A program made the translations under genes and the position numbers. Below are positions 1 through 31,269 of a stretch of 31,269 nt of DNA, piece by piece (position 1 is the stretch's first letter; each line of letters opens with the position of its first letter). Below the pieces are notes generated by a model, which saw nothing but the letters and a program-made list of their open reading frames with translations, ran no database searches and had not been told where the DNA came from. Source of the stretch: a virus; the IMG/VR virus record IMGVR_UViG_3300021960_000318, positions 1-31,269 of that record. One strand, given 5' to 3'.

Positions 1-2
1 CA

Positions 3-470
3 AAACAATTAGTTGAATTCATTGGTCAAAGATCATTTGAATTTTTAGATTGGTGTGGATTTGATTTAAGAAATCACAGTTTACATTTTACAGAGTTCTG
101 GGTTCAGGAGTTTGGTAAAAAAGGTGGTGGACATCATGATACTCATGTTCATTGGAATCAACATGTATCAGGATTTTACTTTTTAAAATGTAGTGAAAAA
201 ACTTCTTACCCTGTATTCCATGATCCAAGACCAGGAGCTATGATGACTAAGCTGCCACAAAAAGATGGTGCTAAGATTACTATAGCTAATGAAGCAATTC
301 ATTATAAAATTAATCCAGGAACAATGATAATCTTTCCAGGCTATGTACCACATCAATATGTTGTTGATGCAGGACTAGATCCTTTTAGATTCATTCATTG
401 GAACATTAAAGCTGTTGAGACAGCTATATCTAAAGAAAGGAGCATTAGAGATGAGCTTCCAAAAGAATAA
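3..470 (+). CDS. 2OG-Fe(II) oxygenase, 5'-truncated
   Basis: The frame is open from the left edge to TAA at 468-470 (155 residues visible), so the start lies outside the window. It resembles the putative 2OG-Fe(II) oxygenase family (TIGR02466/PF13759-like): an H-x-H-x-N motif followed by SGFYFL (visible residues 48-60), a distal His in FPGYVPH (residue 117) and an Arg in RFIHWN (residue 129) that could bind 2-oxoglutarate. Such double-stranded beta-helix enzymes hydroxylate or demethylate nucleic acids, proteins or small molecules using Fe(II) and 2-oxoglutarate; the substrate here is unknown. It overlaps the next gene, also an oxygenase, by 20 bases, so the two are probably co-translated. 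An ATG at 240 is internal and would drop the first iron ligands. Confidence 0.85.
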   Translation, partial: KQLVEFIGQRSFEFLDWCGFDLRNHSLHFTEFWVQEFGKKGGGHHDTHVHWNQHVSGFYFLKCSEKTSYPVFHDPRPGAMMTKLPQKDGAKITIANEAIHYKINPGTMIIFPGYVPHQYVVDAGLDPFRFIHWNIKAVETAISKERSIRDELPKE

Positions 471-1104
471 ATACACAATTCTTAAAGGTGCAGTATCACC
501 TGAAGTTGCTAAGTTTGTTACAGAATATTTTTTACTGAAAAGAAAGGTTGCTAGAACTTTATTTGATGAAAGATATATTTCTCAATTCACAACTGAGTTT
601 GGTGTATGGAATGATGAGCAAGTTCCTAATACCTATTCTCATTATGCAGATATAGCTATGGAAACCTTATTACAATGGGTTCAACTAGCTATGGAGAAAC
701 ACACTAAATTAAAACTAATCCCTACTTATTCTTATGCAAGAATATATAAAAAAGGAGATGTTTTACATCGACACAAAGATAGATTTAGTTGTGAAATCTC
801 TACCACCTTAAATCTTGGTGGCGATCATTGGTCAATCTATTTAAGTCCAAAGGAAAATGTTGGTATTCCAAATGATAAAAAAGGAATAACAGCAGCTAGT
901 AATGCTAAAGGTGTTAAAGTAGATTTAAAACCTGGTGATATGCTTATTTACAAAGGCATGGAATTAGAGCATTGGAGAGAACCTTTTGATGGCAAAGATT
1001 GCGTACAAGTTTTTCTACACTATAATAAAACTTCTAAGGAAGCTGAACAAAATCGTTTTGACAGACGACCACATTTAGGACTACCTTCTTGGTTTAAAAA
1101 ATGA
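451..1104 (+). CDS. 2OG-Fe(II) oxygenase
   Basis: A 217-residue cytosolic protein. The start at 451 is preferred over an upstream ATG at 415 because AAAGGAG lies 9 bases before it at 435-441. The core has HRHKD (H108 and D110, the HxD pair of 2OG-Fe(II) dioxygenases), a following STTLNLGGDHW strand, then PGDMLIYKG and distal H174 in LEHWRE. This is the common marine-phage type of 2OG oxygenase. The gene overlaps the preceding oxygenase by 20 bases. The two differ clearly in sequence, so they are not a recent duplication. The target could be a virion protein, a host protein or a nucleic-acid base; the sequence does not say which. Confidence 0.85.
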   Translation: MSFQKNKYTILKGAVSPEVAKFVTEYFLLKRKVARTLFDERYISQFTTEFGVWNDEQVPNTYSHYADIAMETLLQWVQLAMEKHTKLKLIPTYSYARIYKKGDVLHRHKDRFSCEISTTLNLGGDHWSIYLSPKENVGIPNDKKGITAASNAKGVKVDLKPGDMLIYKGMELEHWREPFDGKDCVQVFLHYNKTSKEAEQNRFDRRPHLGLPSWFKK

Positions 1105-1117
1105 TAGAATACCGATT

Positions 1118-1153
1118 GGGGTAGGCAATACCACCAACCACCTTGCCTATCCC
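1118..1153 (+). other. Stem-loop between oxygenase genes and small ORF
   Basis: Left arm GGGGTAGGCAA (1118-1128) pairs with TTGCCTATCCC (1143-1153), giving 11 pairs with one G:U and a 14-base loop. There is no U-tract after it, so it is a weak terminator candidate. It may instead be an mRNA processing or stability element at the end of the oxygenase pair, just upstream of the Shine-Dalgarno sequence of the next gene. Confidence 0.5.
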
Positions 1154-1173
1154 TACTTAATAAGGAGATAACA

Positions 1174-1323
1174 ATGTTAGATAATTGGATGAAATCTTTA
1201 GAGGAGATCCACTCTTACAAATACTGGAAGAAACAAATCATTAAGTATAATGAGAAAGTCATTCAGTTTTGGAAAGATGCTTACGATGATCTCATCTCTT
1301 CTAATAAAAAAGATAAAGAATAA
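1174..1323 (+). CDS. Small hypothetical protein (49 aa)
   Basis: ATG at 1174 is preceded by TAAGGAG (1161-1167), a good Shine-Dalgarno, and the frame ends at TAA 1321-1323. The product is charged and rich in Trp, Tyr and Lys (YKYWKKQIIKYNEK, FWKDAYDDL) and predicted mostly helical, with no signal or membrane segment. I do not recognise the family. The strong ribosome binding site and position between the oxygenase pair and the lysis block support a real gene. Confidence 0.6.
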   Translation: MLDNWMKSLEEIHSYKYWKKQIIKYNEKVIQFWKDAYDDLISSNKKDKE

Positions 1324-1361
1324 TTCTATCTATACAGCCTAATTTCTGCTAATAACTAATA

Positions 1362-1574
1362 ATGAAATTCTTATTAGTTATACAGATTTGCTCTGCCTTG
1401 GCACAACAATGCACTACCCCTATACCTATTTATCCCCATCACGACAATTACTATGATTGTGCTACTGCTGGTTTTATTCGTGGCTTATCTGTGATAAGAG
1501 AATTAGGTCAACAAGAAGTTAATGAAAAACACATGTTAATTAATTTTTCCTGTAAAAAATTAGAAGATGTTTAG
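1362..1574 (+). CDS. Small exported Cys-containing protein
   Basis: A 70-residue product beginning MKFLLVIQICSALAQQC, a short hydrophobic signal-like segment ending near residue 15 followed by a Cys (a possible lipoprotein-type site, though not a clean lipobox). The mature part has C33 in a YYDCATAG context and C64 in INFSCKK, which could form a disulfide in the periplasm. A second protein at 3251-3442 has the same plan (signal-like start, DC, then a C-terminal FxC). It sits three bases before the XhlA-like gene. No clear Shine-Dalgarno is present. A role in lysis (spanin-like) or envelope modification is possible but unsupported. Confidence 0.6.
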   Translation: MKFLLVIQICSALAQQCTTPIPIYPHHDNYYDCATAGFIRGLSVIRELGQQEVNEKHMLINFSCKKLEDV

Positions 1575-1576
1575 TT

Positions 1577-1846
1577 ATGAAACCAAGAAAGAAATTAAAA
1601 AGAAAAGCTAATAAGATTAAAGAAGTTTCAGATTACACAGAGCATAGCAATGGAGTTCGTATCTCCTATCACGAAAAAGTTTGTGCTGAAAGAATGAAAA
1701 CTTTATTTAAAGCCATTGATGAAATGCGACAAGACATTAAGGAACTTAGAGCTGATATGAATAAAGGTAAGGGAGTAGTTTCCTTCTTAGTTTTCATGGG
1801 TGGTATGGTAACTGCCATCATCGGTTACTTTAAATGGAATGGTTAG
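1577..1846 (+). CDS. XhlA-like coiled-coil membrane protein
   Basis: An 89-residue protein with a very basic start (KPRKKLKRKANK), a heptad-like charged helix at about residues 38-62 (MKTLFKAIDEMRQDIKELRADM) and one hydrophobic segment at 66-86 ending in GYFKWNG. Coiled coil plus a single C-terminal membrane helix is the layout of haemolysin XhlA-type holin accessory proteins. With an endolysin and a 3TM-type holin immediately downstream, a lysis role is likely, but the call rests on topology and context. It overlaps the next gene by 8 bases. Confidence 0.6.
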   Translation: MKPRKKLKRKANKIKEVSDYTEHSNGVRISYHEKVCAERMKTLFKAIDEMRQDIKELRADMNKGKGVVSFLVFMGGMVTAIIGYFKWNG

Positions 1847-2153
1847 AACCAGAAAAACTGCAAGTGTTGGAATATACAATGAGCTAATGGCTCAAGCACA
1901 CTTTGCGAAAGATCCAAACAAAATAGTATTCGTACCAGTCATGGGTAAAGGTCCTATAGATATGGTCGTGTTGGATTTAAAGACTGGAGAGTACCAAGCC
2001 TATGATGTCAAATCAGTCAATAAAAGGAAAAAAGACTACATCCCCAATGATAAATACAAAAGAAATGCAATAGGATCAATCATAAGGAGAGGATTGACAG
2101 ACGAGCAAAAAAAACTAAAAGTTAAGATCTATTACAATGAAACTAACAGCTAA
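1839..2153 (+). CDS. PD-(D/E)XK-like nuclease-fold protein
   Basis: A 104-residue protein. The order of E15 (YNELMAQ), D41 in GPIDMVVLD and D56-x-K58 in YDVKSV is the small PD-(D/E)XK core seen in Holliday-junction-resolvase-like and restriction-like phage proteins. A basic tail (VNKRKKDY, YKRNAIGSIIRRG) would suit nucleic-acid binding. The reading is motif-based: spacing fits, but no full-length family match can be claimed. The gene overlaps both the XhlA-like gene upstream (8 bases) and the endolysin downstream (17 bases), so it is translationally embedded in the lysis cassette. A junction-cleaving or host-DNA-degrading role is inference. Confidence 0.55.
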   Translation: MVRTRKTASVGIYNELMAQAHFAKDPNKIVFVPVMGKGPIDMVVLDLKTGEYQAYDVKSVNKRKKDYIPNDKYKRNAIGSIIRRGLTDEQKKLKVKIYYNETNS

Positions 2154-2604
2154 CTTTACCTTAGATGAATTGGTCAAGAGCCAAGTAGCCATTAGAAAAG
2201 GTATTAATAATAACCCATCACCCACTCAAATAGAAAACTTAAAGGCATTAGCAGTTAATATTTTGCAACCAATCCGCAGTCATTTTGACAGACCTCTAAT
2301 CATAAGTTCTGCTTTTCGTTGTGCAGAATTAAACATTGAGATAGGTTCAAAAATTACCAGCGAACATTGTGCAGATAATAAATCCGCAGCTGCTGACTTT
2401 GAAATACCTAATGTTGACAATAAAGAATTAGCACAATGGATTAGAGATAACCTTGAATGGAATCAATTAATCCTTGAATTCTACAAGGATGGAGAACCAT
2501 CATCTGGTTGGGTTCATTGCTCATACTCTACTGACTTAAATCGTAAGGAGTCATTGATTGCTTACAAGGATAATGATAATAAAACAAAATACAAACCTTG
2601 GTAA
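2137..2604 (+). CDS. Endolysin, peptidase M15-family (D,D-/L,D-carboxypeptidase-like)
   Basis: A 155-residue protein matching the phage Peptidase_M15_3 type. Zinc ligands are recognisable: H77 in SEHCADNKSAAAD, D87 in the same motif, and H127 in GWVHCSY, with a preceding ISSAFRC segment. These enzymes cleave peptide bonds of the peptidoglycan stem or cross-link. The N-terminal FTLDELVKSQVA stretch is the usual lead-in of this family. There is no signal peptide, so access to the wall would depend on a holin, and a holin candidate starts six bases after the stop. The start overlaps the upstream gene by 17 bases. Confidence 0.88.
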   Translation: MKLTANFTLDELVKSQVAIRKGINNNPSPTQIENLKALAVNILQPIRSHFDRPLIISSAFRCAELNIEIGSKITSEHCADNKSAAADFEIPNVDNKELAQWIRDNLEWNQLILEFYKDGEPSSGWVHCSYSTDLNRKESLIAYKDNDNKTKYKPW

Positions 2605-2609
2605 ATATT

Positions 2610-2990
2610 ATGTGGTTTAATTTAATAGGAATGGCACTTAAGACAGGTGCAGAAGTATATAAAAATAAAAAAGAAGCTCAACAATTAGAGTCTGTAGCTG
2701 AAAAAAACTATATGGCTAAAATGGCTTCTGGTGAAATTGAATACCAGAAAGCCATAATGGACAACAACAATCAAGGATGGAAAGATGAGCTAGTTCTCAT
2801 CATTGTAGTGCTCCCTATTGTTATATTATCTTGGTCTATATTTAGTGGTGATCCTCAAGCAAAAGAAAAATTAGATTTATTCTTTGAATATTTTAATAAT
2901 TTTCCTGATTTTTATAAATTTTTAGTTTTAGGAATTTTTGGCAGCATATACGGACTTAAGCCAGGATTAGATTTGTTTAAGAAAAAATAA
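2610..2990 (+). CDS. Holin, '3TM-type' family
   Basis: The first ATG is at 2610; the frame is also open from a TTG at 2598, but ATG is preferred. The 126-residue product has an amphipathic N-terminal helix, two clear membrane segments at about 60-79 (ELVLIIVVLPIVILSW) and 102-118 (YKFLVLGIFGSIYGL), and a basic KKK tail. This layout, with the WKDE turn before the first strong helix, resembles the GTA/3TM holin family. It directly follows the M15 endolysin, completing the lysis pair. Confidence 0.75.
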   Translation: MWFNLIGMALKTGAEVYKNKKEAQQLESVAEKNYMAKMASGEIEYQKAIMDNNNQGWKDELVLIIVVLPIVILSWSIFSGDPQAKEKLDLFFEYFNNFPDFYKFLVLGIFGSIYGLKPGLDLFKKK

Positions 2991-2991
2991 T

Positions 2992-3105
2992 ATGAGCCAA
3001 CAAGTTACAACAATGTTCGTTAGTCAGTATAGAAAGAAGAAACCTAGCTTACTGTCTCAACAAACAGGTAAGTTAAAGCGAAAGAAAAAATCTAAGAAGA
3101 AGTAA
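2992..3105 (+). CDS. 37-aa basic peptide resembling the capsid N-terminus
   Basis: ATG at 2992 lies one base after the holin stop; the stop TAA 3103-3105 overlaps the next ATG. The first 13 residues (MSQQVTTMFVSQY) match those of the major capsid protein at 18260 (MSNQVTTAFVQQY) at 10 positions, and both continue to an LSQQxG block seven or so residues later. The capsid homology then stops, and the rest is Lys/Arg-rich (KLKRKKKSKKK). This looks like a capsid N-arm motif on a polybasic tail. Function is unknown: binding the capsid interior, scaffold or packaged DNA are possibilities. Confidence 0.6.
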   Translation: MSQQVTTMFVSQYRKKKPSLLSQQTGKLKRKKKSKKK

Positions 3106-3254
3106 TGGCTAAGAAATTTAATATGGATAAAGCTATCCATACACCCATTAGCAAGAACACTTCTGTTGCTTCCAACCCAATAAAAATTAAATGGTCGTCT
3201 ATGAATAAACATAAACGAAGAAGTTTTAAAATCAATAGAGGTCAAGGTAGATGA
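3105..3254 (+). CDS. Small basic hypothetical protein (49 aa)
   Basis: It starts at ATG 3105, overlapping the previous stop as TAATG, and ends TGA 3252-3254 in an ATGA overlap with the next gene. The product is short and basic, ending SMNKHKRRSFKINRGQGR, with no membrane segment or Cys. The stop/start couplings on both sides support translation as part of a polycistron. I do not recognise a family; it is one of a run of small basic proteins between lysis genes and the 4.6 kb terminator. Confidence 0.55.
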   Translation: MAKKFNMDKAIHTPISKNTSVASNPIKIKWSSMNKHKRRSFKINRGQGR

Positions 3255-3442
3255 AACTAACTTTGGTTCTGCTTACCATTTATGGACCACTTAGTTATAC
3301 CTTTGATGAACCTAAAGATTGCATTGAATTAGGTGAGAAACAAATAGAATTATTAGCAGACTATAAAAACTTTGGTAAAGACCAAGGTTGGTACACTCAA
3401 GATGGTAATTTAATATATGGATTTTTTTGTAATACAGAATGA
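3251..3442 (+). CDS. Small exported Cys-containing protein
   Basis: A 63-residue product opening with a signal-like hydrophobic segment (MKLTLVLLTIYGPLSYTF), then C23 in EPKDCIELG and C60 in GFFCNTE, which could pair in the periplasm. The design matches the protein at 1362-1574: signal, a DC-x-x-x-G segment and a terminal FxC. The start overlaps the preceding stop (ATGA). The family is not identified. Confidence 0.6.
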   Translation: MKLTLVLLTIYGPLSYTFDEPKDCIELGEKQIELLADYKNFGKDQGWYTQDGNLIYGFFCNTE

Positions 3443-3542
3443 AATAGAATTTATTAACGCAGGTACGTTTCAAGAGTATGATTATACTTGTGAGGATGCT
3501 GAGTGCGAATGGAAACAAATAACTGAGTATTGGAGAAAATAA
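3417..3542 (+). CDS. Small acidic hypothetical protein (41 aa)
   Basis: A frame from ATG 3417 to TAA 3540-3542, overlapping the preceding gene by 26 bases and joined to the next by a TAATG overlap. The product is acidic (YDYTCEDAECEWKQITEYWRK), with a closely spaced Cys pair, unlike its basic neighbours. No Shine-Dalgarno is obvious, so translation would depend on coupling. Kept because it fills the gap exactly between two coupled genes. Confidence 0.4.
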   Translation: MDFFVIQNEIEFINAGTFQEYDYTCEDAECEWKQITEYWRK

Positions 3543-3718
3543 TGTATTCACTTTTAATTTATAATGAGAAAGAATCTCGTTGGCATTTCTTTACTAATGA
3601 GGTTTGGCAAACAAGGAAAGAAGCTGAGACTTATGCCAAGCAAAACAAGTTTAAAAAATCTGTACAATGGAAAGTCTTATGGTATGATCCTAAATATAAA
3701 ATTAGTATAACTAAATAA
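3542..3718 (+). CDS. Small hypothetical phage protein (58 aa)
   Basis: ATG at 3542 is used, coupled by TAATG to the previous stop; a TTG at 3530 is also in frame. The product begins MYSLLIYNEKESRWHFF, continues with a helix (TRKEAETYAKQNKFKK) and ends with a WKVLWYDP strand, suggesting a compact alpha/beta fold. No catalytic motif is visible. I recognise the type as a recurrent small phage protein without known function. Confidence 0.6.
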   Translation: MYSLLIYNEKESRWHFFTNEVWQTRKEAETYAKQNKFKKSVQWKVLWYDPKYKISITK

Positions 3719-3722
3719 CATT

Positions 3723-3971
3723 ATGGCAATCACATATCGAGGCGAAAGATTTTCAGGTTATAACAAACCTAAGAATGCTAGGACTAAGACTAAGAAGTTT
3801 GCAGTTCTAGCCAAGTCAGGTAGTAGAGTTAGACTGATTAGATATGGTGATGCTAATATGACCATCAAAAAGAATATTCCATCAAGACGTAAATCATTCA
3901 GAGCTAGACACAACTGTGCTACTGCTACTAATAAACTAACTGCAAGATATTGGTCCTGTAAGAAATGGTAA
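3723..3971 (+). CDS. Conserved basic phage protein (DUF6321-like)
   Basis: An 82-residue, Arg/Lys-rich protein with the conserved-looking blocks FSGYNKPK, KKFAVLAKSG, VRLIRYGDANMTIKK, RRKSFRARHNC and ARYWSCKKW. These blocks are familiar from a widespread phage protein of unknown function (I believe DUF6321); the name is from memory. The protein is probably nucleic-acid associated or structural given its charge. Two Cys near the C-terminus (C70 and C79) with an upstream His might bind metal. Overlaps the next gene by 7 bases. Confidence 0.72.
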   Translation: MAITYRGERFSGYNKPKNARTKTKKFAVLAKSGSRVRLIRYGDANMTIKKNIPSRRKSFRARHNCATATNKLTARYWSCKKW

Positions 3972-4234
3972 TCAAAAAAACTTGGAACAGAGCTAAAGTC
4001 AATATTAAAGTTGGTGAATGCGAGATGTGTCATCGTAAGATCTACAACAAAGATGGTAATTGGATCATCAATGCTGCCGGTAAATACTTCTGTGATGACA
4101 TACAAAAAGAAGATAGCTGTTTTGATAAATATTTGGTATCAATAAAGGATAAACCTAGCAAGTTTAGTCATTACGAAAACTTCTTACAAAGAAGAGAACA
4201 GTTCTACTCAGCTGCTAGATACAACAAACGATAG
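3965..4234 (+). CDS. Four-Cys zinc-finger-like protein
   Basis: An 89-residue product with C19-x2-C22 (GECEMCHRK), then C43 in KYFCDD and C52 in DSCFDKY, an arrangement compatible with a treble-clef or zinc-ribbon site. The rest is basic and aromatic. It overlaps the basic protein upstream by 7 bases and is co-oriented with a run of other small proteins. It may bind DNA or RNA; no family is recognised. Confidence 0.6.
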   Translation: MVIKKTWNRAKVNIKVGECEMCHRKIYNKDGNWIINAAGKYFCDDIQKEDSCFDKYLVSIKDKPSKFSHYENFLQRREQFYSAARYNKR

Positions 4235-4239
4235 TCGTC

Positions 4240-4422
4240 ATGTCATTAACTGACTTGATTGCTAAACTAACAGGAGAAAAAATTGTGCCACTTACAAAAA
4301 AAGGAAATAAGATGATGAGTTCTATGAAGAAACAATATGGAATGAAAAAAGGTAAATCAGTTTTTTATGCCACAGTTAAAAAGAAAAAATTAAAAGGCAT
4401 GGAAAGAAAGAAGAAAAAATAA
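4240..4422 (+). CDS. Small basic conserved phage protein
   Basis: A 60-residue product whose core PLTKKGNKMMSSMKKQYGM followed by KKGKSVFYATVKKKKLKG matches a very common small phage protein of unknown function. The conserved part starts near residue 17; the first 15 residues (MSLTDLIAKLTGEKI) may be an extension or a misassigned start, since a GTG at 4285 is in frame just before the core. The stop overlaps the next ATG (TAATG). Confidence 0.7.
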   Translation: MSLTDLIAKLTGEKIVPLTKKGNKMMSSMKKQYGMKKGKSVFYATVKKKKLKGMERKKKK

Positions 4423-4586
4423 TGGTATCAAAATATCACACAACTAAATCTGGTAAAAAAGCTCGTAAAGGTTTGTATTACAACATAAACCAAAGAAAGA
4501 AAAAAGGTACTAGTCGTAACAAATCAAAATCAACAGTATCTGCCAAAGCATTTAGAAATATGCTTTTAGGTTTTCCTAAGAAATAA
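4422..4586 (+). CDS. Small basic conserved phage protein
   Basis: ATG 4422 overlaps the previous stop; the frame ends TAA 4584-4586, giving 54 residues. The sequence GKKARKGLYYNINQRKK and the ending STVSAKAFRNMLLGFPKK match another very common small phage protein often found beside the KKGKSVFYA protein. The function is not known. It is the last rightward gene before the terminator at 4591-4653. Confidence 0.7.
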   Translation: MVSKYHTTKSGKKARKGLYYNINQRKKKGTSRNKSKSTVSAKAFRNMLLGFPKK

Positions 4587-4590
4587 TTAA

Positions 4591-4653
4591 GTGGGTTCAG
4601 TTTCAAGCTATGTTACAGAAAGGAAATGATATAGCCTTCGTGAGCCAACCCAC
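4591..4653. terminator. Structured element at convergent junction (bidirectional terminator?)
   Basis: Outer arms GTGGGTT (4591-4597) and AACCCAC (4647-4653) pair perfectly. Inside, GCTATGTTA (4607-4615) pairs with TGATATAGC (4627-4635), nine pairs with two G:U. It lies exactly between the rightward block (last stop 4586) and the leftward block (last stop 4658). Neither side has a clean U-run, so termination may be inefficient or Rho-assisted. The 63-base length and 7-bp closing stem recall a tRNA, but no T-arm or anticodon arm can be formed. Confidence 0.55.
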
Positions 4654-4657
4654 AATC

Positions 4658-5179
4658 TTATCTTAGCATGAGTTCATCTTTAAGTCTAACGAACTCTTCG
4701 TGAATAGTTTTATCTAGTTTCCAAAATCTTCTTTGTTCTAACTTCAACATCTTATGATGAATGACTGTGCTGTGATCTATCTTCATAAACCTACCTAGTT
4801 GGGAGAATGAGATCGCATACACCTCAATCATCAAATTGATCAAGATGCTTCTAGCTCTGACTAGCTCTTCATATCTTCTGATACCAAGCAACTCATCAGG
4901 TTGTAGTTTATATTCCTTACAAACTAACTGTACGCATTTGTAAAATAAATCTTTAGTGAATTCCATTGTAGGATTTTTGTCTTTAATATTATTCTCTTCA
5001 AATCTTTCTTGCTTGTATTTTAGTTTAAGCATTTCTCTTTCCAACTTTGCATGACCCATTTGCTGTGCCATTCGATAGCCATTCTTAAAGCCAGTTCGAT
5101 AAAGCATAAGTTCTTTTTTTGTTAGTTCAGAATACATTGGTGCTTTTAAAGCGGTTTTTATTTGCGTTAGGTTTTTCAT
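4658..5179 (-). CDS. DnaA domain IV-like DNA-binding protein
   Basis: A 173-residue protein whose residues 108-150 resemble the DNA-binding domain IV of DnaA: a helix ARSILINLMIEVYAISFSQLGRFM, then DHSTVIHH (135-142), equivalent to the DHTTVLHA signature that reads the DnaA box. There is no AAA+ ATPase domain; the N-terminal 70 residues are helical and charged. It is the last gene of the leftward replication/recombination cluster, and a perfect DnaA box sits at 7911-7919 at the head of that cluster. It could recruit, compete with or mimic host DnaA at an origin. AAGGAAG lies 11 bases before the start. Confidence 0.75.
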   Translation of the reverse strand: MKNLTQIKTALKAPMYSELTKKELMLYRTGFKNGYRMAQQMGHAKLEREMLKLKYKQERFEENNIKDKNPTMEFTKDLFYKCVQLVCKEYKLQPDELLGIRRYEELVRARSILINLMIEVYAISFSQLGRFMKIDHSTVIHHKMLKLEQRRFWKLDKTIHEEFVRLKDELMLR

Positions 5180-5241
5180 TGCGTATAGCTTCCTTCTGTT
5201 GTTTGCACAACTTCTTGTTGTTTATTTATGTCTAACTACTA

Positions 5242-5400
5242 CTAAGTAGTAATTTGTTCTTGAACCCTTTGAACTTTGAAAGTAAGTTGTTTAGCTTCTT
5301 CAAAATACTTTCTAGCTTTAGCTTGATAGGCAAGACCCAGTTCATATTTTCTCTGTTCCTTGTCTCTCAGCTTCTGGAGTTCCTTTTTGACTTGCGTCAT
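5242..5400 (-). CDS. Small coiled-coil protein (52 aa)
   Basis: ATG at 5400-5398 has a strong Shine-Dalgarno, AAGGAGAG, just upstream, and the frame closes at TAG 5244-5242. The product is a continuous charged helix (QVKKELQKLRDKEQRKYE, QAKARKYFEEAKQL) with heptad spacing, probably a coiled coil. It overlaps the end of the neighbouring gene by 59 bases in another frame. No family is recognised. Confidence 0.6.
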   Translation of the reverse strand: MTQVKKELQKLRDKEQRKYELGLAYQAKARKYFEEAKQLTFKVQRVQEQITT

Positions 5401-5560
5401 TTTCTCTCCTTACTGTTGTAAAGTCAATCTTAACGTCATTGATCTTCACTTCTACAAACTCACCAACATTGTCATGGTTTGCAGCCTTCTCAGCATCATC
5501 AAACTTTTCTATGTAAGTAAAGTTTGCGTTGCCATTTCTTTTTCTAATGTACTTCGTCAT
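5342..5560 (-). CDS. Small hypothetical protein (72 aa)
   Basis: The start is ATG 5560; a TTG at 5566 is in frame. The sequence (MTKYIRKRNGNANFTYIEKF, then GEFVEVKINDVKID) suggests a small beta-rich fold, with a polar C-terminus lying in the 59-base overlap with the coiled-coil gene. No strong ribosome binding site is seen; it starts 11 bases after the DUF3310 stop and may be translationally coupled. Function unknown. Confidence 0.55.
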   Translation of the reverse strand: MTKYIRKRNGNANFTYIEKFDDAEKAANHDNVGEFVEVKINDVKIDFTTVRRENDASQKGTPEAERQGTEKI

Positions 5561-5570
5561 TGCCAATTTG

Positions 5571-5786
5571 TCAATTACTATAATCTCTTTGTAAAATAAA
5601 TTCTAAATTTTGTATGGCTTTTAGTATATCCTCTTTGCCATTTTTATATTTGTGCCTTGATACATATTTAATCACGCAACCTTCAGGAAATAAAAGATCG
5701 TTAGCTACGATATACTCAATCGGTTGAATGTTAAAATGCTTGTAGTGTGAACCACCAATTTGTTTATCTAAATCTTTTTTCTTCAT
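5571..5786 (-). CDS. DUF3310 protein (SaV-like / nucleotide-kinase-annotated)
   Basis: A 71-residue product carrying the family signature IGGSHYKHFNIQPIEYIVAND, then VIKYVSRHKYKNGKEDILKAIQNLEFIL. DUF3310 proteins are frequent in phage early regions and are sometimes annotated as nucleotide kinases, though no P-loop is present, so that annotation should not be trusted here. Length is typical. It lies downstream of a large hairpin (5797-5860) which would be in its 5' leader. Confidence 0.85.
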   Translation of the reverse strand: MKKKDLDKQIGGSHYKHFNIQPIEYIVANDLLFPEGCVIKYVSRHKYKNGKEDILKAIQNLEFILQRDYSN

Positions 5787-5796
5787 ATTGTTTTAG

Positions 5797-5860
5797 TCTG
5801 AGACGTAGGAAAACAACTATTAGGGAAGCCAAGGGATTGGCTAAAAACCTACGTCTCAGA
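5797..5860. repeat. 13-bp perfect inverted repeat with nested hairpin
   Basis: TCTGAGACGTAGG (5797-5809) is exactly complementary to CCTACGTCTCAGA (5848-5860). Inside, AGCCAA (5827-5832) pairs with TTGGCT (5837-5842) around GGGA. The element fills the space between the 5884-6252 gene and DUF3310 on the leftward transcript. It could be an RNase III-type processing site, an attenuator, a binding site for a dimeric protein, or an origin hairpin. Confidence 0.75.
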
Positions 5861-5883
5861 TATATCAAGATAGTTCTCGTTGA

Positions 5884-6252
5884 TTAGTATCTTGATGGTT
5901 TGTTATTACCATAAGAAGCAGACTTTTGGAAAGATTTTTTATATCCACCAAAGTTTGATCCTTTGTTACCACCACCAGACGAACTTTGACCATCGTTAGA
6001 TTTTAACGATATACTTATGCCTCCTGTGGGTTGACCATCGTCTGTGTCTAAGCTCCAACCAGCTTGGTTGAACCATTGCTCACCAATCTTAACACCTTTT
6101 CTCCAAGTTTTACCTTCTGGACTATTAGGGTTTATTGGTGCTTCAAACAAAGGAGTATTATCTCCTTGTTCTCTTTTCATCTTAGTTATATCTAAGATGG
6201 TTTGCTTTAACACAGGATGCGTTGCTACTAACTGTATATTTATGTTAGCCAT
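5884..6252 (-). CDS. Gly/Ser-rich-tail protein, possible ssDNA-binding partner
   Basis: A 122-residue protein. The first 85 residues look like a small beta fold (INIQLVATHPVLK, GKTWRKGVKIGEQWFNQAGWSLD, GGISISLKS); the last 35 are low-complexity Gly/Ser/Asn/Lys (QSSSGGGNKGSNFGGYKK). That plan resembles single-stranded DNA-binding proteins with disordered tails, but the tail is basic rather than acidic and no OB-fold motif can be asserted. It overlaps the ERF annealing gene by 8 bases, and AGGAG precedes the start, so a role alongside the annealase and nuclease is reasonable. Confidence 0.6.
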   Translation of the reverse strand: MANINIQLVATHPVLKQTILDITKMKREQGDNTPLFEAPINPNSPEGKTWRKGVKIGEQWFNQAGWSLDTDDGQPTGGISISLKSNDGQSSSGGGNKGSNFGGYKKSFQKSASYGNNKPSRY

Positions 6253-6913
6253 TTGCTCTCCTATTTAGTTCATCCTGCTTATTTTCTATGAGATCATTTA
6301 GATCTACATATTGAGCAGGACTTTTATTTTTAAGTGCATTGTTTAAGAAAGGTTGGTTTTGTTTTGTAACCTGTCTTAACTCATAAATGTTTTTACAATT
6401 TTTTATTTCATCTATGATTTGATGCACCTCTTTTGTTACATAACTAGCAGTCTTACTGCTATTATGTTCTGTACCACTATTCTTGTGTGGAATTTTATTT
6501 GTTGCAGTATTAGTTTGCGTGAATGGTTTTGCTTGATAACCATCATCATTATCTAATCCTGTTTTTAAATTAAGTGCGTTAAGAAATGCGTATTTTTTTG
6601 CATAACTCATACCATTTCCAGTACCAAACTTATCAAGATTTCCCATTGCCGAACATCCATTAATTTCAATAAATTCATTTGGATTTTCCACATTAAAAAT
6701 TTTCATATTACAAGTTACTAATATGAAATTATCTTTGATCTCGTTTGTGTAGGTACATAAAGGATATAGACCATTATCTAACAATGCTTCCATTGCTACC
6801 TTTTGTACTTCATCGTGTTGTAAGGGATTGAATTGCATTCCGCTAACTTTTTTTCCCTTCTTGACACCACTTGATTGACAAGCAGCTTCGTATAGTTTTT
6901 TGTATATGTTCAT
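6245..6913 (-). CDS. ERF-family single-strand annealing protein
   Basis: The N-terminal ~130 residues match the ERF superfamily: MNIYKKLYEAA, VTCNMKIFNV, then FGTGNGMSYAKKYAFLNALNL (97-117), the segment typical of ERF annealases. A polar C-terminal region follows. ATG 6913 is chosen because it forms an ATGA overlap with the nuclease stop; ATG 6928, five codons upstream, is also possible. ERF proteins anneal complementary single strands in phage recombination and genome circularisation or concatemer formation. The nuclease immediately upstream would supply the single strands. Confidence 0.85.
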   Translation of the reverse strand: MNIYKKLYEAACQSSGVKKGKKVSGMQFNPLQHDEVQKVAMEALLDNGLYPLCTYTNEIKDNFILVTCNMKIFNVENPNEFIEINGCSAMGNLDKFGTGNGMSYAKKYAFLNALNLKTGLDNDDGYQAKPFTQTNTATNKIPHKNSGTEHNSSKTASYVTKEVHQIIDEIKNCKNIYELRQVTKQNQPFLNNALKNKSPAQYVDLNDLIENKQDELNRRANG

Positions 6914-7872
6914 GGGTTTAGTTTCCATAGTTTTTGTATTGTTTCCTTTTGTTTATTTGTCATATATTTATAATGGTAATAATGATTAAGGTCAGGTGGT
7001 TCAGTTAGTTCAGCTAACTTGTATAGATCACCTTTGCAATAGATAACCATTTGTTCCCAGTTATAAATTTTGTTTATCATCATATTATATTGATAGTCTA
7101 AATGATCTGCACGAAGAGCATCGTGAGTATCATCATAAATTAAATAATCATTTTCATTTACTAAAACCAAGAAAGGTTTTTTGCCTGTGCATTTCCAATA
7201 GAAAGCTACTTGTTTCCAGTAATCATCGAAGATAGAATCGTCATTTAGTTCTTGGGTTTTAAAATAGTATTCATCTTTATTTTTTCTTTTATAAACTGAA
7301 GGTGGTTTAGTTTTTAATTCTATAAATAATTTTTTATTATTACTATCTGTTTCATAATCAATCCTACCTATAATATCGAACAATAATTTTTTTGGTTTAT
7401 CCATTACATATCTTTCCGATATGATTTTTTCTTTACCGCAAATTTCTCTAATAACTTTTCTTGTTTGTGCTATTGTTTGATGAGCATAATCAATCATATA
7501 TTTTCTTGCGTAAGCATCCTTGTCATCAACAGGATCATACTTATTAATATCATCTAACTCTTTGCCAAACACCTCATCATAATTTCTGTTAGTTAATATG
7601 ATGGTTTTATTTTTAAAGAACAAAGTATCACATTCCATTCTTTGAGCTGTGTTATTAACTAAGTTTCCAAACCTAGGTTTATATTGCATAAGAAATTCAT
7701 TACGATCTTTTGAATTGTGAAACCCATAATTAATTATGACTTTAGATAAAGGTTGATTAGCTGAAGATGGCGACCAATGATCTAAGCCTTCTCCATTATT
7801 AAAATTTTTAAATAATTCTTTTAAATTATACTGTTCTTGTAGTTGCATTGTTGTTTTGTGTTCTTCTAACAA
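6910..7872 (-). CDS. PD-(D/E)XK (RecB/Cas4-like) exonuclease
   Basis: A 320-residue protein with the PD-(D/E)XK core in order: D172 in IIGRIDYET, E185-x-K187 in LFIELKTK, and the QxxxY element QVAFYWK (221-227) typical of RecB/lambda-exonuclease-type nucleases. The N-terminal SPSSAN segment is also common in these proteins. It is first in the leftward cluster and coupled by ATGA to the ERF annealase, giving the usual phage two-component recombination pair. There is no helicase domain. Starts at 7872 or at the in-frame ATG 7848 are both possible. Confidence 0.82.
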   Translation of the reverse strand: MLEEHKTTMQLQEQYNLKELFKNFNNGEGLDHWSPSSANQPLSKVIINYGFHNSKDRNEFLMQYKPRFGNLVNNTAQRMECDTLFFKNKTIILTNRNYDEVFGKELDDINKYDPVDDKDAYARKYMIDYAHQTIAQTRKVIREICGKEKIISERYVMDKPKKLLFDIIGRIDYETDSNNKKLFIELKTKPPSVYKRKNKDEYYFKTQELNDDSIFDDYWKQVAFYWKCTGKKPFLVLVNENDYLIYDDTHDALRADHLDYQYNMMINKIYNWEQMVIYCKGDLYKLAELTEPPDLNHYYHYKYMTNKQKETIQKLWKLNP

Positions 7873-7910
7873 AACTTTTCCACCTTGTCTATAGTTATTT
7901 TATGGTTGAT

Positions 7911-7919
7911 TGTGGATAA
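7911..7919 (-). promoter_or_regulatory. Consensus DnaA box
   Basis: The minus strand reads TTATCCACA, the strict bacterial DnaA box. It lies in the 93-base divergent region between the leftward nuclease gene and the rightward Cro-like gene. The window also encodes a DnaA domain IV-like protein. A 9-mer can occur by chance, and I found no second perfect box nearby. Confidence 0.5.
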
Positions 7920-7965
7920 TCATTTTGGTAATAACCCATACAAACAATTAAAAAAAAGGACAATA

Positions 7966-8175
7966 ATGAAACTCATAGATTGGATCAAGAAAGAAAAAAT
8001 AAGTTATAGCGAAACCGCAAGACGATTTAAAATATTTAACATCAATCCTAGTGCAAATATTTTTCGCTACGCACACAAGCAACGAATGCCTAAACCTAGT
8101 GAGATGGAAAAAATATATCTAGGTACTAATAAAGAAGTAGAACCCAATGACTTCTATGACTTCGTTCAAAAATAA
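7966..8175 (+). CDS. Cro-like HTH regulator
   Basis: ATG 7966 is chosen because AAAGGAC precedes it; an upstream in-frame ATG at 7885 would add an unlikely hydrophobic leader. The 69-residue product has the small Cro/YdaS-type repressor plan: LIDWIKKEKISYSETARRFKI as helices 1-3, FRYAHKQRMPKPSEMEKIYLGT, then EPNDFYDF. It is the first rightward gene at the divergent control region, the usual place for an early regulator. Operators are not identified with confidence. Confidence 0.72.
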   Translation: MKLIDWIKKEKISYSETARRFKIFNINPSANIFRYAHKQRMPKPSEMEKIYLGTNKEVEPNDFYDFVQK

Positions 8176-8416
8176 ATATAAGTTAGTTAAGATTACTTGG
8201 TGGGATATAAAATCTTCTGAGAAATCTTGGTTGAACATTGATGAGGTAGAGAGTGAGGACATTGCTATCTGCTATGATGTTGGTTATCTATATAAAAAAA
8301 CGTCAGAGAAATTATGGCTATTCACTTCTTATTCAATAGACAATTCAGGCACAGATGTTGGTGGGATTACTTGCTTTCCTGTGGCTTGTATTAAAAACAT
8401 AGAGGTCATAAAATGA
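8147..8416 (+). CDS. Small hypothetical phage protein
   Basis: An 89-residue product with blocks KYKLVKITWWDIKSSEKSW, DVGYLYKKTSEKLWLFTSYS and CFPVACIKNIEVIK. This is a recurrent early-region phage protein of unknown function, mostly beta strands with conserved Trp. The start overlaps the Cro-like gene by 29 bases; ATG 8156 is an alternative. No Shine-Dalgarno is obvious. It couples to the next gene through an ATGA overlap. Confidence 0.65.
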   Translation: MTSMTSFKNKYKLVKITWWDIKSSEKSWLNIDEVESEDIAICYDVGYLYKKTSEKLWLFTSYSIDNSGTDVGGITCFPVACIKNIEVIK

Positions 8417-8565
8417 CAGACATAGATATGTTTGCTGACTACAAAGGTAAGATTAAGAAACTAAAAAAAATAATTGAAGATCAAAGAAAAGAAATTGATA
8501 CCTTGAAACAAATCATACAATTTCAGGAGCTACAATTAGAACAAAAAGAGGATAGAGATGAGTAA
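8413..8565 (+). CDS. Small coiled-coil protein (50 aa)
   Basis: ATG 8413 overlaps the previous stop (ATGA); the frame ends TAA 8563-8565, overlapping the methyltransferase start by 8 bases. The product is one long charged helix (YKGKIKKLKKIIEDQRKEI, LKQIIQFQELQLEQKE) with Leu/Ile at heptad positions, so probably a dimeric coiled coil. Tiny helical proteins of this kind are common immediately before phage methyltransferase genes. No family name assigned. Confidence 0.6.
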   Translation: MTDIDMFADYKGKIKKLKKIIEDQRKEIDTLKQIIQFQELQLEQKEDRDE

Positions 8566-9703
8566 GTTAAAATTACTAGATCTATTTAGTGGTATAGGTG
8601 GGTTTAGTTTAGGGTTAGAAAGTACCGGTGGATTTGAAACCATTGCTTTCGTAGAAAAGGATAAGTTTTGTCAAAAAGTATTAGCTAAAAATTTTAATAA
8701 AATAACAATCGAAGGAGAAATAAGAAATGTCAAAGGAGAAAAATACAAAGCAGACATCATCACAGCTGGTTTCCCCTGCCAACCATTTAGTGTCGCAGGA
8801 AAAAGAAAAGGAAAGGATGACGACAGATACTTGTGGGACGAAACCATTAGAGTTATTAGAGAATGTAAACCTAAGTGGTTCGTTGGCGAAAATGTGGAAG
8901 GCATTGTTAACATCGCAAATGGTACAGTCTTGCAGCAGATACAACAAGACCTGGAAAAAGAGGGTTTCGAAGTCCAATGTGGTATTATTCCAGCTTCAGG
9001 CATCGGTGCGTGGCATCAAAGAAAAAGAGTTTGGATCATCGGATATAACTTATCCAACGCCAACAACAATGTTTCCAACTCCAGTGACAGGCGACAGTTC
9101 AACGGAAAATATAGAAACTTGGAAACTAAGACAGAAAAAGAAAAAAGAACAAGGTATCAACCTACATTTCAAACTTTGTCATCATATTCAGATGTACCCA
9201 ACACCAACTCAGGGAATGTGGAAGCAAGATGTGAACGACAACGGAGAATACGCCAAGAGAGTGAAGGAGAAAGGTCATCAAGTAATGCTACCAACATTTG
9301 TGAAACTTTATCCAACACCAACAGCATCAGACTCCGAGGGTGGAGTAGCAAAGGATGTGCAAATGAAGGATGGTCATTTCTTCCGAAAGAACAAGAAGGG
9401 AGAGAGATGGGGAGTGAAACTTCGAGACGCAATATCCATACTTCCAACTCCGACAGCGAGGGATTACAAGGATGCAGCTTACCAACCGAATTGGAAAGAG
9501 AGCAGAGACAAGTCATTACCAAGAGAGATACTGAAAGACAACAAACCTGGTGGGAGGCTCAATCCGATATTTGTAGAAATGTTAATGGCATATCCTATGA
9601 ATTGGACAAAGATAGAACCAACAGAATAAAGGCTTTAGGTAATTCAATAGTACCTTTGATAGCTAGAGAGATAGGACTTGCGATCTTAGAGGCAGAAAAG
9701 TGA
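8558..9703 (+). CDS. DNA (cytosine-5) methyltransferase
   Basis: A 381-residue C5 MTase. Motif I is LLDLFSGIGGFSLGL (6-20); motif IV GFPCQPFSVAG (71-81) contains the nucleophile C74; motif VI is ENVEG (111-115); motif VIII is QRKRVW (154-159); motif X is RIKALGNSIVP (356-366). It would transfer methyl from S-adenosylmethionine to cytosine, shielding phage DNA from host nucleases or altering regulation. The region between motifs VIII and X (about 165-350, the target-recognition part) is Ser/Asn/Arg-rich and low-complexity, with repeated S-N-x-N-S segments. The same DNA is open in another frame with its own MTase-like motifs (8727-9629). AGAGG lies just before the start, which overlaps the upstream gene. 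Confidence 0.88.
   Translation: MSKLKLLDLFSGIGGFSLGLESTGGFETIAFVEKDKFCQKVLAKNFNKITIEGEIRNVKGEKYKADIITAGFPCQPFSVAGKRKGKDDDRYLWDETIRVIRECKPKWFVGENVEGIVNIANGTVLQQIQQDLEKEGFEVQCGIIPASGIGAWHQRKRVWIIGYNLSNANNNVSNSSDRRQFNGKYRNLETKTEKEKRTRYQPTFQTLSSYSDVPNTNSGNVEARCERQRRIRQESEGERSSSNATNICETLSNTNSIRLRGWSSKGCANEGWSFLPKEQEGREMGSETSRRNIHTSNSDSEGLQGCSLPTELEREQRQVITKRDTERQQTWWEAQSDICRNVNGISYELDKDRTNRIKALGNSIVPLIAREIGLAILEAEK
8727..9629 (+). CDS. Alternative-frame ORF inside the methyltransferase gene with MTase C-terminal motifs
   Basis: A 300-residue frame (+1 relative to the MTase) starting ATG 8727, with AAGGAG nine bases upstream (8712-8717). Residues 1-105 look like noise, but from about 109 it carries repeated PTP motifs (110, 117, 158, 196, 240), including YPTPTASDSEGG and LPTPTARDYKDA, and ends GGRLNPIFVEMLMAYPMNWT (275-294). 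Those are hallmarks of the C-terminal part of many phage C5 MTases. The frame stops just before motif X, which is in the main frame. It may be a relic of a frameshifted TRD, a real overlapping gene, or the product of programmed frameshifting. Confidence 0.4.
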   Translation: MSKEKNTKQTSSQLVSPANHLVSQEKEKERMTTDTCGTKPLELLENVNLSGSLAKMWKALLTSQMVQSCSRYNKTWKKRVSKSNVVLFQLQASVRGIKEKEFGSSDITYPTPTTMFPTPVTGDSSTENIETWKLRQKKKKEQGINLHFKLCHHIQMYPTPTQGMWKQDVNDNGEYAKRVKEKGHQVMLPTFVKLYPTPTASDSEGGVAKDVQMKDGHFFRKNKKGERWGVKLRDAISILPTPTARDYKDAAYQPNWKESRDKSLPREILKDNKPGGRLNPIFVEMLMAYPMNWTKIEPTE

Positions 9704-10095
9704 TGGCACGTTATACCTACGCATTTTCCAATGGTGTCTATAATGATTGGCATAGAAAATATGATGGCATAGCTATGATAGATGTTGATAGCATTGAGGT
9801 TTGTCCTAAATGTTTTGAACCTTTGGCAATCCTTGAGACTTGTTATGATAAAGGACAAAAATACAAGGCTACAACCCTTGTTTCTACCCTTGCTAGTCGC
9901 CTTCAGATACCTAGTTTTTTAGTTTTCTATAAAGATATAGGTCAAGGTAGCCTAGCCTTTAGGATCAAACGTCTCTGGCTTTCTAATGCAGAGTATGAGG
10001 TAATGACAGAGGATGAATGGGTTAATATCTTATATGAGATACAAGAGGAACATAAAAACTGTTGCATAAATGTCACAACCACAACATATAGTTAA
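9703..10095 (+). CDS. Conserved hypothetical phage protein with CxxC
   Basis: ATG 9703 overlaps the MTase stop as TGATG; GTG 9700 is in frame. The 130-residue product has RYTYAFSNGVYNDWHR, AMIDVDSIEVCPKCFEPLAILE with C34 and C37, then TTLVSTLASRLQIPSFLVFYK. D27, E45 and the following strand could form a PD-(D/E)XK-like or VRR-type core, but I cannot confirm it. I recognise the arrangement as a recurrent phage protein without assigned function. Its stop abuts the next start (ATGG overlap at 10095). Confidence 0.6.
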   Translation: MARYTYAFSNGVYNDWHRKYDGIAMIDVDSIEVCPKCFEPLAILETCYDKGQKYKATTLVSTLASRLQIPSFLVFYKDIGQGSLAFRIKRLWLSNAEYEVMTEDEWVNILYEIQEEHKNCCINVTTTTYS

Positions 10096-10823
10096 TGGAT
10101 AAAAAATACACACCACATATACGAATACCTTTTAGCTTATTTGATAGTGCAGAATATAAACAAATTCCTGACACATATAAATCTAATTGTCTTTCGCTTT
10201 TAATGTGTTTATTAAAGTTTGTTAATAATAAAACTGGTAAATGTTATCCTAGACAATCTACTATATCTAGTATGATTGGGTTATCAAGAACCACTATATA
10301 CAGAGCTACATTACAGTTAAAAAAAGCAAAGATTATACAGATTAAAAGGTTATCTTCAACCCTATTATATAAAATAGAACCTAAGTTTATTTATGGTTAT
10401 GTTTCAAATTTAAACAATGATGTTTCAAAATTAAACAATGATGTTTCAAATTTAAAGATATTAATAAAACATAACACTTTATCCAACACTATATCCAACA
10501 CTAAAATAACTAATATTATAAAAAGGATTAGCGAAGATGGCGGTAGTAAAGACAAGATAATTCAAGAAATAGCCACTCTACCCGCTGCCGAGCTTGAAAA
10601 GGCTATTGAAAATAATGACAACCCTTATTTTTGTAGATTGGCACTCGAAATCAAATCAAGAGAGGGTAATAAGCTGGTCGAGTTTAATAGTAAGGAAATA
10701 TCGGAAAGGATAAGAAAGAAAACAAACTTTGCTTACCAAAGAGCAATAGAGAAAAGGAAAAGAGACGATGGCAGGGAGACCGCAACAAAAAATTTTTTGT
10801 CAAGCATTAAGAAGAAGAGATAA
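10095..10823 (+). CDS. HTH replication-initiator-like protein
   Basis: A 242-residue protein. Residues 8-100 form a winged-helix domain of the kind found in phage replisome organisers and plasmid initiators (HTH_36-like): IPFSLFDSAEYKQI, then CYPRQSTISSMIGLSRTTIYRA (recognition helix about 62-75) and a wing. Residues 103-130 are repetitive (SNLNNDVSKLNNDVSNL) and encoded by direct DNA repeats, followed by a polar linker and a basic C-terminal tail (ERIRKKTNF, EKRKRDDGR). Initiator genes with origin repeats inside them are known from lambdoid phages (gene O), so this may be origin and initiator together. Confidence 0.6.
   Translation: MDKKYTPHIRIPFSLFDSAEYKQIPDTYKSNCLSLLMCLLKFVNNKTGKCYPRQSTISSMIGLSRTTIYRATLQLKKAKIIQIKRLSSTLLYKIEPKFIYGYVSNLNNDVSKLNNDVSNLKILIKHNTLSNTISNTKITNIIKRISEDGGSKDKIIQEIATLPAAELEKAIENNDNPYFCRLALEIKSREGNKLVEFNSKEISERIRKKTNFAYQRAIEKRKRDDGRETATKNFLSSIKKKR
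10401..10503 (+). repeat. Iteron-like tandem repeats inside the initiator-like gene
   Basis: A 21-bp unit beginning GTTTCAAATTTAAACAATGA starts at 10401, 10422 (one substitution) and 10443 (partial, about 14-17 bp). Forty bases later the 12-mer TATCCAACACTA is repeated exactly twice, at 10480-10491 and 10492-10503. The flanking DNA is very A+T-rich. The 21-bp period keeps frame and gives the protein repeat NLNNDVS/KLNNDVS. Confidence 0.8.
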
Positions 10824-11169
10824 CAAACCTTGCCAAGCTAAAGGCTTCATGTGTGCAAATGGAAAACATCTTTGTAGATTTCATGGATATAATAATATAC
10901 TAGGATTTAATAAACCTAATTATTCAGATGACACAAGAATTAACCAGCTCTCAAAACTTAAACAATTCAGAGACAAAACAAGAGAGCAGCTCAGAGATTA
11001 CTACTTCAAAATACTTAAGCCAAGACTTACAAGCAATCAAAAGTCTATCTACCATAGAAGAGCATTTAATAGCAGGAAGAACACTAACCGAGTGTATATC
11101 GGACAAAACAATAAACCCCTCACAGATCAGCTTGATGCGGTTTTACAACATCTTAAAAAGAAATCCTGA
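10768..11169 (+). CDS. Small zinc-motif protein
   Basis: A 133-residue basic protein. C11, C22, C36 and H39 (IFCQALRR, KPCQAKG, HLCRFHG) match the Cys/His N-terminal motif of a phage protein family that usually continues HGGxSTGPKT; here it reads HGYNNILGFNKP. The C-terminal part is Lys/Arg-rich (KLKQFRDKTREQLRDYYFK, YHRRAFNSRKNTNR). It overlaps the initiator-like gene by 56 bases and the small-terminase-like gene by 242 bases, each in another frame. Unknown function; DNA or RNA binding is likely. Confidence 0.6.
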   Translation: MAGRPQQKIFCQALRRRDNKPCQAKGFMCANGKHLCRFHGYNNILGFNKPNYSDDTRINQLSKLKQFRDKTREQLRDYYFKILKPRLTSNQKSIYHRRAFNSRKNTNRVYIGQNNKPLTDQLDAVLQHLKKKS

Positions 11170-11464
11170 TTTTGAAAATAAGATCCTTGAAGCTAGAAAG
11201 ATTGGCATTCAAACCCTTATTGATAAATTACTTCAAATTTTTAATTATCAGGAAATAGAAAACCCCAATCAAATTTTATGGATCAGAGAAAAAACAAAAT
11301 TCATTACTTATTTAGCCGGTAAATTAACTGATCTATATTCTGATAATAAACCCATTAAACAAAACATTGACTCTAAGATTTCTATAAGTTGGGAAGATAA
11401 CTCTAATAACTTAATTGATGTAAGTGCCGAAGAAGTATCGACACCTACACCAGAGGGAAATTAA
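10928..11464 (+). CDS. Probable terminase small subunit
   Basis: A 178-residue protein. After a polar N-terminus, residues 41-80 look like the HTH of small terminases (IEEHLIAGRTLTECISDK, then PSQISLMRFYNILKRNPDF), followed by a helical core with ENKILEARKIGIQTLIDKLL and NPNQILWIREKTKFITYLAGKL, and an acidic C-terminus. Helical core after an HTH with the ILEAR segment is typical of TerS. The terminase large subunit lies 2 kb downstream beyond a leftward cluster, an unusual separation. Alternative: another phage DNA-binding regulator. The first 81 codons share DNA with the zinc-motif gene. Confidence 0.5.
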   Translation: MTQELTSSQNLNNSETKQESSSEITTSKYLSQDLQAIKSLSTIEEHLIAGRTLTECISDKTINPSQISLMRFYNILKRNPDFENKILEARKIGIQTLIDKLLQIFNYQEIENPNQILWIREKTKFITYLAGKLTDLYSDNKPIKQNIDSKISISWEDNSNNLIDVSAEEVSTPTPEGN

Positions 11465-11713
11465 TTAAGCCAACCCTAATTTATCTAGGGTTTCATATTC
11501 TTTATTAGTTATTTCAGTTTCGGAATAAACCTCTATTGCGTTAAGCATCCAATCATCCCAAAAACAATTTTCTTTTAACTCATCTTTCTTAGAGATACCC
11601 CAATACTCCTTGCAATATCCCCATTCAGTTTTTCTTTTATCAAAAATATAACTAGCGATATGCTCATACTCACCGATTATACAGTTAAATTTTACTAAGT
11701 ATTTTTTTTTCAT
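11465..11713 (-). CDS. Small conserved phage protein
   Basis: An 82-residue product: MKKKYLVKFNCIIGEYEHI, then FWDDWMLNAIEVYSETEITNKEYETLDKLG. This beta strand, helix, then EITxxEYxxL ending recurs in small phage proteins of unknown function. AGGG lies upstream of the start. It is the last leftward gene of the 11.5-12.7 kb cluster; its stop abuts the stop of the converging rightward gene, and its 3' end contains the terminator hairpin. Confidence 0.6.
   Translation of the reverse strand: MKKKYLVKFNCIIGEYEHIASYIFDKRKTEWGYCKEYWGISKKDELKENCFWDDWMLNAIEVYSETEITNKEYETLDKLGLA
11472..11492. terminator. Bidirectional terminator inside 3' end of leftward gene
   Basis: AACCCTA (11472-11478) pairs perfectly with TAGGGTT (11486-11492) around a 7-base loop. 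It lies where the rightward gene (stop ending at 11464) and the leftward gene (stop ending at 11465) abut, so the hairpin encodes the last codons of the leftward protein. A T-rich stretch follows on the plus strand; the minus side has TTAATTAATTT further on. Confidence 0.6.
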
Positions 11714-11873
11714 AGTTGTTTCCCTGTTGTTGTTTGTTGTTATAGTTTCTTATGATTGTTTTAGCTGCTACACCTTGAACACTCATAAGATTTAAGAAAG
11801 TTAAACGAATTAACTCCCTCAAATTCTGTTGATTATTTGTAATACTTGAATAGATGTTTTTGTAGTCGTTCAT
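11685..11873 (-). CDS. Small hypothetical protein (62 aa)
   Basis: A leftward frame with AAGGG upstream of ATG 11873, overlapping the next gene by 29 bases and the membrane peptide gene at 11833-11955 by 41 bases. The product is polar with one helix (NLRELIRLTFLNLMSVQGVAAKTIIRNY) and a Gln/Asn-rich stretch. No family is recognised, and composition alone does not prove it is coding; the ribosome binding site and packing in the cluster favour it. Confidence 0.45.
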   Translation of the reverse strand: MNDYKNIYSSITNNQQNLRELIRLTFLNLMSVQGVAAKTIIRNYNNKQQQGNNYEKKILSKI

Positions 11874-11955
11874 TTAGTTGTTTTTCCCTTCTTCTTTTCA
11901 TTAGATCATAAATAAAATATAATACCGGTACAAGTATAACTAATATTAATTCCAT
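11833..11955 (-). CDS. Small membrane protein (40 aa)
   Basis: ATG 11955 follows immediately after the upstream stop, with GGGGGAATAG as ribosome binding site and spacer; the stop is TAA 11835-11833. Residues 2-18 (ELILVILVPVLYFIYDL) form one membrane helix, followed by a basic cytoplasmic tail (MKRRREKQLNERLQKHLFK), so N-out/C-in orientation is expected by the positive-inside rule. Function unknown. Confidence 0.6.
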   Translation of the reverse strand: MELILVILVPVLYFIYDLMKRRREKQLNERLQKHLFKYYK

Positions 11956-12129
11956 CTATTCCCCCTTTGTTTTATATTTAAAAAAATCTATGACCCTATT
12001 ATCATAGAATTGAAAACCCTTATTTTCAAGCACAGTCTCTACATCCTCAAAGGTTTCAACATTCTTAAAATTAAATCCATACTTTTTTTTTAACTGTTCA
12101 AGCATTTTAAATATGTATTTGGCTTTCAT
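11956..12129 (-). CDS. Small hypothetical protein (57 aa)
   Basis: ATG 12129 is preceded by a run of six G (GGGGGGAACT), and the stop TAG abuts the next start. The product is charged and soluble: MKAKYIFKMLEQLKKKYGF, then TFEDVETVLENKGFQFYDN and a basic end. It looks like a compact alpha/beta protein. No family is recognised. Confidence 0.55.
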   Translation of the reverse strand: MKAKYIFKMLEQLKKKYGFNFKNVETFEDVETVLENKGFQFYDNRVIDFFKYKTKGE

Positions 12130-12141
12130 AGTTCCCCCCTG

Positions 12142-12216
12142 TTATATTGTTATTATGAACACCCCTAATAATTTAAGTATATATAAGCTACTTAATACAA
12201 TAAATATTTCAAGCAT
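12142..12216 (-). CDS. Very short membrane peptide (24 aa)
   Basis: ATG 12216 overlaps the stop of the preceding 27-residue frame (TAATG), suggesting coupling. Almost the whole product is hydrophobic (LEIFIVLSSLYILKLLGVF), a single membrane helix. At this length chance cannot be excluded; the case rests on the coupling and the pattern of its neighbours. Confidence 0.4.
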   Translation of the reverse strand: MLEIFIVLSSLYILKLLGVFIITI

Positions 12217-12299
12217 TAATTACCGCCTTTCAATACTATCCATGCAATAAATGCTACCGGTATAAACCTTACAATCGTATCTAATATTATCATTGTCAT
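12216..12299 (-). CDS. Very short membrane peptide (27 aa)
   Basis: ATG 12299 follows AAAGGGAAAAAA, a good Shine-Dalgarno with suitable spacing; an ATG two codons on (12293) is also possible. The product is hydrophobic in its middle (IVRFIPVAFIAWIVL) and ends KGGN. It couples by TAATG to the 24-residue frame. Likely a single-span membrane peptide. Confidence 0.45.
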   Translation of the reverse strand: MTMIILDTIVRFIPVAFIAWIVLKGGN

Positions 12300-12357
12300 T
12301 TTTTTCCCTTTGTTGTTTTGTTTTTACTTTAGTCATTTTGGTTATAATGTCAATAGG

Positions 12358-12675
12358 TTATAGCCATTCATGTTTAATTGCGTAACCATCATCATATAAA
12401 ACCTTTGATAATGTATAAACAAGGTGAAAACCCATATCCATTCCACAACCTCCAACCTTTATGCCATTGTAAACGCCAAATTTATTTTTGGCTTGTTTCC
12501 AATCTAAAGCGATTGAAATTAACCTAGTCCAATTAAGTGGATAATCTTTTTTGATTTGTCTTACTGAGATATGTCTCATCATACCACTCTGTGAAACATG
12601 ATTTAATTGTGTCCAAAGTGTATCACCTTTTTTTATTTTTTCTTTTAGTGTTTTTATTGCTTCTTCTTTATTCAT
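12358..12675 (-). CDS. Conserved phage protein of unknown function
   Basis: A 105-residue product with the familiar blocks KKGDTLWTQLNHVSQSGMMRHI, ISIALDWK, and GIKVGGCGMDMGFHLVYTLSKVL ending in a basic/aromatic tail (AIKHEWL). The VGGCGMDMGFHLVY signature recurs in many phage and prophage proteins that have no established function; the conserved Ser-Gly-Met and Cys-Gly-Met-Asp suggest a real active or binding site. AAAGGGGAAAACAA precedes the start. It is first in its leftward operon, just downstream of the 12.7 kb promoter and dyad. Confidence 0.72.
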   Translation of the reverse strand: MNKEEAIKTLKEKIKKGDTLWTQLNHVSQSGMMRHISVRQIKKDYPLNWTRLISIALDWKQAKNKFGVYNGIKVGGCGMDMGFHLVYTLSKVLYDDGYAIKHEWL

Positions 12676-12698
12676 TTGTTTTCCCCTTTGTTAGTTTT

Positions 12699-12760
12699 TA
12701 ATGTGTTAAGCAATGTCGAAAGTTTTAAAACTACGAATAACTATATTACTTAACACATTA
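12699..12760. repeat. 12-bp inverted repeat flanking a palindrome (operator or leader hairpin)
   Basis: TAATGTGTTAAG (12699-12710) is exactly complementary to CTTAACACATTA (12749-12760), with a 38-base spacer containing the perfect palindrome AGTTTTAAAACT (12721-12732). It sits between the leftward promoter candidate and the first leftward gene, at or just after the expected transcription start. Confidence 0.75.
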
Positions 12761-12762
12761 CC

Positions 12763-12790
12763 ATTATGGCTAATATAAAATCAATGTCAA
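12763..12790 (-). promoter_or_regulatory. Sigma70-type promoter for the leftward 11.5-12.7 kb operon
   Basis: On the minus strand TTGACA (12790-12785), a perfect -35, is followed after 16 bases by CATAAT (12768-12763), five of six matches to a -10. The expected start would fall inside the right arm of the inverted repeat at 12699-12760, about 80 bases before the gene at 12675. Confidence 0.55.
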
Positions 12791-13009
12791 TGTATTTAAT
12801 TTTCATTGTTTAAGACATTTCGCCACACCTTGAAATTGTTTTATATTAAAGATAATTAAAAGTTGAAGAGAGTTGAGAGAAGTTAAAAATTGTTGAATAG
12901 TTGCTATCCTAATCAACAAAAACAAAATTTTAGTTTTACGTGTATCAAATCGGTAACACATTGTTTTAAAATATTACAATTAATTAATCAAATTGGTATA
13001 GCGATAATT

Positions 13010-13032
13010 AATTGTTATTGGAATTGTTATTG
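13010..13032 (+). repeat. Direct repeat in AT-rich control region
   Basis: AATTGTTATTG occurs at 13010-13020 and 13022-13032, a 12-bp period. The pair is flanked by CGATAA (13002-13007) and its complement TTATCG (13044-13049). Confidence 0.55.
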
Positions 13033-13169
13033 ATAATCATAATTTATCGTTATGACAAATTGATTATTTTATTCTAAAGATCAAAGCTTTTTTTCAGGTG
13101 ACAGACCCCCCTACACCCGCAAAAGTGGCGTAACTTTACGATATATATATACATCGGACTTGAGGACAC

Positions 13170-13210
13170 CTTTAGCCACAGTCAGCTAGCCATAGCTTTC
13201 TTTAGCCACA
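13170..13210 (+). repeat. 30-bp-spaced direct repeat upstream of terminase
   Basis: CTTTAGCCACA occurs at 13170-13180 and 13200-13210, with a related TAGCCATA between them. It lies in the C-rich half of the intergenic region about 120 bases before the first gene of the virion module. Confidence 0.6.
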
Positions 13211-13326
13211 CACACCTTTTTCAACTTGCTAGACCCCATACCCCCAAAAACCACCCTGCACCTTTTCCACTGCCAAGCCTACTATTCTTAGTTTAATATT
13301 TTTTTAAATTACTATATGTAGTATGT

Positions 13327-13518
13327 ATGTGGAGCTATACTGCTGAAGGATTACATTGCATTGTTTATATTGAAGAAAAAAGCAATAACCTAGTCATTAA
13401 GATTATGGGATTAGAAAACCAAGACGCAGCAGAGATGTTTGCTCATTATGCGATGGCTAAGATGGATTTTGATTATCACTTAGAAAAATACGACATGGTT
13501 TCAAACAGAATACACTAA
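13327..13518 (+). CDS. Small hypothetical protein upstream of terL
   Basis: A 63-residue product: MWSYTAEGLHCIVYIEEKSNNLVIKIMGLENQDAAEMFAHYAMAKMD split as a beta strand pair then a helix. The final TAA overlaps the terminase ATG (TAATG), so it is translationally coupled to terL. I recognise the type from terL-adjacent small proteins in marine phages. It has no obvious Shine-Dalgarno. Function unknown; a packaging-accessory role is suggested only by position. Confidence 0.65.
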   Translation: MWSYTAEGLHCIVYIEEKSNNLVIKIMGLENQDAAEMFAHYAMAKMDFDYHLEKYDMVSNRIH

Positions 13519-14789
13519 TGGATATTAAAATACCTTATACTCCAAGAAAACATCAAGCATACTTACATAAACAAATATCTAATCATAGATGGAATGTATT
13601 GGTTTGTCATCGAAGGTTTGGCAAAACAGTTTGTATGATTAATCATTTGATTAGATCTGCCTTATTATCAAAAAATAAAAACCCAAGATTTGCCTACATT
13701 GCACCAACTTTTAAACAAGCTAAATCCATTGCTTGGGATTATATGAAACAGTTTACTGCTAAAATACCTTACACAAAGTTTAATGAAACAGAGTTAAGGG
13801 TAGATCTGCCTAATGGTTCTAGAATTACTTTACTAGGTTCTGAAAACTCAGATGGGTTAAGAGGTATCTACCTTGATGGATGCGTAATTGATGAGTATGC
13901 CAATGTCAATGAAAGATTGTTTCCTGAGATTATTAGACCTGCACTCTCAGATAGAAAAGGTTACTGTGTATTCATTGGTACACCACAAGGAATGAATAAT
14001 AACTTTTATGAACTATACCAACACGCACAAGGTGCGGATGATTGGTTTAACTACAAAGCCAAGGCAAGTGAAACTAAAATTGTAGATGAAGAAGAATTAA
14101 TAAAAGCAAAAGAGGTTATGGGTGAGAAGAAATATCTACAAGAGTTTGAATGCGATTGGATAGCCAACATTGAAGGTTCTATCTATAACGATGTCATTGC
14201 AAAAATGGATGACCAAAAACAAATTACTCGTGTACCTTATGATCCTTCTTTGCCAGTCTCCACTTCTTGGGATTTAGGAGTATCAGATCATACTGCCATC
14301 ATATTCTTTCAACAACTAGGTCGAGCAATCAACATCATAGATTATTATGAAGAACGAGGTCAAGGAATGCCACACTACATAGAAATAGTTAAAGGCAAAG
14401 ATTATATCTACAAAGATCATTTTGCACCACACGACATCGAAGTAACTGATTTTAGTAATGGTAAAACAAGACGAGAAGTAGCTTATCAATTAGGTATTAG
14501 ATTTAAAGTTGTTCCTAAACTACCACTAGAGGATGGCATACATGCTACGACTATGACATTACCTAGATGTTGGATTGATGTTGACCATTGCAAAAAGTTA
14601 ATAGATGCGTTAAGACACTATCATCGAAAGTATATCGATAAAAATCGAATGTTTCGAAGTAAGCCTAACCACGATTGGTCATCTCACGCTTGTGATGCCA
14701 TGAGATACCTTAGTGTTGGTTTGCAAGAATTAAGCATAAAACAATCTGCACCACAAAATGTTGCGGATAATGAATATAGGATAATTTAA
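13518..14789 (+). CDS. terL: Terminase large subunit
   Basis: A 423-residue packaging motor. Walker A is HRRFGKT (31-37), Walker B CVIDEY (121-126) with catalytic E125, and the coupling motif is FIGTPQG (151-157). The nuclease domain begins with D251 in TSWDLGVSD and ends with D392 in SSHACDAMRYL. It is of the Terminase_6/Terminase_3-like type and slightly short. The protein docks on the portal and cuts and translocates DNA using ATP. It heads the rightward virion module, coupled to the small gene upstream; the candidate small subunit is 2 kb away. Confidence 0.95.
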   Translation: MDIKIPYTPRKHQAYLHKQISNHRWNVLVCHRRFGKTVCMINHLIRSALLSKNKNPRFAYIAPTFKQAKSIAWDYMKQFTAKIPYTKFNETELRVDLPNGSRITLLGSENSDGLRGIYLDGCVIDEYANVNERLFPEIIRPALSDRKGYCVFIGTPQGMNNNFYELYQHAQGADDWFNYKAKASETKIVDEEELIKAKEVMGEKKYLQEFECDWIANIEGSIYNDVIAKMDDQKQITRVPYDPSLPVSTSWDLGVSDHTAIIFFQQLGRAINIIDYYEERGQGMPHYIEIVKGKDYIYKDHFAPHDIEVTDFSNGKTRREVAYQLGIRFKVVPKLPLEDGIHATTMTLPRCWIDVDHCKKLIDALRHYHRKYIDKNRMFRSKPNHDWSSHACDAMRYLSVGLQELSIKQSAPQNVADNEYRII

Positions 14790-14790
14790 T

Positions 14791-15012
14791 ATGGGTTCAA
14801 TATTTTCACCAAAGATGCCATCACTACCGCCTGTACAACCTTTGCCACCTGCACCTAGTGCAGAACTATCACAAGCAGAAAAAGATAAGATTGCGGCAGA
14901 GCAAGCAGCGATAGAGAGAAAACGAAAAGGTAGAAGGTCAACAATCTTAACTGGAGCTATGGGTCTGCAAGATGAAGCAACAGTTGAAAAGAAAACTTTA
15001 TTAGGTAGTTAA
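14791..15012 (+). CDS. Small Pro-rich protein, tandem paralogue 1
   Basis: A 73-residue product with a Pro-rich N-terminus (PPVQPLPPAPSAE), a charged helix and the C-terminal block RKGRRSTILTGAMGLQDE followed by KKTLLGS. The same block ends the next protein. Proteins with an ATILTG ending occur beside phage portal genes. It may be an exposed linker or a head-tail joining peptide; no function is established. Confidence 0.7.
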   Translation: MGSIFSPKMPSLPPVQPLPPAPSAELSQAEKDKIAAEQAAIERKRKGRRSTILTGAMGLQDEATVEKKTLLGS

Positions 15013-15013
15013 T

Positions 15014-15241
15014 ATGGGTGCAGTAGTTTCATTAGGTACAAAAGCTGGTGTAATAAAACCTGTATCACCACCAACTCCTGCTCCAACACAAGCAGAAGTA
15101 TCTCAGTCAACAGCAACAAGTATGGATGGATATGATTCAAGAAAAACTAAACGTAAGGGAAGATCAGCTACCATATTAACAGGTGCAACAGGTTTAGAAG
15201 ATCAAACAACTCTTGGAACTAAAACTTTATTAGGACAATAA
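15014..15241 (+). CDS. Small Pro-rich protein, tandem paralogue 2
   Basis: A 75-residue product with the same plan as its neighbour: a Pro-rich segment (VSPPTPAPTQAE), then KRKGRSATILTGATGLEDQ and KTLLGQ. It starts two bases after the first paralogue's stop and its stop overlaps the portal ATG (TAATG). The N-terminal regions have diverged more than the C-terminal block, which suggests the C-terminus is the functional part. Confidence 0.7.
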   Translation: MGAVVSLGTKAGVIKPVSPPTPAPTQAEVSQSTATSMDGYDSRKTKRKGRSATILTGATGLEDQTTLGTKTLLGQ

Positions 15242-16857
15242 TGGCAAAAACAGATTTAACAAAAGCACTTTTAAAAAGATTTGATCGATTAAGCACTCAA
15301 AGAAATAATTGGGAAACGCATTGGCAAGAAGTAGCAGATTACATGATGCCAAGAAAAGCAGACGTTACTAAATTAAGATCAAGAGGTGATAAAAGAACTG
15401 AACTAATTTTTGATTCATCACCTTTACAAGCTGTAGAACTTTTGGCGGCATCCTTACATGGTATGCTAACAAACCCATCGACTCCTTGGTTTTCATTAAG
15501 ATTTAAATCAGAAGAAATTTCAGAAGAAGATGAAGCTAAAGAATGGTTAGAGTCTGCAACGGACATCATGTACACAGCATTCAATAGATCAAACTTCCAA
15601 CAAGAAATATTTGAATTGTATCACGACCTAATTACTTTTGGTACAGCCGCTATGTTCATTGAAGAAGATGATGAAGATTTATTAAAATTTTCTACAAGAC
15701 ACATTAATGAAATCTTTATTGCTGAAAATGATAAAGGTAGAATTGATACTGTCTTTAGAAAGTTTAAATTATCAGCAAGAGCCATCATGCAAAAATTTCA
15801 AAACGTAACACCAGAAATTAAAACAATGGCTAACAAAGATCCATACGAAGAGATGGATATTATTCACGCCATTTATCCTAGAGCAGATTTTAATCCTAGC
15901 AAACAAGATAAGAAGAACATGCCATTTGAATCTGTTTATATGACAGCAAAAGGTGAAGAATTATCTGTATCAGGATTTAGAGAATTTCCTTTTGTCGTAC
16001 CAAGATACTTAAAAGCATCTCACGAAATTTATGGTAGATCCCCTGCTATGACAGCTTTACCTGATGTGAAGATGTTAAATGAAATGTCAAAGACTACAAT
16101 TAAGTCTGCACAAAAACAAGTTGACCCACCTTTATTAGTTCCTGATGATGGTTTCATCTTACCAGTCAGAACCGTTCCAGGTGGATTAAATTTTTACAGA
16201 GCAGGAACAAGAGATAGAATTGAACCATTAAACATTGGTGCAAACACACCATTAGGATTGAACATGGAAGAGCAAAGAAGAAACTCAATTAGAAATGCTT
16301 TCTATGTAAATCAACTGATGATGCAAAATGGTCCACAAATGACTGCAACGGAAGTGATTCAAAGAAACGAAGAGAAGATGAGATTACTTGGTCCAGTCTT
16401 AGGTAGATTACAATCTGAATTATTAAAACCACTTATTGATAGAGCTTTCAACATTCTACTTAGAAAGAATCAATTTAGACCTGCACCTGATTTCTTATCA
16501 GGACAAGACATTGAAATTGAATATGTATCACCATTAGCTAAAGCACAGAAATCCACAGAGTTACAATCAATCATGAGAGCCATTGAAATCATGGGAAGTT
16601 TAGCTAATGTAGCTCCCGTGTTCGATCATGTGAATATGGATAATCTAGTAAGACACCTTGCAGACATTGTAGGTGTACCTCAAAAGATTTTAAAACCAAG
16701 ATCACAGTTGAACGCTGAACGACAACAGAAACAGCAACAACAGGAGCAAATGGCACAGATGCAACAACTTCAACAAGTAGCACAAGCTGGTGGTCAAATT
16801 GCACCACTTGCTAAAGCATTACCTGAAGAAGCAAAAGCATTAGTGGCTAGTGAATAA
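15241..16857 (+). CDS. Portal (head-to-tail connector) protein, T7 gp8-type
   Basis: A 538-residue protein, close to the 536 residues of T7 gp8. The N-terminus (KRFDRLSTQRNNWETHWQEVADYMMPRK) and LIFDSSPLQAVELLAASLHGMLTNPSTPWF are typical of the Head-tail_con family. Later TATEVIQRNEEKMRLLGPVLGRLQ is also conserved. The C-terminus is Gln-rich (QQKQQQQEQMAQMQQLQQ), presumably lining the portal exit or touching internal proteins. It forms the dodecameric ring through which DNA enters and leaves the capsid. Confidence 0.95.
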   Translation: MAKTDLTKALLKRFDRLSTQRNNWETHWQEVADYMMPRKADVTKLRSRGDKRTELIFDSSPLQAVELLAASLHGMLTNPSTPWFSLRFKSEEISEEDEAKEWLESATDIMYTAFNRSNFQQEIFELYHDLITFGTAAMFIEEDDEDLLKFSTRHINEIFIAENDKGRIDTVFRKFKLSARAIMQKFQNVTPEIKTMANKDPYEEMDIIHAIYPRADFNPSKQDKKNMPFESVYMTAKGEELSVSGFREFPFVVPRYLKASHEIYGRSPAMTALPDVKMLNEMSKTTIKSAQKQVDPPLLVPDDGFILPVRTVPGGLNFYRAGTRDRIEPLNIGANTPLGLNMEEQRRNSIRNAFYVNQLMMQNGPQMTATEVIQRNEEKMRLLGPVLGRLQSELLKPLIDRAFNILLRKNQFRPAPDFLSGQDIEIEYVSPLAKAQKSTELQSIMRAIEIMGSLANVAPVFDHVNMDNLVRHLADIVGVPQKILKPRSQLNAERQQKQQQQEQMAQMQQLQQVAQAGGQIAPLAKALPEEAKALVASE

Positions 16858-16859
16858 TA

Positions 16860-17108
16860 ATGGGTGAAGCAAAAAAGAAACAAGAACATTTTGAACAATA
16901 CGTTCATGGTTTAAGAACTAACTACAAAGCAACTTTTAATTCAGATGATGGTAAGCAAGTCTTATCTGATTTAGAAAAAAGATGTCACTTCTATCATACG
17001 ACTAACATCAAAGGTGATAGTCATGAAAGTGCATATATGGAAGGACAACGCAGCGTTCTTCTATTTATTAAATCAATGCTGCAAAATGATAATGAAAAAG
17101 GAAAATAA
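16860..17108 (+). CDS. Bbp19-like small virion-region protein
   Basis: An 82-residue protein with FNSDDGKQVLSDLEKRCHF and a later YMEGQRSVLLFIKSML, matching the Bbp19-like phage domain found between portal and scaffold genes. It begins three bases after the portal stop. The function of this domain is not established; position suggests a head-assembly or packaging accessory. Confidence 0.75.
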   Translation: MGEAKKKQEHFEQYVHGLRTNYKATFNSDDGKQVLSDLEKRCHFYHTTNIKGDSHESAYMEGQRSVLLFIKSMLQNDNEKGK

Positions 17109-17110
17109 AA

Positions 17111-17989
17111 ATGTCAGAACAAACACAGATAACGGAGCAAACCGCTTCGCCTGTAGAAACGACATCTACAGAAACTAAAACAGAAACAACTCAACAACCT
17201 GTATCTTCCACTACGACACAAACCAATACCGTAGCGAAATCTTGGAAAGATATTATTTCAGAAGAATTTAGAAACGATCCTAACATTGCTAAGTTTACTG
17301 AGATTGATGCATTAGCTAAGTCTTACATCAATGCTACAAGAATGATTGGCTCAGATAAAGTGGTTATTCCAAATCAAAACTCTACTGAAGATCAATGGAA
17401 CGAAGTATATGGTAAGTTAGGCAGACCTGAATCACCAGACAAATATAAGTTTGATGTTAAATCAGAAGTCATACCTTTTGCTGACAATGTCATTAAACAA
17501 TATGCAGACAATGTTCATAAGTTAGGTTTAAATAATAAACAGGCACAAGGAATATTAGAGTTTTATAAAAACTCAATGGAACAATCTGCCAAGCAATCTC
17601 AAATTGATATGGAAACTGCAAAAGAACAATCTCAACAACAGTTAAGACAAGAATGGGGTAGAGCTTATGATGATAACCTTAAGAAAGCGGGTGCGGTTGC
17701 AAAAGCTAATTTAAACTCACAAATCTTAGACATGCAATTAAAGGATGGTTCAAGATTAGGAGATAATCCTGAGATCATTAAAGGCTTTGCTAAGATTGCT
17801 AATCTTCTATCTGAAGATAGTATGGTATCAACTGAAAGCGAAAGCGTTAATCAAGGTAAGGATCTTGAAACTGAAATATCAAGAATTACTAATGATAAGT
17901 CAAATCCTTATTGGAACAAGTCTCATCCTGATCATACGAAGATGGTACAACAAGTATTAACTTTAAGAGAAATGCTCAATGCCAGATAA
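17111..17989 (+). CDS. Scaffolding / capsid assembly protein
   Basis: A 292-residue protein. The first 45 residues are Thr/Gln/Glu-rich and probably disordered; then SWKDIISEEFRNDPNIAKF, LAKSYINATRMIGSDKV, LGRPESPDKYKFD and a long Gln/Lys helix (AKEQSQQQLRQEWGRAYDDNLKK). These blocks are typical of T7-like scaffolds. It sits between portal and capsid genes, as gp9 does in T7. It would template procapsid assembly and leave before or during packaging. AAAGGAAAATAAAA precedes the start. Confidence 0.88.
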   Translation: MSEQTQITEQTASPVETTSTETKTETTQQPVSSTTTQTNTVAKSWKDIISEEFRNDPNIAKFTEIDALAKSYINATRMIGSDKVVIPNQNSTEDQWNEVYGKLGRPESPDKYKFDVKSEVIPFADNVIKQYADNVHKLGLNNKQAQGILEFYKNSMEQSAKQSQIDMETAKEQSQQQLRQEWGRAYDDNLKKAGAVAKANLNSQILDMQLKDGSRLGDNPEIIKGFAKIANLLSEDSMVSTESESVNQGKDLETEISRITNDKSNPYWNKSHPDHTKMVQQVLTLREMLNAR

Positions 17990-18155
17990 TGATCATTTGA
18001 ATGATCAAGAAATAAGATTAGAGATACTTCGTATCGTTAAGGAAAATGGTACGGAGTATCAAAAAAATAATCCCTTGATCATTGCCAACGAATATTATAA
18101 ATGGGTAAAAGGTAAGACAATTCCTAAAAAGAACCTTACTGACAAGAGGGAATAG
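17979..18155 (+). CDS. Small hypothetical protein (58 aa) between scaffold and capsid
   Basis: A frame from ATG 17979 to TAG 18153-18155, overlapping the scaffold end by 11 bases. The product begins MPDNDHLNDQEIRLEILRIV and continues NPLIIANEYYKWV with a basic end (GKTIPKKNLTDKRE). The EIRLEILRIV helix and the following block look conserved in form, similar to small proteins that precede marine phage capsid genes. Function unknown. Confidence 0.6.
   Translation: MPDNDHLNDQEIRLEILRIVKENGTEYQKNNPLIIANEYYKWVKGKTIPKKNLTDKRE
17990..18007. repeat. 18-base palindrome at scaffold stop
   Basis: TGATCATT (17990-17997) and AATGATCA (18000-18007) are exact inverted repeats around TG. The element begins one base after the scaffold stop and lies inside the 58-residue frame. 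It could form a short hairpin or be a dimeric protein site. Confidence 0.55.
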
Positions 18156-18199
18156 ACTCTAGTCTAAAAGACTTTAAATCCAAGAGATGCCTGTCAGTT

Positions 18200-18230
18200 T
18201 TGACGGAGAACCTCTCTGATTGTTTATAAT
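18200..18230 (+). promoter_or_regulatory. Candidate promoter for the major capsid gene
   Basis: A perfect -10 TATAAT (18225-18230) is preceded at 19 bases by TTGACG (18200-18205), longer than the optimal 17. The -35 overlaps a small hairpin, CTGTCA (18191-18196) with TGACGG (18201-18206). It lies 30 bases upstream of the capsid ATG, and a terminator follows the next gene, so an extra capsid transcript is plausible. Confidence 0.5.
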
Positions 18231-18259
18231 ACTAACAAACTAACAATGGAGAGACAAAT

Positions 18260-19123
18260 ATGTCTAATCAAGTAACAACAGCTTTTGTACAGCAGTATTC
18301 AGCTAACGTACAAATGCTATCTCAACAAATGGGTTCATTATTGAGAGATAAAGTTCGTCTTGAAAGCGTTGTTGGTAAGAATGCATTTTTCGATCAAGTG
18401 GGTTCTGTAACTGCTATCAAAAGAACTAGCAGGCACGGAGACACTCCACAAATCGATACTCCTCATGCAAGAAGAAGAGTATCTTTAGTGGATTACGAAT
18501 TTGCTGACCTTATCGATGATCAAGATAAAGTACGAATGTTAATCGACCCAACATCATCTTATGCTCAAGCTGCAGCTTACGCTATGGGTAGAGCTATGGA
18601 TGATGAAATCATTGCTGCCGCTTTAGGCACATCATACACAGGTGAAACTGGAAGTACATCAACTCCACTACCTTCTGGACAGAAGATAGTTGAAGCTGGT
18701 ACAGATGGTTTAACTATTGCTAAATTAAGAAACACTAAGAAGATTCTTGATTTAAACAATGTTGATCCTTCAATTCCTAGATTCATAGTTGTTGGTCCTA
18801 AACAGATCGATGATTTATTAGGTACAACTCAAGTAACAAGTTCAGATTTCAACACAGTTAAAGCATTAGCTAATGGTGAAATTAACTCGTTCTTAGGGTT
18901 TAATTTTATAATGTCAAACAGACTAACTACAACAGGATCTATGAGACAATGCATTGCATTTGCTCAAGACGGTCTTGCACTAGGAGTTGGTAAAGATGTA
19001 ATGGCTAGAATAGACGAGAGAGCTGACAAAGGTTACGCTACTCAAGTTTACTACTGTGCTTCTTTCGGCTCAACTAGAATGGAAGAAGAAAAAGTTGTAG
19101 AAGTCCAAGCCTACGAGGCGTAA
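18260..19123 (+). CDS. Major capsid protein
   Basis: A 287-residue protein with N-terminal arm MSNQVTTAFVQQYSANVQ, then KVRLESVVGKNAFFDQVGSV, and a HK97-type body with ALGTSYTG, FIVVGPKQIDDLLGTTQVTSSDFN and YCASFGSTRMEEEKVVEVQ near the end. The length and gene order (after scaffold, before a small beta protein) fit podovirus capsids of marine phages; it is shorter than the T7 capsid (345). Strong GGAGAGAC Shine-Dalgarno. The N-arm is echoed in the 37-residue peptide at 2992. Confidence 0.92.
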   Translation: MSNQVTTAFVQQYSANVQMLSQQMGSLLRDKVRLESVVGKNAFFDQVGSVTAIKRTSRHGDTPQIDTPHARRRVSLVDYEFADLIDDQDKVRMLIDPTSSYAQAAAYAMGRAMDDEIIAAALGTSYTGETGSTSTPLPSGQKIVEAGTDGLTIAKLRNTKKILDLNNVDPSIPRFIVVGPKQIDDLLGTTQVTSSDFNTVKALANGEINSFLGFNFIMSNRLTTTGSMRQCIAFAQDGLALGVGKDVMARIDERADKGYATQVYYCASFGSTRMEEEKVVEVQAYEA

Positions 19124-19140
19124 ACCAAAGGAGATAAATT

Positions 19141-19545
19141 ATGGCGAATGGAACAAATTACCAATTAACGCAAAACACTCCTAAAGATATGGTTGACGTA
19201 TCTAAGTGGGGTGGAAAATTAAGAGTTCAGTACGATGAGTACGAAGCAACTTCTTTAGCAGCAGGAACAATTAATGTTGCTAAATTACCAAAAGGTGCAA
19301 TCGTATACGAAGTAGTATTACACGCTGACGATATGGGAACAGGTACAACTGCGGTTGTAGGTGATTCCGGTGACGCAGACAGATTTATTACTTCTGTAGA
19401 TACAGCATCTTCTGCTACTCTTACTAGATTGAATGCTATAGCTGGTTTTGGTTATGAATATTCAGCAGAGACTGACATCATAATTACGACTACTGGTACT
19501 TCAACTGGTACATTTAAAATTGCAATTTTCTACGTTGTAGAATAA
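19141..19545 (+). CDS. Capsid-adjacent structural (decoration-like) protein
   Basis: A 134-residue beta-rich protein: KWGGKLRVQYDEYEATSLAAG, NVAKLPKGAIVYEVVLHADD, TDIIITTTGTSTGTFKIAIF. It follows the capsid gene by 17 bases with AAAGGAGATAAATT as a strong ribosome binding site and is followed by a strong terminator, so capsid and this protein probably share an abundant transcript. That fits a decoration or minor head protein; the assignment is from context. Confidence 0.65.
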   Translation: MANGTNYQLTQNTPKDMVDVSKWGGKLRVQYDEYEATSLAAGTINVAKLPKGAIVYEVVLHADDMGTGTTAVVGDSGDADRFITSVDTASSATLTRLNAIAGFGYEYSAETDIIITTTGTSTGTFKIAIFYVVE

Positions 19546-19559
19546 TTCTTTTTTTTAGG

Positions 19560-19593
19560 TGGGGGAGAAATCCCCCATCTTATTCTTTTTTTT
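19560..19593 (+). terminator. Rho-independent terminator after capsid genes
   Basis: TGGGGGA (19560-19566), loop GAAA, TCCCCCA (19571-19577), then TCTTATTC and a run of nine T (19585-19593). It lies between the decoration-like gene and the tail genes and would lower tail-gene expression relative to the capsid. A similar T-run also precedes the hairpin at 19549-19556. Confidence 0.9.
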
Positions 19594-19596
19594 AAA

Positions 19597-19812
19597 ATGA
19601 CAATAAGCGACTTTGATCCTAGAAATTTAACCTTATACGAAAAATCAAGAAAACTTTTACACTTTCAATGGCAAAATGATAATAAAGTCTATCGTTATGC
19701 TTTAGTTGAAATTATTTCAGAAAAAGATATAAATCATAGAACCAAGCAAAAAAAAGATGAGTTAGCTTTAACTCAAGAAGAAATATGGAGAAAATATGGC
19801 ATCAGTAGTTGA
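19597..19812 (+). CDS. Small hypothetical protein (71 aa)
   Basis: A hydrophilic product: MTISDFDPRNLTLYEKSRKLL, then FQWQNDNKVYRYALVEIISE and a helical TKQKKDELALTQEEIWRKYG. It begins four bases after the terminator T-run without an obvious Shine-Dalgarno and overlaps the tail tubular A start by 17 bases. No family is recognised; it may be a head-completion accessory given its position. Confidence 0.55.
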   Translation: MTISDFDPRNLTLYEKSRKLLHFQWQNDNKVYRYALVEIISEKDINHRTKQKKDELALTQEEIWRKYGISS

Positions 19813-20377
19813 CATTTGTAATGGAGCTTTAAATCAATTAGGAGCATCAACCATATTAAGTTTAACTGAAGATTCAAAAAATGCTAGACTATGTAATGCT
19901 AGATATACTCAAGTTAGAGATGCAGTTTTTAGATCTCACCCTTGGAACTGTTTACAAAAAAGAGTTCAACTAGCAGCAGATACTGATACACCTGCCTGGG
20001 GATTTACCAAACAATATACTTTACCTGCCGAATGTTTAAGGGTCTTAGCCATCTTAGATTATGATTCAGATTATAAAATAGAAGGTAGAAAAATTTTAAC
20101 TGATAATTCAACTATGAAGATTTTGTACATAGCTAGAATTGACGATCCCAATGAATACGATGAATTATTGAGAGAAACTTTATCAGCTGCTTTAGCTGCT
20201 GACATTGCTTATGCCATCACATCATCTAACCCTGTAGCATCAACGATGTATAATTTATTCCAAGATAAATTAAAAGAAGCTAGGTTTGTTGACGCCACTG
20301 AAGGACAAAATCAAAATCCTGAAAAAGGCATGGCAGATGTCATTGAATCAAATACTTTCATTAACTCAAGGTTTTAA
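19796..20377 (+). CDS. Tail tubular protein A (T7 gp11-type)
   Basis: A 193-residue protein close to the 196 residues of T7 gp11. VVDICNGALNQLGASTILSL, then RYTQVRDAVFRSHPWNCLQKRVQLA and YTLPAECLRVL are the family's typical blocks. It forms the gatekeeper ring joining portal and nozzle. GGAGAAAAT precedes the start, and the nozzle gene follows by three bases. Confidence 0.93.
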   Translation: MASVVDICNGALNQLGASTILSLTEDSKNARLCNARYTQVRDAVFRSHPWNCLQKRVQLAADTDTPAWGFTKQYTLPAECLRVLAILDYDSDYKIEGRKILTDNSTMKILYIARIDDPNEYDELLRETLSAALAADIAYAITSSNPVASTMYNLFQDKLKEARFVDATEGQNQNPEKGMADVIESNTFINSRF

Positions 20378-20380
20378 CCT

Positions 20381-22408
20381 ATGGCAAGAGTTGCTGTACA
20401 ACTAACAAATTTCACCGCAGGTGAACTATCACCACGATTAGATGGTCGTAATGATCTAGCTAAATATTCATCAGGTTGCAAGACATTACAAAACATGTTG
20501 GTTTATCCTCATGGTTCTGCAGCTAGAAGATCAGGTACACAATTTGTAGCAGAAGTAAAAGATTCTACAAAAAAAACAAGACTTATTCCTTTTGAATTTT
20601 CAACAACACAAACTTACATGCTTGAGTTTGGAAATCAGTACATAAGATTTTATAAAGACAATGGTCAGATATTATCAGGTGGTGTAGCTTATGAAATATC
20701 ATCTCCATATTTAGAAGCTGAACTATTTGATATTAAATATGCTCAATCAGCAGACGTGATGTACATCTGTCATCCTAATCACGCAGTTAGAAAGCTATCG
20801 AGAACGGGTCATACAGCTTGGACTTTAACTGAAGTTGATTTTACGAATGGTCCTTTCCAAGATCATAATACTAGCACGACAACTATCACAGCATCTCATA
20901 CTACTGTTGGAACTTCTGGTGATTTAACTTTATCTTCAACGACTGGTGTTAATGCTAATCAAGGTTGGCTAAGTACAGATGTAGGAAGATTAGTTCATTT
21001 CAAGGATGGTCATTATGAAATTACAGCTTATACTTCTTCTACGGTTGTAGTTGCAACTTCAGTTGTTGCTCCTTCCTCTGCATCTGCATCAACAGACTTT
21101 GCTTTAGGTGCTTTCTCAGATACGACTGGTCATCCATCTTGCGTAACTTTCTTTGAACAAAGATTAGTCTTTGCAGGAACAAGCGAACAACCTCAAACAT
21201 TATTCTTTTCTAAATCAGGTGACTATGAAAACATGGATGATAACTATCATGGTACAGTAGCTGATGATGATGCCATCATTTATACGATTGCATCTAACCA
21301 AGTAAATGCCATTAGGTTTATGACATCTACAAGAACTTTAATTGTAGGTACAGCAGGTGGTGAATTTACAGTAAGTGGTGGTGGAACTGACATTGCGATT
21401 ACACCAACTAACATTTTAATTAAGAAACAATCTAATCATGGTTCAGCTAATGTTGATGCGATTGCTGCAGGTAACGCAACTTTATTCTTACAAAGAGCTA
21501 AAAGAAAAGTTAGAGAACTAGCTTACAACTTTGATGTTGATGGTTACGTTGCACCTGACATGACCATACTTGCCGAACACATTACCGAAGGTGGTATTAC
21601 TCAAATGGCATATCAACAAGAACCTAATCAAATCATTTGGATGGTTCGTGGTGATGGTCAACTTATTGGTTTAACTTATCAAAGAGAACAACAAGTCACT
21701 GCTTGGCACAGACAAATCTTTGGTGGTAGTTTTGGCTCAGGTGATGCAGTATGCGAAAGCGTAGCTGTAATTCCAACGGATGATACTGAATATCAAGTAT
21801 GGGTTATCATTAAAAGAACGATTGATGGTTCAACGGTTCGATATGTTGAATACATAAACAATCTTGATTTTGATGAAACAGATGATACATCATTTAATTT
21901 TTTAGATTCAGCTTTAAGTTATAATGGATCTGCTACAACAACCATTTCAGGATTAGATCATTTGGAAGGTGAGACAGTTTCTATCCTAGCGGATGGAGCA
22001 ACCCATCCAGATAAGACTGTTAGTTCAGGTTCAATTACTTTGGAAAGATCATCAACAAAGGTTAAAGTAGGTTTAGCTTATACATCTTTATTACAAACAA
22101 TGAGATTAGATGCAGGTTCACAAAATGGAACATCACAATCTAAGACAAAAAGAATTTATGAAATTACTGCAAGACTTTATGAATCAATCGGTATTGAGAT
22201 AGGACCAGACTTAAATAACATGGAACGAATACCTTTTAGATCTTCTGCTAATCCTATGGATCAAGGGGTAGGTGTATTTACAGGTGATAAGGAAGTTGAG
22301 TTTAGAGGTAACTATGAAACAGATGGTTTCATTTATGTTAGACAAGATCAACCTTTACCTTTAACAGTATTGTCTTTATACCCAAAACTAATAACGAATG
22401 ATGGATAA
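20381..22408 (+). CDS. Tail tubular protein B / nozzle (T7 gp12-type)
   Basis: A 675-residue protein. The N-terminus (QLTNFTAGELSPRLDGRNDLAKYSSG then GAARRSGTQFV-like AARRSGTQFVAEV) and the inner HPSCVTFFEQRLVFAGTSEQPQTLFFS are typical of phage nozzle/stabilisation proteins. It is shorter than T7 gp12 (794). It forms the hexameric tail nozzle, with fibres attached at the interface with gp11. The end overlaps the next gene by 11 bases. Confidence 0.92.
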   Translation: MARVAVQLTNFTAGELSPRLDGRNDLAKYSSGCKTLQNMLVYPHGSAARRSGTQFVAEVKDSTKKTRLIPFEFSTTQTYMLEFGNQYIRFYKDNGQILSGGVAYEISSPYLEAELFDIKYAQSADVMYICHPNHAVRKLSRTGHTAWTLTEVDFTNGPFQDHNTSTTTITASHTTVGTSGDLTLSSTTGVNANQGWLSTDVGRLVHFKDGHYEITAYTSSTVVVATSVVAPSSASASTDFALGAFSDTTGHPSCVTFFEQRLVFAGTSEQPQTLFFSKSGDYENMDDNYHGTVADDDAIIYTIASNQVNAIRFMTSTRTLIVGTAGGEFTVSGGGTDIAITPTNILIKKQSNHGSANVDAIAAGNATLFLQRAKRKVRELAYNFDVDGYVAPDMTILAEHITEGGITQMAYQQEPNQIIWMVRGDGQLIGLTYQREQQVTAWHRQIFGGSFGSGDAVCESVAVIPTDDTEYQVWVIIKRTIDGSTVRYVEYINNLDFDETDDTSFNFLDSALSYNGSATTTISGLDHLEGETVSILADGATHPDKTVSSGSITLERSSTKVKVGLAYTSLLQTMRLDAGSQNGTSQSKTKRIYEITARLYESIGIEIGPDLNNMERIPFRSSANPMDQGVGVFTGDKEVEFRGNYETDGFIYVRQDQPLPLTVLSLYPKLITNDG

Positions 22409-22853
22409 TATATTAAACATAGTGCCTTACATATCTAAACATGGTAAGATTATCTTAGCCAATCAAATGAACCATGTTCTTATGGATCAAGACGCAACAT
22501 TCGATGGAGACGCAATGGAACTAGAACAAAACGGTTTAGCTTATACTTGTATGATTAATGATGAACCTGTGGCTTCAGCAGGAATGAAAATCATTTGGGA
22601 TGGTGTGGCTGAAGGTTGGGTACTTGCTAGTTCTAAAGTATGGGAACATCCTGTGCTAGTTGCTAGAGCCATTAAAAAGAACTTTGCAATATTAGCAAAA
22701 AAACACAAGATTAACAGAGTTCAAACAGCAGTAAGAGCAGACTTTCAAATTGGTCTAAAGTTTGCTAAATGGTTAGGATTACAAGAAGAGGGACTAATGA
22801 AAAAATATGGTTTCGATGGTTCAGACCATTACAGATATGCGAGGATATTCTAA
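22398..22853 (+). CDS. GNAT-fold protein, T7 gp13-like (DUF2833-like)
   Basis: A 151-residue protein (starts at 22398 or the adjacent ATG 22401). ATFDGDAMELEQNGLAYTCM, VASAGMKIIWDGVAEGWVLAS, ARAIKKNFAILAKKHKINRVQ and the ending GLMKKYGFDGSDHYRYARIF match the acetyltransferase-like fold of T7 gp13-type proteins, which act in internal core assembly. Whether it binds acetyl-CoA is not clear; a canonical Q/RxxGxG/A loop is not obvious. Position between nozzle and gp14-type genes agrees with T7 order. Confidence 0.75.
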   Translation: MMDNILNIVPYISKHGKIILANQMNHVLMDQDATFDGDAMELEQNGLAYTCMINDEPVASAGMKIIWDGVAEGWVLASSKVWEHPVLVARAIKKNFAILAKKHKINRVQTAVRADFQIGLKFAKWLGLQEEGLMKKYGFDGSDHYRYARIF

Positions 22854-23363
22854 ATGAGTTGGCAGGCTGCAGTAGTAGGTGCAATGGGTGTTGCACAATA
22901 TCAACAACAAGGTGCTATTGGTAAATACAATCAAGCAGTTGCTAATCGTTCAGCTCAAGTCGCGGAGCAAGAAGCACAAGCCATTGAACAACAAAAAGAA
23001 TTTGATATTGCTCAATTTGACAAGCAATTTATAAAAATAGAAGGCGAACAAGCTGTTGCTGCTGCTAAAGCAAATATTGTGCAAGGAACAGGAACAGATT
23101 ATAGAATTAGAATGCAGAATGCTGTTGAAGCACAATTACAAAGAAATGTTATGGAATACAACGCAAAAATTGGTGCAGCTAGAAAAATGGAAGAAGCAAA
23201 CTTTTCAAGAATACAAGGTCAAATTGCTAGACAACAAGCAAAACTTGCACAAATACAAACAATCGCACAAACTGGAACTAGCTTATTAACTATGTCTCAA
23301 GGTGCAGGTGGTGGCACAAAACCACAATATCAATATATTAGAAGTGATTTAGGAAGTATGTAA
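22854..23363 (+). CDS. Internal virion protein B-like (T7 gp14-type)
   Basis: A 169-residue, Ala/Gln-rich, almost fully helical protein: QAAVVGAMGVAQYQQQGAIG, then EQEAQAIEQQKEFDIAQFDK and QGQIARQQAKLAQIQTIAQTG. T7 gp14 (196 residues) has the same features, and such proteins are ejected to form the outer-membrane part of the DNA channel. It starts directly after the gp13-like stop, and its stop overlaps the next ATG (TAATG). Confidence 0.78.
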   Translation: MSWQAAVVGAMGVAQYQQQGAIGKYNQAVANRSAQVAEQEAQAIEQQKEFDIAQFDKQFIKIEGEQAVAAAKANIVQGTGTDYRIRMQNAVEAQLQRNVMEYNAKIGAARKMEEANFSRIQGQIARQQAKLAQIQTIAQTGTSLLTMSQGAGGGTKPQYQYIRSDLGSM

Positions 23364-25486
23364 TGCCAAAGATACCAACATTTACAAGTGAAGCAAGACC
23401 AACAGCAGAAGTAGCATCTGTTAAAGGAAACATTCAAATTCCATTATCTCAAACACTTGGTAATGCTTTATCTCCTGTAACCAAAGCTATTGTTGAACAT
23501 AGAGTTCAAGAAAAAAATTTTGAAAACAAAACTGAAGCTCTTAAATTAGAGAATGAAGCATTATTAGAATTTACCGATACTTTAGAAAGAGCTAGTAGAT
23601 TAGATAATAAAGATCAAGCATTTGAATTAGTACAATCTGAATCAGAAAGAATTAAAAATACTTTTAGTAGTAGAGCTTCTAATAAAAATGTTCAAAACAC
23701 TTTTAATAATAATTTTTTATCAGAAGTACAAAAAGGAATATTTAAAGTTGATACTAAAGTTTCCACTAATATTATTCAATCATTACAAAATCAAGTAAAC
23801 ATCAAAAAAGATAGATTATTTACAGATGCTTTTTTTGGAGAAAATAAATTATCAAGAGAATTAGTACAATCAGAATTAACTAAATTATATGAAGATAATT
23901 ACCAAGGAAGAATAGATGTAGATCAATACAATAAATTAGTTCAAAATATACCAGCTGAATTAGATTATTATGAAGCCTATAATAAAATTAATTCAGATCC
24001 AATACAAGCATTTAGTGATTTAAAAGATAATAAAAAATTTTCTAATTTACCAGTTGAAACAAGAATGGATTTATTTAATAAAGCAAAACAGGTTTCACAA
24101 TCTTTAGCTAGTAAGAATTTACAAGAATATTTAGAATCTGCAAAATTAGGTACAGATTCTATTTACACTAAAGAAAGTTTAATTTCCCCATTTGAAGGAA
24201 CACCACAATATGGTGAAATTTTAGAAAAAGTTGAGATTGCAGATATTGTTAGACAAAATTCTAATGCTATAAAAAATTCAAATTTTGAAGATGAATTAAA
24301 TGTAGTAGAAAATATTAAAGTAGAAGGCAGTCAAATTAAATATAAAAAAGATGCTCAAAACATTTTAAGAGGTGTTGTATCTGAAAAAATTAAAAAAATT
24401 AAATCAGACGCAGTTGGTTATTATTCTAATTTTGATAGCAATTTAATCAATGTTAATGATAAAATAAAACAAGCTAGAGAAACAAATAATGTAGAACAAG
24501 AAATTGCATTTATTGAAGAAAGAAATTCTTTATTAGATAAAATTTATGATGAAAAAAATATACCAACTTCTTTTAGAAAATATATTCAAGAAGCTGAATC
24601 AAAAAGTTTAGTTACTCAATTTAATGCTTTTACCAATCCTAAAGATCAAATTTTATTTTTAGAATCTATAAATCAAAAATATGGAGATAAAATTGTAGAT
24701 ATTTATTCTCAATTAGAAGGAGATGGAATGCCATCAGGTGCTTTAGTTATGGTAAGCACTAATAGTGTTAGTTTAAAAAATGATATTGCTAAAGGATTTG
24801 ATATTAAAACTTTAGAAACAACTGTTATGAACTCTACAGGATTAAAAAAAACAGATTTAGTTCAAATTAATTTTAATATTTCAGAAGAAATGGAAGATGG
24901 TTATAATAAAGTAATTAACAATCAACCTATCGGTTCTGTTAGTCAAGCATCACATATTAATAAGGTCAATTCCGCATTATACCAAGCAACATTATATAAA
25001 ATATTTAATGAAAATCTAAGTGTTAAAGAAGCAGCTAAAAAAGTAGTAGAAGAATTTAATAAAGATTATATGTTTAAAGATACATTTTGGATTCCTAATG
25101 ATATTAATGGTAAGACAGTTAATCAAAAAGATATTGAAGCAAAAACTGATTTTATTTTAGATACTATTAAAGATACAAATTATTTAGATAAAATAGATTT
25201 ATCTCATTACGGAAGCATAGATGACACAAGAACAGTTCAAGAAAATATTGAAGTTATGAAATCTGATATTAAAGATAATTCTGTTTGGTATCTTAATCCA
25301 AAAGGAGATGGTTTATGGTTATATGTTACTAGACAAAATGGTACTCCATTAATTGTTTCAGATAAAAGTGGAAAAAAAATAGAATTAAATTTTTTAGACA
25401 CTTCAACAAAACTTCCTATTACCAATGAAGAATATGAATATACAGATTTAGATTTTACTCCAGAGGTTAGAAAAGGAAGAGGTTAA
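23363..25486 (+). CDS. Internal virion protein C-like (T7 gp15-type)
   Basis: A 707-residue, mostly helical protein beginning MPKIPTFTSEARPTAEVASVK, an N-terminus typical of marine phage internal core proteins, and continuing with SLSQTLGNALSPVTKAIVEHR-like segments. Length is close to T7 gp15 (747). It probably forms the periplasmic part of the ejection channel. The codons are conspicuously A/T-ended and Asn/Lys/Glu/Ile-rich compared with the capsid and nozzle genes. The stop overlaps the next ATG. Confidence 0.72.
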   Translation: MPKIPTFTSEARPTAEVASVKGNIQIPLSQTLGNALSPVTKAIVEHRVQEKNFENKTEALKLENEALLEFTDTLERASRLDNKDQAFELVQSESERIKNTFSSRASNKNVQNTFNNNFLSEVQKGIFKVDTKVSTNIIQSLQNQVNIKKDRLFTDAFFGENKLSRELVQSELTKLYEDNYQGRIDVDQYNKLVQNIPAELDYYEAYNKINSDPIQAFSDLKDNKKFSNLPVETRMDLFNKAKQVSQSLASKNLQEYLESAKLGTDSIYTKESLISPFEGTPQYGEILEKVEIADIVRQNSNAIKNSNFEDELNVVENIKVEGSQIKYKKDAQNILRGVVSEKIKKIKSDAVGYYSNFDSNLINVNDKIKQARETNNVEQEIAFIEERNSLLDKIYDEKNIPTSFRKYIQEAESKSLVTQFNAFTNPKDQILFLESINQKYGDKIVDIYSQLEGDGMPSGALVMVSTNSVSLKNDIAKGFDIKTLETTVMNSTGLKKTDLVQINFNISEEMEDGYNKVINNQPIGSVSQASHINKVNSALYQATLYKIFNENLSVKEAAKKVVEEFNKDYMFKDTFWIPNDINGKTVNQKDIEAKTDFILDTIKDTNYLDKIDLSHYGSIDDTRTVQENIEVMKSDIKDNSVWYLNPKGDGLWLYVTRQNGTPLIVSDKSGKKIELNFLDTSTKLPITNEEYEYTDLDFTPEVRKGRG

Positions 25487-26754
25487 TGATTAACATTGGT
25501 TTAAAAACTTTTGAAAATACTCAAAATGAATTTGATACAGCTGTTGATACAGCTAATGTTGGTTTGTGGGATGCAACTAAAATATCAGCTATTCAAGCAT
25601 GGAATTTTAATCCTACAAGTTCTTTATGGAGAACTTTTGAAATGCAAGATGCAATTAATGTTAGTGATGAGGTTGTTCCTAAAGAAGAATTAAATAAACA
25701 GTATGCAGACATAGGATTGTTTTTTGAAAAAGATACTAGAAAAGGTGTTGTTGATTACATTGTAGATAGAAAAAAATTAGAAATAAGAAGATCACAACAA
25801 TTAGCTAATGCTCCTCAAAGTTTAGGAGCTAAATCTATATATTTAGGTGCAGGGTTTGTTACTTCATTTGCTGATCCTGTAAATATTACAGCATCTTTTA
25901 TACCTATTGTGCGTGAAGCAAGATTTGCATCCTGGGTTGCAAGACTAGGATCAACAAGAGCAAGATTAGCAAAAGGTGCTATTGAAGGTTTAGTAGGTAA
26001 TGCTTTAGTTGAACCATTTGTATATTCACAAGCAAAATCAGAACAGGCAGATTATGAATCTATGGATGCTTTTTTAAACATAGGTTTTGGTTCAATTATT
26101 GGTTCAAGTTTTCATCTTGGTTTTGGAAAAATTGGTGATGCTTTAGCAAAAATTAGAGGAAAAGATAATATTTATCAAAGACTTGCAAAATCTCATCCTG
26201 AATTAAAAGAAGATTTACTTAGACATACAATGGCTAAAGTTTTAAATGATGAAAGAGTTAATACAGCTGATGTGATTAATTCCAGTAGATTAAATAATGA
26301 ACAGTTGTTAGAACTAGATTCACAAAAAAAAATATTAAAATCACAATTAAGACAAGCTAAAAAAACTAATAATCAATTATTAGCAGAAAAATTAAAAACA
26401 GAAGTTGATAATTTAAAAGCTAAAGAAACAGCTTTAACAGATAAAATTGTTAATGAAAATAAAATTAAAACTAAATTAGAAAAAACTAAAATTACTAGAG
26501 ATAATTTTAATACTAATGCTAATGAAACTGTTGTAGAGACTATTAATAAAACAGTTCAATTAGAAGAAACTGAAGCAGAATTGTTAACTTTAAGAGCAAA
26601 AGAATTAAAATCTCAATTTAATAAAGAATCTTTATCTGAAGATATAGATAATAATTTAAAAGAAATAGATAAAATTGATACAAGAATAAATCAAAAACAA
26701 AAAATTAGAGACGGAATAAAAGCTGGTACTAATTGTATAATAAGGAAAACTTAA
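25486..26754 (+). CDS. Internal virion protein D-like, N-terminal part (T7 gp16 region)
   Basis: A 422-residue protein. Residues 1-210 contain FENTQNEFDTAVDTANVGL and two hydrophobic stretches (KSIYLGAGFVTSFADPVNITASFIP, then DAFLNIGFGSIIGSSFHLGFG) suited to membrane insertion; residues 270-410 are long charged coiled coil. No lysozyme/SLT motif is visible, unlike T7 gp16. The stop overlaps the next ATG as TAATG. The two proteins together (422 + 816 = 1238) approach T7 gp16 (1318), so they may be the two parts of an ancestral or functional gp16. Confidence 0.6.
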   Translation: MINIGLKTFENTQNEFDTAVDTANVGLWDATKISAIQAWNFNPTSSLWRTFEMQDAINVSDEVVPKEELNKQYADIGLFFEKDTRKGVVDYIVDRKKLEIRRSQQLANAPQSLGAKSIYLGAGFVTSFADPVNITASFIPIVREARFASWVARLGSTRARLAKGAIEGLVGNALVEPFVYSQAKSEQADYESMDAFLNIGFGSIIGSSFHLGFGKIGDALAKIRGKDNIYQRLAKSHPELKEDLLRHTMAKVLNDERVNTADVINSSRLNNEQLLELDSQKKILKSQLRQAKKTNNQLLAEKLKTEVDNLKAKETALTDKIVNENKIKTKLEKTKITRDNFNTNANETVVETINKTVQLEETEAELLTLRAKELKSQFNKESLSEDIDNNLKEIDKIDTRINQKQKIRDGIKAGTNCIIRKT

Positions 26755-29204
26755 TGTCTATTAAACAATGCTTACAAGAAGTTAAAAATGTAGTTAAAGA
26801 TATTTTATCTGATAATGAAATTGAATTAGTTTTAACAAGAGTTAAATCAAATTTAAAAAAAAATAAAGCATCAAAAGAAATAGAAGTCAATGAAGCAAAG
26901 ATAACTCAAGATGTTATTGATGAAATAGAATTACAACAAGCTATTAATAAAAGAAATTTAGCTAATGACACTATTAAAAGTATTAGTGAAGCTAATGATA
27001 TTATTGATAATTTTTCAGAGAATCCAATTCAAGGAGTTGAAGCATTGTTAGTAGGTATTCAAGATTTTGGTATTGGTTCAAGAAAATCTATTGGTAATGA
27101 ACAAGTTGCTTTAGAAGAAAAATTTTTAACAGATTTTTTTACTGATTTAAAACGAAATAAAGTTTTAGATGTTTTTAAAGATAATAAATTAAGTTTAGAA
27201 ATTTATAGAGAATTAGTTGAATTAGGTAGTACAGGTATTAAAGAAGCACAAATGGTTGCAAGTATTATTAAAAAACATTCTGAAATTATTAGAAATAAAT
27301 TAAATTTATTAGGTGCTAATATTGGTAAATTAGATGATTGGATTACAAGACAATATCATGATCCTGATAAACTAAATGGTGCAGCAGGAAGAACAGAAAC
27401 TGATTGGAGAGTACATCAAAAGGCTTGGAGAGAATATATAAAAACAAAATTAGATATTGAAAGAACTTTTGGTGGTGAAGAAAATATTGATGATATTTTA
27501 GATGAAATTTATATTAAATTAAGATCAGGAGTATTTTTCAAATCAGAAGGTTTAGATAATATTTATGGTTCTTCTAATATTGCTAAAAAAATGAGTGCAG
27601 AAAGAGTTTTGCATTTTAAAGATGCAGATGCAAGATTTGAATACGATCAAAAATTTGGATCATCTCAATTAACAGAATCAGTTGTTCATGGATTACAGGT
27701 AGGTGCAAGAAATATTGCGAATATGAATAGATTAGGCACAAGACCTAAAGCTAATTTTGAAAGAATATTAAAAATATTAAGTGTACATTACGCAAAAATA
27801 AATCCTGATATTGCTAAAAAATTCAAATTTGAAAATTTTAAAAAAGAATTTTCTGAAATTGATGGATCTGTTTATCAAGTAGATAATGCAACAGGTGCTA
27901 AAATTGGAATGACAGTTAGATTTTTACAAGGAACAGGTAAATTAGGTTTTGCTACCATATCATCATTTGGTGACTTAGCAACCTATATGACAGAAACAAG
28001 ATTTCAAGGAAGAGGATTATTTACAGGATTATTTGAAGCATTAGGAAATTTAACTGGTATTACTAAAAACAAAGAAGCATACGAAATATTAGGTGTTATG
28101 AGTAATTCAGTCATAGGAACTATGAATCAAAAAATGTCTATGAGAGGAGATATGACTGGTGTATTTGCTTCATTATCTTCTCTATTTTATAAATTAAATG
28201 CATTAAATTGGTGGGTATCATCTTTAAAATCAGGTATGACAACTGGGTTAGCAAGAATGTATGGAATGAAAAGAAATACTCCTTTTAATAAATTAACTAT
28301 TAGAGAACAAAATTTACTTGCATTATATAAAATTGATTCTGGTAAATGGGATTTATTAAGATCTATTTCAAGTTTAGAAGCTGATGGTAAAATTTATATG
28401 ACAGCTGAAAATATAGATGAATTATCTACAGAAGCAATTTCTAAATATTTAAAAAAGAAAATTACTAGAACTGAAGCTGAAAATTTTAAATTAGATTTAC
28501 AAATATCTTATAGAAATCTTTTATTAGATAGAGCTATGCATGGTACTCCTGAACCAGATGCACAAGTTAGAGCAACTTTAAACAGAGGTTTTAAAAGAGG
28601 AACATGGGAAGGTGAATTGATGAGATTATTTACTCAATTTAAAAGTTTTCCTGTTGCAATATGGATGAAAGTTATTGGTAGAGAACTTAAAGGTTATGGA
28701 CCAGGTGAAAACAAATTAGCTTCTGGTGCATTTGGTATTACTTCACAAATTATTTTAGGAACAATGTTTGGTTATTTAGCTTTAGCAACTAAAGATTTAT
28801 TAAAAGGAAGAACACCAAGAGATTTAGATAATAAAGAAGATTTTTTTGCAGCCTTTATTCAAGGCGGTGGTTTAGGTATTTATGGTGATTTTTTATATTC
28901 AGAATTAAAAAATAGTTATGGTGGTTCTTTACAAGAAACTATACTTGGACCAGCTATGGGAGATTTAGCTAAATTTATTAGATCTCTTGGTGATTTAGCT
29001 GAAGGAGATATAAGTAAATTTGGTAAAAAAAACTTTGAGATTTTAGAATCTAATACACCATTTTTAAATTTATTTTATACAAAATGGGTTTATGATTACT
29101 TAATAGGTTATCAAATTAAAGAAATGTTAGATCCTGGATTTTTTAGAAGAATGCGTAGAAAAGCATATCAAAATTATGGGTCAAGTTATTGGTTAAAACC
29201 ATAG
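26754..29204 (+). CDS. Internal virion protein D-like, C-terminal part (T7 gp16 region)
   Basis: ATG 26754 is chosen: ATAAGGAAA lies at 26739-26747 and the start overlaps the previous stop; a TTG at 26733 is weaker. The 816-residue product opens MSIKQCLQEVKNVVKDILSD, has a helical N-terminal third, and includes LGTRPKANFERILKIL, TEPDAQVRATLNRGFKRGTWEGE-like segments (HGTPEPDAQVRATLNRGFKR) and MRLFTQFKSFPVAIWMKVIGRELKGYG, familiar from large virion proteins of marine podoviruses. It would be ejected with the genome. Very A/T-biased codons. Confidence 0.65.
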   Translation: MSIKQCLQEVKNVVKDILSDNEIELVLTRVKSNLKKNKASKEIEVNEAKITQDVIDEIELQQAINKRNLANDTIKSISEANDIIDNFSENPIQGVEALLVGIQDFGIGSRKSIGNEQVALEEKFLTDFFTDLKRNKVLDVFKDNKLSLEIYRELVELGSTGIKEAQMVASIIKKHSEIIRNKLNLLGANIGKLDDWITRQYHDPDKLNGAAGRTETDWRVHQKAWREYIKTKLDIERTFGGEENIDDILDEIYIKLRSGVFFKSEGLDNIYGSSNIAKKMSAERVLHFKDADARFEYDQKFGSSQLTESVVHGLQVGARNIANMNRLGTRPKANFERILKILSVHYAKINPDIAKKFKFENFKKEFSEIDGSVYQVDNATGAKIGMTVRFLQGTGKLGFATISSFGDLATYMTETRFQGRGLFTGLFEALGNLTGITKNKEAYEILGVMSNSVIGTMNQKMSMRGDMTGVFASLSSLFYKLNALNWWVSSLKSGMTTGLARMYGMKRNTPFNKLTIREQNLLALYKIDSGKWDLLRSISSLEADGKIYMTAENIDELSTEAISKYLKKKITRTEAENFKLDLQISYRNLLLDRAMHGTPEPDAQVRATLNRGFKRGTWEGELMRLFTQFKSFPVAIWMKVIGRELKGYGPGENKLASGAFGITSQIILGTMFGYLALATKDLLKGRTPRDLDNKEDFFAAFIQGGGLGIYGDFLYSELKNSYGGSLQETILGPAMGDLAKFIRSLGDLAEGDISKFGKKNFEILESNTPFLNLFYTKWVYDYLIGYQIKEMLDPGFFRRMRRKAYQNYGSSYWLKP

Positions 29205-29238
29205 ACAAAGGATAAAGAATTTAATATAGAGACATAAT

Positions 29239-30621
29239 ATGACAATATCTTCAACTACAGTAAAGAACTCATATTCAGGTGACGGTAGTACAACTACCTT
29301 TAACTATACCTTTAAAATTTTTTCTAACTCTGATTTGCAAGTTATCATTCGTTCCTCAACTGGAACTGAAACTGTAAAGACAATCACAACTCATTATACG
29401 GTAACGGGTGCTGGTTCAGCTTCTGGGGGTACTGTTGTTTTTACAGCAGGTAATATTCCAACATCTACAGAAACTGTGGTGCTGAGAAGAGCAGTTCCGC
29501 AAACCCAGTCGATAGATTATATCGCTAATGATCCATTCCCTGCGGAAAGTCACGAAGAGGGTTTGGATCGTGCAATGATGACCCTTCAACAAGTACAAGA
29601 AGAAGTTACACGATCACTTAAACTTTCAAGAACGAACACAATGACATCTACAGAATTTACTGTAGGTGCTGCAGATAGAGCTAATAAAATTTTAGCATTT
29701 GATAGTTCAGGAGAATTATCAGTTACACAAGAATTAGGAACTTACACAGGCAACTGGTCAGCATCAACTGCTTACTATGTTAGAGACATTGTTAAAGATA
29801 CGACTAACAATAATATTTATATTTGTAATACGAATCACACATCATCAGGTTCATTGCCAATCTCATCAAATGCAGATACTGCTAAATGGAATTTATTAGT
29901 TGACGCTGCTGCTGCCGCTTCATCTGCTACAGCCGCAGCTAGTTCAGCAAGTGCTGCTGCAACATCTGCAAGTAATGCTGCTAGTTCAGCTAGTGCCGCA
30001 AGTACAAGTGCAAGTAACGCAGCTACATCAGAAAGTAACGCTTCAACATCAGAAACAAATGCTGCAAGTTCAGCTTCATCAGCTTCAACGTCAGCTACGA
30101 ATGCTTCTAACTCTGCAACATCAGCTTCAACATCTGCATCCAATGCATCTACGTCAGCAACCAATGCTTCTAATTCAGCAACTGCTGCTGCTAGTTCTGC
30201 AACGACTGCAGGAACTCAAGCAACCAATGCAAGTAACTCTGCAAGTTCAGCTAGTACGTCTGCTACTAATGCAGCTAGTTCAGCATCAAGTGCTAGTACC
30301 TCTGCATCTAATGCCGCAACTTCAGAAAGCAATGCAGCTAGTTCTGCTAGTACAGCATCTTCAGCTGCCACATCAGCTCAAACAGCACAAGCTGCCGCAG
30401 AAGCCGCTGCCGACAATTTTGATGATACTTATTTAGGAGCTAAAGCTAGTGATCCAACATTAGATAATGATGGTGATCCTTTGACAACAGGAGATTTATA
30501 TTTTAATACTTCAACTAACGAACTAAAAGTATATAATGGTTCAGCATGGCAAACTGCTGCTGTAGATGCTTCTAGTTTTTCAACTAAAGGATTTGCTACA
30601 GCAATGGCAATAGCATTATAG
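29239..30621 (+). CDS. Tail fibre with T7 gp17-type N-terminus
   Basis: A 460-residue protein. Residues 1-135 form the T7 gp17-type tail-attachment domain (TVKNSYSGDGSTTTFNYTFKI, HYTVTGAG, VVLRRAVPQTQSIDYIANDPF, ESHEEGLDRAMMTLQQ). A carbohydrate-binding-like module follows (GNWSASTAYYVRDIV, about 173-215), then a long Ala/Ser/Asn/Thr repeat stalk (about 222-392) and a C-terminal GDLYFNTSTNELKVYNGSAWQ module. There is no large C-terminal receptor domain, so recognition may rest with the next gene products. Base composition returns to that of the capsid genes. Confidence 0.88.
   Translation: MTISSTTVKNSYSGDGSTTTFNYTFKIFSNSDLQVIIRSSTGTETVKTITTHYTVTGAGSASGGTVVFTAGNIPTSTETVVLRRAVPQTQSIDYIANDPFPAESHEEGLDRAMMTLQQVQEEVTRSLKLSRTNTMTSTEFTVGAADRANKILAFDSSGELSVTQELGTYTGNWSASTAYYVRDIVKDTTNNNIYICNTNHTSSGSLPISSNADTAKWNLLVDAAAAASSATAAASSASAAATSASNAASSASAASTSASNAATSESNASTSETNAASSASSASTSATNASNSATSASTSASNASTSATNASNSATAAASSATTAGTQATNASNSASSASTSATNAASSASSASTSASNAATSESNAASSASTASSAATSAQTAQAAAEAAADNFDDTYLGAKASDPTLDNDGDPLTTGDLYFNTSTNELKVYNGSAWQTAAVDASSFSTKGFATAMAIAL
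29905..30406 (+). repeat. Ala/Ser/Asn stalk repeats in tail fibre gene
   Basis: Degenerate 21-base-scale repeats (GCTAGTTCAGC-like and GCATCTAATGC-like units) encode heptads of the form SASNAAT / SATNASN / SASSAST. Such repeats form trimeric stalks in phage fibres and change length by recombination. Open frames on the other strand and in other frames here are by-products of the repeat. Confidence 0.85.
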
Positions 30622-30629
30622 GAGGATAA

Positions 30630-30956
30630 ATGGCACAAGACTTTGAATCAGAAGGCGGTCAAATAACTAACTCAGCAACTACACTATTAACAGCTAATAG
30701 TGATGATGCTATTGTTGGATTAAGACTTGCTAACATAACAGCAAGTACAGTTACTTGTAGTATATGGATTTCTGAAAATGGTTCTACTGATAGATACCTT
30801 GTTAAAGATTTAAGTATTCCAGCAGCTAGTTCAGTTGAATTAGTTAATGGTGGAGCAAAAATAATTTTACAAAATACTGATGTTCTTAAAGGTCAAGCTA
30901 GTGTAGCATCTAGTGTAGATGTTTGGATTAGTAGAGTTGACAGCATTAGTACATAG
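30630..30956 (+). CDS. Small virion/fibre-associated beta protein
   Basis: A 108-residue protein with AGGAGGATAAATGG at its start, a very strong ribosome binding site. Sequence: ITNSATTLLTANSDDAIVGLRLANITAS, CSIWISENGSTDRYLVKDLSIP, VELVNGGAKIILQNTDVLKG. This resembles small beta-sandwich proteins encoded after fibres in many phages. It may be a fibre cap or baseplate-like component; context-based. Confidence 0.65.
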   Translation: MAQDFESEGGQITNSATTLLTANSDDAIVGLRLANITASTVTCSIWISENGSTDRYLVKDLSIPAASSVELVNGGAKIILQNTDVLKGQASVASSVDVWISRVDSIST

Positions 30957-30964
30957 GATAACAA

Positions 30965-31144
30965 ATGGCGTTAAGTAGAAATCAAAATGGTGTTCTTTAC
31001 ATTGGTGATACACCAGCAAGTGAACAAATTTTTGAACATGCACAAGTCATGGATGAAGTTATGGAAATTGAATCTGCGGTTCTTGCAGGTCCAGTTACCT
31101 TTACTCAAACAGTAACAGTAACAGGAACATTGGTAATTGTATAA
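30965..31144 (+). CDS. Small hypothetical fibre-region protein (59 aa)
   Basis: ATG 30965 with AGGATAACAA upstream; TAA 31142-31144 overlaps the next ATG. Product: MALSRNQNGVLYIGDTPASE, EHAQVMDEVMEIESAVLAG, then a beta-rich TFTQTVTVTGTLVIV end. Similar short proteins with a TVTVTGTLVIV ending occur next to marine phage fibre genes. Function unknown. Confidence 0.6.
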   Translation: MALSRNQNGVLYIGDTPASEQIFEHAQVMDEVMEIESAVLAGPVTFTQTVTVTGTLVIV

Positions 31145-31269
31145 TGAGTAAAATAGAAGTAAATCAAATTTCATCACAATGCGGATCAACATTAACGATT
31201 GGTCAATCAGGCGATACAGTAACTTTAGCATCAGGTGCAACTCAAACAGGTTTTGGTAGAACTGGAACT
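31144..31269 (+). CDS. Fibre-type protein, 3'-truncated by window end
   Basis: ATG 31144 (TAATG coupled). The 42 visible residues begin MSKIEVNQISSQCGSTLTI and run GQSGDTVTLASGATQTGFG, a pattern typical of the N-termini of fibre or receptor-binding proteins in marine phages (SKIEVNxI...GSTLTxGxSGDTVTxxSGAT). The frame is open to the end of the window, so its size and receptor domain cannot be judged. Confidence 0.75.
   Translation, partial: MSKIEVNQISSQCGSTLTIGQSGDTVTLASGATQTGFGRTGT

Follow-up and report, generated by a model that had tools for sequence, protein, structure and literature searches.

A lysine-rich phage peptide begins like the major capsid protein of its own phage in three capsid lineages

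A small basic peptide with a capsid-like N-terminus

Why would a phage encode, far from its capsid gene, a short basic peptide that starts like the capsid protein? The question is raised by a 31,269-base virus record, which we call the window (the whole stretch of DNA analysed). The sequence identifies the window as an HTVC010P-type pelagiphage. Matches to its head genes occur in 23 phage records, at 60-80% identity, and 22 of these records belong to HTVC010P-like Pelagibacter phages. It encodes a 37-residue, Lys-rich peptide (MSQQVTTMFVSQYRKKKPSLLSQQTGKLKRKKKSKKK; 2992..3105, + strand) with a net charge of +13 and with homologues in relatives. Residues 1-26 of the peptide (MSQQVTTMFVSQYRKKKPSLLSQQTG; 2992..3069, +), here termed the tag, resemble residues 1-25 of the major capsid protein (MCP) and are followed by a polybasic tail, KLKRKKKSKKK (3070..3102, +). 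The MCP (18260..19123, +) begins MSNQVTTAFVQQYSANVQMLSQQMGS and matches PF19821, Phage_capsid_2 (E 3.9e-97), and phrog_3437. Its N-terminal arm (18260..18334, +), the original of the tag, is predicted with low confidence to form a helix at residues 4-24.

The resemblance had been described as 10 identities among the first 13 residues, with LSQQxG in both proteins at nearly the same distance, and both statements hold when re-read from ORF 2992-3105 and MCP 18260-19123; in the peptide the motif lies one residue later. As also described, the two genes are far apart: 15 kb separates the ORF of the peptide from the MCP gene, which it therefore does not adjoin as a scaffold-type gene would. The description of similarity followed by a Lys-rich tail needs adjustment, since both elements are present but the shared stretch reaches residue 26 and basic residues (RKKKP) begin inside it; tag and tail therefore overlap. 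The peptide has the arm in common with the capsid protein and lacks its HK97-fold capsid domain (PF19821/phrog_3437).

When 801 start positions were scored against the MCP N-terminus (anchored, ungapped BLOSUM62), the peptide reached 43 and the next best start in the window 16; with 100 shuffled N-termini, the highest anchored score was 25, compared with 43 for the real one. Gapped local alignment of the peptide with MCP residues 1-32 scored 73, the best of any small ORF, and for each of seven other 32-residue MCP segments the best small ORF scored 28-36. In a comparison over 12 genomes, 264 other ORFs (at least 150 residues long) had N-termini scoring 33.8 on average (SD 4.7, maximum 60), and the 12 MCP N-termini scored 30 to 73; among ORF N-termini, the MCP ranked first in 7 of the 12 genomes, took second or third place in 4 and came 19th in HTVC028P. 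Among 38,880 PHROG families, only the major head protein family, phrog_3437, matched the peptide (E 0.036), with residues 1-31 aligned to positions 3-33 of the profile. The window peptide had no Pfam match, and Pfam and NCBIfam searches of the peptides were uninformative. The peptide-capsid resemblance is beyond chance, and the initial observation is confirmed. The predicted model of this capsid type (lineage A below) has a mean pLDDT of 56, falling near 42 in the N-terminal helix; the AlphaFold model of the B2 capsid described below has a mean of 35, and the closest solved capsid structure is 9eg4 (E 4.5e-10).

The peptide gene lies among late/head genes. Upstream are an M15 peptidase gene (2137..2604, +), which defines the genomic slot used below, and, between it and the peptide, a gene for a phrog_2524 protein (2598..2990, +). 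Strongly basic small ORFs run on after the peptide (3105-4586), namely 3105-3254 (net charge +12), 3723-3971 (+21), 4240-4422 (+17) and 4422-4586 (+17). The first of these ends in an RGQG motif, which many relatives also have at that slot. The last is a 54-residue Lys-rich ORF (phrog_25774); its relative in HTVC019P, gp30 (73% identity over 37 residues), is encoded immediately between the genes for head assembly and the major head protein, a further hint that these short basic products are head components. Elsewhere, ORF 8558-9703 contains a PCQP motif, typical of DNA cytosine-5 methyltransferases, and a second long reading frame (8727-9629) overlaps it.

Upstream of the MCP gene, 17111..17989 (+) encodes a 292-residue capsid assembly protein of net charge -8 (phrog_3742, phrog_458), with orthologues annotated as "capsid assembly protein". 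We consider this protein a scaffold candidate and propose it as the putative docking partner of the tag. It matches phrog_458 as a "protease" (E 2e-10), yet its composition is hydrophilic and scaffold-like, and its relatives are called "protease" or "capsid assembly protein" depending on the annotator.

Recurrence of the peptide in three capsid lineages

A tblastn search of 50,697 phage records found the peptide in 13, every one a Pelagibacter phage, and in local alignment the slot peptide outscored every other small ORF in 11 of 12 HTVC010P-type genomes (lineage A). Anchored scoring over 13 residues put it on top in only 8 of these 12, an undercount because the peptides of HTVC010P (MITKNFAQQYSRKTSMLSQQTGKKKKKKKYKKKK), HTVC034P (beginning MINKSFAQQYGKKVTMLSQQTGKKYGKK) and HTVC203P start three or more residues later; the Skadi-5 peptide begins MSKGIMTASVSQYKKKTSLLSQQTGK. 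In IMG/VR, a relative is encoded in 129 of 330 candidate stretches, 80 of which were kept, and a motif search of the collected loci returned 83 peptide copies, 35 of them distinct. The peptide is mostly unannotated in HTVC010P-type genomes; under the tblastn matches in HTVC204P and HTVC024P there is no annotated gene. The Greip homologue, gp51 (L006:31861-31977), is annotated as HNH endonuclease-like, a label that is probably spill-over from the adjoining HNH-annotated gene. Invariant columns in ten peptides are M1, S2, Q12, K17, L20, Q23, Q24, G26 and K27, and most of these residues are likewise invariant across 40 MCPs. Within the HTVC010P group, the window peptide retains 12 of 16 MCP-invariant N-terminal residues as against 3 of 10 variable ones.

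Relatives of the M15 peptidase gene upstream of the peptide are found in phages whose MCP belongs to another family (MAISRSQLVKELEPGLNALFG; phrog_371); this lineage, here B1, includes HTVC023P. The M15 genes of lineages A and B1 are 85-90% identical, and the slot peptide beside the B1 copy carries the B1 tag, beginning MAIGRSQMTKQVEGQLRGARKKK next to a nearly identical M15 gene. The HTVC023P-type capsid N-terminus and tagged Lys-rich peptide read MAISRSQLVKELEPG and MAIGRSQMTKQVEG, respectively. A small ORF scoring at least 20 was present in 18 of 88 B1 loci, although one of the 18 (L088) looks like a chance match. Where at least 5 kb was available downstream of the MCP (24 B1 loci), a Lys-rich ORF scored at least 17 against its own N-terminus in 13, against the A N-terminus in none and against the related B2 N-terminus in 8, a best-match tally that is partly circular because the peptides were picked by tag pattern; the other 11 of these contigs showed no tagged Lys-rich ORF.

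A third lineage, B2, is represented by Roseobacter phage CRP-902. The B1 and B2 capsids are Mu-gpT-like, unlike the window MCP. The CRP-902 capsid starts MAMNRASFAKMLEPG and its tagged Lys-rich counterpart reads MTMNRASFGKLMSKG; this unannotated peptide, which begins MTMNRASFGKLMSKGEQKMMYGKKK, is encoded near GroES, inside the head-gene cluster. Among 80 IMG/VR relatives of the CRP-902 capsid, 52 contigs reach the site, and in 50 of them the peptide lies 2.73-2.82 kb upstream of the MCP; by eye, the remaining two carry divergent, untypical versions. Median peptide net charge is +13 in A, +13 in B1 and +17 in B2.

The peptide is not universal. It is absent from HTVC028P, which has the same capsid family as the window, and no tagged small ORF was found in HTVC027P (B1; entire genome, scanned as two pieces), HTVC019P (27 of 42 kb), Alcaligenes phage QDWS535 (first 30 of 50 kb), ct3Et533, or eight other distant A/B relatives, mostly scanned in part. 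The absences from HTVC028P, HTVC027P and the distant relatives indicate that the capsid type can do without the peptide. HTVC027P gp82 (L249:24165-25184; 339 residues) starts MAISRMQQPRQQYGLGS, close to the capsid start of the same phage, MAISRGQLVKELEPGL; this phage, which lacks the small tagged peptide, may have a larger tagged protein instead.

Correspondence with the capsid, modularity and age of the tag

AT-rich genomes make Lys-rich ORFs common, and the tags are short (14-26 residues). We picked slot ORFs by gene position and a K+R content of at least 25%, allowing every in-frame start and making no use of the tag, and scored them against four capsid N-termini (A, B1, B2 and C) with an own-match threshold of 30. 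A tagged ORF was obtained in 71 of 75 slots, and in all 71 the best match was the capsid of the same phage; independent tag-capsid matches number perhaps two to three, because the B1 and B2 capsid N-termini are related. By lineage, matches to the own MCP N-terminus were found in 11 of 12 A slots (the twelfth gave none), in all nine B1 slots (HTVC023P plus eight of 78 loci, those with a capsid and a complete M15 gene), and in 51 of 52 B2 slots, the exception being L328, whose peptide is present just outside the search range. Neither of two genomes with capsid type C (HTVC026P and HTVC112P) gave an ORF above threshold, and in no slot among the 75 was the capsid of a foreign lineage the best match. 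A stricter version of the test (longest ORF only, K+R at least 28%, narrower range) gave 10/12, 4/9 and 42/52 for A, B1 and B2, respectively.

Three N-termini are thus paired with three tags, and this comparison lends strong support to the core of the original prediction, namely that the peptide mimics the capsid arm and carries a basic tail. The accompanying expectation that the peptide tracks the capsid N-terminus is borne out between lineages (71 of 71 slot peptides) and only partially within a lineage. Strict residue-by-residue co-variation within a lineage was rejected, as group A pairs do not show such a pattern; an MCP beginning MSTEITK, for example, occurs with a peptide beginning MSNQAPT, a mismatch at variable positions. 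In B2, the peptide has Q solely where the MCP has AQF (3/8 versus 0/47, Fisher p 0.002), an association that is weak because the contigs are related. Relatives without the peptide had been named as a sign of chance or of a one-off recombination; HTVC028P and distant relatives do lack it, and the between-lineage tracking is nonetheless positive.

Tag and tail also occur apart. A B1 tail, RKKKAPKGYHYMPNGRLMKD, exists untagged in two phages with MCPs that start MANESTSSTLSELY, HTVC026P and HTVC112P, and a B1 tail, KKAPKGYHYMPNGRLMKD, recurs untagged in HTVC026P (83% over the tail), HTVC112P and, by a tblastn match only, HTVC202P; the sample of capsid type C comprises two genomes. The untagged ORFs begin MVKKRRKKAPKGYHYMPDGRLMKD in HTVC026P and MAKKKKTKKVPKGYHRMPNGKLMKD in HTVC112P, and both phages combine another capsid type with an annotated scaffolding protein. 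Because homologous tails are found with and without the tag, tag and tail are separate modules. Conversely, the same tag occurs on different tails within B1, a shared signal of the kind that unites the T4 IP-type internal head proteins.

Could the tag be a relic of a one-off recombination that copied the 5' end of the capsid gene, or a chance likeness, without function? In the window, peptide and MCP use the same codon at 10 of 15 identical residues, and some relatives lack the peptide, as a relic might predict. Across B2, codons agree at 100 of 163 shared residues, compared with 67 expected from codon usage, but codon identity is barely higher for pairs from the same genome (0.523) than for pairs from different genomes (0.495), and 32 distinct tag DNA sequences encode 15 protein tags. 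Together with the recurrence in three lineages, these values point to old, selected tags, and the 71 of 71 slot result already contradicts a relic, which we consider the least probable of the explanations discussed here. We likewise rejected an RNA-level signal or recent copying, on the grounds that codon identity is hardly higher within genomes than between them.

Possible functions and comparison with known systems

What might a capsid N-terminus do on a polybasic peptide? In procapsids of well-studied phages, the MCP N-terminus forms a helix beneath the shell, where it engages the scaffolding protein. According to the available accounts, the N-terminal helix of the SPP1 MCP (gp13) and the N-arm of the P22 MCP (gp5) bind scaffold in the procapsid; on maturation, these arms become extended and contact neighbouring subunits. 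T4 internal proteins are described as carrying an N-terminal capsid-targeting signal (CTS) that directs encapsidation into the scaffolding core, their lysines as contacting DNA phosphates, and in P1 DarB the first 30 residues are reported to suffice for capsid targeting. By analogy with these systems, we put slightly better than even confidence in the peptide being a small internal head protein in which the copied MCP N-arm serves as capsid-targeting signal for a polycationic tail, and we favour scaffold docking as the role of the tag. The tag would bind scaffold, the peptide would be packaged, and the tail would bind DNA. Specifically, the tag most likely represents the scaffold-docking N-arm helix of the capsid copied onto the peptide. 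During shell assembly, the peptide would dock on the scaffold, or take an N-arm position, and be enclosed in the forming head; scaffold exit and DNA entry would then release the tag, leaving the Lys-rich tail on the DNA, where it could neutralise charge and possibly enter the next cell along with the DNA. A broader version, which we hold more tentatively and at somewhat below an even chance, is that the MCP N-arm is a transferable, lineage-specific address tag on polylysine tails in at least three marine-phage capsid lineages, and the peptide a protamine-like microprotein that is scaffold-loaded into procapsids and re-tagged whenever its cassette reaches a phage whose capsid differs.

Other readings accommodate parts of the same evidence. 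As an assembly regulator, the peptide would compete at the N-arm site of the scaffold and tune nucleation, size or scaffold release, with no role as a packaged DNA binder. SaPI CpmB, a small protein described as copying the capsid-binding motif of the scaffold, competing for the capsid and altering its size, is a precedent of which the peptide would be the mirror image, and the opposite charges of scaffold candidate (-8) and peptide (+13) would suit such an interaction. However, a regulator has no need of the long polylysine tail that all three lineages retain, and the T4 internal proteins, as described, offer a simpler use of the lysines; we regard regulation as unlikely, though a reading to be taken seriously. 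The tail also suggests a DNA-facing location, which argues against the improbable alternative that the tag replaces the extended N-arm in the mature shell, in the inter-capsomere groove, as a cement or inner lining. The unfolding of the SPP1 and P22 arms on maturation would favour such a shell binder, but in a low-confidence model the shared residues are helix-like rather than extended.

The likeness might instead be a cleavage recognition sequence, with tag and MCP arm both substrates of a head protease. In T4, one protease is reported to cut both the CTS and MCP propeptides; in our phages, the assembly protein matches the phrog_458 "protease" as above, and the similarity stops near a Gly in each lineage. 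Conservation over 14-25 residues nevertheless exceeds a cleavage motif, and we know of no MCP cleavage in these phages, making shared processing very improbable. Marginally less probable again is that the peptide acts as a decoy, diverting a host or defence factor whose target is the capsid N-terminus. T4 internal proteins are reported to act against host restriction, so small head proteins can be counter-defence, but the same arrangement occurs in Pelagibacter and Roseobacter phages with different capsid N-termini, and a decoy leaves the tail unexplained. To our knowledge, no sensor of the capsid N-terminus has been described.

Of the pelagiphage groups known, the HTVC023P and HTVC010P types are described as the two that are most abundant in the ocean (PMC12753301); if both carry a capsid-tagged polycation, a hidden class of unannotated head proteins would exist in very common viruses. 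The MCP N-arm would then be a simple predictor of small phage ORFs that enter the capsid, and a natural, capsid-specific loading tag of 14-26 residues could serve to bring cargo into phage shells. The tagged peptide would also be a natural test of N-arm/scaffold recognition. In the open-licence literature we found neither an earlier description of capsid-N-terminus-tagged peptides, which is weak evidence of novelty, nor proteomics covering these peptides.

On its sequence features, we provisionally place the peptide among CTS-bearing internal head proteins, as an apparently undescribed variant. Like T4 IPI, IPII, IPIII and Alt, as these are described, it belongs to a set of otherwise diverse, often basic small proteins with a short N-terminal signal. 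The T4 CTS is removed by the gp21 protease. We know of no indication that this signal copies the MCP N-terminus; in the present phages, by contrast, the tag reproduces the start of the MCP, changes with capsid lineage and is not known to be cleaved. With P1 DarB the peptide would share a capsid-targeting signal at the N-terminus (30 residues in DarB), but DarB is about 250 kDa, and the available portion of its description mentions no likeness to the P1 capsid N-terminus. SaPI1 CpmB, as far as it is described, is likewise a small protein with a copied assembly motif at the capsid-scaffold interface, where the peptide would also act; CpmB copies the motif of the scaffold, whereas the peptide copies that of the capsid. 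Finally, SPP1 gp13 and P22 gp5 are reported to use an N-terminal helix as a scaffold site, as the predicted helix of the peptide may do, yet their arm is part of the capsid protein, whereas here the sequence is repeated on a separate peptide.

What the first reader, a model, noticed from the sequence alone, without database searches (positions are those of the whole stretch)
8727..9629. Methyltransferase gene open in two frames, both with MTase C-terminal signatures
The main frame has motifs I-VIII and X and ends in the usual way. Yet from about 9050 to 9629 the +1 frame carries five PTP motifs (including PTPTASD and PTPTARD) and GGRLNPIFVEMLMAYPMNWT, hallmarks I know from the C-termini of other phage C5 MTases. 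In the main frame the same DNA reads S-N-x-N-S repeats and WWEAQSDICRNVNGISYELD, which also resembles known MTases. Two MTase C-terminal classes may thus be frameshifted versions of the same DNA. The alternative frame also has its own ATG with AAGGAG nine bases upstream. Options: an overlapping gene, programmed frameshift giving two target-recognition regions, or an ancestral frameshift that founded a new TRD class.
Basis: partly seen in the sequence, partly recalled or inferred. Interest (0 to 1): 0.85.

Follow-up and report, generated by a model that had tools for sequence, protein, structure and literature searches.

The report
Methyltransferase split across two overlapping frames
One stretch of phage DNA appears to encode the two halves of a DNA-methylating enzyme in two different reading frames at once, and the half that should choose the DNA target is a string of interchangeable modules that phages swap, probably to dodge many bacterial restriction systems with one enzyme.

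Summary
The double-open gene is real. Frame 0 (8558-9703, 381 aa, 'alpha') carries C5-methyltransferase motifs I-VIII and X. The nested +1 ORF (8727-9629, 300 aa, 'beta') carries the target-recognition region (PTP cassettes) and motif IX.

Both frames stay open in all 76 distinct loci analysed. Given the beta protein, 570 frame-0 stops would be expected; none occur. Between motifs VIII and X, substitutions fall mainly at beta's third codon position (34 of 35 pairs). Elsewhere they fall at alpha's third position (36 of 36). So the two frames divide the work: beta is the selected frame for target recognition and IX, and alpha's 180 residues there are an unselected bridge. AlphaFold folds alpha 1-170 and 355-381 and leaves 173-346 disordered. 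Beta has a conserved start and Shine-Dalgarno site.

The best explanation is a two-polypeptide enzyme like M.EcoHK31I, not a frameshift and not two competing C-termini. Two features go beyond the textbook case as I know it. The arrangement is widespread in phages and bacteria. And beta's recognition region is a combinatorial array of 2-7 recombining cassettes (45 families, 58 architectures in 76 loci), like multispecific Bacillus-phage enzymes. No activity was tested.

The parts
8558..9703 (+). alpha gene, frame 0, 381 aa: C5-MTase motifs I-VIII, bridge, motif X
   Evidence: PF00145 2.8e-59; TIGR00675 1.2e-50
8558..9043 (+). alpha catalytic part, motifs I-VIII (residues 1-162)
   Evidence: PDB sequence hits to HhaI/HaeIII end at residues 164-165; AF2 high confidence over 1-170, Foldseek to HhaI 4.7e-17; frame-0 codon-phase selection
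9044..9613 (+). alpha bridge: frame-0 reading of beta's recognition region, kept open but not the selected frame
   Evidence: substitutions concentrate at frame-0 pos1; no stops, 8.9 expected in window; AF2 pLDDT below 50 over 173-225 and 235-346
9614..9700 (+). alpha motif X (RTNRIKALGNSIVP...), C-terminal helix
   Evidence: frame-0 pos3 variation resumes; invariant R,K,LGN,P; AF2 pLDDT 76-94
8712..8717 (+). Shine-Dalgarno AAGGAG of beta, inside alpha codons
   Evidence: SD-like before the first +1 ATG in 62 of 76 loci vs 30 of 274 control ATGs; synonymous-conservation peak 0.40
8721..8723 (+). +1-frame stop (TAA) just before the beta start
   Evidence: ATG two codons after the +1 stop in 47 of 76 loci
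8727..9629 (+). beta gene, +1 frame, 300 aa
   Evidence: PHROG 1008 1.4e-27; tblastn; open in all parsed loci; start codon kept in 59 of 59 loci with R[ND]V
8727..9053 (+). beta N-terminal part, overlaps motifs IV-VIII; constrained especially from about residue 52
   Evidence: +1 stops 2 observed vs 111 expected in 76 loci; synonymous conservation excess 0.33-0.50
9054..9074 (+). truncated first PTP unit (PTPTTMF)
9075..9191 (+). beta cassette, family M10
9198..9305 (+). beta cassette, family M5 (17 loci, found at positions 1-4)
   Evidence: 82% nt identity to L038 whose catalytic part is 63% identical
9312..9437 (+). beta cassette, family M3 (21 loci)
9444..9548 (+). beta cassette, family M1 (always last)
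9549..9608 (+). motif IX (GGRLNPIFVEMLMAYPMNWT) in the +1 frame
   Evidence: strongest +1-frame selection (0.197/0.067/0.054); joined to motif X its only PDB hits are a C5 methyltransferase at IX-X

Best explanation
This is one C5-cytosine DNA methyltransferase made of two polypeptides encoded in two frames of the same DNA. Alpha (frame 0) supplies the SAM-binding and catalytic motifs I-VIII and the closing motif X. Between them it crosses about 180 residues of unselected, probably unstructured bridge. Beta (+1 frame, started separately at ATG 8727) supplies the target-recognition cassettes and motif IX. The two chains would associate to rebuild a normal C5-MTase, with beta forming the small DNA-reading domain and choosing the sites. 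Beta carries a row of interchangeable PTP cassettes, each probably reading one sequence, so the phage would methylate several motifs and escape several restriction systems. Shown by computation: the motif partition, the selected frame per region, the conserved beta start, and cassette shuffling. Inferred: association of the chains, activity, one specificity per cassette, and the anti-restriction role.
For: Selected frame switches at VIII/recognition region and back at X: diff rates at frame-0 pos1/2/3 are I-III .131/.084/.316, recognition region .332/.190/.191, IX .197/.067/.054, X .171/.124/.384. Sign counts are 34 of 35 and 36 of 36 pairs; 55 of 55 for pairs that include the window. Replicated in new viral loci, 17 of 18. 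Both frames open far beyond chance. Conserved beta ATG and SD. Alpha model has two folded parts and a disordered bridge, like HhaI over I-VIII. Beta motif IX joined to alpha motif X finds only C5-MTases 4onq/4onj, aligned at IX-X (E 0.16); the frame-0 version finds nothing. In mycobacteriophage Rita and relatives the beta-like region lies in one frame with the catalytic part, as a single-chain enzyme. M.EcoHK31I is a biochemical precedent for I-VIII+X in one chain and IX in another (PMC3404938). Cassette arrays.
Against: No expression, complex formation or methylation was tested. The beta model alone was unconfident (pLDDT 51), and beta has no sequence hit in PDB. The motif IX match has only E = 0.16. 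The loci share ancestry, so counts are not independent. Beta's N-terminal 100 residues are constrained without a known role. For M.EcoHK31I the literature places the predicted recognition domain in the larger subunit, whereas here it is in beta.
Confidence: 0.82

Rival explanations
1. Programmed frameshifting: ribosomes shift +1 after motif VIII and back before motif X, giving one full-length chain with the beta recognition region.
For: Single-chain relatives with this region in frame exist (Rita). The product would have all ten motifs.
Against: Two precise shifts would be needed. Beta has its own conserved start and SD. Frame 0 is kept open across the bridge in all loci (0 vs 570 stops), which a shift would not require. 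Synonymous conservation is low near the switch (0.15 at codons +81..+89 vs 0.40 at the beta start).
Confidence: 0.07
2. Only frame 0 matters: it is an ordinary methyltransferase with a divergent recognition domain, and the +1 frame is open by codon bias.
For: Pfam/NCBIfam match alpha end to end, and annotators often list only this gene.
Against: In the recognition region and IX, frame-0 pos1 varies most, the opposite of frame-0 coding. Shuffling frame-0 codons rarely leaves +1 open. AF2 leaves the region disordered.
Confidence: 0.04
3. Beta is a separate protein with another role (for example a regulator, nuclease or anti-restriction factor) that happens to overlap the gene.
For: Beta has its own start and a constrained N-terminal part, and no activity of the pair is known here.
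Against: Alpha lacks a selected recognition region and motif IX. Beta holds a motif IX at the right distance from X (27 codons in most loci), and the same region is fused in frame in Rita-type enzymes.
Confidence: 0.07

Closest known systems
M.EcoHK31I (YGGCCR), two-polypeptide C5-MTase (and M.EaeI, from memory)
   Same: Large chain has motifs I-VIII and X, small chain has motif IX (PMC3404938). From memory, the small chain is read from another frame inside the large gene.
   Different: There the predicted recognition domain is assigned to the large chain; here selection places it in the small chain, as a cassette array. Here it is on a phage and recurs in many phages and bacterial phyla.
Multispecific C5-MTases of Bacillus phages (SPR, phi3T, rho11, H2)
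   Same: Several recognition domains in a row, used by phages against several restriction systems (PMC12707154; Wilke 1988 and Trautner 1996 as cited).
   Different: Those are single chains in one frame. Here the array lies in a separate overlapping gene and is far more combinatorial.
M.AquI, two-polypeptide C5-MTase
   Same: Split C5-MTase with two chains (PMC3404938).
   Different: AquI's small chain carries IX and X; here X is in the large chain.
PHROG 1008 'DNA methyltransferase' and the doubled annotations in Paenibacillus larvae phages
   Same: The same beta frame, already in databases as a methyltransferase.
   Different: Listed without recognition that it is the +1 half of the overlapping methyltransferase gene.

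Membership tests
C5-MTase (PF00145) | motifs I-VIII in order with catalytic PCQ | tested here: met
   (2.8e-59), invariant PCQ, ENV, Foldseek HhaI 4.7e-17
C5-MTase (PF00145) | recognition domain, motif IX and motif X in the same chain | tested here: not met
   X is in frame 0; recognition region and IX are selected in the +1 frame
M.EcoHK31I-type split MTase | large chain with I-VIII and X, small chain with IX | tested here: met
   definition from PMC3404938
M.EcoHK31I-type split MTase | small chain coded in another frame inside the large gene | tested here: met
   8727-9629 is +1 inside 8558-9703; that EcoHK31I has this layout is from memory
M.EcoHK31I-type split MTase | recognition domain in the large chain (as stated in PMC3404938) | tested here: not met
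   recognition region is selected in beta's frame
M.EcoHK31I-type split MTase | both chains needed for methylation | not testable with these tools
   needs an enzyme assay
Multispecific phage C5-MTase | tandem recognition domains between VIII and IX | tested here: met
   2-7 cassettes of median 37 aa, 45 families; that they are recognition domains is inferred from position
Multispecific phage C5-MTase | single polypeptide | tested here: not met
   two frames
Multispecific phage C5-MTase | methylates several motifs | not testable with these tools
   needs a methylome
M.AquI-type split MTase | small chain carries IX and X | tested here: not met
   beta stops 3 codons before X in most loci

The most novel reading that the evidence does not exclude
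A widespread class of DNA methyltransferases in phages and bacteria is encoded as two obligatory partners in two frames of one gene. Its specificity subunit is a combinatorial array of dual-frame-open recognition cassettes that recombine between phages, each adding one methylated motif.
Probability: 0.55. Interest if true: 0.88.

Novelty: new variant of a known kind. Interest (0 to 1): 0.77.

Why it matters
If correct, many genes annotated as single or doubled cytosine methyltransferases are half-enzymes, and predicting specificity from the frame-0 'recognition domain' reads the wrong frame. It is a large, conserved case of division of labour between overlapping genes, in which each frame is selected only over part of the overlap. 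The cassette arrays would be a natural parts list for reading and reprogramming 5mC specificity, and a testable picture of how phages keep up with diverse restriction systems.

Tried and rejected
Folding beta's recognition region alone gave a poor model, not used further. A first mixed alignment of alpha and beta fragments misaligned them and was dropped. Pfam and PDB profile searches of beta gave nothing. Coding potential inside the window alone was ambiguous between frames over the overlap, so comparative evidence was used. The first cassette splitting cut inside 'GGTP' and was redone. Literature searches found no description of this arrangement in phages; the original EcoHK31I paper is not held. 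GeneTack frame-transition work does not discuss DNA cytosine methylases in its main text. An assembly error was rejected because of recurrence in isolates.

Full report
The finding is real, and larger than it looked. Frame 0 of 8558-9703 encodes a 381-aa C5 cytosine methyltransferase ('alpha'), and the +1 frame of 8727-9629 encodes a 300-aa ORF nested inside it ('beta'). Alpha matches PF00145 at 2.8e-59. Beta matches no Pfam family, but it matches PHROG 1008 'DNA methyltransferase' over nearly its whole length at 1.4e-27, and tblastn finds it in 73 phage records. In Paenibacillus larvae phages the same DNA is annotated as two overlapping cytosine methyltransferases. The window is a 32.6% GC fragment of a T7-like podovirus.

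Both frames are maintained. I fetched 120 viral loci with the beta and alpha queries plus annotated phages. Of 122 loci in which a catalytic ORF was parsed, 115 have the motif 'LNPxFVExLM' in the +1 frame, shortly upstream of motif X in frame 0. Two mycobacteriophage loci have it in frame 0, and the rest were truncated or did not fit the pattern. Many loci are the same contig fetched twice; 76 distinct sequences were used for statistics. Shuffling synonymous codons shows how unlikely the double openness is. Given the beta protein, 570 frame-0 stops are expected over the recognition region and IX, and 0 are seen. Given alpha, 235 +1 stops are expected there and 0 are seen; over motifs IV-VIII, 111 are expected and 2 are seen. 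For the window alone the expectations are 8.9, 4.2 and 1.1 against 0. The loci are related, so these totals are not independent trials.

The two frames divide the labour. In 35 disjoint pairs, difference rates at frame-0 codon positions 1/2/3 are .131/.084/.316 over motifs I-III.115/.055/.207 over IV-VIII.332/.190/.191 over the recognition region.197/.067/.054 over motif IX, and .171/.124/.384 over motif X. The free position switches from frame-0 pos3 to frame-0 pos1, which is beta's third position, exactly over the recognition region and IX. It switches back at X. By pair, pos1 exceeds pos3 in 34 of 35 in that stretch, and pos3 exceeds pos1 in 36 of 36 elsewhere; pairs that include the window give 55 of 55 and 56 of 56. 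New viral loci fetched by beta alone repeat it (17 of 18), as do three pairs of cellular loci. So alpha is selected for I-VIII and X, and beta for the recognition region and IX. Alpha's residues in between are an open bridge whose sequence follows from beta's.

Structure agrees. AlphaFold2 of alpha with 58 sequences is confident for residues 1-170, mostly confident for 355-381 (motif X), and below pLDDT 50 for nearly all of 173-346. Foldseek matches HhaI over about 168 aligned columns (4.7e-17), and sequence hits to HhaI end at residue 164. To test motif IX, I joined beta's IX to alpha's X at natural spacing and searched the PDB. The only two hits were one DNA methyltransferase (4onq/4onj; a plant DRM enzyme, from memory), aligned exactly across IX-X, at E = 0.16. 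The frame-0 reading of the same stretch joined to X found nothing. That E-value is weak taken alone; its weight comes from the hit being a C5 methyltransferase at the right place. In mycobacteriophage Rita and relatives the beta-like region lies in frame inside one chain, so alpha plus beta correspond to one complete enzyme.

Beta has its own translation start. The first +1 ATG lies at the same codon in 59 of 76 loci, two codons after a +1 stop in 47. An SD-like sequence precedes the first ATG in 62 of 76 loci, against 30 of 274 control ATGs in the same region. In 59 loci with R[ND]V in alpha at that place, the N/D codon ends in T every time, which creates the ATG; elsewhere 70% do. Synonymous conservation peaks there (excess 0.40 against about 0.10 upstream), is high over beta's N-terminal part (0.33-0.50), and is low at the motif VIII switch (0.15), where a frameshift signal would be expected (that profile uses 58 loci chosen for having the ATG). 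This is why I prefer separate initiation to programmed frameshifting.

The surprise is the cassette array. Beta's recognition region splits at PTP into units of median 37 aa. In 76 loci there are 282 units in 45 families (55% identity), 2-7 per locus, in 58 different orders. Many families occur at several positions; family M1 is always last. Units recombine: the window's M5 is 82% identical in DNA to that of L038, whose catalytic part is only 63% identical to the window's. In 137 shared-unit pairs the unit is more alike than the catalytic part by over 10 points; the reverse is commoner (711), as expected for a faster-evolving region. The window carries a stub plus M10-M5-M3-M1. By position between motifs VIII and IX these are target-recognition domains. 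Bacillus temperate phages are known to array several such domains in one chain to escape many restriction systems (PMC12707154). One specificity per cassette is inference.

It is not confined to this phage. A scan of bacterial and archaeal genomes with the beta profile gave 80 loci from Clostridia, Paenibacillus, Bacteroidetes, Alphaproteobacteria, Pseudomonas, Actinoplanes and others. Of the 70 with a recognisable catalytic motif, 69 have motif IX in the +1 frame, 68 of them with the catalytic ORF running past IX; one is in the +2 frame. In two phylum samples PHROG 1008 is found in 4 of 299 and 17 of 299 genomes, each count including the genome used as centre, so it is scattered, as expected of prophages and mobile systems.

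Comparison with the known. The motif partition (I-VIII and X in one chain, IX in the other) is that of M.EcoHK31I (PMC3404938). From memory, its small subunit is also read from another frame within the large gene; I could not open the original paper. It differs in that the recognition domain is here in beta and is a combinatorial array. M.AquI differs because its small chain also has X. I therefore file it as a new variant of a known kind. I found no paper describing the arrangement in phages, but the library lacks most subscription journals and REBASE was not searched.

Limits: no biochemistry; the beta structure is unsolved by prediction; the role of beta's first 100 residues is unknown; the resemblance of motif IX to that of HhaI and the EcoHK31I frame layout rest partly on memory.

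Noticed in passing
window 415-1104: Ferrochelatase-like auxiliary metabolic gene (PHROG 2954, 1.6e-49) in a T7-like phage.
   Followed up: no
L012, L071, L073, L074, L084, L089, L093, L098, L100, L119: In about ten loci beta has no stop before motif X and runs to roughly 376-427 aa, past alpha's region into a downstream segment that in L012 and L084 contains another 'YRTPTAMD' unit and an unrelated-looking tail.
   Followed up: partly
L006 793-1962 and L005 808-1962 (mycobacteriophages Rita and prophiGD91-2): Single-chain relatives; in L006 the first two PTP units are still in the +1 frame while later ones are in frame 0, as if a frame change happened inside the array.
   Followed up: partly
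L218; L002: The alpha gene appears broken by a frame change near its 5' half while beta is intact; a sequencing error is possible.
   Followed up: no
L007 1501-2531 (Sulfitobacter phage phiGT1): A minimal version: alpha of 245 aa with a +1 ORF carrying one PTP unit and an MGFPPGW motif.
   Followed up: no
window 6245-6928 (-): Erf-like single-strand annealing protein (PHROG 155, 2.9e-17), which might help cassette recombination; speculation.
   Followed up: no
window 10095-10823 and 10768-11169: Two further overlapping ORFs in different frames: a DnaD/replication-initiation-like ORF and a 133-aa unknown.
   Followed up: no
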